The notes under the pieces are model-generated. The model saw only the letters and a program-made list of their open reading frames with translations, was not told where the DNA came from and ran no database searches. A stretch of 64,000 nucleotides of DNA, from positions 38,119,361 through 38,183,360 of the forward strand of contig OX031064.1 of NCBI GenBank assembly GCA_943736015.1, read 5' to 3'. The position numbers and the translations under genes are program-made. The DNA comes from Tridacna crocea. Its lineage: Eukaryota; Mollusca; Bivalvia; Cardiida; Cardiidae. How positions within the stretch are numbered: the first letter of the stretch is position 1; every line of letters starts with the position of its first letter. Below are positions 1 through 64,000 of the stretch, one piece after another.

Positions 1-224
1 TTTACCATACAATCCACACTTTTGATGACCCTGAGAAAGAAGCCTACAGAAAACATTGTGTGAAAAGGAGAAAATGCTGGTATCCAGCATTTTCTCCTTT
101 TCCCACAATATTTTCTACCCCATCAAGGTCAGAAATCATTATACTACCATGATTCAATTTGTTGTCTGCAGGTGCTTTGAATTTGGTCCAGTCCAAAAAA
201 AATTTTTTTTGGTAAAGAGCTAAG
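1..224 (+). mobile_element. piggyBac-type MITE, family A, cut by the window edge
   Basis: Core hairpin ATGCTGGTATCCAGCAT; right end GGTAAAGAGCTAA. The left TTAA is missing. Confidence 0.8.
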
Positions 225-297
225 TAAAATTATCAGCATTCAAAGACCAATCAAGATTTAATTTCATATAAAGTTCAAATTGAAACCATGACCTTAC

Positions 298-389
298 CTG
301 TATGTGTGTTTTACAGAGGTCTATAAACCTGATACGCTGTGTCATTTCTGTAATATCTCTAGCAACTTGACTCATCTGATTTCTTTCAG
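298..389 (-). CDS. KNDC1: KNDC1 exon m: end of coiled coil
   Basis: 92 bp, acceptor ATCACTAG, donor GTAAGG. It encodes ERNQMSQVARDITEMTQRIR and FIDLCKTHIQ. The next exon, expected to lead toward the RasGEF_N and CDC25 domains, is outside the window. Confidence 0.85.
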
Positions 390-3300
390 CTAGTGATTAA
401 AAAAGAAACATTTTAAATAAAAGCTTAACCCATTACCACACAATCCCTACTTTTGACGCCCCTGAGAAAGAAGCCTGTTGAAAACACTGTGGGAAAAGGA
501 GAAAATGCTGGTGACCAGCATTTTCTCCTTTTCCCACAGTGTTTTCTTCCCTTCCCAGAACAAATTTCAATTTTTTAGTCACCTTTATTTTGTCATCTGG
601 AAATGCTTTCGATTTAGACGAGTCTAAAATTTTCTCGTGTGTTAAAGAGTTACATTATTCAATATAAAGTATTTCTGGTATATAACTTGGAACTGACATG
701 TAATTGGAAAACAGTGTCACAATGGTCCCAGTTTCTCACGAGTGTAATACTATCAAATTGGTAACAAAAGGCAACTGCGCTCCTGATGAGCACTTTAACC
801 CATTACCAACAATCCCTACTTTTGATGACCCTGAGAAAGAAGCCTTTAGAAAACATTGTGGGAAAAGGAGAAAATGCTGGTAACCAGCATTTTCTCCTTT
901 TCCCACAATGCTTTCTACCCTTCACAAACAAATTCTAAATTCTGTCACTTTTTTTTTTGTTGTTGTCTGCAAATGCTTTTGATTTAGACAAGCCTGACAT
1001 ATTGTTGTTTGGTAATGAGTTAAGTGCTTTACCACCTAATCACAAGTTTTAACGACACTCAGGAAGTAGCCCTCTGAAAACACAGTGGGGAAAGGAGAAA
1101 ATGCCAGTTTTCAACATTTTCCTCTTTTCCCAGATTGTTTTCTATTCTTTCAAGAATGTATCCCATCAATTGCATCAGATTTAAATTGCCATCTGTGTAT
1201 GTTTTTACTTTCGACTAGACTAATATGTTGTCATCATGTTTGCTGGTAAAACCTCCTGGATTGTGTGGTAAAGGGTTAACTCTTGACACGGCGACAAAAT
1301 TTTTTACTGGTCAAAAATGCTGAAGATAAACTAAACGTTAATCAAATTATAGGATTTGATAACAATAAAATGGCACTGCAAGCATGATGGGAATAGGAGA
1401 AAGAGCTGGTGACCAGCACGTACTGACTGTTTCCCTTGATGTTGTGGTCAAAAGCCTTTTACCTCAGGCAGTTAAACCCTTTCCCAAACAATCCCTGGTT
1501 TTTACTGGTCTGGAATAGTAGGGTTTTGAAAACATTGTGGAAAAAGGAGAAAATGCTGGTAACCAGACTGCAAAGAACGAGCTTTCTGATCTTGGTCTAT
1601 ATGGCCCGCTTTTTTAGTTAAGCTATACAATAAAAATCTACATAAGTTTCAATGGATTGTATTTAGGGCCATTAAAAGTGGTCAAGTTTATTCATTTGGC
1701 GCTGAAAGAGTTAACCCTTTCCCAAACAACAAATTTTGGACTCTTCCAAACTGAAAGAGTTTACAGATGACAATTTTAGATTTTGAGAAAATGGCAGAAA
1801 GTTCTCATAAAGGGTAGAAAACACTGTGAGAAAAGGAGAAATTGCTCGTTAGGAGCAATTTCTCCTTTCCTCACAGTGTTTTCAAAAGACTTTTAATGCA
1901 GACACGTAAAAAGAAAGGCTTGTTTGGGAAAGACTTAAAGATGACTTGATACTGTAACCAAAATGCTGTAATAAAATGACAAATGCAGGAACCCATCATG
2001 TTTTACTCAGAACAATACGTATTTCAAAACTTTCTATCCAACTGGTTGAGCTAGATATCTCAGCCAGTCAGATAGCTAGTTTTGAAACCGAAAATCTGAA
2101 CAATAATTATTAGAATGGTTTGTGAAAACTACTCCAGGCTAGCAGTAACCATGTGTACAGAAGACAAGTTTTACCTTTGGTTATCTTGTCCATTTTCCCA
2201 ATCTCTAGAGGGTTTTTGCTTTGGTCCACCAGGTTTCTATAATATCTCTGGGATTTCTTGCGTAATCTTCGCTCCATCTTCAACTGCTGTTCAAGGGCAG
2301 ATAACTTCCCCTGTAACATCTGGCTGTTCTCCTCATCCTGTCAAAATAGACATGATAACTCACTTTTATCACAGCTACCCATTGATTAACCCTTTCCCAA
2401 ACAAGCCCTTGTTTTTACTTGTCTGCAGTACAAGTCTTTTGAAAACACTGTGGGAAAAGGAGAAATTGCTTGTAACGAGCAATTTCTCCCTCCCTTTCCC
2501 ACAGTGTTTTCTACCCATTTGGAAAACTTTCTGCCATTTTTATCAAATTTGAAATTGTCGTCTGCAAACTCTTTGATTTTGGAAGAGTCTAAAATTTGTC
2601 GTTTGGGAAAGGGTCAACCCCAGCATTTTCTCCTTTACCTACAGTGTTTTAAAAATTCTTCTTTCCCAGCATCGAAAAAACCAGGGATTGTTTGGGAAAG
2701 GATTAAGGGTTGAATGGTTTCCTTTTCAGGGTTATAAAAAAAAAGAGAATTGTTTGGTAATAAGTTAATGGAATTTCTAAGTTCCTGGGCAAACCATAAT
2801 CATGTGATCTGAGGTTAAAATCAAGATAAAACAGTTACTTACAATATCTTGCATGAAGCGTTCCATCTCTGGTGTCATACAGAGTTGAATCATAGCCCAG
2901 TGATACACCACATGCCCTTTCTTCTCCACAGGTATTGAGTCAGAATCCCTGGCGATATCTGACTGACTGCTACTGTGTGACGACATACTGACCTCTCTTG
3001 ATAGACCTGTCATGTTATTACTTTGGCTATCACGGTGACCTGACAATCCATTTGTCTGTCTCTGATAGTTGTGAACTGACCTATTTTGGGAGGAAGAATT
3101 TTGCAATCTTCCATCAAAAGAAGAACTTAAAGAATTTGGTACACTTGATCTTTTTCTGTTCATTAGCGCACCATCTGCAGAGTTTTGTCTGTTTATAAGA
3201 GTATTATTTTCAGGCAAGGAAAGCATTTGATTATCTGAGTTATGACTACTATTGATATTGTCTCCATTTCTTCTGAATGATTTTATGTTTGAAACACTAC

Positions 3301-6300
3301 CATTATCCTCTGGCACATTTAAACTTGGAACCAGTTCAAAAGTTCCTGTTCCCTCTAACAAATTATTGGAAGATGAACTTTTCTTTCTATCCAGTTCATG
3401 TTTGGATTTCTTCTTTCTCCTTTTTTCAAAATGTTCATTGTCAGAAGAATCTGAGGTATCATGATAGTGGTCGGTTCTTGGCACAAAGGAAGAATGAGGT
3501 CTTTGTGTTCCTACTTTATCAGGAAGCAATCTGTTTTGAGTTCTCTCCCTTGAGTTTTCATTGTTCTCTGATAGACTGGAATCGTCATCATCATTTGGCC
3601 TTTGTGAGGATTTTCTAGGTACAGGTGGTTTTCTGGAATTGAGCCTGTTAAATAAAAATACACACATGTTTTTCAAGATCTTTATGGATCTTTTTCTAAA
3701 TTTACTGTTTTACGTTCATTTTATTATTATGACTGAAATCTTAACTTTTAGGTCCCTGAGTTTTAATTCCCCTTCCCACTGTAAAATAATGTAGATTCTT
3801 AAAGAGAAAGGAGCAACTGCTTGAGCATCTTTGCAAGCCAAGGATACAAAGGTAGTACACTTGGCCGCTTGCCTCTTTAAAAATCGAAGCTCCCGTTGCG
3901 CCATTTCATTGGATGCGATCAAAACCCACCGCGTCCAACTAAACCATCCGTAACAAGAAATCTTTTGCAAAACAGAAAACAATAATGGCGACGCCCATCA
4001 AAAAAGTTGTCGTGTTTGTGACAAACATTTGCCAAAAAAGAGTAGACAATTGGTATTTAATGAGTTATTTATAGTTCAAGATAAATTATATGAAATATTA
4101 GGACAGGTTCCACAGCCAAATAATTGCGAATCATCGTATGTCTGTTAATCTTGTTTTTGATGTGATGAATCTGAAAGCACAGCCATATTTGATGCATAGT
4201 CTAACAAATTCAATCATGAGCATTCTGATTGGTCAGAAATAACATCAGCAAAGGTTACGCAACTCGCGATATTCGATAGGTGGTGCAGAGGGAGTTTTGA
4301 TTTTTAAAGAGGCTAGCGGCCAAGGGTAAGTAAACTCGGTTTGCAAAGATGCTGCATGAGCCAAGAATTTCTTTTTTCTCAGGTTTCCATATCATCACAA
4401 GTAAAAGAGTTTTACCTTTCCTTCACATCTTTCTCCAATGTGGTACTAAATCCTGATCCTGAAGAAGCCTTTTGAAAACATTGTGGGAAAAGAATAAAAT
4501 GCTGGTAATGTTTGCCAGTCATTCTTGTCACTCATGCAACTTTGAAACTTTGCAAATCTGTTCAAGCAATCTGTGAAGGATGCATTTTCATGTGCCTGGT
4601 CGCATTTATATTTGGACACTCCTCTACTAATTACTGCAATCCAGTGTACCTTGATACATACTGTACATACAAATGGCACTTACTTTGTGGTAGAGGGTGG
4701 TCTATTACCATTTACTGCCTTGTACAAATTGGCCAACAGTCCTGCTCCCCAGTAGAGGTCACTGTACTTCTCACTTATGGCACTTATAAAGGTTTCCCAT
4801 TTCAGCATGCCCAGGGAAGCAATGTACTCAGCTGTAAAAATACAATTCTAACATGACACGCGAATTCGGCTCTATAAACACAGTGCAAGGAAAGCGTGGT
4901 AAAATCTGTGACAATCCACGTAGAGTGACGTCATTCTTTATCGAGTGACGTCATTCAATGAGTGGGTTATTCAATGGAACATAGTCTTTATCCGCGTTTT
5001 TACTCTAAGTCTGAAATTGTTTTCCTTTCATTAAGAAATTGGCCATGTTAGAATCAAAATAATCTTCTTTCTATCATGGTTTGTCATTCAATAAACCACA
5101 TTGTGAGTTGTGAGCCGCAATGAATAAACCACTCGGGCTATTGCCCTTGTGGATTATTTATTGTGCCTCATAACTCACAACTGCTATTGATGAATATCAG
5201 CAATCTGTGCATGTTTCACAACACTCTATCCCAACATTTGTCACACAAACATGAAAAAGATTAACAGACAAACAGACAGATGGACAATGGAAACCAGGCA
5301 ATAGAATATGATCAATATATGTGCAATGTTTCAATACAATTGAAGGAAAACTGTAGGAGGAGTTTGCAACACAAAATTACTAGTATTTTGTACACAGACA
5401 AACACACGGACAGACAGACACAAGGACAGACAGGCTGATTCCAGTAAATCCCTGAAAACGTTCGTTTTGTGTGGGAATAATACCATAGTTTGTTGAACAA
5501 CAAATCAAGATAGAAAGAAAATTATTTCTTAACCCTTTTCCAAACAACAAATTTTGGACCCTTCCAGACCGAAAGAGTTTGCAGACGACAATTTCAGATT
5601 TGGAGAAAATTGCAGAAAGTTCTCAAAAAAGGTAGAAAACACTGTGGGAAAATGAGAAATTGCTCGTTACGAGCAATTTCTCCTTTTCCCACAGTGTTTT
5701 CAAAGACTTTTACTGCAGACACGTAAAAACCAGGGCTTGTTTGGGAAAGGGTTAATTACATGCAATTCTAAATTCAGAAAAAAATTTACCCATAGCTAGA
5801 TCTTCAACTCCGTTTTCCATGTACCCATCAAATGCAAACTCCTCTCGGAGCAAATGTACAATTTTTCCAAGAGCTCTAGGCTGTTTTCCACTCATGTTAC
5901 TATTCAACAACCTATCCATCAAACTTACATCAACTGACGGATGTGATTTCATACCTACAAAATTCATACCACTGACACCACTGTCTTTCGAAGGTGACGG
6001 TGAAGATGAATTTGAATGAGTTCGTACTCTGTTTTCTGGGGAACGATTATTTATTCTATCAGTAAATTGTCCATTTTGTACCACATATCCCTGGTGACTG
6101 TTTACCCTCTGTGTACTAATAAATGAATCATCATACACATAGCCTGATGGAAGTTTATTGGAAAGACTAGAGCCTGGTTTATGCTTTGCCTGATCATCCT
6201 CTGTTGAAAATGAAAGATCAGATTTATTAAGCGCACGATCAGATTTCCACTTTTGTAAACCTAAACTGTCCTTAGTTCCACCTGAATCATACTGTATTGG

Positions 6301-9300
6301 TGAAGGCCGTCCTAAATTTTTGGCACGAATATTTGCAGTTTTCTGCACTAAGTCTTTGGCTGTTCTCCCGTGTATTCCCTTAGGTTTGGACCCAGTTGGA
6401 TCAGATATTGCACTTGTATTACTTACATCACTATGATTATGAATACTTTTAGGGGATATACAGGGGCTAGGTCCTTCCCTAACAACAGAACTTGTTCCAA
6501 TAGGAGAGGTAAAATCCATACCACTGTTGCTACGACCACTACCACTGTTGCTATGGACACTGATGGGTCGTAAGGGTACAACTGGAATCAACTGTAACAG
6601 TCCACTAACAGGATCCTGTTGAAACTGGAACTGTGGGAGTCCTGTGATCACATTTCCTCCATACTGATGTAGAGGTAGTGTCATGGTCTGGCCTAACAGT
6701 TGAGATTGTAACTGTGAGGACAATGTGGGCAAGATATGACCTTGTGACAGCTGTGACTGACCAGATGTTATGGTCATATCTAGTTCAGCACTACTGTCAG
6801 GGTTGTCTGGTTTAGCACCAGAATTAGTTTGTCCTTGACCTTCTGGTCCCTGACCCATTTGACTTTTCAGATATTGAGCTATAGCTGATGCCAGTATCTG
6901 AGTATCTGGAGCATTTCCTTGTTTCTGTATCTCTTTCAGCAATGACTCTAAGTCATCCTTAGAAGCACCTTGTTTGTCAGACTTCTCTTCTGATTTAGAG
7001 GTCGTTTTCTGACTTGAAGGAAGAGACCTCTTAGAAGAACTTGATTTTTTGGCACCTTTGGATGATTCTGCTGGTTTGTCTTCATTTTCAATTTCCTTTG
7101 CCATAGTAGGTTGTCTGTGTTTCATTAAGTTTTTCTTGAGCTCTTTTAGCTTTTTTACAACTTCTTTATCACTATCATTTGGATTATCACTGGGACTTAT
7201 CTTTTTTGGAGAACTCCCTTCTCCTTTTCCAGAATTGGCTTTCTGTTTATCAGATGATTTCTCCTTTGGCTTCTTTCCTTCCTCTTTTAAACTTTCTAGC
7301 TTTTCATTGGCTGCCTTCTCTGTTTGCTGCAGTATTATTGGTTTGAAATGTGTAGCAGGAGAAGAAAATGCACTAGGAATTCTTGGCTCAGGAACTTCTG
7401 GAAGTTTCTTTGGCACTGGACAGAAGGCCCCTCCACCATTGGTCCCAATAGGAGCAGGTTTGATTGGTTGAAACCCTCCAACACCACCAGTGGGTTTAAA
7501 AGCAGAGGGTTTTGCCAAGCCGGTGTTATTAGTTTCACTGACAGACTGTTGTTCCTGCACTGCCTTCTGTTGAATTTCATCTTTGTGTCTGAGGGAAGGT
7601 TTTTCTTCTCTATCACTCTGAAAAATAGAAGAACAATATTACCAAGTCTTTTTTTGAGTTGGTATTTTGTAAGGCTAGAAATAGTATGTTCAACTGTTAA
7701 CTACATTTAGATTAGTCAATATTTAACCCTTTACTCCATAGATACTCATTTCGACACATTGCTTGTAGGAGCCTTTAGAAAACATTGTGACAAAAGGTGA
7801 AATTGCTCGTGATGAGCAATTTCACCTTTTGTCGAAATGTTTTCTATGCTATCAAAAGGTGTCATATACACATAAGAAACGGCTTCATCCTTGCTGTTAT
7901 TTAGGGTCATTTAGAGATACCATAGAAGTACCTAATGGGGTAAAGGGTTAAATCATTTGCAGAAAACTAATTACATGTAGCTCAAATGATTTTACAATCA
8001 TCTTTGGAAAGATAAAAAAATATTGTGGGAAAAGGAGAAAATGCTGGTTACCTCTTTTATGAAATGAGTTTTTAAAAATGCTTTCAATATAGAAAAGATA
8101 AAGATTATCGTCTCATAAAGAGATAAGTTAAAACACTCTAGGAATATTTTAATGATTTGAACTTTTATTTGATAACTTTGATATAAACATTACTAAATTT
8201 TTACCTACCAAAGATTTAAAAGCATCCTGAAACACCCTCGCACAAATTGTGTCAGAACTTGTTCCATTGCTGTGCTGAGCACATACCTGAAATTTAAGCA
8301 AACAAACATGTTTTTTTTTCTTTAAAATTTAACTCATTACCAAACGACAATATTTTAGGCTGGCCCAAATTGAAAGCATTTGCAGACGACAAAATAAAAG
8401 TGACTGAAACTTTGAAATTTGTTTTGTGTAGGGTAGAAAACATTGTGAGAAAAGGAGAAAATGCTGGTTACCAGTATTTTCTCCTTTTCCCACAATGTTT
8501 TCTAAAGGCTTCTTTCTCAGGGGCGTCAAAAGTAGGGATTGTATGGTAATGGGTTAAGCAAACAGACATGGTTTTTGTTTTCTTTTTAATAATCAAAGTT
8601 TTCAATGACTATTTCAAACTTCTAATGAATAATCTTATGTTAAAAAAAAGTGGGGAATTTCAAAACAACAAGACAAAGTATACAGAGCTAACTAAAACAT
8701 TATTAGTTTAAACATATTTATTTTACATCGATTGAGAAACAAGTTCTTACAACTTATACCAATCTCTCTCGATTCTGCTTCCAGAACTACACCAGTACTC
8801 GCGCCTAACATGTGGGCCAATGAAAAATCCCAAAGTTGACACCCGCTCCTGGGTATTGAACTCAAGACCTTTAGGTTATGAAGCCGACGCTCTACCTCAC
8901 GACCACGGACTCCACCAAAACATCATTAACATACTTTTCTAATAAATTAGTGGAAATATATCTTAAATTTTCAATGCAGCCAACATTTGTATATTTTCAT
9001 TACAATTGTTTCACTGTACTTAAATTTGGAGACCGCTTCCTAAACAGGTCACTTATGAATGCATTTCTGAGTTGGTCATGAAGCAGAGAACCAGTTACTT
9101 TTTTTATCAACTGTGATTCTTCAGGTTTGAAAACCACCTCACTTTTTTCATGTCAAACACTGTTGATAGCATTTCTAACCAGTGTTTGTGTGTGATAGGC
9201 TAATTATTAAATTCAATAGAGAAAAATACAATCAAAGTAACATTGGTACGCTATAACATGAATCAAGGAAAGTGGGAGCTGTGTCTGGCACTGTGCCAGA

Positions 9301-12300
9301 AAATGTGGAGGATTATTCACACAAGTGCGGGATTCCTGCAATCCCACGGCAAAGATGAAGAAACACTGTTCAATGCAGTCTGATCTTAATCTACATCATC
9401 TGCTATAGCAAAGAAAGCTGATTAACCCTTTACTCCATAGATACTCATTTCTATGCATTGCTTGTAGGAGCCTTTGGAAAACATTGTGGCAAAAGGTGAA
9501 ATTGCTCGTGACGAGCAATTTCACCTTTTGTCACAATGTTTTCTGTGCTATGAAAAGGTGTCATAAGAAATGGTTTCATCCTTGCTGTTATTTAGGGTCA
9601 ATTAGAGATACCATAGAAATGCTCATCCTTGCTGTTATTTAGGGTCAATTAGAGATACCATAGAAATGCCTTATGGGGCAAAGAGCTATAGCACATTAAG
9701 GGTTAAAATGCGTTAGTAGACAGGGTAACTACATGCACTTTGAGTCTAACTATCTTCAAAGGTTAGTTTTAGAATAAGCTTGCAAAGTAGTGTTTGACAA
9801 TTCCTAATAGCAAAGGCATAATTATTCCTTTATTTGATGCTGGTAAATTTATTTCTATAGGATCCATTTGTAGAATCACATGTTGATAATACAAAACTAC
9901 TTTACCATCAAACCTTTATTAAGAATTTTGCCATGTAAGAAACCTGCCGAAACCCACATTAATGACCATTTTTAACAATGCTTTCAACCCATTTATAAAC
10001 AATTTCATTATGAAAGCCACATTTAGTTTGTCATTTGCAAAGTTTTTAATATGGATAAGTAAAAAATTTTGTTACTTAGGAAAGAATTAATAATACCAAA
10101 CAAAAAGATACTGTTAAGAATATCACCACATACCAAAACATACCATTAGTTAGAGCAACACACACAACTAAGATCATTTGATTATATTACCATGCATGGC
10201 AACAAACCATTAATTACATCATTATATTACAACACACAAAAATATCCCATTAATTTTATTGCCATACATGGATATCCCAATAATCGTATCAACACAAACT
10301 AAAGTGTGCTATCGGTTTATGTATTAATCCTTTCCCAAACAGCAAATTTTGGACCAGACTAAATTGAAAGCATTTTGCAGATGACATATTAACAGTTGCT
10401 AAAAAGATGATTTTTCTATATGATAGGGTAGAAAACATTGTGGGAAAAGGAGAAAATGCTGGTTACCAGCATTTTCATCTTTTCCCACAATGTTTTCAAA
10501 AGGCTTCTATTCCTGACCCATAATCAAAGCATTGAGAACGCTGAAGTGGTATTTGTCAAGGAAACCCATTGCGTGGAATCAATAGTTTGAAAGAAAAAGA
10601 GACATATTGTTCAAATATTGGCTTAAAAGCAAATGAATACCTTTTCGGTTGAAGGGAGAGTACTCATGTACCTTAAAACTATAATTTTGAAATATCTTTC
10701 GATCTATAAATATTCATGAGCAATCAAATGGAGTAGCGCGCAATCATAGGACGAACAAGTCATGGAACGAATTGGTTTTGGAACGAGAAAGTCCAGGGTC
10801 AGTAGGCAAATTTGTATCATTGCGCCTATAAAAGGCTATGAGCGAGAGAAGCTTTTTTCAATCAAAAATAAATATCTCAACGATCGATGGCCTCGCCCAA
10901 TGTATTTTAAAATGCCATTTCAAATTACATATTTGTGTGCCACCGAAAAACTCATTTGCCTGAGAAAGAATGAGTTTAACTGGTTTTATTTCCTTTGGCT
11001 TTGCACAAAATAAGATACATGGTTGTCAAAATTCTATCTTGAACTCATAGTGGTATTGTCTTCGACAAATACCACAAAAACCAAGGATTGTTCTGGAAAG
11101 GGTTAAATTACTACACATCACCTATTATACCATTAATTCCACAACCACACACCAAAGCAAACTTATTTAACTCTTTACCATGGTTCAAAGTTTTACCCTT
11201 GTTCAAACCTAAAGCATATGCAAATGCCCTTTTAAGTGTGGCTAAAATTTTGGAAGTAGTCTTTGACAGGGTAGAAAACGGTGTGAAAAAATAAGAAAAT
11301 GCTGGTTGTCACCGAATTTTCCTTTTCCCACCATGTTTCCAAAAGCTATCTTTCTCAAGTTTTTCAAAGTTAGGATTATGTGGTAAAGAGTTAAAATAAA
11401 ATAGTCATTACAGAACATACTTTGGAAATGTCTGTCAACTCTGGACGTTTTGCTGGATTACTATCGGCAAGAAATGTGAGCAACTCTTTCAGGTCTTGGC
11501 TTACACTCAGTGATGAAAATGCAGAATATTTTTTACCCGCAGCACATCTTAGAGTGACACTTAGTCCATACAAACATGTCTAAAAAAGTAATAATACTTT
11601 TCATTCACATAATACCATAATAATATAATTACATATACCTCTCTATATCACAATCTATTCTTCATTTTATTTACTGGTACACAGTTTTGGTACAAAATGT
11701 ACATGATATGCAAGCTGCTCTTTCTTAGTGCTCTCCACACCTTATCTCTTTACCAAACAACATAATTTTAGACACAAGCAAATTAAGACAAAAAGCTCAA
11801 AGAGTAAAATATATTTTTGAAAAAGCTGGTCACCTGCAATTTCTCCTTTTCCCAAATTTTATTTAATAGCCCTCTTTCCCAAGGTAGTTAAAACTTGGAA
11901 TTTTTTGGTAAAGGATTAAGTCAACTCTTAGTGAATTTTGACTGATGACAGAAATTTAGACTTTTCAATATTTGAAAAAACATTTGCAAACACATGAAAT
12001 GTATCTCCAATAAAAGGATTGGTTGTACGAAAATGGAAAAATACTTGTTACCAGCTTTCTTCCCTCCACATTTTCACAGTATTTTCAAGAGCTGTTTTTC
12101 CTTCGGGTAGGAAAATTTGATATGGAATTAAATCTAAAAAACTTTATTCAATCCAATTCTGTATACCAGTAACTAATTTGGTTCTATAGTTTCTGAATTG
12201 CATAGGACTATGTACATGTACACTAAATTGCAGCAAGCAGAATGATGTATTGATATTTAACTCTTTACCAAACAACACAATTTTAGACTGGTCCAAATTG

Positions 12301-15300
12301 AGAGCATTTGCAGGCGACAAAATGAAAATGACTAAAAATTTGAAATTTGTCTTGTGAAGAGTGGAAAATATTGTGGGAAAAGGAGAAAATGCTGGTTATC
12401 AGCATTTTCTCCTGTTCCCACAATGTTTTCTAAAGGCTTCTTTCTCTGGGTCGTCAAAAGTAGGGATTGTGTGGTAATTGGTTGAGTTGGCAGCTCTTAT
12501 ATATGCATTAGAAATAAAGCTCTAGGACTGACAGCAAAATTAAAGATGAATGAGTTAAAAATACAGAAAATGACTCTGGTTAATGTTATACAGTTGTCAT
12601 AATCTATAGTCTCCATAAAATGAGGTTTTCAGTGTTCTAGAAGGCAATGCTGTAGATACTCTTTGCAAATTTTGTCCAAATTCTTCACTAAACAATCCAG
12701 CATGTTTAAGAACTTGAGAAAGTGGACTTAGGTTCCATCCCTCTTCAAAAAACAATTTTTGCTGTTTTTTTAGCCACATTAATTTTGTCATCTGCAAATG
12801 TCTTCAATTTGGAGAAGTCTGAACTTCACACTAAACTGCGAAGTTTAAATTGTTTTCACATGACAAAATTTTAGACTTACTTAAATTGAAAACCTTTGCA
12901 GGTGACAAATTTAACCCATTACCACACAATCCCTACTTTTGACGCCCCTGAGAAAGAAGCCTTTTGAAAACACTGTAGGAAAAAGAGAAAATGCTGGTAA
13001 CCAGCATTTTCTCCTTTTCCCACAGTGTTTTCTACCCTTCCCAGAACCAATTTCAATTTTTCAGTCACCTTTATATTGTCGTCTGCAAATGCTTTCATTT
13101 TGAACCAGTCTAAAATGTTGTTGTGTGGTAAAGAGTTAATGTGGCTAGAATGATAGACAAAATTGTAATCTTATGAACAGGACAGTTTGCAACAAATTCA
13201 TAGCTCAAATACAAACCGCACCTGGAAAAGATCCTAGTTTTTCAAGTTTTAAAAGATTAATACTGTAACCAACTAGCAAAAGACAATTCTCCCTAAAGCA
13301 GCCATTTGGTACTGGATTTTTATGGGATGAAGTTATGCAGTAAAGAAGGAGTCATCTCCCATAAAAGCTGTCTTTCTGTGGTCATCTAAACTTGGTATTC
13401 TGAGATAAACAGATAATCAATTAATTCTACTAAGTTTTCTAAAAAGCTATGTAGAATGTACTTACAGGATTTATGGACAAACCTTACCTTTTCAGACAGT
13501 TCTCCCTTAGACTGAAGTTCAGGAGCCATAAAAATAACCTCCAGGGGTTTTTCTTCCGGGATGGCTTTGAAAGACACATTTCCTGATTCCCTTATCAATA
13601 GTGTATCAGGTGAAAGATATGCAGCTGTAAAAGAAAATTCAATGACTTCAATGTACCCGAATAGGGAAGCTTTTTTGAGTGTACCTTTGGTGCTTGTTTA
13701 AACCTTTACCAGATGACAAAATTTAAGCCTTGTCAAAATTGAAACCATTTTGCAGACGACAATTTTAATGTGGCTAAAACAGTGCAATCATTTTGTGATG
13801 GAGTAGAAAACACTTTGGAAAAAGGAAAAAATGCTGGTTACCAGCATTTTATCCTTTTCCCAAAATGTTTTCCAAAGGCTTCGTTTCCAGGGTCCTCAAA
13901 AGTTGTCAATGTGTGGTAAAGGGTTAAAACTTTATAGCAAAAACACAAGTTTCAACCATCATAATAAAGTCTACTATAAAAAAAAAAAAAACGTTGTTGG
14001 AAAAGGAGAAAATGATCGTAACCTTTTCACAGCCAGCTAAAATCAAGATTTGTTGTCTGCCCTTGCATCAATTTCAGAGAGGTCTAATATTTTTCATTTC
14101 GGCAAGATTTAACACTTACACTGCTGAAGCATGACTCGCAAACCTTTTGCGGACTGTATAGATCAAGATGAGATGCTACAGAACATGTTGTCTGATCTTG
14201 GATCTACATTGTCTAAGGAGAAGAAGTTTCTTTTTTAAACAAGAGGACCATGATGGTCCTATATCACTCACCTGAGTACTAAGCAGTAAATGTCTACAAT
14301 GAAGATAAATACCAAATATCAAAGTTTAAGGCGAAATAATTCTGATTTCCTTGTTTGTTCTTATGTTTCAAACTTGTGACCCCCAGGGAGGGACCAGTTT
14401 TGACCCCAGGGGCATCATATGAACAATCTTGGTAGAGGTCCACTAGGAGATGCTACATACCAAATATCAAAGCTCTGCACCTTCTACTTTAAGAGAAGAA
14501 GAATTTTATAGTTTTCCTTCTTTGTTCCTATGTTTCAAACTTGTGACCCTCGGGGCAGGGCCAGTTTTGACCCCAGGGGCATCATATGAACAATCTTGGT
14601 AGAGGTCCACCAGGAGAAGTTACATACCAAATATCAAAGGTCTGCACCTTCTAGTTTTAGAAAAAAAGAAAAGATTTTAAAAGTTTTCCTTCTTTGTTCC
14701 TATGTTTCTAACTTATGACCCCAAGGGAGGGGCCAGTTTTGATCCCAGGGGCATCATATGAACAATCTTGGTAGATGTCTACTGGAAGATGCTAAATACC
14801 AAATATCAACGCAGTGCACCTCCTAGTTTCAGAGAAGAAGATTTTTGAAGTTATCCTTCTTTGTTTCGATGTTTCAAACTTGTGACCCCCTGGGAGGGGC
14901 CAGTTTTGACCCCAGGGGCATGATATGTACAATCATGGTAGATGTTCACTAAGAGATGCTACATACCAAATATCAAAGCTCTGCAACTTCTAGTTTCAGA
15001 GAAGAAGATTTTTAAAGTTTTCCTTCTTTGTTCCTATGTTTCAAACTTGTGACCCCCAGGGAGGGACCAGTTTTGACCCCAGGGGCATCATATGAACAAA
15101 CTTGGTAGAGGTCCACTAGGAGATCTTACATACTAAATATCAAAGCTCTGCACCTTCTAGTTTCAGAGAAGAAGGTTTTTAAAGTTTTCCTTCTTTGTTC
15201 CTATGTTTCAAACTTGTGACCCCCGGGGCAGGGCTAGTTTTGACCCCAGGGGCATCATATGAACAAACTTGGTAGAGGTCCACTAGGAGATCTTACATAC

Positions 15301-18300
15301 CAAAATTAGTATCAAAGCTCTGCACCTTCTAGTTTCAGAGAAGAAGAATTTCAAAGTTTTCCTTCTTTGTTCTAATGTTTCAAACTTGTGACCCCCGGGG
15401 ACGAGCCAGTTTTGACCCAAGGGGCATCATATGAACTATCTTAGTAGAAGTTCACTAGGAGATGCTACATAACAAACATCAAAGCTCTACAACTTCTAGT
15501 TTCAGAGAAGAAGATTTTTAAAGTTTTCCTTCTTTGTTCCTATGTTTCAAACTTGTGACCCCCGGGGCAGGGCCAGTTTTGACCCCAGGGGCATCATATG
15601 AACAATCTTGGTAGAGGTCCACTAGGAGATGCTACATACCAAATATTAAAGCTCTGCACCTTCTAGTTTCAGAGAAGAAGATTTTTAAAGTTTTCTTTCT
15701 TTGCTCCTATGTTTCAAACTTGTGACCCCCAGGTTGGGGCCAGTTTTGACCCCAGGGGCATCATATGAACACTCTTAATAGAGGTCCACTAGGAGATGCT
15801 ATATACCAAATATCAAAGCTCTACGCCTTCTAGTTTCAGAGAAGAAGATTTTCAAAGATTTTGCCATTTTTTTTTCCTTTTGGTTGCCATGGCAACCACT
15901 CTTGGTTGCCATGGCAACCAGAGTTATGCCTGGAATTCAATCTCTTGAACAACTTTGGTAGAGCTTCACCCAAGGAACATCCCTGCCAAGTTTCATCAAG
16001 ATTGGCCCTGTGCTTTAGGAGAAGATGTTTAAAGAAATTATGGACGCCAACGACCCACGTTGCACAACGCATGACGGACGACGGACATTTGGTGATCACA
16101 AAAGCTCACCATGAGCATTTCGTGCTCAGGTGAGCTAAAAAAAGAATAAGTCTGAAGTAGCATAATTCTGCTTTTTACTATCGGCTTGACAGTTCAAGTT
16201 ATTTAGCAGGATAAGAGTTAACTCTTTACCAAACAAGAAAATTTTAGACTGGTCTAAATCGAAAGCACTTGCAAACGACAAAATAAACGTAACTCAAAAA
16301 TTGAAATTTGTTTCCAGCAGGATAGAAAACATTGTTGGAAAAGGTCATCCACATTTTCTCAGGCTTCTTTCTCAGGGTCGTAAAAAGCAGGGATTGTTTA
16401 GGAAAGGGTTAATACAGTTTGGACTGCATTTCGTGTGCTCAATTTTTCCTTATCATAATGCAAATTCTTAGAATTGTCCAAATTGAAAGCATTTCAGGCA
16501 AAAAATAGAATGGGTCTCAAACAATATGACTTGTCTCAACCCTTTACCACACAATCCTGACTTTTAACACCCCTGTGAAAGAAGCCTTTTGACAACATTA
16601 AGGGAAAAGGAGAAAATGCTTGTAACCAGCATTTTCGCCTTTTCCCATAATGTTTTCTTCCCTTCCAAAAACAAATTTCTATCTTTTAGTCACATTTATT
16701 TTGTTGTCTGCAAATGCTTTCAGTTTGGATTGGACTAGTCCAAAAATCTGTCGTTTGGTAAAGACTTAAACAACACAGAAAACTTTCTGAGAAGCAGGTA
16801 GCCTCAATGTGCAACCGCAGAAAAATCCCCTATTTTTCTTTTATTTTACGCCAAATTATACCGATGTGTGACCCGTCACGCAAAAAAAGACAATCTGTGA
16901 ATTCTGTACATCAACTGAGTGAAAATAAATCAAAGACAGTGGAAGTCAATTTAAGTTGATAGTTCAAAAACGATTGTATCGGAAGGTAGAATGACCCTTT
17001 TTCATACGGGAAATATCATAAAAGCGAAAAGTGTCGACCCTCAGGTCAACCTGTGCAATCCACACAGTATGACCAGGGTCAACATTTTTTGCAGTTCTGT
17101 GGTGGTCCTGTTTTGCATGACAGGTTACACATATAAAATCCAACATGGCGATAGAGAGAGGGCTAGTTTAGAAACTTTAACCCTTTCCCAAACAATCTCT
17201 GGTTTTTACGACCCTGAGATAGAAGCCTTTTGAAAATATTGTGGGAAAAGGAGAAAATGCTGGTAACCAGCATTTTCTCCTTTACCCACAATGTTTTCCA
17301 CCCTGTTGGAAACAAATTCAATTTTGGAGGTATGTTGATTTTGGCATCTACAAGTGCTTTCAATTTGGACCAGTCTAAACTTTTATTGTTTGGTAAAGGG
17401 TTAAAATACTATAGGAATATTATAATTGCTCACGCAAGTGCTTTTTCTTCCTCTGTAGTGCTGCAGTTCCTTCTTTACAAAGGGCCCATAACTCTTCTTC
17501 TGTTAGGTTTCTGTCGAGATTCTCTAATATATCCGCCACAGTCAGACCCTAGGACAAACAGTTTAGGATGTAATCACGTTTAAAGAAAATCAAAGAATAA
17601 CAAAAAGTCATCCAGCCAGTCAAAGGCAAAATTTCAGACTTTCTCACAATCTGAGCATTTGTAGGAAACAAAATGAGCCATGCTCTGACAAAAAGAGGCT
17701 CAATGCATCTCCATTAGAATTTGTCCTTAAGGGGTAGAAAACACTGTGAGAAAGGGAGAAAATAATGGATACCAGCATTTTCTCTTTGTCCCATTCTTTC
17801 AATACCTTTTTATTTTGTCGTCTGCTAATGCTTTAAATTTGGACCAGTCCAAAATTTTGTTGTTTGGTAAAGAGCTAATACAGTTGATGTATCTGTAAAT
17901 TAGTTCCGAAAATACTGAATGAAATTACTTGACTTAACAATGTGGGTTGCTAACCTACCTGTTTCCTTTTGTTTCTCTTATTCTTAAAGACAGTTGTATC
18001 TATTGAGGGCTTTAATTCTTCAACTGTTTTCTTATCATTTTGAATTGCTTTAGGCTGACCTTTTGCTGTCTCAGTCTGACCCTTGGTATCTGCAGTAGTT
18101 TTCACATTTCCATTTAGCTTTGAAATATTTTGATTCTTATCAACTATTAGATCCTTTCCAGAAGAGTTTGATCCGTTTCTCTCTTTGTTCTTTGTTTTTG
18201 AATCACTTTTTTCATTCACATTTGACTGTGAGTTTGAATTTTTGGTAGGTTCTGTACTCTGATGATTTCTGTCAGAGTCCAGTCGACTATGGTCTGTGTC

Positions 18301-21300
18301 ACTTTCACTCAATAACTCAGACACAACTAAATCACCAACTGCCTTGTTTTTGATCTCACTCACGGTCACTTTGTGATCACTTGAATTTGTTAAGTTGTCA
18401 GGCTTTTTGGGTATTGATGGCTTTGGTTTCTTTATCTCTTCTTTTGATTTACTAACTTCACTTTGTTTCTGCTGATCATTGTTTAGGGTCCAACTGTTTG
18501 AACTTGTCTGAGGTGAAACCCTTCTACGCCTTCGATTTTCCATCACTGCTTCAGAGTTTGTGATTGTAGATTCATCTAGAGATTCAAATGTTCCAGTTAC
18601 GAGAAGACTTTCTTCCTCTGACCATGGTAAAGACTCGGCTTGAGAAACATCCTCTGTAATGTCAGGTATGTCATCGCAATAGGTTGTATCCCCTTGATCT
18701 GACTGAGCGTATGACTCTAACTGGGAAAACTCATCATGTTCTGTGGCATAACTTCCTGTTGCCCCCACATCGTCATACTGATCTATAACGAAAGACATGA
18801 AAATGTTTTACATTATGTTATGTTCATCATCACATCATCGGATGAAAAAATACTTTTCAAAATTTAAATCTAAATAAAATCACTTCAGAAAAACAAAATT
18901 ACTGCCAAAGCCCTTGTTGTTGTTACTTTGAAATCTTGAAGAGCAAGACAAGAACATTTTTTAAAGCAAAATTTCCCAAATTTTCCTGTGAAAAGTCAAA
19001 TACTTCTTTTTATGGATAAATATTGTCTTTTTTAACCCTTCACCAAACAATACTGTGTATTAAAGACCCTGTGGAAGACTGCTTTAGATAACATTGTAGG
19101 AAAATTCAGAAAATGCTGAAACCAGCATTTTGTCCATAATCAACAATGCTTTCTACCCTTTCAAAGAAAAATCCAATCATATGACTCACATTTATTTTGT
19201 CGTTTGCTGCTGCTTTCCTATTGGACAAGTCCAAAATTTTGTTGTCTGATAAGAAATTAAATACAAGTCTTGAAATAGTCTTACAATGGAAAGCTCTCAT
19301 ATAGCATAACATCAATGAAAAAGAAAGCTAGATAATAGTGGTGTCAACGTTTAAAATAACGTTAAAAAGGCATTTTCCAATTTTATACAAACTGTAGAAA
19401 TGTTAGGAAGCCTTTACATATCTATATAAATATTGAAACAAAGTTTACATGCAATTACAAACAGATCATTTTGACATACAACTGAAACAATTTACATGCT
19501 GCATTAGATCATGTTAGGTTGTTAAAGGTATTGCAAGTATCTTAAAAATATCAACCATTAATTTCATGCTTTCCAGTAGGATATCAAGAAATAGCAGTGA
19601 AAATATTTTTCAATCTTACACTAGTACAAGTGAAAATACCGGTTTTCATGTTCTTGTTGTCTAGGTTAATTGCACGTGCCTGACAAGCAGATTGGAAATA
19701 TGATGTCATATACCTTACATTTCTCGCACTTGACGTAATATTGTAATGCGTTGTTATGCTGGAGGGGTATGCCATGAGTGAAAATATTACCGGTGGCACA
19801 TGTTCACCAGTTTCTGCCCTCTCAAAGATGATTTTCATTTTTTCTTCTATAAATAATTTGTCATCTGAAACTGTATTTAACACTGAAATTTTGTTGAGTG
19901 GTAAAACGTTAAGAACACATTGAAGTTCCATTATCCATTCATAATGAGGACATTCTTTCAAAACCTTCTACTGCAATTTTGTTTCATGGGGTGAAGAGCC
20001 AATGAAAAGAAATGTCTATTTCCTATCTTATATTAAATCAACAATCAATGGCACATTGTGAGATGAAAAAAAATGCAGTCATAAACAAACAATTATTACA
20101 TTCATTCCACGTAAAACAGTTGCTCATTTGCAAATTAGTGCAAAAAGATTCGCTTCAACATTCGATTTTTCAAAACCAGCCATTTTTCACATAACCTCCT
20201 CACTGGAATATACTTGTTACAAATTACCTTATCTAACACATTTGAGATAAAAATTATATGATGTCATGTAGGACATCATTTCACATGTGAATTCATCTTC
20301 TGTTCTATTCTGTGGAAATTACCACAAGTGTTATCTACCATTTGTATATTCTGATCAAAAGTTTTCAAGATCTATAATAATTAGAATCTCATATTTGTAG
20401 GCTTTTGCCAAAAAGAAAAATTGTAATTAAACTGGTCTGCAAAAAAATATTTAAGAGTACTTTAATAAATTTCTCTCAAATGCTAACTTGTGCTAAATCC
20501 AATACATAAGATATAAACTGTCAAAAGTAAACACACACACAAAAAACCTCTTGATTTCCTGAACTACCAAAAACGGTTTGTTCAAACAGACCTTTATTGA
20601 GCTCCTATACAAGTACATGATTGAAAAACATTGTACAATCTTTTTTCCCACAGCTTAAGATGGCTGAAATTTAAGTATTACTGGCCAAATAGTATCTGAA
20701 AGAGTATTAGAAACTGTTGAAAGACTGTTCAACACAAGAAATCACAATACCTTAATATACTGAATTTCCTCAGACCGGAGATGGAATTATGAATGAAATG
20801 CTTCTTATAAGACGTTTTGTGTTTTACAATCACAGTTGGAGAATATTGTTGATAATACAATGAAATTAAACATAACCACAACACATGTTAGAAATGACAA
20901 AAATAGTATTGATTAGACAGCACTTTATACAAGGGTGGTCCATACTTGACAGCCAGGTGGGACTTTCACCAGAACTTTCACTGGATGACACATCGTAAAA
21001 ATTGGACAGATTTGTTCCTTTCCAATACATAGATTCTACTGTAACATAATCTGTAAAACCAATAGCCAACAAGTTTATCTTTTAGCTTTCTATTGCAAAA
21101 ACTGCAAGAACTATTCTTTTATTTATAAAAGAAAACAACCTACAGGCAATTACGATACTAATTGAGCCAATAAAAGAAACAAAGTGACATAATGATATGT
21201 ACATGTACTTAATTCTTAAGAATTTTAGAAAAGTCTATAATCAATATGAGCATTTGCAGACAACAAAATATATGTGACTTATATATGTGGGAATTTATCT

Positions 21301-24300
21301 TTACAGCAGTGTAATACATTGTCAGAAAAGAAGAAAATGTTAGATATCCAATATTTTCTCCTATTTTAACAATCTCAACGAAAGCTTTCTACCTCAAGGC
21401 TATGGAAATATGGGATTATATCCAAAATGAGGTTAATTATAGCCTCCAACATTAAGCAAATACTTGTTCAGCTGTGATGTAATGGATTATTCTAATTAAA
21501 GCAGCCAAAATAAGAGCGATGAGTACTATAATTTAAAGTAGGCAAAAAATAGCATAAAGAAATGGATTAACAGAAGACATAAGATCATGTTGAAGGCTCT
21601 GTCCAGTCTAATCTTGATGTATACTGTTTGAAAAATTGACATACATGTATGTTTCAAGTAAGGAATTAAAGGTTGTAGTAAATTCATCTACTCCAACACT
21701 AATTACAGTAATAATTACAGCTTTCAAATTTATGTATTGTATGTGGTGGTTTTTTAACAGCGATTCTACTTGACTATGTCTGTTGAAGAATAATTGAGCT
21801 GTAATAACTATAATAACTCACAAAAAATGAATGTCATTATGATACATTAAAAGAAAACAAATTTTCTTAAAACTGAAAATAAATGCATGTAGGATACAAA
21901 ATTTCAACAGTAGTATCATTTGCTATTTGTTACAGAACCCCACAAACGTCTATGAAAACACAATATTTACAAGCTTTGAAGGGTTGAGAAAAAGTCTACC
22001 ATTACAATTATATATATTATCAATAAACTAAATTCTATCAGTACAAATGAAAAGCATTTTACTTAATCAAATATATCTTTTGTTCCTGAAACTATGAATT
22101 TTCACTTAATGATTGCATAAAATACTACAGATTTTCCATGAAATTTAGTCTGTGAAATCAGAGTGCTCATGACAAAGATTTAGAAAATGGTATATTTCTG
22201 TTCCATTCTGCATAAAGTACATTGTATAAAGTAATTTATTTAGGGTATGAAGAGAACTATTTTTGTTTTCATGGTGGTATGAAAAGAAAACCTAATCACA
22301 CTGTATGAAACCGCAAAGCATACAAACATACATACAAACATGATATTAGGTTTTTCTTTCATACCTCCATGAAAAAACAAAAAAAGTCTTCATTTCTCAG
22401 TTGAAAAAGCAAAATATAGATATGAATTATACATTTGCTACTAAAGTTTTCATCTCTGTCTCAGAAAAGCTATGTCAGGTAGATTTTGTTTCAAAGGTAA
22501 AGAGACATAAAGACAGTCAAAGTATATTATCTTTCAGTAAGTTAATTTTTGGATATTATTTAAAGCATAAACCAAACTCCAAGAGTTAATTCAGCTATCA
22601 AAAGTATTTCTACCATTTCATATACACTCTGACAAGAAAAGGAACAGCTGTTACCGTGTTAGTTTCACTGCAACTCAGGGTGAAAAACCAAATCAGTAAA
22701 ATTTACACAACAACTCAGGGTAGAAACGAATAACTACAAAAGTGTTGTTTCCATACCATCTTGAGGTAGTCCAAATCCTGAAATAGCAGCAATGCCACAA
22801 CAGACTTCTTGGGATGACTGGCCACACAGTTGTTCCTCACACAAAATGATGGTAGATTCTAGATCTGGCCTTAGTGTAGTACTATCTGCAGTCATACGAC
22901 CTAACAGGTCATGTAACTCTTGTGATATTTTCTCTTTAGTATGTTCAACATTATATTCAGCTGCATAAAGTAAGGTCATTCCAAGTGAAAACAAATGTGC
23001 CTGCAAAATGAAAACAGAAAATATTAATAGTTCATCCATCCATCACAGTGCAATTTATGTTAAGATGCCTACTGCTGAGTTGGCCTGATCGAAACATGTA
23101 TTTGAAACATTTTGACAAAATGGACAAGATAGAAATTGCTTGATGAACTGGAAAATATCACCGGTCTAGAATTGGTACCTCAGTAAATTTGGAAATTAAG
23201 AAATTAAGAAACAGTATTATTTCACTATTTTTGAAATGGATTCAATCCATGTAAGCAATATTTTGTTAGTTAGCTACTCACAAGTTCCACTAACAAGCCT
23301 ACAGAATGATGCGAAATAGAAGTATGTGACATAGTATAAAATTTATAGACAGAGATTTATAGGGCTGAAATCCTCTGATAATATCCAGTGATAGAGCTTT
23401 TTCAAAAACTTGAAAAGAATACTATGGAATGTAAGTAATGCTTTGTCCTGCTTTAGTAGCTTGTTGTTAAACCCATCAGTATCATTATCTTACCAGTGTA
23501 AAATGGAAATTGCAAATGGGAAGGTGAAATGGAACACATGACTATGTGAAGTCAAAGGATGTTTTATGGCAGGTTCACAAACCTTGTGTTTAACTCTTTA
23601 CCACACGACAAAATTTTAGACTGGTTCAAATTGAAAGCATTTGCAGACGACAAAATAAAGCTGACTGAAAAATTGAAATTTGTTCTAGGAATGGTAGAAA
23701 ACACTGTGGGAAAAGGAGAAAATGCTGGTTACCAGCATTTTCTTCTTTTCCTACAGTGTTTTCAAAAGGCTTTTTTCTCGGGGGCGTCAAAAGTAGGGAC
23801 TGTGTGTTAATGGGTTAATAACACAATGCATTACCATTTATTATAATTTTGAAACAGTAACACAGGCAGTCAAGATTTCTACTTCATATATCCTAGTCCA
23901 TTCTATTTTGCTCAGGAAAGTTCCCACATAACATGCTGGTGTCATAACTATGTTAATCTGTAGCTTAAAAGCACATTTTTCCTTTTTAATTGCAAGCGAT
24001 TTCTTTAGAAATAATTTCACACACATCTTTTTATATTTTCTGATGCAAATAATTACTTAATGATGGCAATAGTTTTTATACTCCATTGATTTCCATTTCA
24101 CTACTGCAGAAGGTAACAATGAAAATGCCATTAAAAACCCATAAATTGCCAATTAATAATAACAAAACCATTAAAGGTACCCATTAATATTTTTTCTTTT
24201 TTTTTTTAATGGTGTTAGCTTATAGCCATTATTTTCAACATTAATGGCCAATTTTCCCATGAAATTGCCATGATAAACATTGAATTTTGTCTAATACCCT

Positions 24301-27300
24301 TAATGTGATGGCATACATATATTAATGGGGTCATTAATTCATAATCTTTACAAGTTTAATGCCAATTGATTTCAAATTAATGGGGCCATTCATGCAGGTA
24401 AATAAAAACTAATTGCCATCACACATAGGAAACCGCATTCACTGCCATTAAAAAATTTCCGCAAATGGTTGATGACTATTATTTTGTAATTTAATGGGAA
24501 TATACTTGAAAAGTTTTTGAATTTGACACTGAAAAATGCAAACCCCATTAATAAACCCATTAAAGGCTATCTTGAAGAAATAACCATTGAATAAAACCAA
24601 CACTAATGGGCATTATTCTACACATCATAAAACAAAACAGTTGATACATAAAGTGTACTTGTATATATATGTGTATATGCTGCGTACATAGCAGTACACC
24701 ACAGAAGTACATTATACATATACTGCATGTGGTACATATGCTGGTATATCAAACAGTAGGCATCATGTAATCTACATGGACTTATACAGTTTCTCTTGGT
24801 ATCCTGACTTAACTTTTGTATCTCAATTCTGCAGAACACTTTACATGCAGTGGACTGACTTGAAAAAAATATTCTTGGGCTTGGTCAACTTAATGTATAG
24901 TTGCAGAGACCATGCATAAAGTGTATTTTGCACAAACTATACATGAAGTGTATATGTACGACAGGGTCTGTGAATTAATTATGATTGATAAAAAGTGTCC
25001 AATGTAAGTTTGACATGGTCAGATAAACTTTAAGCTAAATGTATTTCATACAGTATAATTGAATCTACTTGTATGTCACCACATTTTACTGCTAACCTTT
25101 TTGTGTGAAAATGAATTTAAAATACAAACATATTTTTATATTTATGGCCAAACCTCTGAAATAACACCATTCTGGATCAAGGAAACTTCAATACATCTGT
25201 TCATACTATATTGAATTTGGTTGAAACAAAGAAGTCCGGACAAATAAGCTAAGGGGGGAACAAGCAGTGGGACGAAAAAGCCTATTCCTCTTGCATACTC
25301 TTCAGAAATAAAGACCAAGAAGAGTGTACAACTTCCTGTCTGACATGCGCATTTTGAAGCGGTACATTTGAAAAATCCAGGAAGTCAAAAGTTTATTGAT
25401 GAATTGACCATAAGACTCTTAATTTCTTTTTCGAAGATGACAAGCATATCTAGGAAATTGACTGATGGGAGAGACACTTAGGCTGATTTAGGTTTGGACA
25501 AGGAAATATTTTTAATAAAGTGTAAGGTGAAATCGATGATGCCTTGCCATTGTAAAATATTAAATTGCTTATGATCTAATAAAATTGAAAAAAAGCAAGT
25601 TCTAGCTAATACTGCTGAATATGAATAAACAATTTTATGACATTAATGTTTTTTATCTCACTGAATGTGGGGGATGTTTTCACTTTGGTGGAAGAGCATT
25701 CGGCCCCAAGACAGTTCGACCCCATACAAATAGTTGAGGGACCCACGATGATTTAACCCAGTCAGGAGAAGACTTGTCCTCAGTCCTGGCTTGTGTTTGT
25801 TGTATTGACTTTGTTCTGACTCAAACTTTATTATAATAAGAAGAAATTGTTGGTTAAGAGCAATTCATTGTAATTCAAAATGTTTTCAGAGGATTTCTCT
25901 CATGGGGTCATGGAAATACAATGTTATTCGTAGCAGTTTTAGTTTGGGCAATTCAGATCAGTATTGTCAAAGCCCTGTCATTGTTACTTTGTGTATGAAA
26001 ATTTTGACAGCTTGTAAAATCTTTTTAAGACCCTTAGGAACCAGCCTTTTTGAAACAATTGTTGAAAAAGGAGAAAACACTAAGAATTATCATTTTCTCC
26101 TTTTCTCACAATGTTTTCTATTCTTTCCCAAACAAATTTAATTTTTTGAGACAACTTTATGTTTTTAGCAGCAAATGTTTTGAATTTGATCCAGTCTAAA
26201 ATTATGTCATTTGATAAAGAGTCAAAGACAGAAAAGAAGAATCAAGCATGTAAAAGATAGAATCAAGATGAGTCAATCTGTGTTACTACATGTATATTAC
26301 AATATTAATGGCTTGTTGTAACTGCTTATTGGATCAGCATATTAATTAATTGCCATTTGATGGCTTATTAATGGCAAGAACATATCCAGAAATGTTCTGG
26401 CCATGAATTAAGTGTTCAAATTAATTAACTACCATTAATATGTAATTTATGGCCTATACCATTACTGAAGATGTAATGGTCTTTTTTTCCACTAGCCATT
26501 AAATGACTGTGACATTCATATATAGTAATGTTCATGGCCATTATTATATATTTAATGGGTAGATACGATCCCCATTACTGAAATTTTAATGGCATGATGT
26601 TATCCAATGACATTGCCATGAAATTATGATAAACCCATTAATTAATTTTAATGGCCCATGAGTTTTGTCGCTTTTCATGGCCGCTAAACCCATGAAATTG
26701 ACCATTAAATTTTTCAACCATCAAGTAATGACCCATGAAATATATTTTTAATGTGCCCATTAAAAGTCAATGGCATAACTTTTAATGGGTGATTACCAAA
26801 AAATGATGGTGTTTTACCCAAATTTAATGGCCATGGATTATGTCGCTTTTAATTGGTATTAGGTAATGGCTTTTTGATGGATTTTTCATGGTTATTTCAT
26901 GGTGGTTGTTGCAGTAGTGTTTGGTCAAACAATATCCATTTTGTCCATTTCATAAAAAAAAATCACATGCATATTTAAGGCCTATTGCCTATTACTGGTA
27001 GTTATGAAAATGCAATCTTCCATATGGTGTAAAAGTTTCAAGTGAAATATCAAATACATATATATATCGTTGTTTTGTTTTGTGATTTCATGTTTGTTTG
27101 TTTTTTTTCTATGTTAAGTTTATATCTGTGAAGTATGAAATAATTATATATATATATTGAAAGACTTCTTATTTCAAACATCACATCTTACAAATGCACA
27201 AATTCTACATACAGAAAAACAGTAAACCATCAATATGAATGTCGTGTTGAGTATAATAATTCTAAAGCTTGCACCATATTTGTACAGTGAAATACTTGTG

Positions 27301-30300
27301 CATGTATCAATTTTCTCTATGATTAACTATGAGTTTTGCATTATAAACAAATATTCTGTACATTATTTTTCATGAAGGAAAAAAGAAAATAAATACAACA
27401 AACACTTTGAAAAATGAACAAATGATGCTATATGAAATTTATTTAGCATTATACCCTGATTCACCTCCTAAGTTTATTTCATTTCTACAAAAATAAAATA
27501 TTTCAAGAGAGTTGACTTGCATAGTAATTATCAGTTCTTTTTATCTAAAAATTGAGAGTAGTAAACTTATAAAATTTCTCTCCTACAAAAATAACCATCT
27601 ATCAATACACTAAATAATAATCAACCAACTCTCACAAACTCCTTTGAAATGCTTTAATTCTTTAACAACACTTATTAACTTATTCAAATACAATTGAATA
27701 CAATAATAGTTAGTTTTTCTCCTTCTTCCAATGACAAGTTACTTCTTACACTTAACTTACTTTAGAAACATATTATTTAAAATGTCCTTTAACAGCATAA
27801 TGCCTACTTTCAGTGACCCTGAGAAAGAAGCCTTCAGAAAAAATTGTGGAAAAAGGAGAAATTGCTGGTAATCTATCCTATTGAAAGAAAAATTCCAGAA
27901 TTTTAGCCACATTGACATAATAATTGTCATCTGCAAGTGCTTTTAACTTGGACAAGGCTAAAATTTTGTCATCTGGTAAAGGGATAAATAAGAATTACAA
28001 AGCTGGTAAGCAAACAAAACTACTCATAATCTGTAACTTTTCCAATGTCATTGTTTTATTGACCATGACATGCACACAAATCATACTGACAGAATAGTGT
28101 GTCTTGTCCTCTGGCAATTTCTTTTTGTCTCTGAAAGTCAGCAAAATTGCATATTGAGGAAATACTGGTCTGACAGTTTCAAAAAAGTTCACTATAACAG
28201 GGTAATTGTACCTGCCCCTTTAACATGTCATTATTGACAAAATAAAGCGAAGTAAAAGCAATACTATAGTTATCAGGTTAAAAATCTACTCCTTTTGTAA
28301 CTACATATAGCTCTACCTACAATGATTAGCAATTTGTTATATCTAATTAACTTTGTAGGGCTGACATAGATTTTAAATGCATATGCCGATGGTTATCAGA
28401 ACCAACAGAACTTGCATTTTGAACTTTCATTTTGAACTTGCATTTTGAAATTAGATTTACAGCATCCACATCTTTGCCAGCAAACAGGCTTTTTGAAAAT
28501 ACGGTACTGCGAGAACAGGAGAAAATGCTGGCAAGCAAACCTCTGGCAAGTTTTATTACATTATGGTACACAAGTAAAACAAAATTTTACCTAAATGCAA
28601 GGCAAGTCAGATTCTTTGGTCACATAAAATTAACTTACAAGTTCTAAATCCGAATATCTCAATTAAAACCTTATAGACACCATACACAGGCATTAGACAA
28701 TTTCTATAATTAAAACCAGACTCACATTTCTGAAATAGTACAACAACAGCATTGAGTGAAGTTGTAAACTCTTGGCTGCAGTTGCATGATTTTAAGTGAA
28801 AATTCCAAGCCAGAAAAGGGGCATAACTCTTTCAAAAATACTATAATGGTTACCTGCCCTGATTGTATGGGTTTCCCTTTTGATAGTGGACATATTGTCC
28901 AAGTCTGTTGTCAATATCTTCAGTAATGACAGAGATATTATAAAACATCTAAGTTTTTTAAAAATATCTGAGTTTGCACAGGACAAAGATACCTGAGGGC
29001 TTCAGCAATACCTCTATGCTTTCTTTGAAAATAGCTGAGCTAATATGACATCACATTTGACATAAAATAATTCCTATCTCAAATGCGTGTAACATGAGAA
29101 AACCTGTAATGGTGCTTTACTCGGTAAACAATAGTAGTTATATGATATTCTATTGTTACACTAAAACTTAACGTCAGTAGCTAGATACATGTACATGTAC
29201 AATCTCCGAGCAGAGTTGTTGTTCGTTACCTCACATACATCTCTGCGATGGGCTAAATGACAAGAATCTTGTCAAACCGAGGAAAAGATGTTTTGTTACT
29301 GTTTAACTGTTCCATATGTAAAATTGAAAGGTAGACAAAGGAAATATGATTCTGGATACATTATAGGTGCGTTCAAACTGATGAATTTACTTACATGAAA
29401 TGGAACTATTGTTTTCGAGCCTCTTCACTTTTCAGAATCTTACGCCGATTTTAACAAAAATGGCTGCGCCCATGACTGATGTCAACTGATTTGACACACC
29501 GCTGGATCTAAGTTTGTATGATTAAAAATCAAGTAATCGTCCTTTAAAGATATTTAGGCGTTTCAGAAAATGCATCTTTTGTTCATTTCCTATCATTAAG
29601 TCTGATTGGTCCCATGCTGTTTGAACAGGACACGAAACAATTGATATTGGTCTTTCTTTCACCAGCGTTTGTGTAGCCATTCTGAGTTATGGTCATGTGA
29701 CAAAAATATGACGTAATGATGGACTACTTTCTGAGCCCATTACAGAGGTGAATGTAATGATCCGCAGTGCAAGAGAGTGGTACATGTAGCTACTAAAAAG
29801 CTATCAACAACTAGATAGCTACAAATAGCTTTTCCTAACCTACACAGCAGATTCACTGTTTCAAATTTACTTTGTTATACCTGCAAAATTATCTAGTTAG
29901 ATCTTTTCTTCATTAGGTATATTTAGTTAGTTTAAAGCATACCAGATGAAACCTTTAACCCATTACCCCATAAGGCATTTCTATGGTATCTTTAAATGAC
30001 CCTAAATAACAGCAGGGATGAAGCCGTTTCTTATGTGTATATGACACCTTTTGATAGTGTAGAAAACATTGTGGCAAAAGGTGAAATTGCTCGTCAGGAG
30101 CAATTTCACTTTTTGCCACAATGTTTTCCAAAGGCTCCTACAAGCAATGCATAGAAATGAGTATCTATGGAGTAAAGGGTTAATAGTTGCTCATTTAACT
30201 CATTAACAAACAACAACATTTTAGACTGATGCAAATTGAAAGCATTAATTTTGCCGACTTGTTCTGGAATGGTCGAAACATTGTGGTAAAAGGAGAAAAT

Positions 30301-33300
30301 GCTGGTTACCAGCATTTTCTCCTTTTCCCAAAATGTTTTCAAAAGGCTTTTTTTTAACAGAATCGTGAAAACCCAAGTTGTTTGGTAGAGTTAAAGGACT
30401 GCTTTAGAATCATGCAGAAAATGTGAATAATTATAACTCAAACTTTGATCATCTAAATAACATATATTTTCATTACAAAATCATTCATTGATAGCTGCTT
30501 TCAAGATACCCTTAAAATTGAAAACCACCATGCAATTACTTTTTATGTTAGATATATAAAAGCTGTATCCAAAATTGTTTATGGTGCAAGGCAGTGGCTG
30601 CATTTATCTAGAATTTTAGGGGTTATTTATCACTGTATGGAAATTTCTTCGGTGAATTCAAGATGACGGACACGTGTTATTGACAAAGTAAGTGTCGTTT
30701 AATTTTGGTCCAAACGTGTTTCAAATTGCATCCCCTGCAACAAGTAAGGTACCAATCTAAAGAGCTTTGATTGGAAAAGCAGTTGATAGTAGCTGATGAG
30801 AAAACGGGAGTGCCTCTCGTCCGTAATCTCGCGCTGAACATGATGTTTTGATGAAGTTGAAAAACTAAGCGGGAGACCGGAAGAAAACTGGCTTTATTTC
30901 ATCGAATAGAAAGCTAAATGATAAAAGAATGTACCTCGATCTTGAATTCACCGAAGAAATTTCCCGTACAGATTTTCCATACAGTGTTTATAGTACAACC
31001 CACTATTACACTGGGTAGACAAAAAGAAAAGTAGTATGAGTATCTCAAAGTAAGAGATATAATATGTAGAGAATAAAAAACCTATAAGCAGATTAATATT
31101 GAAATTATTCCGTAAAACCAAGCAGTTGCTTGTGACAAGCAAGTACTCCCTTTCCATCAATGTTTGGACATTTTTCAATAGCTCCTCAATGCTAACAATT
31201 GTTTGTGTAAGAATGGGTTAGATGTAGTTGATCTATAGGACTTACCGACATTGCAAACTAAATAGACGTGAAAATATTTACATATGTAATGCAAGCACAA
31301 TTATATACCATAAAACCATGAGCAAACACCATCATATCTGATATGAAAAAAAGAATATGTATACTAGTCTACTCATATACATGTATCCCCATATTTGTCC
31401 ATTGTCTTTATTCAAAGGCTTGAGTGGTAATAGCAGATCGACTTTGATGAAAGTATTTTGAGAATAGATACTGCTTATTTTGAACAACTTCCACACATGC
31501 CATAGTATTTGTTTGACCAGCTTAACCCTTTACCCCATAAGGCATTTCTATGGTATTACTAATGGACACTAATTAGCAGTAAGGATGAAGCCTTTTCTTA
31601 TGTGTATATTTAACCTTTTGATAGCATAGAAAACATTGTGGCAAAAGGTTAAATTGCTTGTCATGAGCAATTTCACCTTTTGCCACAATATTTTCTAGAG
31701 GCTCCTACAAGCAATGCGTAGAAATGAGTATCTGTGGAGTAAAGGGTTAAAGGCCAGCAGAGGCTTCAAAAGGTGTCTGCCCCTTACAAGAGATTATCTT
31801 TAATTGACCCTAAATAACAGCAAGGATGAAGCCCTTACTTATGTGTATATATGACACCTTTAGAGAGTGTAGAAAACATTGTAGCAAAAGGTGAAATTGC
31901 TCGTCACGAGCAATTTCACCTTTTGCCACAATATTTTCTAAAGGCTCCTAAAAGCAATGCGTAGAAATGAGTATCTGTGGAGTAAAGTGTTCAAGGCCAG
32001 CAGAGGCTTCAAAAGGTGTCTGCCCATAATTACAAGAGATTATTCCTGCTCTTCTTCAAAATTATTTATCTCATAACCTCGGTTGTTTTCAGTGTAATGT
32101 ACCCATTATGAATTTTCTTATCTCACACATGTTTGATATCACCATTGTGCGACACCATTTTTGACATCATTTTGTATGTATTTCCTAGAAGTGAATGGAT
32201 TACGGATATTACACCCTGTGCATCTATTGTCTGTTTTGAATCTTTTTATCTATTTGTAAAATACTGTTATGTGATAAAAAGACTCTGACATTTGTAGGCT
32301 TATGAGATCAGAATTTTATCAAACTCAAGAAAGAATATCATTATAAGCTCGTCAGAGGCTCCCTTAATAACATTTTCCCAAGACTTATTTAACCCATTAC
32401 CACACAATCCATACTTTTGACGCCCCTGAGAAAGAAGCCTTTAGAAAACATTGTGGGAAAAGGAGAAAATGCTGGTAACCAGCATTTTCTCCTTTTCCCA
32501 CAATGCTTTCTACCCTTCACAAAACAAATTTCAAATTTTCAGTCACTTTTATTTTGTTGTCTGCAAATGCTTTCAATTTGGACCAGTCTAAAATATTTGT
32601 CGTTTGGTAATGGGTTAAAAAATAGAGAATTATCAACTGGTTGTTTTTGATATGAAAAATATCTAACGAGGATGCGTTGTTAGGCGTTGAAAAAACGAGT
32701 GCGCAGCACAAGTTTTTTCAACGCCTTACGACGCGTCCAAGTGAGATATTTTTCATATAAAAAATAACCAGTTGATTATTCTATCTATTATTTACCTTAT
32801 TAACATCATTATTTGTAATTTTGCATTTGAAAGTCAAAAAAAATGTAGTCGAAAAAAAAATAGTTCCCAAATTACGGCAGGAAGTGAAAGTCAAAGTTGA
32901 TAACGTCACTAGTGATGATATCAAAATTTATTACACTGGGAAATTCCAGGTTTCGCTGCTAGGTATATAATAAAATCTTATCTCAATGCCAACTCATGTC
33001 AGACCCTATATATCTCATAACACTCATACATCATAAGATTATAGCAGGTGTGTGAAAGCATTCTTCTATCTCTTTGCCAAACAACAGAAATGTTAACAGG
33101 TCCAAATTCAAAGTATGTGCAAGTTACAACTTTTAACCCTTTCCCACACAATGACAACTTTTAACACCGCTGAAAGAGAAGGCTTTAGAAAACATTGTGG
33201 GAAAAGGAGAAAATGCTGCATTTTCTCCTTTTCCCACAATGTTTTCTAATGGCTTCCTTCTCAGGGTCGTCAAAAGTAGGGATTGTGTGGTTATGGGTTA

Positions 33301-36300
33301 ATCAACTGCAAATGTTTCAAATATGGAACTAGCCTGAAATTTTTTTGTTTGGCAAAGAGTTAAAAACATGACTTAATTTGACTGACAAGCCATTATCTTC
33401 AGTTTTTAACAAAGCTATTTATGTCCATAGTTCATTAAACATAACTATCTGTCTTTAGGTCAAAATTCAGAAAGAACACACAATGCACTGCTTTCAACTT
33501 TTACAATGTCTAGCATATCATCGGTTTGCTTCCAAAACCTCGTAACTACAGCTTGTAACAAGCTGTTGGAAGCAAATCGACCATATTGTCTCTGACTTAT
33601 AAAATTACCACACAATCTCAAAATGAACAGCCTTGAGAAAGAAGGCTTTTTAAAATATTGCGGAAAAAGGATTGGAAAAGAGTTCATAACCAGAGCACTG
33701 TTTTTATCTGACTCAAGACAAACCTTATTAATTTTAGCCACATTTTATGTCATCTGCAAATGCTTGTATTTGTGACTTAGTCTGAAATTTGGGTGTGTGT
33801 TAATTACGGAGTAAATTTTAAAGACATCGATGTAATCCTAGGACACTAAGCAAAGCCTACATTGCCTTTCTTTTTATGACCCTATGGAACGAAACCCTTT
33901 AACTCTACCAAATGACAAATTTTAGACTGGTCCAAATTGAAAACATTTGCAGAATTCCTTAAAAGTTTTTTTTTTACCCTGAAAATTTGGGGTAAAAAAT
34001 GGGATAGAGCTGTTTTTGGAGTGGTTATCTGTTCTGGTCCTGTTATATGGATACCCCATCACTTTCTTTAAAAATAACCCCCTTTAACTCTCTACCACAC
34101 AAGAAAATTTAAGACTGGTCCAAATTGAAAGCATTTGAAGACGACAAAATAAAGGTAACTGAAAAATAAAAAAATTGTTTAGGGAGGGGTAGAAAACATT
34201 GTGGGTAAAGGAGAAAATGCTGGTTACCAGCATTTTCAAAAGGCTTCTTTCTCAGGGTCTTTAAAAGTTGGGATTGTGTGGTAACAAGTTAAAAGACCTG
34301 AATGCCATAACCACTGAGCTAAAAATATAGAGATATCTCTTTAGCTCAGTGGTTATAGTATTGGTCTTTTAAACCTCGAAAAAATGAGGATATTCGTCCA
34401 CCATGGTTTTGAATCCCGCCTGGGATGAGGTTTGTAATTTTACTTACGCATTTCTTGTGAACTTTCATGTTTGTTAAAGAATCCATAATTATGTGACAAA
34501 AAACCTCGCACAATGCTTTGCGCATCACAGAGATGCTTTAAAACCCCTTTTGCAAGAGCACTGAAGAGCACAAATGGTTTTAAATAAGATTGGACAGGAA
34601 TCTGAAGTCTGAGTCTAGTCTAGCCAATCACAATGGTCTCTTACAGCTAAACTTACCCTACTATAATACTACTTAGCCCCTCACTAAATACTCCTTGGTT
34701 TTTATGACCCAGAGGAAGACGCCTTCTGAAAGCATTGTGGGAAAAGGAGAAAATGCTGGTAATCAGCATTTTCTCCTTTTCCCACAATGCTTTCTCCTCT
34801 TCTAAAGTCAAGTTTCAATTTTTTGAGTCACATTTATTTTGTCATCTGCAAATGCTTTCAACTTGGACAGGTCTAAAATTTTCTTGTTTAGTAAAGAGTT
34901 AAACTTTTGAGCACTAAGCAAAAACCCAGAGTTTCTATAGACGGTGTAAATCAAGATCAGACTGCACAGAATGGCAGTCTCATCTTAGATCTACACTATC
35001 TGATATTGATGTGAGACCTTCCAGAAAGAGATCTGATAACTGCAATAGAGCATTTAATCTCCATGATATTTTGAAATGTGCACTTAGAGCACTCTACAAT
35101 AAGGACTAAACCAAACCAAACTCAATAGTTAACAAATCATCTTAGTACCTTTTTTCTTATCTCTATGTCCTGAAGAAAATTTTATGCATGCAAATATCTT
35201 TTTACACAACAAGAAAATGCTACATCCTTTTAACCCTTTACCTGATATGCCAATTTGAGGCTCTTCCATTTCAGCAGCAAATAAAGATATGATGTCAAAA
35301 ATATGGACAAATGAGGATACAAATATCTGATTGAGTGGAAAACATTGTGGGAAAAGGAGAAATTGCTCGTTATGAGCAATTTCTCCTTTTCCTACAATGT
35401 TTTCAAAAGCTGTCTGTATTTGATACGTTAAAATGAGTATCTATGGAGTAAAGGGTTAACCCTTTACCACACAGCAAAATGTTAGACCTATCCAAATTAA
35501 AAGCATTTCCAGACAACAATTTTAAAGTGGCTCAAATGGTGCAATTTTGCTTTGATAGGGTAGAAAACTTTGCATTGTGGGAAAATTAGAAAATGCTAGT
35601 TACCAGCATTTTCTCCTTTTCCCACAATATTTTCGAAAGTCTTCTTCCTCAGGGGTGTTAAAAGTCGTCATTGTGTGGTAAAGGGTTAAGTCTAGTTACC
35701 TTTTAACAACAAAATTTTAGACTTGTCCAAACTGAAAGCATTTGCAGATGACAAAATAAATGTGATTCAAAAATCAAAATTTGACTTTGAAGTAGTAGAA
35801 AACAATGTGGTAAAAGGAGAAAATCATTTTCTCCTTTTCCCACACTGTTTTCAGAAGGCTTCTTCATCAGGGTTGTTAAAATCACCAGGGATTGTTTGGT
35901 AACTTACGAGTTAATGAAATAGGTGAATCTGAGGTTTGAAGTGTTACACTGCTTCCAGGCACTGCTGGTTTGATTCCCAGTTTAGCAATTTTTTTGCTGT
36001 GAACTGATCATGGCAATTATGGCAGGATTCATTCTTCTAATGGATGAACACTATTCTAAATGATGTTTTTGTGGAAAGTGGATGGAGGCTTCGAAAGAAT
36101 GTTGTAAAAAAGACTGCTAAAAGCAACTCCAGGAAAGTGTGGAGAGGTGCCATATTAATATGTAATAGTATTTAAAACTGTCTTTGTAAATAAATATCAC
36201 TGCAGCCAAGTCAAGCCATCAGATTTCATGTAACTTACTTTAAGTCTATACCAAACAATAAAATTTTACAATTGACGAAACAGAGAGCATTTGTAGACAA

Positions 36301-37333
36301 TAAATGTAGGTCAAAAGATTGAACTATCTTTGCAAAAATTGGTTCAAAACTGTCCTTGCATTGGTCCAACCATTTTCTTCTTTTCCCACCATGTTTTAAA
36401 GAACTTTTTTTTCCTCAGTGATATTAAAACAAGGGTTTGTGTGGTAAAGGTTATAAAAAGTTCACTTTATAATTACCAACATTCTTAAATCTACACTGAC
36501 CAACAACTGCAATATTCTGTGAAACCAAATCCTGAACCAGATTATGTTTGTGTGTCTGAAACTCACTGAAAATAAACTTTCTCAACCTTTCATCACAGAA
36601 TGTGAAAAATGGAAGTTTGGTTTCTTTCAACTATTAAGTCCATCTAATAGATGCCATTGAACAACTATGCAAAAATAAGATGCTATAGACGATGTGTATC
36701 AGTTTTTAACCCTTTACTCCATAGATACTTGTTTCTACGCATTGCTTGTAGGAGCCTTTGGAAAACATTGTGGCAAAAGGTGAAATTGCTCGTGACGAGC
36801 AATTTCACCTTTTGTCACAATGTTTTCTATGCTATCAAAAGGTGTCATTTACACATAAGAAACGGCTTCATCCTTGCTGTTATTTAGGGTCAATTAGAGA
36901 TACCATAGAAATGCCTTATGGGGTAAAGGGTTAACTCATCACCAAATGACAAAATTTTAGGTTGTGTCCAAATCGAGAGCATTTGTAGACGACAAAATAA
37001 AAGTAATTGAAATTTTGAAATTTGTTTTATGAAGGGTACAAAACATTGTGGATAAAGGAGAAATGTTGGTTACCAGCATTTTCTCCATTTCCCACAATGT
37101 TTTCTAAAGGCTTCTTTCTCAGGGTCATCAAAAGTAGGGATTGTGTGGTAATTGGTAAAGTTTAGATGGCACTCAAGCAGAGGCTGATATTGTCCGCACA
37201 AATCATGTTGCTTCCAGCACTGAACAGTTTCAACACACCAATTACCTGAAAATTGACTAATTAAACAATTTTTTTACCTTATATGGATTTCCATTGCTGC
37301 TGTACTCTGGTGGTAGATAGATTGGATCTGGAT
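298..37333 (-). CDS. KNDC1: KNDC1 (very-KIND) RasGEF, 13 internal exons, partial at both ends
   Basis: The protein family is a neuronal Ras guanine-nucleotide exchange factor with two KIND domains; in mammals it binds MAP2 and limits dendrite growth. Visible here, numbering from the first residue: KIND1 second half (1-90, YLPPEY, SLGMTLLYAAEY, RPDLESTIILCEEQL), charged linker (100-409), complete KIND2 (410-548, VADILENLDRNLTEEELWAL, IFMAPELQSKGELSEK, KRPELTDISKVC), long Ser/Gln/Lys-rich linker with AFSSPATHFKPIIL near 620, conserved REEFAFDGYMENGVEDLAM (end of exon 9) with SEKYSDLYW in the next exon, and a coiled coil (about 1,490-1,583). Order and motifs match vertebrate KNDC1 as I remember it. 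All 12 junctions have AG/GT borders and keep frame. The RasGEF_N and CDC25 domains must lie left of base 298. The exon for the first half of KIND1 was not found. Spire, PTPN13 and FRMPD2 also have KIND, but not two copies followed by this linker. Confidence 0.9.
425..652 (+). mobile_element. piggyBac-type MITE, family A
   Basis: Left TTAACCCATTACCACACAAT, central arms GTGGGAAAAGGAGAAAATGC paired with their complement and ending in CCCACAGTGTTTT, right end TTAAAGAGTTAC. It lies 35 bp upstream of the acceptor of KNDC1 exon m. Confidence 0.9.
795..1023 (+). mobile_element. piggyBac-type MITE, family A
   Basis: TTAA on both sides and an intact hairpin. It shares its right TTAA with the next copy. 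Confidence 0.9.
1020..1279 (+). mobile_element. piggyBac-type MITE, family A, diverged
   Basis: Starts at the TTAA that ends the previous copy and ends GGTAAAGGGTTAA. Hairpin arms are imperfect (GCCAGTTTTCAACAT). Confidence 0.8.
1472..1570 (+). mobile_element. MITE left half, C-like end
   Basis: TTAAACCCTTTCCCAAACAA to GGTAACCAG, then broken off in mid hairpin. Confidence 0.7.
1711..1938 (-). mobile_element. piggyBac-type MITE, family C
   Basis: TTAACCCTTTCCCAAACAAC to TTGTTTGGGAAAGACTTAA; hairpin loop TTGCTCGTTAGGAGCAA. Confidence 0.9.
2175..2337 (-). CDS. KNDC1: KNDC1 exon l: coiled coil
   Basis: 163 bp, acceptor ATTTTGACAG, donor GTAAAA, ends in phase 1. It encodes DEENSQMLQGKLSALEQQLK and MERRLRKKSQRYYRNLVDQS, a clear heptad-bearing coiled coil that matches the region before the RasGEF module in KNDC1. 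Confidence 0.9.
2386..2617 (+). mobile_element. piggyBac-type MITE, family C
   Basis: TTAACCCTTTCCCAAACAAG to GTTTGGGAAAGGGTCAA; loop TTGCTTGTAACGAGCAA. It begins 49 bp upstream of the acceptor of exon l. Confidence 0.88.
2618..2706 (-). mobile_element. MITE right half
   Basis: From CCAGCATTTTCTCC to TTTGGGAAAGGATTAA; the left half is absent. Confidence 0.7.
2843..3644 (-). CDS. KNDC1: KNDC1 exon k: Ser/Asn-rich linker and HVVYHWAM motif
   Basis: 802 bp, acceptor ATTTAACAG, donor GTAAGT. It starts with a proline/basic segment (RKPPVPRKSSQRP), runs through a Ser/Asn/Asp-rich region with NIKSFRR and KRSSVPNSL, and ends KKGHVVYHWAMIQLCMTPEM. That ending is a helical segment leading into the coiled coil and resembles vertebrate KNDC1. 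Confidence 0.9.
3817..4362. mobile_element. TIR element carrying a decayed zinc-finger-like exon
   Basis: About 546 bp with inverted ends of about 70 bp (GCATCTTTGCAA, CTTGGCCGCT, GCCTCTTTAAAAATC). Inside, on the plus strand from 3,985, ATGGCGACGCCC is followed in a shifted frame by SCRVCDKHLPKKSRQLVFNE, a CxxC-type N-terminal finger, ending YVC. Probably a remnant of the 5' exon of the parent transposase or a captured host exon. It lies in the intron between exons j and k. Confidence 0.62.
4684..4831 (-). CDS. KNDC1: KNDC1 exon j: conserved SEKYSDLYW block
   Basis: 148 bp, acceptor TTTTTACAG. It encodes AEYIASLGMLKWETFISAIS, then EKYSDLYWGAGLLANLYKAV. I chose donor AAA|GTAAGT over two earlier GT sites because only it leaves the phase needed by the next exon, giving VNGNRPPSTTK before LNSRKPPVPRK. 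Confidence 0.88.
5101..5180. repeat. Foldback repeat
   Basis: Inverted arms TTGTGAGTTGTGAGCC and GCCTCATAACTCACAA with further pairing (AATAAACCAC / GTGGATTATT) around a GGGCTATTGCCC loop. Confidence 0.65.
5529..5755 (-). mobile_element. piggyBac-type MITE, family C
   Basis: TTAA on both sides; arms GAGAAATTGCTCGTTACGAG with their complement. It ends 34 bp from the donor of KNDC1 exon i. Confidence 0.92.
5790..7617 (-). CDS. KNDC1: KNDC1 exon i: large linker exon
   Basis: 1,828 bp, acceptor TATTTTTCAG, donor GTAAAT, ends in phase 1. The N-terminal part has AFSSPATHFKPIILQQ, close to a vertebrate KNDC1 motif. A Lys/Ser/Glu-rich stretch follows, then a Gln/Leu-rich and Ser/Asn-rich middle, and finally the strongly conserved REEFAFDGYMENGVEDLAM. 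Apart from the two conserved motifs it looks disordered. A family C MITE ends 34 bp past the donor and a family B MITE starts 105 bp before the acceptor. Confidence 0.94.
7723..7951 (+). mobile_element. piggyBac-type MITE, family B
   Basis: TTAACCCTTTACTCCATAGA to GGGGTAAAGGGTTAA. Arms GGTGAAATTGCTCGTGATGA differ from family A on both strands in step. Confidence 0.92.
8209..8286 (-). CDS. KNDC1: KNDC1 exon h: end of KIND2
   Basis: 78 bp, acceptor AATTTCAG, donor GTAGGT. It encodes VCAQHSNGTSSDTICARVFQ and DAFKSL. The first VC completes the ISKVC motif begun in the preceding exon, as in vertebrate KNDC1. Confidence 0.85.
8329..8557 (-). mobile_element. piggyBac-type MITE, family A
   Basis: TTAACTCATTACCAAACGAC to GGTAATGGGTTAA with an intact hairpin. 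It starts 43 bp upstream of exon h's acceptor. Confidence 0.92.
8705..8920 (-). mobile_element. tRNA-derived SINE
   Basis: On the minus strand the head has GGTCGTGAGGTAGAGC (A box) and CTTGAGTTCAATACCC (B box); the tail reads TTGTTTCTCAATCGATG then TAAAATAAATA, like mollusc SINE tails. Confidence 0.7.
9422..9706 (+). mobile_element. piggyBac-type MITE, family B, with internal duplication
   Basis: The right arm contains a direct duplication of about 47 bp (CATCCTTGCTGTTATTTAGG ...). Ends are family B; the right border has extra bases before GGGTTAA. Confidence 0.85.
9915..10092 (+). mobile_element. Old MITE remnant, family A
   Basis: TTTGTCATTTGCAAAG and AAAAAATTTTGTTACTTAGG recall the family A right half; the hairpin is lost. 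Confidence 0.5.
10324..11106 (-). mobile_element. MITE, family A, split by a 557-bp insertion
   Basis: The left part with hairpin runs to about 10,518; the right end AACCAAGGATTGTTCTGG resumes at 11,076 and closes with GGGTTAA. Confidence 0.8.
10519..11075. mobile_element. Unclassified insertion in a MITE
   Basis: About 557 bp separate the two parts of a family A MITE. GTGGTATTTGTC (10,546) and GACAAATACCAC (ends 11,075) are inverted. The exact left end is unclear. Confidence 0.45.
11167..11394 (-). mobile_element. piggyBac-type MITE, family A, diverged
   Basis: TTAACTCTTTACCATGGTTC to TGTGGTAAAGAGTTAA; arms are imperfect. Confidence 0.82.
11421..11579 (-). CDS. KNDC1: KNDC1 exon g: KIND2 C-terminal half
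   Basis: 159 bp, in frame on both sides, acceptor CTTTTTTAG, donor GTATGT. It encodes CLYGLSVTLRCAAGKKY, SQDLKELLTFLADSNPAKRP and ELTDISK, the closing helices of KIND2. A MITE ends only 26 bp past its donor. Confidence 0.92.
11745..11919 (-). mobile_element. Old MITE, family A, shortened
   Basis: TCTTTACCAAACAACATAAT to TTTGGTAAAGGATTAA; much of the left hairpin arm is lost. Confidence 0.7.
12257..12485 (-). mobile_element. piggyBac-type MITE, family A
   Basis: TTAACTCTTTACCAAACAAC to GTGGTAATTGGTTGA; hairpin nearly perfect. Confidence 0.9.
12755..12840 (+). mobile_element. MITE right-half fragment
   Basis: TTTTGTCATCTGCAAATGTC and CAATTTGGAGAAGTCTGA match the family A right half. Confidence 0.55.
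12843..13160 (-). mobile_element. Old MITE, family A, split at its internal TTAA
   Basis: The left piece ends GCAGGTGACAAAT; after the nested copy the sequence resumes TGTGGCTAGAA. The uninterrupted order (GACAATTTTAATGTGGCT) is seen at 13,755. Confidence 0.72.
12911..13139 (+). mobile_element. piggyBac-type MITE, family A, nested in an older copy
   Basis: TTAACCCATTACCACACAAT to GTGGTAAAGAGTTAA, inserted exactly at a TTAA of the surrounding copy, which now appears on both sides. Confidence 0.92.
13488..13624 (-). CDS. KNDC1: KNDC1 exon f: KIND2 middle
   Basis: 137 bp, acceptor CTTTTACAG, donor GTAAGG. It encodes PAYLSPDTLLIRESGNVSFK and then EEKPLEVIFMAPELQSKGEL. The LSPDTLLI and APEL motifs align with the kinase-like beta strands and APE segment of KIND. 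Confidence 0.92.
13698..13927 (-). mobile_element. piggyBac-type MITE, family A
   Basis: TTAAACCTTTACCAGATGAC to GTGGTAAAGGGTTAA. It starts 73 bp upstream of exon f's acceptor. Confidence 0.88.
13990..14115 (+). mobile_element. MITE remnant
   Basis: GTTGGAAAAGGAGAAAATG and TTGTTGTCTGCCCTTG survive; no TTAA border on the left. Confidence 0.5.
14236..16140. mobile_element. Pearl-like element with nine 167-bp tandem repeats
   Basis: The landmark TTGTGACCCC...CAGTTTTGACCCC recurs near 14,378, 14,544, 14,717, 14,884, 15,051, 15,218, 15,390, 15,557 and 15,724, a period of 166-173 bp. The left end has CACTCACCTGAGTA; the right end has TGCTCAGGTGAGCTAA after a unique segment holding a repeated GGTTGCCATGGCAACC palindrome. 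Architecture resembles bivalve pearl elements. Short ORFs in it are incidental. Confidence 0.75.
16218..16412 (-). mobile_element. MITE, family A, hairpin mostly deleted
   Basis: Both TTAA ends are present; the core shrinks to GGAAAAGGTCATCCACATTT. Confidence 0.82.
16430..16535 (-). mobile_element. MITE left-half fragment
   Basis: GTCCAAATTGAAAGCATTTC matches family A; cut by the next copy. Confidence 0.5.
16536..16769 (+). mobile_element. piggyBac-type MITE, family A
   Basis: Left border TCAACCCTTTACCACACAAT (TTAA changed), right GGTAAAGACTTAA; hairpin with few mismatches. Confidence 0.87.
17177..17404 (+). mobile_element. piggyBac-type MITE, family A with C-like ends
   Basis: TTAACCCTTTCCCAAACAAT to GGTAAAGGGTTAA; intact hairpin. 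Ends 30 bp past exon e's donor. Confidence 0.92.
17434..17548 (-). CDS. KNDC1: KNDC1 exon e: KIND2 start
   Basis: 115 bp, acceptor GTCCTAG, donor GTGAGC, ends in phase 1. It encodes GLTVADILENLDRNLTEEEL followed by WALCKEGTAALQRKKKHL, the hallmark first helices of a KIND domain. MITE copies lie 30 bp and 80 bp away on its two sides. Confidence 0.92.
17628..17879. mobile_element. Symmetrical MITE built from two like halves
   Basis: Both ends derive from the same (GTCCAAATT) half in mirror orientation, around a decayed hairpin, so the whole copy is one long inverted repeat. Confidence 0.65.
17959..18782 (-). CDS. KNDC1: KNDC1 exon d: acidic/basic linker between KIND domains
   Basis: 824 bp, acceptor GTTATAG, donor GTAGGT, ends in phase 0. 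The first third is acidic (DDIPDITEDVSQAESLPWSEEE), then comes an RRRRR stretch and a Lys/Ser/Asn-rich tail ending FKNKRNKRKQ. Predicted disordered, with no recognised domain. The long open frame in AT-rich DNA supports coding. Confidence 0.88.
19032..19260 (+). mobile_element. piggyBac-type MITE, family A, diverged
   Basis: TTAACCCTTCACCAAACAAT to TCTGATAAGAAATTAA; the arms have many mismatches. Confidence 0.8.
19261..20945. other. Intron sequence, little content
   Basis: Plain AT-rich intron between exons c and d. Apart from the MITE remnant at 19.8 kb, no exon, RNA gene or repeat is recognised. Confidence 0.6.
19785..19912 (+). mobile_element. MITE right-half remnant
   Basis: AATTTGTCATCTGAAACTG and TTTTGTTGAGTGGTAAAACG point to family A. 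Confidence 0.5.
20946..21050 (-). CDS. KNDC1: KNDC1 exon c: linker
   Basis: 105 bp, acceptor TTTTACAG, donor GTATGG, phase 1 in and phase 1 out. It encodes a Ser/Glu-rich linker (DVSSSESSGESPTWLS) with no domain. It is supported by frame continuity and splice sites rather than by conservation. Confidence 0.75.
21209..21437 (-). mobile_element. Old MITE, family A
   Basis: GAGCATTTGCAGACAACAAA and a recognisable but mismatched hairpin (GAAGAAAATGTTAGATATCC); ends near GAGGTTAA. Confidence 0.68.
21438..22756. other. Intron sequence, little content
   Basis: AT-rich intron between exons b and c. Only the hairpin at 22.3 kb stands out. Confidence 0.6.
22262..22384. repeat. Hairpin repeat
   Basis: Arms of about 38 bp: TTTTCATGGTGGTATGAAAA on the left pairs with TTTCATACCTCCATGAAAAA on the right, extended by AACCTAAT/ATTAGGTT. 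The spacer holds a short CATACAAA run. Confidence 0.6.
22757..23000 (-). CDS. KNDC1: KNDC1 exon b: KIND1 C-terminal half
   Basis: 244 bp, acceptor TTTTGCAG, donor GTATGG, ends in phase 1. It encodes AHLFSLGMTLLYAAEYNVEH, a leucine-rich helix, LGRM, and RPDLESTIILCEEQL, the typical end of a KIND fold. A 14.3 kb intron precedes it. Confidence 0.93.
23590..23818 (-). mobile_element. piggyBac-type MITE, family A
   Basis: TTAACTCTTTACCACACGAC to GTTAATGGGTTAA; arms nearly perfect. Confidence 0.92.
24099..26919. mobile_element. CACTA-like non-autonomous element
   Basis: 2,821 bp, ends CACTACTGCA and TGCAGTAGTG, flanked by TTT on both sides (possible 3-bp duplication, but low complexity). About 510 bp at the left end and 620 bp at the right end are packed with CCATTAAT/ATTAATGG motifs in both orientations, like the subterminal repeats of EnSpm/CACTA elements. 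The interior has no convincing gene and includes an old MITE. The long-range pairing of the ends is inferred. Confidence 0.6.
26018..26223 (+). mobile_element. Old MITE inside the CACTA-like element
   Basis: AACCAGCCTTTTTGAAAC, hairpin GAAAACACTAAGAATTATCA, right end TCATTTGATAAAGAG. Confidence 0.65.
26923..27789. other. Intron sequence, little content
   Basis: Very AT-rich, with short TA runs near 27,060 and 27,150; no gene or element is recognised. Confidence 0.6.
27790..27988 (+). mobile_element. Old MITE, family A, right hairpin arm lost
   Basis: GACCCTGAGAAAGAAGCC on the left and GTCATCTGGTAAAGGGATAA on the right. Confidence 0.7.
27989..29954. other. Intron sequence with one MITE scrap
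   Basis: A family A scrap (GGAGAAAATGCTGGCAAG) lies near 28,520. Around 29,440-29,500 a CpG-richer patch includes AAAATGGCTGCGCCCATG and, on the minus strand, a strong donor-like CAT|GTAAGT at about 29,395. No reading frame is supported. Confidence 0.45.
29955..30183 (-). mobile_element. piggyBac-type MITE, family B
   Basis: TTAACCCATTACCCCATAAG to GAGTAAAGGGTTAA; loop TTGCTCGTCAGGAGCAA. Confidence 0.92.
30195..30394 (-). mobile_element. piggyBac-type MITE, family A, shortened
   Basis: TTAACTCATTAACAAACAAC to TTTGGTAGAGTTAA; hairpin intact, left flank about 30 bp short. Confidence 0.87.
30631..30986. mobile_element. TIR MITE with TTTAT duplication
   Basis: 356 bp from CACTGTATGG to CCATACAGTG, with a further shared inverted block (AAATTTCTTCGGTGAATTCA). 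Direct 5-bp flanks TTTAT at 30,626-30,630 and 30,987-30,991. Superfamily not assigned. Confidence 0.72.
31522..31750 (-). mobile_element. piggyBac-type MITE, family B
   Basis: TTAACCCTTTACCCCATAAG to GAGTAAAGGGTTAA with a near-perfect hairpin. Confidence 0.92.
31799..31992 (-). mobile_element. Family B MITE, left end missing, part of a tandem duplication
   Basis: Begins at TTTAATTGACCCTAAATAAC. The flank GGCCAGCAGAGGCTTCAAAA follows both this copy and the one before it. Confidence 0.85.
32389..32617 (+). mobile_element. piggyBac-type MITE, family A
   Basis: TTAACCCATTACCACACAAT to GTTTGGTAATGGGTTAA; 64-bp hairpin with a single mismatch, close to consensus. Confidence 0.94.
32626..32782. repeat. 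Hairpin MITE
   Basis: 157 bp that fold on themselves almost end to end; arms include TATCAACTGGTTGTTTTT / AATAACCAGTTGAT and GGCGTTGAAAAAAC. It lies 8 bp past the MITE at 32.4-32.6 kb. Confidence 0.75.
33068..33363. mobile_element. Symmetrical MITE, outer part
   Basis: Mirror-image (GTCCAAATT) halves on each side, with the inner copy sitting between them; right end TTTGGCAAAGAGTTAA. Confidence 0.65.
33133..33301. mobile_element. Short symmetrical MITE, inner part
   Basis: 169 bp with TTAA on both sides; both ends derive from the GAAAGAAGCC half, so the element is a complete palindrome. Core GAAAATGCTGCATTTTC. Confidence 0.82.
33518..33583. repeat. Short hairpin, family shared with 37.4 kb
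   Basis: TCGGTTTGCTTCCAAAAC on the left pairs with TTGGAAGCAAATCGA on the right around CAGCTTGTAACAAGCTG. The same pattern recurs at 37,411-37,506. Confidence 0.55.
33598..33805 (+). mobile_element. Old MITE, family A
   Basis: CCTTGAGAAAGAAGGC and GTCATCTGCAAATGCTTG; hairpin decayed. Confidence 0.65.
34084..34292 (-). mobile_element. piggyBac-type MITE, family A, short right arm
   Basis: TTAACTCTCTACCACACAAG to GTGGTAACAAGTTAA; the right arm jumps from CCAGCATTTTC to AAAAGGC. Confidence 0.85.
34289..34480 (+). repeat. tRNA-like repeat with inverted A-box copy
   Basis: The segment has TTTAGCTCAGTGGTTATAG (A box) and GGTTTTGAATCCCGCC (B box), preceded by a short inverted copy of the A-box part (CATAACCACTGAGCTAAAA). 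GAGATATCTCTTT plus the A box is nearly the same as in the TRIM LTRs at 44.7 and 45.1 kb, so it may be a diverged solo LTR or a SINE built on the same tRNA block. Confidence 0.5.
34673..34902 (+). mobile_element. piggyBac-type MITE, family A
   Basis: Left TTAGCCCCTCACTAAATACT (decayed), right GTTTAGTAAAGAGTTAA; hairpin intact. Confidence 0.87.
35229..35459. mobile_element. Chimeric MITE (family D): B end, C hairpin
   Basis: The right end (TGAGTATCTATGGAGTAAAG then GGTTAA) equals family B; the hairpin (GGAGAAATTGCTCGTTATGA) equals family C; the left end (TTAACCCTTTACCTGATATG) is unlike both. Confidence 0.85.
35456..35689 (-). mobile_element. piggyBac-type MITE, family A
   Basis: Shares its left TTAA with the chimeric copy; ends GTGGTAAAGGGTTAA. 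Confidence 0.88.
35695..35914 (-). mobile_element. piggyBac-type MITE, family A, short hairpin
   Basis: TTACCTTTTAACAACAAAAT to TAACTTACGAGTTAA; the loop region is reduced to AAAATCATTTTC. Confidence 0.82.
35915..36205 (+). mobile_element. Probable tRNA-derived SINE
   Basis: The B-box-like GGTTTGATTCCCAG at 35,967 follows a weak A box; the 3' end reads TTTGTAAATAAATATC. It begins right after a MITE border. Confidence 0.45.
36240..36455 (-). mobile_element. Old MITE, family A
   Basis: CTATACCAAACAATAAAATT to TGTGTGGTAAAGGTTA; left hairpin arm lost. Confidence 0.65.
36706..36934 (+). mobile_element. piggyBac-type MITE, family B
   Basis: Close to the family B consensus; loop TTGCTCGTGACGAGCAA. 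Its right TTAA is also the left TTAA of the next copy. Confidence 0.94.
36931..37159 (-). mobile_element. piggyBac-type MITE, family A
   Basis: TTAACTCATCACCAAATGAC to GTGGTAATTGGTAA. It lies 119 bp from the donor of exon a. Confidence 0.87.
37278..37333 (-). CDS. KNDC1: KNDC1 exon a: KIND1 middle
   Basis: 56 bp, acceptor TTTTCAG, donor GTAAAA. It reads PDPIYLPPEYSSNGNPYK after two bases completing an upstream codon. The PPEY motif is the KIND1 counterpart of the kinase APE-type segment, and it joins directly to the next exon. Confidence 0.88.
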
Positions 37334-37410
37334 CTGAAAAGATAAAAGTGAAAATTTTTAGTTTATACCATGTCAACACAGCAGTCTTTTGCATGTCTAC
37401 TTAACTTCAG

Positions 37411-37506
37411 AATATATCAAGGGTTTACTTCAAAAACCTTGTAACTACAGCTTTTTCCAAGCTGTGGTTACGAAGTTTTCAAAGTAAACCGACGATATGC
37501 TATATA
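37411..37506. repeat. Short hairpin, second copy
   Basis: GGTTTACTTCAAAAACCTTG and the right arm CGAAGTTTTCAAAGTAAACC pair; the stem tip is CAGCTT/AAGCTG. It lies about 80 bp upstream of KNDC1 exon a. Confidence 0.55.
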
Positions 37507-37653
37507 TAAATCCAATGACTATCAATGAGAAAATGATTTTTCTGCTCCTCTATAGTGGCGCTTCTTTTGGAACTTTATTTGAAAAGGACCAGTAACTCTT
37601 CATGAACAATCCAGACATTTCCACAACTTTTTCAAAGCTATTAAGAAACAGTA

Positions 37654-37884
37654 TTAACTCTTTACCACACAATCCGGACTTTTAACACCCTTGAGAAAAA
37701 AGCCTGTGGAAAACATTGTGGGAAAAGGAGAAAATGCTGGTTACCAGCATTTTCTCCTTTTCCCACATTATGTTTTCTACCTGGCCGGAAACAAATTTTA
37801 GTTCTTGAATTACATTTATTTTGTCGTATGTAAACGCTTTCAATTTGGACTAGTATAAAATTTTGTCATGTGGTATAGAGTTAA
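37654..37884 (+). mobile_element. piggyBac-type MITE, family A
   Basis: TTAACTCTTTACCACACAAT to GTGGTATAGAGTTAA; hairpin intact. Confidence 0.9.
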
Positions 37885-38129
37885 ACTTTTCCTTCATCAT
37901 GTTGGCTCAACCATGCACATGTTTATTTTATATAATTAGTGTCAATAATGGGTCCTAGGGTGATTTTTTTTCATATTTGGACATTTATTGTACTCCATAC
38001 CGCAGTTAAAAAGTAACATCTCCTTTGGGAACAGTTATCTATGCCACTTAATTTATAAGCAGTTGTGTGCCTGCAAACAGTAGTAGGCCAAGATAGTGAT
38101 AGTATCACTGAAGTTGAATACGATTTGAA

Positions 38130-38484
38130 CATTATCTCCCGCTAGATGGCATTCTATAACTACTCACCTATCTAATTTGGGCATCCTGGGTACAGAGCTG
38201 AACCACTTTCCTACGCGACAACCATTACTTTGAATTTCAAACTAAAATAAACGTTTACTCAATAAAACGCTACATCGTGCAATTCACTCATCTATGATCA
38301 GCAGTTTAGAGAAACCTGGAGCTAAAGCAGGTCTCATTTCTCCTCAACTGTATTGATATTAAAGCTGTTTTCTACATTGCTACTTTATAGAGCATAATAA
38401 TTTACAGTCTGCCCACTTTCAGGGCTAGTGATGCATCATATAAGACAGTCGAATCTTCAAAGAATATGACATGCGAAGACAACG
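38130..38484. mobile_element. MULE-like MITE, copy 1
   Basis: 355 bp from CATTATCTCCCGCTAGATGG to GAAGACAACG. Flanks CGATTTGAA and CTATTTGAA form a 9-bp target duplication with one mismatch. Ends are imperfect inverted repeats (CATTATCTCC vs CGTTGTCTGC). Confidence 0.7.
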
Positions 38485-38672
38485 CTATTTGAAATGTGGG
38501 AAAAAACTGAAGGATGTTTACAGAATCCTAAGAACTCTGAAACATGACTTTCAAAGACTTGTATTCTGAACTGTACTTTTAACTAAGCAAAAACATACAT
38601 TTACATATACTTTCATTACAAAAGTTCTACTTTTTCAGTTGTGGGCCATTTTTTATTTAAAGTGGTGAACTG

Positions 38673-38963
38673 AACCCTATCCCAAACAAACCCTGGTTTT
38701 CATGGCCCTACAAAAGAAGCCTTTTGAAAAATCGCGGGAAAGGGAGAAAATGATAACTGTTTTCTACCATCACATCACAGGCAATCGGGTTATGACAAAC
38801 TTTGCTACCTCTATATTGTAATATAGAAGTTTGTCATAACCCGAACGCCTGTGCTTCCCATACATGTAGTAAGTTTCAATTTTTGAGTCACATTAAGTTT
38901 GTCCTCTGCAAAAGCCTTCAATTTTGACCAGTCCAAAATTTTGTCATTTGGTAAAGAGTTGAT
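38673..38963 (+). mobile_element. MITE, family A, core replaced by another hairpin
   Basis: TGAACCCTATCCCAAACAAA to TTTGGTAAAGAGTTGA. The unrelated hairpin at 38,772 stands where the right arm should be. Confidence 0.78.
38772..38858. repeat. Hairpin inserted in a MITE
   Basis: CACAGGC...GGGTTATGACAAACTT pairs with AAGTTTGTCATAACCCGAAC...GCCTGTG. It replaces the core hairpin region of the surrounding MITE. Confidence 0.6.
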
Positions 38964-38982
38964 TTGCCTTAAAAAATTATTT

Positions 38983-39053
38983 GCCTCCAGTGAGGTTTGA
39001 ACTCACGACCCCTGGTTTACGAGACCAGTGCTCTACCACTGAGCTATAGAGGC
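38983..39053 (-). tRNA. tRNA-Thr (anticodon CGT)
   Basis: A 71-nt cloverleaf: acceptor GCCTCTA with TGGAGGC (seven pairs, one G-U), D arm GCTCAGTGGTAGAGC, anticodon stem CTGGT/ACCAG around loop CTCGTAA, variable loop GGGTC, T arm GTGAG-TTCAAAC-CTCAC. A and B boxes are intact, no intron is present, and a run of six T follows within about ten bases as a Pol III terminator. Looks functional. It sits alone between a MITE and a MULE-like element. Confidence 0.9.
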
Positions 39054-39273
39054 CTATATGAGACACTGCTACCGAAAGGAAATCTGTAAAGACAACAATA
39101 AAGCCCATTCTGATATTATTCTGTTGTATTGTCTTGTCAAGATATTACCATTCCCACAATCCTTTTGCCTTCCAATACTGAAACTATGATATAGGAAAAT
39201 TCAAGAAAGTAGTTTATAGATAGCAAAGGCTTAGGGCCCAAAACAGGAACCAAGACTTCAATGTGTAATGTAG

Positions 39274-39561
39274 ACATTATCTCCCGCTAGATGGCATTCT
39301 ATGAATTCAAAACAAAAAAAAAGGTTTACCCAATAAAACGCTACCTCGTGCAAATCACTCAACTATGATCACCAGTTTAGAGAAATCTGTTGCTAAAGCA
39401 GGTCTCATTTCTCCTCAAACGTATTGATACGTAAAAGCTATTTTCAACATTGCTACTTTATAGAGCGTAATATTATTAAAGTCAGCCCGCTTTCCGGGCT
39501 AGTAGTGATGCGTCATATAAGACAGTCGAATCTTCGAAGAATATGACATGCGCAGACAATG
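39274..39561. mobile_element. MULE-like MITE, copy 2 (internally shorter)
   Basis: Same family as the copies at 38.1 and 48.5 kb, missing about 65 bp near the left end. Perfect 9-bp duplication GTAATGTAG at 39,265-39,273 and 39,562-39,570. Confidence 0.78.
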
Positions 39562-40048
39562 GTAATGTAGAATTATGGGATGAGGCTAAATACTCCTTTA
39601 TCACTTTTATAGAACATCTACATTTTTGTAATCAAGCCGAAAACTGCTTGTAAAAAGAAAGTCTAACCATGCAATTTCGTACCATTTCTTTTAAATGGAA
39701 AGTCTTATATCTGACAGAATGATAATTTGAGATATTATGGGAGATAATTTGACCGAATTAATGGTTATTTTTTTATAAATACATGTACATACTTTTCACC
39801 TGACAGATTTTTCTTACAGTTTCCTCACTAAATATTAAGTGTTTATAATTTTAAACAATAAGGAAAAATAGAAATGGCACTTATCTATGCTTTAATTTGG
39901 TCAGAAATCAAGGTTGAAGATCACTTATGACAAAATAGGATAAAAGCTCCATAGGCAAAGAGGAAAAAAGGGAAAGATTGACAATAGGAGCAATCTCTCC
40001 TTTTCCATCGATAATTCTCAAAGTGGAAACAGCTATACTTTCACAGCT

Positions 40049-40243
40049 TTAACCCTTTACTCCACAGATACTCATTTCGATGCATTGCTTGTAGGAGCCT
40101 TTCGAAAACATTGTGGCAAAAGGTGAAATTGCTCGTGACGAGCAATTTCACCTTTTGTTACACATAAGAAATGGCTTCATCCTTGCTGTTATTTAGGGTC
40201 TATTAGAGATACCATAGAAATGCCTTATGGGGTAAAGGGTTAA
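40049..40243 (+). mobile_element. piggyBac-type MITE, family B, shortened
   Basis: Consensus-like ends and loop; about 34 bp right of the hairpin are missing. Confidence 0.9.
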
Positions 40244-40494
40244 ATTTTCTGCCTTTGTTTCCCAGTTCAGTGTGTAATGTGTGTAACACTCTGTCAGGAG
40301 CAATTTAATCATTCGATGGTGACAGTTCAAAGATCGCTTTTTTTTCACATCATCATTACTTCCAGAAGAAAGGGCTACTTGTTTCAGTGCACAACAATAA
40401 ATAATGCAATTGCATTATGTGCAAACAGTGTGTAAATGGACTTTTGATTCTGTATCCACAACAAAAATACATGCAGTTACCCTTTAGTAAGCAT

Positions 40495-40600
40495 TTTGTC
40501 TGATACATGGTAAAGCCATATTCTGAGAAACTATGGGTTGTCTGCAACCACTTTGAATTTGGCAAGTCCAACATTTTGTTGTCAGATAGATTTTTTCTTG
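40495..40600 (+). mobile_element. MITE remnant
   Basis: GGTTGTCTGCAACCAC and CAAGTCCAACATTTTGTTGT match a family A right half. Confidence 0.5.
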
Positions 40601-40678
40601 CTATAAAATTAGACTGCATAATGTTCTGGGCAAAAATATAATCTGATCATGCATCTTACTTGTTCACATTCATACAAA

Positions 40679-42543
40679 TTAACTCTTTACCACACATTGA
40701 CACCTTCTGATGACCCAGATAAAGAAACCTTTCAAAACATAGTAGGAAAAGGAGAAAATGCTGGTAACTAGAGCTGGGTATCGCCAAGAAAAATGTATCG
40801 CGATACTATCACGATACCAGGCAGGCGATACGATACGATATCACGATACTTAATTGATCCAGATATACTTAATGACAGCCTATTAAAAGAGAGACTGTTT
40901 TCATGCCATATGCGCAAACAAGATTTTATAGATAGATCTACATGTTCACACTTACATGTATAGTAAGCTCTTCAAAAACTTTAGGAACCTTTCCTTAAAC
41001 TGTGCAAACATTTCTAGCAAAATCAATCCAAATGTTTGCTAAAACAAGTAGGCAAGACAATTTGTCTACATGATATTAAGTTTATGAGGATGTTGTGTTT
41101 TGTACTTTAAAAATCAACGGCAATGCAATACCATTTAGAGTTTTTGCTTTATTTAATATCATTCATTTTGGTCCTCTAATTTTAATTTCCAAGCCAGTTT
41201 GAAAAAAAAATTAGACCTATTTCAAGCATTCGCCGACCCCTCCCCCCTCCCCCCCCAGTAGATTTATATTTTCATTTCCTAAAACAACAATTTTTTTCAC
41301 TCCTGAACAGAATTTTAGCCCCCAACTTATTGTTTTATTCATAGTTTTTTTAGTAAATTCACTGTTTAACTTCATTATTAAAAATGAGAAGATAGTTTGA
41401 AGTCCCTCTGATCGGCCGATGCCACGCTGATCATTGTAGTGTCATGGGTTTTCACGGCTTTCTGGCGATCTATTTTTTCGTGACAATTAATTTTTGGAGA
41501 AGTATTACTACATTATTTGACATCAAGTTGCCATTTTGAATAGTAGGTAACTTTAAAATCTGTCACTTTACACTAGATAAGAGTATTAACACCTTTATTA
41601 CGTTGTCATAAATGACTCGCCAGCTTCCTGATCATGCGCGTGTCCCTTGCATTTTATACTGATCGTGTTTAGCCCATATTTCTGCTGGATGCATGAAAGC
41701 TAGGTTATATGAAGCTCTAGATCATAACTTAATGCGTCAGATTGACAATTAGGCAGATGCTTTCAGCGTCAAAGACGTCATTTCAAAACTCGCACAATTG
41801 TCAACTTCGGAAGACGGTTGCCGATCCGCAGCTCATTCATTTGTTACTTAGAAAGAACAAAGACATTTCAAACTGAGCTATCCTTCGCTAGCAAATAATC
41901 AAATTGCAGCTTATATTCGTCCGGTAAATCAAATGACCTTGTTAATGAATGCTTTATTTTATCTTACAGTCCTTGTGACAAACATGTTAAGGAGGCAAAC
42001 CGATCAAAACAGCCGCAACTTTTTGGGCACGAACAAAATATGATAACCTTAAAGTGTTCCGAATTAGCATCTATAATTAAAACCGGGAAAACCCTAGGCA
42101 AGAGCGAGTTACTAAACATTTCGCTGCAAATTATTCCCCGAATTGCAAAGTTTTATGAATTTCATTGTTTCTAGGGCGAGTTGTTTGTATGTTCTTGTAT
42201 GTATAGCAGAGACAAATTGTGCGTATTTTTTTCTATTTCATACACGAATCATGTACACTTAAACATGATCACACACACTGTGCACACAACGTAAATGTAT
42301 CGCCAAGTATCGATACAATGAGTTAGTATCGCGATATACTATCGCCAGCAAAAATATCACGATGCACCGATGCATCGATGATATCGCCCCAGCTCTACTG
42401 GTAACCAGCATTTTCTCCTTTTCCCACAATGTTTTCTACCCTTACCAGAATAAATTTCCATTTTTGAGTACAAATTATTTTGTCGTCTGTAACTGCTTTC
42501 GATTTGGACCAGTCTAAAATCTTGTTGTTTGGTAACAAGTTAA
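40679..42543 (+). mobile_element. MITE, family A, split by the hAT-like element
   Basis: TTAACTCTTTACCACACATT on the left, GTTTGGTAACAAGTTAA on the right; the hairpin resumes with CTGGTAACCAGC at 42,398. Confidence 0.9.
40769..42397. mobile_element. hAT-like non-autonomous DNA transposon
   Basis: 1,629 bp with ends TAGAGCTGGG and CCCAGCTCTA, flanked by perfect 8-bp target duplications CTGGTAAC (40,761-40,768 and 42,398-42,405). Subterminal ATCGCGATAC-type motifs occur at both ends. No transposase frame is visible. It sits in the core hairpin of a family A MITE, which dates it after that copy. Confidence 0.88.
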
Positions 42544-42704
42544 GCCCTACTAACTGAATGGTGATTGCTTTATAATGAAGATAAAATCTTTAATCCGACA
42601 CATAATCCAAGCTTATTTTTAAAGTCTGGCCACTCTTGCTGAATCACCCAGCTTATCTTTCTAAAGTGCAAATCCAATTTAGAGCTTCCGTTGGAATTGT
42701 CCAA

Positions 42705-43374
42705 CAGTCAAAACGTTTACCAACCATCCCAACCTTAAATGATGCTGAGAAAGAAAGCCTTAAAGACCGTTGTTGGACAAAGAAACTGATATCATTCTAC
42801 TGGCAGAGATTTTGCTTTTCTGCGAGCATACATTATGAATTCATGATGCAAAAAAGATAAACAAGAATTGGAATTCTTTAATTGGCTACTTTTCCTATAT
42901 TGTTTGTTGGATTTTTTTTCAAAATCGACAGGATTCAAGCTGTTGATAAGACAAAGCAACTGTGTGAGTTTCACAAAAATCTGACAACAAATGCAGACTT
43001 TATCATGTAAACAAGAATTGGAAATGTTCAACTTAAAATGGCTACTTTTCCCATACTGTTGGTTGGATTTTTTTTCAAAAATCAATAGGGTTGAAGGTAT
43101 TCATGAGATAAACAAACTGTGCAAGTTTCACGAAAAATCAGACGGACAGACAGACAGATGGACAACAGATACCTCGCCATGATATAAGCTCTGTTGGCTT
43201 TCAGCCAGTAGAGCTAAAAATGCTGGTAACCTGAGTAGCTGGTAACCTCAGAATCTGATCCTTTTCACAGTGTTGTCTATCCCACCCAATACAAATTTCA
43301 ATCTTTGAATCAAAATATTTTGTCATCTGCAAATGCTTTGAACAAGTCTAAAATTTTGTTGTTTGGTAAAAAAT
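42705..43374 (+). mobile_element. MITE, family A, split by a small element
   Basis: Left part TTTACCAACCATCCC ... GCTGAGAAAGAAAGCC; right part resumes ATGCTGGTAACC and ends TTGTTTGGTAAAA. Confidence 0.7.
42795..43210. mobile_element. Small element with two direct repeats
   Basis: Ends CTACTGGCAGA and AGCCAGTAGAG are inverted. Inside, a block of about 130 bp (AAACAAGAATTGGAA ... AAAAATC) occurs twice, followed by a GACAGACAGACAGATGG run. It interrupts a family A MITE. Confidence 0.55.
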
Positions 43375-43421
43375 AAACACATTTCTTTACTTTCCAGTTT
43401 TAGAGAATACGCAATAACTGT

Positions 43422-43560
43422 TTAACTCAAAACAACACGAATTTAGACTGGTCCAAATTGAAAGGATTTACAGACAACAAATTCAATTTAACTGGATTGC
43501 TGATTTTTGTTTTGGATTGGGTAGAACACATTGTAGGAAAAAAAACTTTTTCTGTAGTTT
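43422..43560 (-). mobile_element. MITE left half
   Basis: TTTAACTCAAAACAACACGA and GACTGGTCCAAATTGAAAGG, cut off in the hairpin. Confidence 0.68.
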
Positions 43561-43739
43561 ATTCTTGATCTACATTACCTTTATAAACACCCTGTGTCGT
43601 GCTTAGCAGCCTAAAGGTAAAATTTTGTTACTGGTGAGGAGTGTAGATAACAAAGGGAGACTACTCAAGCACATTATCCACAAAAATGCAATGAGTGCTT
43701 GCTCTTCTTTCAAGGAATAAAACTGGACCAAATTTCCAT

Positions 43740-43960
43740 TTCCTTTACTCTGCCCATCCATAAAACCTGGTACTTTAACATTTCCAAATTTAAATCATGT
43801 ATAGACAACAAAATAAATTTAATATAGATTCAGTAATGGCATGAATTTTGCCCTAAAATTGCTAACACAGCTCAAAAGGAAGGAAATGCTGCACAGTTTT
43901 GTCCTTTTGCTGTAGAGTATTCAACCCTTTTCAAAGGCATTTGAGGTGCATGTGATTGTC
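43740..43960 (-). mobile_element. Old MITE, weak match
   Basis: GTATAGACAACAAAATAAAT and GGAAGGAAATGCTGCACAG recall family A; borders lost. Confidence 0.45.
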
Positions 43961-43965
43961 ACGCA

Positions 43966-44194
43966 TTAACTCTTTACCACACAAGAAAATTTTAGACTGG
44001 TCCAAATTGAAAGGACTTGCAGACGACAAAATAAAGATTACTTAAAAATTGAAATTTGTTCTGGGAAGGGCAGAAAACACTGTGGGAAAAGGAGAAAATG
44101 CTGGTTACCAGCATTTTCTCCTTTTCCCACAGTGTTTTCAAAAGGCTTCTTTCTCAAGGGTGTCAAAAGTAGGGATTGTGTGGTAATGGGTTAA
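43966..44194 (-). mobile_element. piggyBac-type MITE, family A
   Basis: TTAACTCTTTACCACACAAG to GTGGTAATGGGTTAA; perfect hairpin. Shares its right TTAA with the next copy. Confidence 0.94.
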
Positions 44195-44644
44195 CTCATT
44201 ACCAAACAACAATAATTTAGGCTTGTCCAAATTGAAAGCATTAGCAGACGACAAAATAAAAGTGACTAAAAATTTGAATTTTGTTTTGTTAACCCTTTAC
44301 TCCATAGATACTCATTTCTACACATTGCTTGTAGGAGCTTCTTGACAACATTGTGGCAAAAGGTGAAATTGCTCGTGATGAGCAATTTCACCTTTTGTCA
44401 CAATGTTTTCTATGCTATCAAAAGGTGTCATTTACACATAAGAAATGGCTTCATCTTTGCTGTTACTTAAGGTCAGTTGGAGATACCACAGATATGCCTT
44501 ATGGGGTAAAGGGTTAAGGGTGGAAAACATTGTGGGAAAAGGAGAAAATGCTGGTTACCAGCATTTTCTCCTTTTCCCATGATGTTTTCTAAAGGCTTCT
44601 TTCTCAGGGTCATCAAAAGTTGGGATTGTGTGGTAATGGGTTAA
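44191..44644 (-). mobile_element. MITE, family A, split by a family B copy
   Basis: Left part ends GAATTTTGTTTTG at 44,288; right part resumes GGGTGGAAAACATTGTGG at 44,518 and ends GTGGTAATGGGTTAA. Confidence 0.92.
44289..44517 (+). mobile_element. piggyBac-type MITE, family B, nested in family A
   Basis: Full-length, bounded by TTAA on both sides within the surrounding copy. Confidence 0.93.
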
Positions 44645-44660
44645 AGCTCTCTATCAGTAC

Positions 44661-45171
44661 TGTTACGGGAGACCACTCCTTCCTGCATGGCATTCTCCCG
44701 ATTTAAATACAATACCTGGCTACTGCGTCAGAGAGATATCTCTTTGGCTCAGTGGTTAGGGTATTGGCTTTGCGTCCAGGAGTTCGGAGTTCGAATCCCG
44801 CTCCGATCCTTATTTCTGCCTTGCATTTATTCATTTGTTTCTTTGTTACGGACTTTGTTCGTAAGATGGGGGCTCGTCCGGGATTGGCCATTGAGCCATT
44901 AATCCCATTTGTTGTCCAAAATCGGACTTCCTGCCTAATAAGGCTTTGAGTCATCAATAAATGATGACTTTAAGAGGGGGTGTGTTACGGGAGACCACTC
45001 CTTCCTGCATGGCATTCTCCCGATTTAAATACAATACCTTGCTACTGCGTCAGAGAGATATCTCTTTGACTCAGTGGTTAGGGTATTGGCTTTGCGTCCG
45101 GGAGTTCGGAGTTCGAATCCCGCTCCGATCCTTATTTCTGCCATGCATTTATTCATTTGTTTCTTTGTTAC
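44661..45171 (+). mobile_element. TRIM: miniature LTR retroelement with tRNA-like block in its LTRs
   Basis: Two direct LTRs of equal length (189 bp; 44,661-44,849 and 44,983-45,171), about 98% identical, surround 133 bp without coding capacity. The PBS at 44,867-44,884 reads TGGGGGCTCGTCCGGGAT, the sequence complementary to the 3' end of tRNA-Pro used by murine leukaemia viruses; it starts 17 bp inside the LTR end. A purine tract (AAGAGGGGG) stands right before the 3' LTR, and both LTRs begin TG. Each LTR holds an A box (TGGCTCAGTGG) and a B box (GTTCGAATCC) at tRNA-like spacing. No clear target duplication was found. The element looks whole and fairly young, is non-coding by nature, and would need outside enzymes to move. 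Confidence 0.82.
44733..44811 (+). promoter_or_regulatory. tRNA-like Pol III promoter block in the 5' LTR
   Basis: The block runs from GATATCTCTTTGGCTCAGTG to the B box GAGTTCGAATCCCGC. Spacing of the A and B boxes suits TFIIIC binding. The acceptor and T stems pair poorly, so it is a promoter relic rather than a tRNA. The same block recurs at 45,055-45,133 in the 3' LTR. Confidence 0.6.
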
Positions 45172-45449
45172 TGACCTAACAAAGTATTGCTCTCTAGGCA
45201 CAAAGCAAGCTCTTAACGTTTTTTTTTGCAAAAGAACTTCTTGTAACCTTGCTATTCAGAGCTTTTGAGAACAGTGTTGCTTCTTTTTTGCCACACTGTT
45301 TTCTACAAAATTATTCTTTTTTTCACATAATATTTTTCTTTTGTGTTATTTGTACCATTTCTCAAGTCAACAATATTGAAATTGACAGGAGAAATAATGG
45401 AATAAACAGTTTCACATTAACCCTTGATTTTCATGACAATTAAGAAAAT

Positions 45450-45644
45450 CCTGTTAAGAAAATAATGGTAAAAGGAGAAAGTGGCAGTTACTGGCATTGC
45501 CAAGTTTTTCTTTGATATGGTAGAATACATTATTGGAAAAGTAAAAATTGCTGGTTACCAATATTTTCTCCTTTTCCAACTTTGTTTTCAAAAGGCTTCT
45601 TTCTCAGGGTTGTTAAAAGTCATGATTGTGTGATTAAGGGTTAA
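45450..45644 (-). mobile_element. MITE, family A, left end poor
   Basis: Hairpin AAAATTGCTGGTTACCAATA and right end TGTGTGATTAAGGGTTAA; a scrambled second hairpin piece lies to the left. Confidence 0.7.
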
Positions 45645-45829
45645 TCTGATATAGAGTAAAGATCCTAAATTGATACGATTCTGTTCTTTGGCCTAAAATC
45701 AAACATGCCTTGTAATAGCAGTTGGGCGTTGGTCTTTACCTTGTAATTTCCATATTTCAATGCTTTTACACTGTTCATGTTTATTTAAAACATGCTTTAT
45801 CAAACAACAAAATGTTAGATTTGACTATA

Positions 45830-46056
45830 TTAACCCATTACCACACAATCCCTACTTTTGATGACCCTGAGAAACAAAACTTTGGAAAACATAGTGGGAA
45901 AAGAAGGAAATGCTGGTAATCAGCATTTCCTCCTTTTTCCCACAATGTTTTCTACCCTACCAAAGAAAAATTGCACCTTTTCAGCCACACTGAAAATGTC
46001 GTCTGCAAATTTCACTTTGGATAACACTAAAATTTTGTAGTTTGGTAAAGAGTTAA
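45830..46056 (+). mobile_element. piggyBac-type MITE, family A
   Basis: TTAACCCATTACCACACAAT to TTTGGTAAAGAGTTAA; loop GGAAATGCTGGTAATCAGCA. Confidence 0.9.
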
Positions 46057-46736
46057 TTGTGTTAAAGGCCCAGTAAAAGCCAAAATATCAAAGCAGGTGT
46101 CATAATACATTTAAATTTAAATCATACCATTTAAAAGTATGGAAAATATTGTGGAAATGACAATCTGTTATTGAATGGTTGGGCCGTAGGTTAGTCGCAG
46201 GAAGAAAAACAATTTTTTAAATCAGGCAAAAAGTAAACAAAAGACGCAGCTACCTGGCAGGTTTTAGTCTGGTTTTAAAATTAACTTTTCTGTTAGTGAC
46301 CAACACTTGGGCTGACTGTAAAATGACTGAATGTCGCCTCACAATAATTTCCAAACTTTTTAATTGTATGATAAATATTCAAATGCATTCAAACACCTTC
46401 TTTATTTATCTTTGGCTTTTATTGTTACTTTCAAGGTATAGTAGATAACCTGAGCACATTCTCTTTTTTTCCCACAAAGTTTTCATGAGCTTTTTCCTTA
46501 CAAAACCAGTTGTTCCGTAGAAGATCAACTCAATGGAATAGAATCAGGAAATCCTGCATTTCTTCATGCTAGCAGGGCAAATAAAGCAGGAATGTCCTTG
46601 GGCAAGGACAGGCAAAGCTGGCACAGCCTACCCACTTGTGAAACCCAGAAAAGATACGCTTGCAACAGAACAAAATTCTACAGAAAACAATATCAGAACA
46701 TACCGTTTTGCTTTTTTTTCTAAGAATCAGCCCTAA
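46057..46736. other. No gene seen
   Basis: AT-rich; includes a stretch beginning AAAGGCCCAGTAAAAGCC that looks like another short repeat. No exon is supported. Confidence 0.45.
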
Positions 46737-46966
46737 TTAATCCATTACCACACAAAAATATTTTGAACAAGTCCAAATTGAAAGCTATTGCAGATGACAA
46801 CATAAATGTGAATCAATATCTAAAATATGATTTGGAAAGGGTAGAAAACATTGTGGAAAAAGAAGAAAATGCTGGTTACCAGCATTTTCTCCTTTTCCCA
46901 CCATGTTTTCATTATGCTTCTTTTTCAGGGTCATCACAAGTCGTAACTGTGTGGTAAAGACTTCAT
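46737..46966 (-). mobile_element. piggyBac-type MITE, family A
   Basis: TTAATCCATTACCACACAAA to GTGTGGTAAAGACTTC; hairpin intact. Confidence 0.87.
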
Positions 46967-48150
46967 TTATAACCTATAATCATTCCTGGTCCAATTTTTA
47001 CAACCAATATTTTTTAAGACTTTCATGAAGAACATTTGAGAGTAACACAGAACAAGGAGTTAGTGACTGTTGAGGGAAAATCAAGAACATTTGAAAGTAA
47101 CATAGAAGAAGGAGTTAGTCTGTTGAGGTAATGGCAATCAACAAGTCACATGACTCCATTCCTGAACTTCAACAAGCGACTAGCCATAATGTCCCATCAT
47201 GACCAGGCTCAGTACAATTTAATGGCAGACCACCTCAGTGACAACCATTTCACAATCTAGCCAGAATTATGTATGAGCAATTTACCCAATATAGTAAAAA
47301 TATGCCTTTTTATACCTCTGCTGCTGACAGCTTTGAAAAACTTCATTCAAAACCGCTGTGATAAGCAATCATTTGCTCCTCTTCCCAAAGTTTTACCGAC
47401 AGTTGCTTGAAAAATTATACTTTTCCCTTCCTGTTTGTTCTTTGTGTCAATTGTAATACTGTTTCATAGGTATCCAGTTATCCTGGACAATAAAGGGTTA
47501 AAGGTTGATATAAAGTGTTTTTCATGCTGTGGAGATCTATTTCCTTATAAAAATATTTTTGTATCCTCAGTCACAGCTTGAATCCAATTTAATGAGACTT
47601 TCAAGTGGGTACAATGACATGATGTTGTGAAAGATAGATTGGTGTATATATTATACAACCATGTTACTTCCAAAACTCAGTGTGGATTATAAATATTTCC
47701 ACTCATCTACCCCCATTAAATTTTGAAAAGAAAAGTGAAAATGGAAAAACTGCACTAAATATAACAACATCTCTTAATTTTGTCACACTGTTTTTGTAGA
47801 CTTTAAACCATATCATTATTGTAATCATTAGCACTTGATACTCTTCCTTTCAAATTATGCTTTATGACCTTCTTCCTTTTACATTATGCTCTCTGCTGAT
47901 CTCTAGTAACGTACAACCACAGAAAAATCTTGCTGTCAATTTTCTCACTTAGCATTTAAATTGGCAAGTAATTCCTCACAACCACCTCTTTGCTACCGTG
48001 TTCTTGGATCAATCCATCGGTTGTCAATAGGATGTTTTTTTCTCTGTTATCTACAACAAATTCATTTCAGGACAGCACGTTTTAAATCATGACAATTCAC
48101 CATTCGAGAGCCAGATTGCATACCAAGGAAACTTTCAGCTATGAGAAGTA
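46967..48150. other. No gene seen
   Basis: Contains a direct repeat of about 55 bp (GAACATTTGAGAGTAACA at 47,029 and its copy at 47,085). Otherwise unremarkable. Confidence 0.5.
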
Positions 48151-48154
48151 GACC

Positions 48155-48382
48155 TATAATTACCAAACATCAATATTTTTCGGCTTGTCCAAATCGAAAG
48201 CATTTGCAGACAACAAAATAAAAGTGAATGAAAATTTGAAATTTGTTTTGTGAAGGGTAGAAAACATTGTGGGAAAAGGAGTAAATGCTGGTTACCAGCA
48301 TTTTCCTCTTTCCCCACATTATTTTCTAAAGGCCTCTTTCTCAGAGTCGTCAAAAGTAGGGATTGTGTGGTAATGGAATAAA
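48155..48382 (-). mobile_element. piggyBac-type MITE, family A
   Basis: AATTACCAAACATCAATATT to GTGTGGTAATGGAATAA; both TTAA borders decayed. Confidence 0.85.
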
Positions 48383-48480
48383 AGGGATTCCAAAATTACC
48401 CCAATAGCCAATGAATTACCGCATGAGGTTTCCTTGAATGATGACAGGTTAAAATATCAAAGGACCATAACCCCTAGTAG

Positions 48481-48849
48481 CATTATCTCCCGCTAGATGG
48501 CATTCTATAAATAGTTAAATACTCATCTATCTGATATGGGCATCCTGGGTACAGAACCGAACTACTTTCCTACGCGACAACGGTTACTTTGAATTTAAAA
48601 CAAAAAAAAAAAGGTTTACCCAGTAAAACGCTACCTCGTGCAATTCACTCAACTATGATCACCAGTTTAGAGAAATCTGTTGCTAAAGCAGGTCTCATTT
48701 CTCCTCAAACGTATTGATACGTAAAAGCTATTTTCAACATTGCTACTTTATAGAGCGTAATATTGCAGTCAGCCCACTTTCGGGGCTAGTAGTGATGCGT
48801 CATATAAGACAGTCGAATCTTCGAAGAATATGACATGCGCAGACAACGC
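48481..48849. mobile_element. MULE-like MITE, copy 3
   Basis: Full-length copy, 369 bp, closest in sequence to copy 2. Perfect 9-bp duplication CCCTAGTAG at 48,472-48,480 and 48,850-48,858. Confidence 0.78.
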
Positions 48850-48934
48850 CCCTAGTAGTATTTACTCAATGGTAAAGAAAACAAATTACTTTAAATTCCA
48901 ACAGAAGGAAGGCTTCCGTTTCTTTTTACAAGAT

Positions 48935-49175
48935 CACATATTTTGGACATCTCAGAATTGAAACCAGTCTTGCAGACAACCAATCAAATGTGACTCATGT
49001 AATGGAAACTGCATCCTATGAGGTGGAAAACATTGAGGAAAAAGGAGAAAATGCTGGTAACTCTTCCAGAGACCTATGGTTCAATGTTTACAATTTCAAA
49101 TATTGTCATCAGACTGATGCTTTTAACCTTGATGATCATAGCATTAAAATTTTGTTATTTGAGAAAAAGTTAGCC
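48935..49175 (-). mobile_element. MITE left half with foreign right part
   Basis: GAGGTGGAAAACATTGAGG and AAAATGCTGGTAAC, then unrelated sequence to TTTGTTATTTGAGAAA. Confidence 0.55.
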
Positions 49176-49214
49176 AGGTACAATTTCAAATAGCCATTAC
49201 TGTGGTCAAGACTT

Positions 49215-49653
49215 TTAACTCTTTACCGGACGACAAAATTATAGCTTTGTCCAAATTGAAAACATCTGCAGACGACAATAATTATTTCGATGGATCAAAT
49301 GGTGCCAATTTTCTTTGGTCAGGTAGAAAACATTGTGGAAAAAGGAGAAAATGCTAATTACCAGCATTTTCTCCTATTCCTATATTTGTTTTCAAAAGAC
49401 CTCATTTCTTCAGGGTCTTTAATCCTTTCCCAAATGACAAATTTTATACTCTTCGAAACTGAAAGAGTTTGCAGAAGATAATTTCAAATTTGATAAAAAT
49501 GGCAGAAAGTTCTCCAAATGGGTAGAAAACACTGTGGGAAAAGGAGAAATTTCTCCTTTTCCCACAGTGTTTTCAAAAGACTTGTACTGCAGACACGTGA
49601 AAACAAGGGCTTGTTGGGGAAAGGGTTAAAAGTCTGCATTGTGCGTAAAAGCT
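49215..49653 (-). mobile_element. MITE, family A, split by a family C copy
   Basis: Left part to CAGGGTCTTTAA; right part resumes AAGTCTGCATTGTGCGTA. Confidence 0.87.
49419..49628 (-). mobile_element. piggyBac-type MITE, family C, nested
   Basis: TTAATCCTTTCCCAAATGAC to GGGAAAGGGTTAA; loop lost (GGAGAAATTTCTCC). Confidence 0.9.
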
Positions 49654-49869
49654 TATAAGAATATTAGGGGAAGACCAAGATTTACAATGCAGAGTGAGTG
49701 CTAAAGTGTTTTTTATTTGAAAAAGGGTATCCAAATTTGGAAGTTCAATTATAGAATATCTTATGTCTAAACATGGCTGCACTGTATGACCTTTTGGGCA
49801 ACCACCTTTCAATCAACAGTAACTCTTAACAAGACCACAAAATTTTATGAGAAGCATTTGTAACCTCAT

Positions 49870-50104
49870 TTAACACTTTACAAAACAATCCCTGGTTTGG
49901 TAACGACCTAGAGTAAGAAGCCATCTGAAAACATCGTGGGAAAAGGAGAAAATGCTTGTAACCAGCATTTTCTCCATTTCCCCAAATGTTTTCTTCTCTT
50001 CTAAAATGAAGCTTCAATTTCTGAGTCACGTTTATTTTGTTGTCTGCAAATGCTTTCAATTTCGACAGGTCTAAAATTTTGTTGTTTAGTAAAGATTGCG
50101 TTAA
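49870..50104 (+). mobile_element. piggyBac-type MITE, family A
   Basis: TTAACACTTTACAAAACAAT to AGTAAAGATTGCGTTAA; hairpin with few mismatches. Confidence 0.87.
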
Positions 50105-50184
50105 CCTGGAATTTCCAACAATGTTTTCAAAGTCTTGCTTTCTCAGGGTCGTTAAAAGTCGGGATTGTGTGGTAAAGAGTTAAT
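50105..50184 (-). mobile_element. MITE right half
   Basis: CCAACAATGTTTTCAAAG to GTGGTAAAGAGTTAA, joined to the preceding TTAA. Confidence 0.75.
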
Positions 50185-50446
50185 TGCATCAATCATATAT
50201 ATGCAGCTTTCTATAGGCCTTGGAAACAGCCCCTGTGCAGGCCCAGTGAGCATTATTGGTTGGGACATTTACTTTTCTTGGACTGCAGTCTGATCTTGTT
50301 CTATATTGCCCAGAAAAAGCCACAGTAGTGGTGAAAAACATGCTTTACTGGTAAGTCGTCATAAAAGATAATTGTAAAAACTTTGTGCCACAATAAACTT
50401 GCTGCAATGTTTTAAGCAATTTTTACCTTTGCAGCAATAATTTCAC

Positions 50447-50725
50447 TTATTCAAAATAAGAGTATTTTTTTAAACATGTACTACATAAAAGCATAATAAA
50501 TGGAAAATCTGAAGGAAAATGGGATAAATGAAGGGAACCTGGTAAATTTCCAAGAGGGGGATTAACTGCCGATTTAAGTGTTTGTAAGATTTGTGTGATC
50601 AGGTTGGATAACTGTGGAGACATAAACTCAAAACTACTATGATAAATAATAACAGACGTAATACTTTGTAAATATTGACAATCATTGCTAGTCCATTCCT
50701 CCATGGTTATATCAACTTGTTTAAA
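50447..50725 (-). CDS. Possible last exon of an unidentified gene
   Basis: 279 bp open from acceptor CATGTTTAG to a TAA. It reads FKQVDITMEEWTSNDCQYLQ, SITSVIIYHSSFEFMSPQLS and continues helical, ending LLCSTCLKKYSYFE. It lies outside every repeat copy and has a protein-like composition. The start phase fits the end of the 55,425 segment. If real, it is the C-terminus of a gene upstream of, or nested in, KNDC1. No close AATAAA follows; the nearest lies in a MITE about 400 bp on. Confidence 0.45.
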   Translation of the reverse strand, partial: FKQVDITMEEWTSNDCQYLQSITSVIIYHSSFEFMSPQLSNLITQILQTLKSAVNPPLGNLPGSLHLSHFPSDFPFIMLLCSTCLKKYSYFE

Positions 50726-51118
50726 CTAAACATGATAAATCTGCCATCCACATAGATAAATCAATCAAATTTGCATCACCACCTCAACAGCCGTATGACC
50801 TGGCAAAGTAACAACTTTATAAATTAATTGGTCTGTGTAAAATTTATGTTTTTGATGAACCATTATTGGTAAAAAAAATACCAAAATTAAGCATTTTGCA
50901 TAATCATAAATTAAAATACTCTGATATAGGCTGATTTTCGTCTGTGAATCATTCTATTAGAATATCTTCCATACTGAAAATTATGCCTCGCTCAGAAAAC
51001 TTTCAGTTGACTTACATGATGGGGTCCGTCTTTCGAAAAGGTAGGAAACATTATGGGAAAATGTGAGTTTTTTTTGTCTTCAGTGATATTAGTTGTATGA
51101 GGACACAGGATCCTTCAG

Positions 51119-51332
51119 TTAACCCATTACCACACAAGAAAATTTTAGACTGGTCCAAATTGAAAGCATATGCAGACGACAAACTAAAGGTGACTGAAAA
51201 ATTAAAATTTGTTCTGGGAAGGGTAGAAAACACTGTGGGAAAAGGAGAAAATGCTGGTTACCAGCATTTTCTCCTTTTCCCACAGTGATTTCAAAAGGCT
51301 TCTTTCTAAGGGATTGTGTGGTAAAGGGTTAA
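51119..51332 (-). mobile_element. piggyBac-type MITE, family A
   Basis: TTAACCCATTACCACACAAG to GTGGTAAAGGGTTAA; a short deletion in the right flank. Confidence 0.91.
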
Positions 51333-51339
51333 GGGTTTA

Positions 51340-51535
51340 AAATCCTGGTATACTGTAAACATTTTACCCAAAAATCTGATGTTTTCAAGGTCCTGAGGAA
51401 GTCTCAGGGCTTTTGACAACATTGCAGGAAAAAGGGAAAATTTGGCCTGCATAATTTTCTCCTTTTGCCACACATGTTTTCTTCCCTTTTCACTTTTCAC
51501 ATAACACAATTATCTTTGTCGACATATAAATCATG
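51340..51535 (+). mobile_element. Old MITE
   Basis: GGTCCTGAGGAAGTCTCAGG, decayed hairpin (GAAAATTTGGCCTGCATAAT), TTTGTCGACATATAAATC. Confidence 0.6.
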
Positions 51536-51895
51536 AATTGATGTATGCAGGTGCTTTCAATTTGTGCAAAAAATTTTGTGATGTTGTAAGACTGATACAA
51601 CTTACAAGGGAAATTATTTACAGTTCCCACAATTTACCTCAGGCAGACAACTTTATATTTGAGCTGTGCTCTGGAAAAAGGGGGCTTAATGCATCACCAC
51701 AATGTATTATTCCAACCAAAGTCATTACATAATATGGATCCATAAGAGTAATTCTTTTACATAACAGACTTAATCATGAGGTAGACTGGTGCTATGACAA
51801 TCAGAAAATTGACCAATGGCGAAAAGATTCAGCCCAGGTCAGCCTGCGTAGACTGCACAGGCTAAGCTGGGTTGATACTTTTTGCAGATGCATTA

Positions 51896-52124
51896 TTAAC
51901 TCATTACCAAACAACAAAATTTTAGGCTTGCCCAAATCGAAAGCATTTGCAGACAACAAAATAAAAGTGACTGAATATTTGAAATTTGTGACATGAAGGG
52001 TAGAAAACATTGTGGGAAAAGGAGAAAATGCTGGTTACCAGCATTTTCTCCTTTTTCCACAAGGTTTTCTAAAGGCTTCTTTCTCAGGGGTGTCAAAAGT
52101 GGGGACTGTGTGGTAATGGGTTAA
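51896..52124 (-). mobile_element. piggyBac-type MITE, family A
   Basis: TTAACTCATTACCAAACAAC to GTGGTAATGGGTTAA; hairpin nearly perfect. Confidence 0.92.
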
Positions 52125-52134
52125 GCAACCCTTT

Positions 52135-52235
52135 CACAGAGCATGGCTCATTCATTATTGTTCAGGAGTTTGATGCCATTTTAACAGCTTTGGTGATACC
52201 ACAGTGGCCAGTGCAGACCCCAGGTACACATAGTA
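52135..52235 (-). mobile_element. SINE fragment
   Basis: The body segment AGCTGTTAAAATGGCATCAA matches that of the SINE at 55.8 kb; the tRNA head is not clear. Confidence 0.5.
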
Positions 52236-52368
52236 TGTGTCCTATCTTTTTCTCAAACCAGAGCTGACAAAACTCTCTTCCCAAGCCGCTTGTCGCCTAC
52301 AAATGCTTTCAGTCTGGACAATCCAGATTTTGCTAAGTGGTAAAGAGTTGGACAAATTTTACCCATAC

Positions 52369-52826
52369 TTAAATCTTTACCAAACAACAAAATTTGAGAC
52401 TTGACCGAACTGAAAGCATCTGCAGATGACAAGGTAAATGTTGCTTAACCCTTTACCGCACAATCCCGATTTTCAATGACCCTTGAGGAAAAGACTTCTG
52501 AAAACATTGTGAGAAAGGGAGAAAATGGTGATAACCAGTATTTCTTTTTTTTCTCACAATATTTTCTAACAGGCGGCCATTAATTATTCATCTATTACAG
52601 ACAAATTTCATAATTTGAGTCACATGTACATAATTTGGGTCTGCAAATGCTTTCAGTTTAGACAAGTCTACTTTTTTGTTGTGTGGTAAAGAGTTAAATG
52701 TTTATTTCTCTCTTTATACAGTAGAAAACATTGTAGGAAAAGGAGCATTTTCTCCTTCTCCCACAGTGCTTCTAAAGGCTTTTAAACTAAAACTATCGTA
52801 AAAACTTGGAATTATTTGGTAAACAG
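52369..52826 (-). mobile_element. MITE, family A, split by another copy
   Basis: Left part ends GGTAAATGTTGC; right part resumes ATGTTTATTTCTC and TACAGTAGAAAACATTG and ends ATTATTTGGTAAACAG. Confidence 0.78.
52445..52697 (+). mobile_element. piggyBac-type MITE, family A, nested
   Basis: TTAACCCTTTACCGCACAAT to GTGTGGTAAAGAGTTAA; a 25-bp insertion right of the hairpin. Confidence 0.87.
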
Positions 52827-53062
52827 CGTTATCACAGACTTTTTGAAGTGGCACAAAGCAAATCTGTTTCATGAGGTATTGTCAACTAATACTCCAGTAA
52901 ATACTGACATCATTGTTAGGTCATCAATAGGTAACAGAAAAGGCTTAATCCCTCTGATCCAGAAAATCCTAAGCCTATTCAGACTTCCTTCTGATTTTCC
53001 ATGTCTATGGTGTCTTATCATGATACAAACCAATTTGTCCTTCACTTAATTTCACGCTTTAA

Positions 53063-53175
53063 CGTACCTTTTACCAAAGTTTAACAATCCTGCCTTAAAT
53101 TTAACAATGCTGTGGAAGAAAGAGTTATGAAAACATTGTGGGAAAGGGAGAGTGGTGGTTTATATACCATGTGAC
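53063..53175 (+). mobile_element. MITE left half
   Basis: GTACCTTTTACCAAAG, ATTGTGGGAAAGGGAGAG; cut by the next copy. Confidence 0.6.
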
Positions 53176-53404
53176 TTAACTCTTTACCACACAATCCCGA
53201 TTTTTAACGACCATGAGAAAGACACCTTTTGAAAACACAGTGGGAAAAGGAGAAAATGCTGGTAACCAGCATTTTCTCCTTTTCCCACAATGTTTTCTAC
53301 CCTTCACAAAAAAAAATTCAAATTTTCAGTCACTTTCATTTTGTAGTCTGCAAATGTTTTCAGTTTGGACAAACCTAAACTATGGTCGTTTGGTAATGAG
53401 TTAA
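53176..53404 (+). mobile_element. piggyBac-type MITE, family A
   Basis: TTAACTCTTTACCACACAAT to GTTTGGTAATGAGTTAA; arms match except one pair (CAGT/AATG). Confidence 0.93.
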
Positions 53405-53927
53405 ATGGCAGATTCTGACCATCTTTGCCAGCCAAGGGTGAACTCACTGTGTGGTTCTTGGAGCCATGTACCAGTAGTAATTGTCATCCCTTGGCTTGCA
53501 ATAATTGACTTTGACCTCAACAATGTCAAAGTATTCAATGCATTAACATAATCAACTTGCTTTTATCTTTAAAAGCAGACAATTTTTGAAAATATTGTAA
53601 CAAGTACTTCATTCCTTAAATTATAAATGTTTCACAGATCTGTGCATGGAGTTACCAATAACAAATTGGTGTTAATCTTCATCACTGATACATGTACTGT
53701 ATGTATTAGTTTATTATGCTGTTTAAAACCTTAAACTTCTTTACATTAAAAGAAACTTTCAAGCCAATAGTAAAAATGTCAATTCAGCTATTTCAAAGTA
53801 TGCTTTTTCCTTTTTCTGGAAATAATCTCCTTATCAGACAGTGTAGAACAAGTTGAAAATCTTTTGTGTGATCTGATCTTGATATATACTGCTGAATACA
53901 AATGAGTTGTGTCTTCAGCAGACTTAA

Positions 53928-54525
53928 GGGGTTATTACCATTAATGTAGCAAACTCTAGGCTTGCACAAACTTAAAGCCTTTTGCAGAAAACAGTTCAAA
54001 AGTTTGCACAAATGATTATCTCTGTCTTTAGCGGTGTCCACACGTGCAAGCTTTACCGGTTTGTGCAAGTGAGCCTGTATGTGTGGACGGTAAGCCTGTA
54101 TAAGCGCGGTCTGCAAAACCGTTGACATGTCAAAGATTTTAGCGTACGGTGAAGCTTGCGCTGTGTAGACAGGCGTCATGCCGTGTCTTCAGTCTTTAGT
54201 GTAGTAAGCAGTAAAAAAACGCGAGTAGATCTTTTTCATCAGACATGACCGTCACCACCAAGATCTAAACAGGAACTGAAGTTTGCATGTGCTTACTTGA
54301 AACATGTGGACACGCATCCTATTTTATCCTATTTGCACAACTTATACTGCGCAAGTAAGCCTACGGTAAAGCTTGCACGTGTGGACACCGCTTTTGATAG
54401 GGTACATTTTCCTTGGAGGAAAAGAGAGAAAATGCTGGTTACAAGCTTCTACTTGTCCCAACGGCGTTTTTGAAAGGCTTCATATTAAAGAGTTGTCTAA
54501 ATACTGAATAGTCTGTTAAAGTGTT
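53928..54525 (-). mobile_element. MITE, family A, split by a TIR MITE
   Basis: Left part AGGCTTGCACAAACTTAAAG to GTCTTTA; right part TTTTGATAGGGTACATTTTC to GTCTGTTAAAG. Confidence 0.75.
54031..54391. mobile_element. TIR MITE with 28-bp perfect ends
   Basis: 361 bp with inverted ends GCGGTGTCCACACGTGCAAG and CTTGCACGTGTGGACACCGC extending to 28 bp without mismatch. Flanks TTA/TTT could be a decayed 3-bp duplication as in PIF/Harbinger. It interrupts a family A MITE. Confidence 0.75.
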
Positions 54526-55106
54526 GAATAATATTATGTTCTCAGCAAATTTTATGGTAATTATTTAGAGTGAACTGACTTATAATTGTGTCTGTCTTTT
54601 ATTGCTCAATGTAATTTCGAAGATGTTTTGGATGAATGAATTCTTTTCCATTATAAAATCATTGTTCTTTATAAACAAATTTCTTAATTTCAAAAATTTT
54701 AAATATTCGTTAAAACGTTTTCTCTTTAGTTCTGTTTTGAAGGCATTTTGATTTAGTTAACTTTGAATTACATTTAATCATGCACTTTCACAACAGAAAA
54801 TGAGGACATCTTACATTTCCTGTTTACTGCACTCAGGTCATATTCTGTTTTTTGGTCACAGGTAGAGCTGAGTCTATGACTTCTCTGGTAAAATCTAGGG
54901 AACTGACAGACATAAATCTGCTAGATGTTGTAGTTATATGACAAATACAATGTTGAAATCTGCTTTAAACCTTTTCAGACATAGAATTTACTAAACAACC
55001 ATATATGGAAAAATTATGTCAATGGCTAGATCAGAAAAATGGATGAAAGACCCTATCAACAGTAGAATGAGTAACAAGTTGGCATGTCACTAAATGACAG
55101 ATGATG

Positions 55107-55333
55107 TTTAGCCGTCAGCAAACAACCCTGTGTTTTAAACCCAAAGGAAGATGGTCATAGGAAAAATTGTGGAAAAAGGAGAAAATGTTGGTATCCAGCA
55201 TTTTCTCCTTTTCCCACAATGTTTTCTAACTTAAAACAGACAAATCGTGTACTTAAAGCTGTATTAATTTATCAAACAGCAGATACTGTGATTATGGACA
55301 AGTCCAAAACTGTATCTTCTGGTAAAGAGTTGC
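55107..55333 (+). mobile_element. piggyBac-type MITE, family A, diverged
   Basis: TTTAGCCGTCAGCAAACAAC to TCTGGTAAAGAGTTGC; hairpin intact. Confidence 0.82.
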
Positions 55334-55424
55334 TAGAAATGAATAAGATTACATTTCTAAAGGTCAATCCAGGGAGTGAAAGTCCAGATTCAACATTATA
55401 AATGACAGATAAATCTGTCAATAC

Positions 55425-55544
55425 CTGGAGTCCGACAGTCAATTTATCCACCTTTCTCCCTAATAAATCTGCTATATACAGTACAATAAACTCTTTTGAA
55501 GTTAATCCATGGAGTGCCAACTGCAGAGTGTGTTTGAGAAAGAT
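55425..55544 (-). CDS. Possible exon of an unidentified gene
   Basis: 120 bp between acceptor AAATTAG and donor CTCCAG|GTATTG, phase 0 on both sides. It reads IFLKHTLQLALHGLTSKEFI, VLYIADLLGRKVDKLTVGLQ, with protein-like amphipathic helices. The frame stays open past the donor, so the exon could be longer. The family is not recognised; a HEAT/ARM-like helical protein is only a guess. It could join in frame to the segment at 50,447-50,725. Confidence 0.45.
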
Positions 55545-55811
55545 CTAATTTTCAGTCATAAAATCTGTCTCAAAAAAGTCATTTTCAGAGCATTTTTGAG
55601 ATACAGTTTTCCCAAGATGTTTCAAAACTTACCAATGGATATCAATGAATACACTAAGTCACTTTAAAAGGCAAAGGGGTATGTCATAAAAAAGGGCTTC
55701 ACAAAGCCAGGCAACATCAGCTTGTGCAAAGGAAGCAAACAAGAAGAGTATCTTTGACCTCCATGACCTTGGAACTTGGTGAGATCTCAGGGCTCTGCAC
55801 ATTTAAGGTGC

Positions 55812-55960
55812 TTTTGATTGATTGATTGTATTGGAGTTTAATGCTGAGTTTAACACCATTTTAACAGCTAAGGTCATATAACAGCAGTCGGTGCACCTGG
55901 TATCGAGCTCACAACCACCAGGTCATGGATATGCTAACTATTAAACTACCTGGCCCTCAA
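55812..55960 (-). mobile_element. tRNA-derived SINE
   Basis: Minus strand: GGTAGTTTAATAGTTAGC (A box), GAGCTCGATACCAGG (B box), then body GTTAAAATGGTGTTAAAC and a CAATCAATCAATCAA tail. Confidence 0.72.
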
Positions 55961-56108
55961 ATGTTCAAATAAAATAATGCGGTCTTTTTTATTCATTTTG
56001 TGTTCAATCCCAGTTTCAACATTGTTTCAATTACTGATATGAAGGCAGCAAGTTCATCCAGATGAGAGAGAAGTTTTTATAAATATTTCAGTAATGACTA
56101 TCATCAAT

Positions 56109-56308
56109 TTTAACTCATTACCAAATGACAGAATTTTAGGTTTGTCCAAATCGACAGCATTTGCAGACTATAAAATAAAAGTGACTGAAAATTTGAAATT
56201 TGTTTTGTGAAGGGTAGAAAACATTGTGGGAAAAGGAGAAATTGCTGGTTACTAGCATTTTCTCCTTTTCCCGTAATGTTTTCTAAAGGCTTCTTTCTCA
56301 GGGTCACG
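56109..56308 (-). mobile_element. MITE, family A, right end replaced by a SINE
   Basis: TTAACTCATTACCAAATGAC through the hairpin to TTTCTCAGGGTCACG. Confidence 0.87.
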
Positions 56309-56311
56309 AAA

Positions 56312-56400
56312 GAGAAATTGGCTAAGCTGGGAACTGAACCAGAGAATCCAAAGTTTCAGGCCCTTTTCATCACAGTATGAGCAACTGGGCCAAAATTTAA
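56312..56400 (-). mobile_element. Probable SINE head fragment
   Basis: Minus strand GGTTCAGTTCCCAGC (B box) downstream of GTTGCTCATACTGTG. It replaces the right end of the MITE at 56.1 kb. Confidence 0.4.
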
Positions 56401-56917
56401 GGCCATGTTCAATCCATCTTTGCAAGCCAAGGGTGACGATCCACTACGCTACTCTATCCTTGGAGGATCAAGCTTGATTTGATCGATTCGCATTTTCATT
56501 GGTTGCAGCTAGCTCTAACTGCACAAATCAAATCGATCGTAGCATTTCATTTTTGATAAAAATAGAACAAGGTCGAGACCTTTCGGATAAAAAATAGAAG
56601 GTAAACATGAATACCTCCTTGGATGTTTGCCGGATCTGTAATTATTTATTACCGAAAAAAATATAGACAAACAATATTTACAGAAAGTTTCAGTGTGACC
56701 AATCAATTATCAGAGGTGTTAGGCTGTATCTCAGCACCTGACCATGGAATGTCGAAGTACGTTTGTGGTTATTGCTTCATGTTGAATTATTGAATTCGTA
56801 AAAATGGTTTGTAAAACGATATTTCATTGGCTATAAGAAGTATGATGTAAAAGGAAATAATAAGTAGCATCCAATAGGAGGCATATCATGGAAATCTCAA
56901 AACCGGGGATACGATGG

Positions 56918-57117
56918 TAAGATCCAAGAAAGAAGCCTCTAGAAAACATTGTGGGAAAAGGAGAAAATGCTGATAACCAGCATTTACTCCTTTTCCCACG
57001 ATGTTTTCTCTCCTCTTTGATACAAATTTCAAATTTTCAGTCACTTTTATTTTGACGTCTGCAATTTGCTTTCAAGTTGGACCCGTCTAAAATTTTTGTT
57101 GTTTTGTAAAGAGTTAA
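56918..57117 (+). mobile_element. MITE, family A, left end missing
   Basis: AAGAAAGAAGCCTCTAG, intact hairpin, right end TTTTGTAAAGAGTTAA. Confidence 0.82.
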
Positions 57118-57307
57118 GCAGCCTTTCCTCAGAGCATAATTATCACTTTCACCTGGTGAAAAATCCTAAAATTAGGTAAAAAATAGTCACTAAGATCAAG
57201 ATGAGCTAGAATGTTTTCAAAGCCGCTATTTTTACACTTTTATATAATACATATTTTTGTATCTGGCAGGTTTTCGTTGATTTAGAGAGCTTACAATTAT
57301 AAGCTGT

Positions 57308-57538
57308 TTAAATCTTCACCAGACAACAAAATATTGGACTAAACCAAATTGAAAGCATTATCGCAGACGATAATTTCAGTTTGGCTCAAGTGATGTAATT
57401 TGCCTTTGACAGGGTGGAAAATATTGTGGGAAAAGAAGAAAATCCTGGTTACCAGCATTTTCTCCTTTTTCCACAATGTTTTCAATAGGCTTCTTCCAAA
57501 GGGTCTATAAAACTCTGGATTGTTGGGTAAAGAATTAA
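57308..57538 (-). mobile_element. piggyBac-type MITE, family A
   Basis: TTAAATCTTCACCAGACAAC to GTTGGGTAAAGAATTAA. Shares TTAA with the next copy. Confidence 0.88.
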
Positions 57539-57772
57539 CCCTTTACCATAAAAGCCCATGTACATGTCTCTACAGCCTTGTGGTCAAAGTGGCTAATGAA
57601 ACAGTAGGAGAAAGAGAAAATGCTGATAAGCAGAATTTTCTCCATTCCAACCATTGATCATTTTCATCTCTTTAAAACTAGCATTCAAATCACATTCAGG
57701 TTTGTCATATACCAATTGCTTTCAATAGAGAATGTCAGATCTGAATTTTGTCAGCCGGACAAAAAAATTTAA
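57535..57772 (+). mobile_element. Old MITE, family A
   Basis: TTAACCCTTTACCATAAAAG; hairpin GAAAATGCTGATAAGCAGAA; right end decayed. Confidence 0.72.
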
Positions 57773-57884
57773 ACTCTTGCAAAAGCGTGCCAACTGTTTT
57801 TGTAAAACTACTATCTACTTGACCTGTTTCTATTTTAAATCAGCTTATATCTTATAGTGCCAAATAAAATGTACATTTTTCTAT

Positions 57885-57957
57885 TTTACCCTTTACCAAA
57901 GAATCCCTGGTTTTCACGACCCAGTCGCAAAGAAGGCTTTTGAAAACATGTAAACAT
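57885..57957 (+). mobile_element. MITE left-half fragment
   Basis: TTACCCTTTACCAAAGAATC to GGCTTTTGAAAACATG, then cut by the next copy. Confidence 0.7.
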
Positions 57958-58184
57958 TTAACCAAACAATCCCAACTTTTAACGACCCTAAGAAAAAAAG
58001 CCTTTGAAAACATTGTAGGAAAAGGAGAAAACACTGGTAACCAGCATTTTCTCCTTTTCCAACAATGTTTTCTACCCTTCCAAAATGAAATTTCAATTTT
58101 TTAGGCAAATAAATTTTGTCGTCTGCAAAATTAATGCTTTTAATTCGGACAAGCCAAAAATTATGTCGTTTGTTAATGAGTTAA
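57958..58184 (+). mobile_element. piggyBac-type MITE, family A
   Basis: TTAACCAAACAATCCCAACT (end slightly short) to GTTTGTTAATGAGTTAA; hairpin intact. Confidence 0.88.
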
Positions 58185-58189
58185 GAGGA

Positions 58190-58312
58190 TAACATACTTG
58201 AAAAGGGGTAAATGCTGGTAACATCAGTATTTCCTCCTATTCATACAATATTTTTCTCAGGTCTGTTTTCTCAAGGTGAATAAAAGTTAGGATTGTCTGG
58301 TAAACGGTTTGG
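58190..58312 (-). mobile_element. MITE right-half remnant
   Basis: AAATGCTGGTAACATCAGTA, then GTTAGGATTGTCTGGTAAAC. Confidence 0.6.
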
Positions 58313-58780
58313 CCTGTCTAGGACAATATATGAAATGGTGACGTTTACATTAATTTAGCTGTTTTTTAAGAATGCTGCGTCTGGATACTGTAACAGTTTG
58401 TTTAAAATAACCATAGAATGATGATATTTCATACAAAATTTCAAAGCCCTGATGTTGAATCCCAGGGGACCCAATTTTACACACATCCCTAGGGTGAGGC
58501 CAGGCCAGTAGTTGTGACCATTATTAGTCATCTTTGAGACATAATTCTGACAATTTTATAATATAAAGAAATGCTACATGTCAAAGCTAGACTCCTTTGA
58601 CTTCAGACAAAGTTGTTTTTTTTTTAATTTCTCCATGCTACAAGCTTAAAACATATTTATTACAACCCAAGGCCAGCCTATCCCTGGCTTTCATCATTGG
58701 AACAATATGAACATTTGAGCAAGGAACATCAGAAAGTCCAAACTGAAGCAAACTGTCTCTGAGCATTCAGCATTTTCTCC
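58313..58780. other. No gene seen
   Basis: A part near 58,450-58,540 (CCCAGGGGACCCAATTTTAC) recalls the repeat unit of the pearl-like element; otherwise plain. Confidence 0.45.
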
Positions 58781-58839
58781 TTTTCCAAATTTTGCTTTAA
58801 AAAGTACACCATCATAGTCTTACAAAGACAGAACCATTG

Positions 58840-59054
58840 TAGACAAAGCCTTAGACTGGTCCAAATTCAAAGCACTTGCAGACGACAATTGTAACTTAAA
58901 AATTGAAAGTTAAAATTTGTTTCCAACAGGGTATAAAACATTGTGGGAATAGGAGAAAATGCTGGTTACCAGCATTTTCTCCTTTTCCTACAATGTTTTC
59001 AAAGGCTTTTTTCTTAGTGTCATTAAAAATCAATTGTGTGATACAGAGTTAACT
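58840..59054 (-). mobile_element. piggyBac-type MITE, family A, left end decayed
   Basis: GACTGGTCCAAATTCAAAGC, intact hairpin, right end GTGTGATACAGAGTTAA. Confidence 0.82.
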
Positions 59055-59084
59055 GTTTACAGGTTTTCAAAAGCCTCCTTTACC

Positions 59085-59170
59085 AGCATTTTCTCCTTTT
59101 CCCACAATGTTTTCAGAAGGCTTCTATCTCTGGATCGTAAAAACCAGGGATTGTTTGGTAAAGGGTTAAA
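59085..59170 (-). mobile_element. MITE right half
   Basis: CCAGCATTTTCTCCTTTTCC to TTTGGTAAAGGGTTAA. Confidence 0.8.
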
Positions 59171-59172
59171 GG

Positions 59173-59398
59173 ATGAACACTTTACCAAACAACAAAATTT
59201 TAGACTTGTCCAAATTGAAAATACTTAAATGGAACAAAATAAATGTGAAAAATTAAAATTTGTTTCAAGAATGGCAGAAAATGTTGAGGGAAAAGAAGAT
59301 AATGCTGATTACCAGCATTTTCTTCATTTCCCACAATGTTTTCAAAAGGATTCTTTCTCAAGGTCGTTGAAGTTGGGATTATGGAGTAAAGGATTAAA
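59173..59398 (-). mobile_element. piggyBac-type MITE, family A
   Basis: CACTTTACCAAACAACAAAA to GGAGTAAAGGATTAA; hairpin with several mismatches. Confidence 0.85.
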
Positions 59399-59738
59399 TT
59401 AGGATTATCTGTTTCCAATACAGTCCGGAACTTGATCACAAAATAAATATTGTTGTGTAGAGACCCCAGACACTCCAGTTTGTCGATCAGTGCATTGACA
59501 GGTCGGTTCTACTGAATTAAAAATTTGACAAACATCCAAGGAATTTAATACCTTTCTGTAATATTTTAATAGTTTTATGTCAAACTTTAAACACTCTTGC
59601 AATAGTATGTAGTATTAAAATATTGGAGTATTCCAAATCTTAACTCTCAAAAAGTTGAGAAAAAAAAAAGGCAAACATTTACAAAATAAGATTTAAACTG
59701 ATGTAGTTTCATTTTTGCTTTGGTCAAGAATGCCAAAT

Positions 59739-60821
59739 GGCCGTGTCACACAGCACTTATGCATAAATTACGCATAAACTACGGATAAAATTTGAGGCAT
59801 ATGCGGCGATACACAATACATGCGCAATATACGTAATTCATATGTTTTTCATATGCATTTCATTCGTCTCCGTGTGCAGCGAGTGCAGTCCAGGGTGAGC
59901 ATACGTGGTAATAACCGAAAATGGTTTTGAGCTGTCAAAATTTTTTGGATGTACTTAATCTATGCATAATTCACGGAGTTTTTATGTAGTATTTACGAAA
60001 TTTATGCATAATTCATACACATATGAGTGCAATACATACGAGATTGTTTCGCAAAGTTGGCAATTTTCACAACCGTTCCACGTATGTCCGTGTATGTTTA
60101 ACAAACATTTCACGATTAAACACTCATGTATCGCAGATGTATCACTTATATTTCGCGTATATCGCTAAGAACTACACACATTACGCACGGATCACTTATA
60201 AAAACAAATGAAATACACTACAATTACGCTGGAATCACATACGCTGCTTCACGCAAGAAACGCGTATGGGGACAGGGTATATAAACCGGCAGATTTCGGA
60301 CCACTGCATCAGTCTCCATTGAGCCGTCCATAAGTTTCACATCTCTGCCGTATGACATCCAAGAGAGGAGACCATGAACCACCAACGCATACCAGCAAGA
60401 ACTTGTGGGGGAGTATCAACACCAGCAAGAGCTTGTGGGGCAGCATCACCATTGGTGCCATGACCATCACCAGTAGCTTCGGGAAGATCATCAGGTGGGG
60501 GTTTGAAGTTCTTGGAAAGGAACTTGGGCCTTCCCCTTTCTCCCTGCCTTCCCTGGGCTCAAACTCGATGACTCTGCATGTTTCTTTGCCGGCATAATCA
60601 CACCTTCTTTTTTCCGTGGATATGCATGTTCTTTGCGCAGTTTATTTGTGTTTCATGCGTAGTTTATACATAGTTTCTGCATCGCTCTTACGTGATTCAT
60701 CTGTCAAAATTTCACGTATAACAACCAACTCTTCTATCATCGTCGCATATAAATCCAGACTTTTCAATTTTTATGCGTAAATCATGCGAAATTTATACGT
60801 CAATGGCTGTGTGACATGGCC
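59739..60821. mobile_element. TIR transposon with AT-rich subterminal repeats
   Basis: 1,083 bp, ends GGCCGTGTCACACAGC and GCTGTGTGACATGGCC (one mismatch), flanked by AT on both sides. Both ends carry many ATGCATAA/TACGCATAA motifs. The GC-richer centre has a TATAAA box (about 60,280) and on the minus strand a short frame starting MPAKKHAESS that stops after 34 codons. Superfamily uncertain: a 2-bp AT duplication would fit ISL2EU, and Harbinger relatives are another option. Confidence 0.68.
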
Positions 60822-61014
60822 ATAAGCAAAGCCGAGTAGATTAAGTCAGGCTGCATTTTCTATTCCTTTCCTATCTTGATCCTTGCCATGGAGGCATTAA
60901 ATTGCTACAATTATATTAAATTCTACATTTCACAACTTTGATGATGTATAATTCTAATTAAGTCCAAATAAAGGGCTGAAGACAACTTGGCTCTCAAATG
61001 ATGATATTTGGCTA

Positions 61015-61165
61015 AGAGTCTGGAAGAGTTAAACATTGTGGGTAAAGAAGAAAATGCTGCATGGTTTCCAACATTTTTGTTTCCAAAAAACCTATATTGT
61101 CTGGGTAATTAAAACTTGCTGGCTGCGTGGTTTCGGTGGGGCTGTTTGGTAAAGAGCTGAAGGAG
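61015..61165 (-). mobile_element. Old MITE remnant
   Basis: TTGTGGGTAAAGAAGAAAAT, then CTGTTTGGTAAAGAGCTGA. Confidence 0.6.
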
Positions 61166-61302
61166 TGGAGGGAGGGGAGGGGGAGGTTGGGCCCGTGGTT
61201 GACAGCCATTTAGAAAGATTTGTAATCAAAAGCTACATAAATTGGTGGCAACGGCTGCAAAAGAGTGTCCTCAGATGAGGCATAATAGTTACCTAATCTT
61301 AG

Positions 61303-61534
61303 TTATTCCTTTACCACTCAATAACAACGTAAACCACCATTGACGAAAAAACCTTTTGAAAACATGGTGGGAAAAGGAGAAAATGCTGGTAACCAGCATT
61401 TTCTTCTTTTTCCACAATGTTTTCTACCCTATCAAGATCAAATTACAATATTTGTTTCACATTTAAATTGTCCTCTGCAATTCAATGCTTTCAATTTGGA
61501 CAAGGCTAAAATTTTGTCATCTGGTAAAGAGTTG
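61303..61534 (+). mobile_element. piggyBac-type MITE, family A
   Basis: TATTCCTTTACCACTCAATA to CATCTGGTAAAGAGTTGA; hairpin nearly intact. Confidence 0.87.
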
Positions 61535-61921
61535 AACATCTCCAGAGCAACTCAAGAAGCATGAAATTGTGGAAGCAAGATTCTGTGATTATAGATTTAA
61601 AATCCTGAGTAATCTATCCACACTACCGGTATTTTTCATAAAACTGGACAAAACAGTCCTAAAGATCTACATAGAATATGGTGCAATTGCTATATTTCAA
61701 ATAGAGGCAAATATTTTCGTATCATAACAACCAAATTAAAAGTTCTCATGAAGACCTTTTTCATATAGGCTATCTCAGCAGCTTCAGTCTTTCAATTATG
61801 AAAGTAATGGGTCATAGACTTGGTATTTCCCCTGACAATATCATGTAACATCATCTTTTTCATACAGGCTATCTCGGCAGCCTCTGTCTTTTAATATGAG
61901 CGTGAGGGGACGTAGACTTAA

Positions 61922-62160
61922 AGCGACAATTCATATTGTTGTCTGCAAATGCTTTCTTTCTGGTCAAGTATAAAATCTATTCATTTGCAAAATGTTAAGT
62001 ATGCAGATAAAACAGCAAAGTTTGTGGTGAAAGTGAAAGAGCACCGTTGGAATAGGAGAAAATGCAGCAGTGGGTTACCCACCTTTTCTCATTCTTTTAA
62101 CAATGTTTTCAAATGCCTTCTTTTACAGGATCATTAAGTCTTACGCTTACAGTAAAAGTA
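61922..62160 (-). mobile_element. MITE pieces
   Basis: A right-half scrap (TTGTTGTCTGCAAATGCTTT) then a decayed hairpin (GGAATAGGAGAAAATGCAGC). Confidence 0.5.
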
Positions 62161-62334
62161 ATGATTTGTCCAAATTGAAAACATCTGAAGCTGGCAGATT
62201 CAAATAATGGAATCAGACTTTGAAAGGGGAGAAAATGAAGTGTTTTCACTGTCCCCCAATGTTTTCAATAGGTCTCTTCCTTAACTTTTATTACATATGA
62301 TTGTTTGATTAAGGGTGCAGTTGTGCTAAGCACT

Positions 62335-62563
62335 TTAAGTCCTTACCAAATGACAAAATTTTGGACATGTCCAACCTGAAAGAATTTGTAGACAACAACA
62401 GAGAGAAGAATTGAAATGAATTTTGTTTGTGGGCGGTTGGGAAACATTGTAGGAAAAGGAGAAAATGCTGGTAACCAGCATTTTCTCCTTTTCCCACAAT
62501 GATTTCACATTTAGACTTCATTTTCAAGGTTGTTAAAACCTAGAATTGTATGACAAACGACTA
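62335..62563 (-). mobile_element. piggyBac-type MITE, family A
   Basis: TTAAGTCCTTACCAAATGAC to GTATGACAAACGACTAAG; hairpin perfect though the flanks are decayed. Confidence 0.87.
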
Positions 62564-62893
62564 AGGGGTACCGGTAATAGAAGCATTGTTAGACTTAGGT
62601 CTACGTCATACAATACCCAAACAATACCAAATTTGTCTCACTAGATCAGATAAATATAAACCTATTGTCACCCGGCCATAAGATATGTACAAAGTATTAG
62701 ATTAACTGGATTATAGTCAAGCAATATAAAGATAATCCTAGCTTAGCACAAAGAGATCTAAATGGACAATTTGACAAAAATTTCATAACCATGCCTGTTT
62801 GAACATCATAAAAATTTTGCCTGAGTACTCTGTAATGGCCTGCTTATATATTCAATGAACAATTTGAAGTTATATACCAAACCATAAGCGACA

Positions 62894-63131
62894 TTAACTC
62901 TTTACCACACAATCCCGACTTTTAACGACCCCCAAGGAAGTAACCTTTTGAAAACATTGTGGGAAAAGGAGAAAATGCTGGTAACCAGCATTTTCTCCTT
63001 TTCCCACAATGTTTTCTACCCTACCAAAGACAGAAATCATCAATTGGGTTACATTTGATTTGTCGTCTGCAAAATTTAATGCTTTCAATTTGGACCACTG
63101 TCTAATATTTTGTCGTTTAGTAAAGAGTTAA
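62894..63131 (+). mobile_element. piggyBac-type MITE, family A
   Basis: TTAACTCTTTACCACACAAT to CGTTTAGTAAAGAGTTAA; perfect 64-bp hairpin. Confidence 0.94.
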
Positions 63132-63905
63132 AGGGTCTTATAACAAGAGCACTTCATGTGGCTGCCAACCCTGGGCTGCATGTTACTTATTCAGTGAAGA
63201 TTCCAGTGTGTTGAAAAAGGGGGGAGAACTGTGTCAAAATGTTTGACATTCCTCAGCATTTGAGATATATAGGATCTGAGATTTTGGATAAAAATTTTTA
63301 AACAACAAAGTTCTGTGACTCATGCAAATTCCTGCGTAAATCACATTATGAAAGTAAAGTTCATGTAATAAATATAAAACAGAGACAAAAAAAGTATCAA
63401 CTGGGGAATTTTTATACACTGCTAGACTTTCCTTTCTTCATAGGCCTATGCATTCATGTTGTCAATTGTATGCACACAGACGGATTTCCAATTGGATCGA
63501 TGTGAAAAAAAATTGAAACATTCTATTCTATATCTGGCAATGATGCAGGTTACTAAAAAATATTAGGAATGCTATAAAAATTTTACATCTAGGCTTATAT
63601 TGTTTAAAATGACAAGTTTTGAAGTTACGATGTTATCCTTATTAACAAATTTATGTTAACCTATCCAAAAACTAACTGACATGAAAAATGGATTGCTGCA
63701 AAAAACCTGAAAATCCATGACACACTAAAATGTCATTTTGAGCTGATCAGATTCACTTCAGACTATCTTTTAAGCTTTTTCAATAATTTTAAGCAGTACA
63801 TACAAATTTGTATAATTTTTTTTCTGCTGCAAATCATTGATATGGATTCTACTTTCACACCAGTCAGGAACCATTACTGTCATAACCTCCAATATAAAAT
63901 CTTAC
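63132..63905. other. No gene seen
   Basis: AT-rich, no repeat family recognised; runs up to the exon-like segment at the right edge. Confidence 0.5.
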
Positions 63906-64000
63906 CCCAGATTTTCAGTCCAGGGGTAAGTGTACCCTTGAAATAAGAAGCTAGAGGGAACAATGAAACAAGTCTAGGAAAAATGTTACCGAGCAAGCCT
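63906..64000 (-). CDS. Possible exon of an unidentified gene (runs off the right edge)
   Basis: From the window edge to a good donor (CTGGG|GTAAGA) one frame is open and reads GLLGNIFPRLVSLFPLASYF then KGTLTPGLKIWG, which looks hydrophobic and helical. It matches none of the repeat families here. I do not recognise the protein. It could be chance, because only 95 bases are visible. Confidence 0.35.

What the first reader, a model, noticed from the sequence alone, without database searches (positions are those of the whole stretch)
44661..45171. Miniature LTR element whose LTRs carry a tRNA-like Pol III promoter and whose primer site fits tRNA-Pro
Seen: two 189-bp direct repeats, a purine tract before the second, an 18-base site equal to the murine leukaemia virus tRNA-Pro primer site, and in each LTR an A and B box at tRNA spacing. 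Known: plant Cassandra TRIMs carry 5S rRNA promoters in their LTRs. Inference: this is an animal counterpart using a tRNA-type promoter, so its RNA may be made by Pol III. Internal DNA is only 133 bp, so it depends on enzymes from elsewhere.
Basis: partly seen in the sequence, partly recalled or inferred. Interest (0 to 1): 0.82.

Follow-up and report, generated by a model that had tools for sequence, protein, structure and literature searches.

The report
Miniature retroelement with tRNA-like LTR promoter
This is one truncated copy of an abundant, recently active miniature retroelement of the known Helenus kind, and odd copies elsewhere in the same genome look like integrated reverse-transcription accidents that record its tRNA primer, a likely RNA start and a likely helper element.

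Summary
The element is real but its limits are misplaced. The LTR is 206 bp (44661-44866), the tRNA-Pro primer site abuts it (44867-44884), the internal part is 116 bp, and the window's 3' LTR is truncated near 45175. The genome holds many near-identical copies; among the best-scoring ones, 21 of 22 with at least two complete LTRs have exact 4-bp target duplications. The host's tRNA-Pro plus CCA matches all 18 primer-site bases.

The idea is not new: Helenus (Kojima 2024) is this kind, bivalve families with tRNA-Pro primers included.

What seems new lies in aberrant copies. 102 loci carry LTRs joined head-to-head at AGAGATATCTCT, just upstream of the A box. Of 16 fetched, both outer ends were readable in 11, and 9 of these show exact 4-bp duplications. 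One locus carries 39 nt of tRNA-Pro including CCA. Two loci join a palindromic Helenus LTR and primer site to an abundant tRNA-Pro Gypsy-like element. I read these as integrated strong-stop cDNA dimers and Helenus-Gypsy recombinants, which support tRNA-Pro priming, an RNA start near LTR 72-77 and Gypsy as helper. Pol III use is likely but not shown.

The parts
44661..44866 (+). 5' LTR, complete, 206 bp (TGTTACGGG...GTTCGTAAGA)
   Evidence: same ends in other copies, flanked by 4-bp duplications
44702..44709 (+). TATA-like TTTAAATA (LTR 42-49), about 30 bp before the inferred RNA start
   Evidence: exact in 3 of the 5 diverged LTRs (altered in L042b and L059a)
44732..44743 (+). Self-complementary AGAGATATCTCT (LTR 72-83); joint of palindromic LTRs elsewhere in the genome and inferred position of the RNA 5' end
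44745..44755 (+). A box TGGCTCAGTGG (LTR 85-95)
   Evidence: 84% identity to the window across 5 diverged LTRs from three loci; consensus recalled
44788..44798 (+). B box AGTTCGAATCC (LTR 128-138)
   Evidence: 87% identity across the same 5 LTRs, against 68% for the stretch between the boxes
44867..44884 (+). tRNA-Pro primer binding site, 18 of 18, flush with the LTR end
44867..44982 (+). Internal region, 116 bp, too short for any enzyme
44956..44961 (+). AATAAA in the internal region; no AATAAA or ATTAAA in the LTR
44972..44980 (+). Polypurine tract AAGAGGGGG
44983..45175 (+). 3' LTR, truncated at LTR position about 193; A box damaged (LTR G87A)
34301..34369 (+). Remnant of an old palindromic Helenus LTR centred on GATATC

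Best explanation
The window holds one copy, truncated at the 3' end, of a Helenus-type TRIM.

Inferred cycle. RNA starts just upstream of the A box (LTR about 72-77), probably made by Pol III from the A and B boxes that lie inside the transcribed part, and reads through the element, whose window copy contains no TTTT. The RNA is packaged by a Gypsy-type element with the same tRNA-Pro primer site. tRNA-Pro primes minus-strand strong-stop DNA, the usual two strand transfers follow, and the helper's integrase inserts the product with a 4-bp duplication.

Because the RNA 5' end is self-complementary (AGAGATATCTCT), the 3' ends of strong-stop cDNAs sometimes anneal to each other, or fold back, and extend. 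The head-to-head product (U5'R'-RU5-PBS) can stand in for plus-strand strong-stop DNA in the second transfer. That would give elements with a palindromic 5' LTR, or Helenus-Gypsy joints at the primer site.

Shown: the anatomy, target duplications, match to tRNA-Pro, palindromic LTRs with target duplications, joints to Gypsy-like sequence at the primer site, and a locus holding 39 nt of tRNA-Pro. Inferred: Pol III, the RNA start, Gypsy as helper, and the dimer mechanism.
For: Copies and target duplications. tRNA-Pro genes and primer match. Promoter boxes kept (84% and 87%) while the stretch between them (68%) and after them (61%) drifts. No TTTT in the 322-nt LTR plus internal sequence (0.4% of dinucleotide shuffles, 4.6% of mononucleotide shuffles) nor in 7 of 9 other Helenus LTRs tested, whereas 4 of 4 Gypsy LTR ends hold runs of 5. 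Palindromic LTRs: 102 sites, 38 exact, control 0; 9 exact target duplications of 11 readable among 16 fetched. Arms that look like different subfamilies in 6 of 18 compared (L053, L083, L085, L086, L087, L089), identical over 75 nt in 4 (L066, L088, L090, L091). 39-nt tRNA-Pro copy with CCA in L065. Gypsy-like element with the same primer site: 758 sites, 95 of the 100 listed reading AGAAAT before it; open gag-like frame in L071; decayed Ty3-type reverse transcriptase in the older relative L056. Helenus-Gypsy joints: L087+L092 and L053.
Against: No RNA data. ARAGORN and Rfam do not recognise a tRNA in the LTR. The TATA-like box is placed so that Pol II would start at about the same base, so the inferred start does not separate Pol II from Pol III. 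Diverged LTRs of L043 and L059 contain TTTT or longer. U3 1-40 (82%) and the U5 end (86%) are as conserved as the boxes, so box conservation stands out only within the tRNA-like part. The palindrome pattern itself fixed the joint at GATATC, and L061 joins elsewhere (LTR about 35 to about 118). L051, L053 and L061, which end at the 18-nt primer site, show no exact 4-bp duplication. In L089 and L091 the duplicated CCCA equals the end of the primer-site complement, so these two are less certain. The Gypsy joints are only two, share one Gypsy subfamily (93% over 706 bp), and could be later genomic recombination. No reverse transcriptase was seen in the young Gypsy-like family itself, of which only short stretches were fetched.
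Confidence: 0.75

Rival explanations
1. An ordinary Pol II TRIM: the TATA-like box drives transcription and the A and B boxes are relics of a tRNA-derived SINE that once inserted into the LTR.
For: TTTAAATA lies about 30 bp upstream of the inferred start. No tRNA fold is recognised. U3 is as conserved as the boxes.
Against: The boxes are kept while the rest of the tRNA-like part drifts. The 10 LTRs tested have no AATAAA or ATTAAA, and an AATAAA lies inside the element where it could end a Pol II transcript early. No TTTT in the window element.
Confidence: 0.3
2. The palindromic LTRs arose after integration, by inversion or repair between neighbouring copies or at the GATATC site, rather than during reverse transcription.
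For: Inverted neighbouring copies do occur (L080, L066). GATATC is the centre of a natural imperfect palindrome in the LTR.
Against: Outer ends are LTR 3' ends flanked by exact 4-bp duplications in 9 of 11 readable loci, which a later inversion would not create. The joint recurs at one site at 102 places. Full elements with a palindromic LTR, internal part and normal LTR also have target duplications (L076, L083, L084).
Confidence: 0.15
3. The shared primer site and the chimeras reflect chance and genomic recombination; the true helper is another, unseen element.
For: tRNA-Pro primer sites are common among LTR elements (recalled). Beyond the primer site the leaders mostly differ; only the old Gypsy copy L055 resembles Helenus, over 34 nt including the primer site at 85%. 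The Gypsy-like copies have an apparent 5-nt spacer before the primer site and Helenus none.
Against: The Gypsy-like family is abundant, and two Helenus joints run through its primer site. 4-bp duplications and Gypsy-like primer regions are what Kojima reports for animal Helenus.
Confidence: 0.3

Closest known systems
Helenus (Kojima 2024, PMC10886601), proposed TRIMp3 group
   Same: Small TRIM; tRNA-derived A and B boxes in both LTRs; primer site and polypurine tract; 4-bp target duplications as in animal families; tRNA-Pro among the primers of bivalve families
   Different: No sequence comparison with published Helenus consensus sequences was possible here. Palindromic LTRs, a tRNA-Pro read-through copy and Helenus-Gypsy joints are not mentioned in that paper's main text under the six terms searched
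Cassandra (plants; known here through PMC10886601)
   Same: TRIM with a Pol III-type promoter in the LTR
   Different: Cassandra carries 5S rRNA sequence; none found here
biv-TRIM (Satovic 2019, PMC6934838; abstract, first part of Results and passages read)
   Same: Bivalve TRIM with terminal repeats of 202-218 bp
   Different: No canonical primer site, 77-80 bp inner domain, PPT mostly GGGGAGA; here 116 bp, exact tRNA-Pro site, PPT AAGAGGGGG
Self-priming of HIV-1 minus-strand strong-stop DNA (described in PMC4668388, two passages seen)
   Same: Strong-stop cDNA primes itself through structure in its R region
   Different: There an aberrant product reduced by nucleocapsid protein (studied in vitro, recalled); here inferred from integrated genomic copies, some joining two different parents

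Membership tests
Helenus | TRIM: two LTRs and a short internal part, total length 311-1263 bp | tested here: met
   Of 26 distinct elements 18 are 528 bp, one 527, one 532, two are 850-bp three-LTR tandems and four show a single complete LTR, the truncated window copy among them
Helenus | tRNA-derived A and B boxes in the LTR | tested here: met
   Boxes read directly and largely kept in 5 diverged LTRs; but no tRNA recognised by ARAGORN or Rfam
Helenus | tRNA primer site next to the 5' LTR, and polypurine tract | tested here: met
   18 of 18 to tRNA-Pro, flush with the LTR; AAGAGGGGG
Helenus | 4-bp target duplications in animals | tested here: met
   21 of 22 elements with at least two complete LTRs; L032 matches 3 of 4; unreadable for the truncated window copy
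Helenus | Sequence relation to published molluscan Helenus families | not testable with these tools
   Repbase is not held and 0 look-ups in supplements were allowed
TRIMp3 | Transcription by RNA polymerase III | not testable with these tools
   No RNA data; indirect support only
Cassandra | 5S rRNA-derived promoter in the LTR | tested here: not met
   Rfam scan of 44601-45250 at E up to 1 shows no 5S rRNA
biv-TRIM | 77-80 bp inner domain without canonical primer site, usually with TGATCCCAAAGGAC | tested here: not met
   116-bp internal part with exact tRNA-Pro site; the segment is not in the printed internal sequence

The most novel reading that the evidence does not exclude
A Pol III-type TRIM has left, at 102 loci or more, integrated dimers of its own strong-stop cDNA. 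Two cDNAs, in at least six of 18 cases from visibly different subfamilies and so probably packaged together, anneal through a self-complementary RNA start (AGAGATATCTCT), and the dimer substitutes for plus-strand strong-stop DNA in the second strand transfer. The genome would then hold a natural record of normally transient reverse-transcription intermediates that reads out the RNA start, the primer tRNA (18-nt stops and one 39-nt read-through) and the helper element that shares the particle.
Probability: 0.5. Interest if true: 0.72.

Novelty: new member of a known kind. Interest (0 to 1): 0.52.

Why it matters
For Helenus the helper element and the use of Pol III are inferred from sequence resemblance (PMC10886601). 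The palindromic LTRs and chimeras found here offer a way to read RNA start, primer and helper from genome sequence, and make these questions testable in one animal. L065 also shows primer tRNA sequence joined to an LTR, a possible alternative to SINE insertion for how LTRs gain tRNA-like promoters.

Tried and rejected
Internal-region search of the own genome returned nothing; the tool skips very common words and other copies plainly carry the region, so this is not evidence of rarity. Egg-lysin family search for a host clue rang nowhere, controls included, so it says nothing. COX1 led to a 29-kb mitochondrial contig. A myosin search with six exons fetched was dropped after one translation because I recognised no muscle myosin among them, judged by eye from memory.

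Host naming: lengths were seen for 16 of contigs 1-18; that there are about 18 large contigs is inferred from their sum against 1.05 Gb. With a 29-kb mtDNA this resembles giant clams. I tested Tridacna derasa against its published chromosome lengths and rejected it: longest 81.02 Mb and mtDNA 24.95 kb there, 77.16 Mb and 29.0 kb here (passages of PMC11490831). The host is left unnamed. Its larger mitochondrial frames lie mainly on one strand, which fits marine bivalves (recalled) but proves nothing.

The first pattern for Gypsy partners found four sites, all diverged Helenus copies. The second gave 11: three Gypsy-like (L055, L056, L057) and eight Helenus or Helenus-derived. The idea that LTR position 50 marks the RNA start was dropped: it is the edge of the palindrome alignment. 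The first arm script found no palindrome centre in five loci (L084-L087, L089) because its threshold was too strict or the arms carry indels or differ; they were read. Literature searches for palindromic or inverted LTRs from self-primed strong-stop DNA (listings only, one paper followed up in passages) showed no title or abstract start describing them; one search returned no paper at all. Many subscription journals are not held, so prior description is not excluded.

Full report
Observation. The window carries two direct repeats, 44661-44853 and 44983-45175, 193 nt with 5 differences. Searching the window's own genome (31 contigs, 1.05 Gb) with the reported element gave 42 matches, 40 of them over essentially the whole query at 98-100% identity, from 1391 first-look candidates of which 40 were scored; the LTR alone gave 1774 candidates, 40 scored. 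Candidates are not confirmed copies. In other copies the LTR runs on to ...CGTAAGA, 206 bp, and is followed at once by the primer site or, at the 3' end, by a 4-bp target duplication. Of 26 distinct elements in L001-L038, 22 have two or three complete LTRs; 21 of these 22 have exact 4-bp duplications and the exception, L032, matches 3 of 4. In 10 of the 19 whose LTR pair was compared the two LTRs are identical. These loci are the best-scoring matches to the window, which favours young copies. So the window copy belongs to a family with very recent insertions and has lost the end of its own 3' LTR. The 17-bp gap before the primer site implied by the finding is an effect of that loss.

Primer. 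A pattern search found eight places with a tRNA-Pro-like 3' end. Four carry tRNA-Pro genes by ARAGORN (L062, L064, L067, L069). L063 holds the 3' part of one without a Pro call. L065 and L066 are Helenus derivatives and L068 is a Gypsy-like copy. The gene plus CCA matches the primer site 18 of 18.

Promoter. A and B boxes lie at 44745-44755 and 44788-44798. Against five diverged LTRs (from the three loci L042, L043, L059) the boxes keep 84% and 87% identity, the stretch between them 68% and the stretch after them 61%; but U3 1-40 keeps 82% and the U5 end 86%. The window LTR plus internal part (322 nt, 33.5% T) has no TTTT, which 0.4% of dinucleotide and 4.6% of mononucleotide shuffles equal. 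Of nine other Helenus LTRs tested, seven have none and two (L043, L059) have TTTT or longer; the four Gypsy LTR ends tested have runs of 5. There is no AATAAA or ATTAAA in the ten LTRs printed and one AATAAA in the internal part. No tRNA is recognised by ARAGORN or Rfam. This is modest, indirect support for Pol III.

Helper. A pattern that screens out typical Helenus LTR ends found 758 primer sites; 95 of the 100 listed read AGAAAT before the site. Of five places fetched, four (L071, L072, L073, L075) share an LTR end, a leader start and a gag-like start, and one (L074) is Helenus. Older relatives L055-L057 have the same site; L056 has a decayed reverse transcriptase whose best solved relative is that of Ty3. 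No reverse transcriptase was seen in the young family, of which only short stretches were fetched. The gag-like pieces tested match no Pfam family above its cut-off; calling them gag rests on position and appearance.

Palindromic LTRs. A 30-nt pattern for a head-to-head joint of two LTR R-U5 parts found 102 sites with up to 2 mismatches, 38 of them exact, and none in the reversed control. I fetched 16 of the 38 exact sites; L035, L053 and L066, also among the 38, had come in by other searches. The units consist of the LTR from about position 79 onward in both directions around GATATC; both arms reach the LTR 3' end in 14 of the 16, while L085 and L086 have lost the end of one arm. Both outer ends of the whole insertion could be read in 11 of the 16: exact 4-bp duplications in 9 (L076, L077, L079, L082, L083, L084, L088, L089, L091; the right end of L084 was read by eye), 3 of 4 bases in L078 and L081. 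In L089 and L091 the duplicated CCCA equals the end of the primer-site complement, so these two are less certain. L080 and L090 continue into further copies, L085 and L086 have the damaged arm, and L087 runs into Gypsy-like sequence. Eight of the eleven are solitary palindromes; L076, L083 and L084 are elements with a palindromic LTR at the primer-site end and an ordinary LTR at the other. The two arms are identical over 75 nt in 4 of 18 compared (L066, L088, L090, L091), look like different subfamilies in six (L053, L083, L085, L086, L087, L089), and differ by a few changes or an indel in the other eight.

Chimeras and tRNA copies. L065 holds 39 nt of tRNA-Pro ending in CCA, which the genes do not encode, joined to an LTR end and, at its other end, to the LTR's own tRNA-like part. 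In L051, L053 and L061 the primer site stops at 18 nt and other sequence follows; the pattern that found them required changes shortly after base 18, so the exact 18 is partly selected. On C3 (L092+L087) a palindromic LTR is joined through the primer site to the Gypsy leader and gag-like start (86% over 524 bp to L071); in L053 a palindromic LTR and primer site are followed by 14 nt, a Gypsy LTR piece and the gag-like start. The Gypsy parts of the two loci are 93% alike over 706 bp.

Interpretation. Annealing or fold-back of strong-stop cDNAs at a self-complementary 3' end, extension to the 18-nt primer copy, and use of the product in the second strand transfer would produce most of these forms: solitary palindromes, elements with a palindromic LTR, inverted double elements and joints to Gypsy. 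L058, L061 and L065 need further template switches. The model puts the RNA start at LTR 72-77, 8-13 bp upstream of the A box, which suits Pol III but also a TATA-driven Pol II start. Self-priming of strong-stop DNA is described for HIV-1 (PMC4668388, two passages).

Known relatives. The element meets the features of Helenus that could be tested (PMC10886601). Kojima reports molluscan Helenus from pteriomorph bivalves; the host here could not be named, so whether this widens the range is open. biv-TRIM and Cassandra fail tested features. The palindromic and chimeric forms do not appear in the Helenus paper's main text under six search terms, and three literature searches listed no description of them.

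Verdict. The finding itself is a new member of a known kind. The aberrant copies are the more interesting result and rest on limited samples.

Noticed in passing
window 34301-34369: Remnant of an older palindromic Helenus LTR centred on GATATC
   Followed up: partly
window 44340-44421, 44519-44600, 45519-45600 and 34213-34237; also L057 374-449 and L077: Recurring short palindromic repeat (GTGGGAAAAGGAGAAAATGCTGGTTACCAGCATTTTCTCCTTTTCCCA and relatives), MITE-like; the palindromic LTR of L081 sits inside a copy
   Followed up: no
window 38982-39053 (-): tRNA-Thr gene (anticodon CGT) called by ARAGORN
   Followed up: no
G000 C31 (L048-L050): 29,009-bp contig with mitochondrial COX1, long for an animal, with a long stretch reading N; larger frames mainly on one strand
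   Followed up: partly
L025, L033: Tandem elements with three LTRs (850 bp) and exact 4-bp target duplications
   Followed up: no
L058: LTR-internal-LTR followed by the 18-nt primer site joined directly to LTR position 15 of another LTR
   Followed up: partly
G000 C3 from 13871473 to about 13875035 (L035, L092, L087, L093): Two palindromic Helenus copies sharing an identical 400-bp stretch, about 3 kb apart, with reversed Gypsy-like sequence between them
   Followed up: partly
G000 C16: The seven best places for the older L043 subfamily, the query itself included, all lie on contig C16
   Followed up: no
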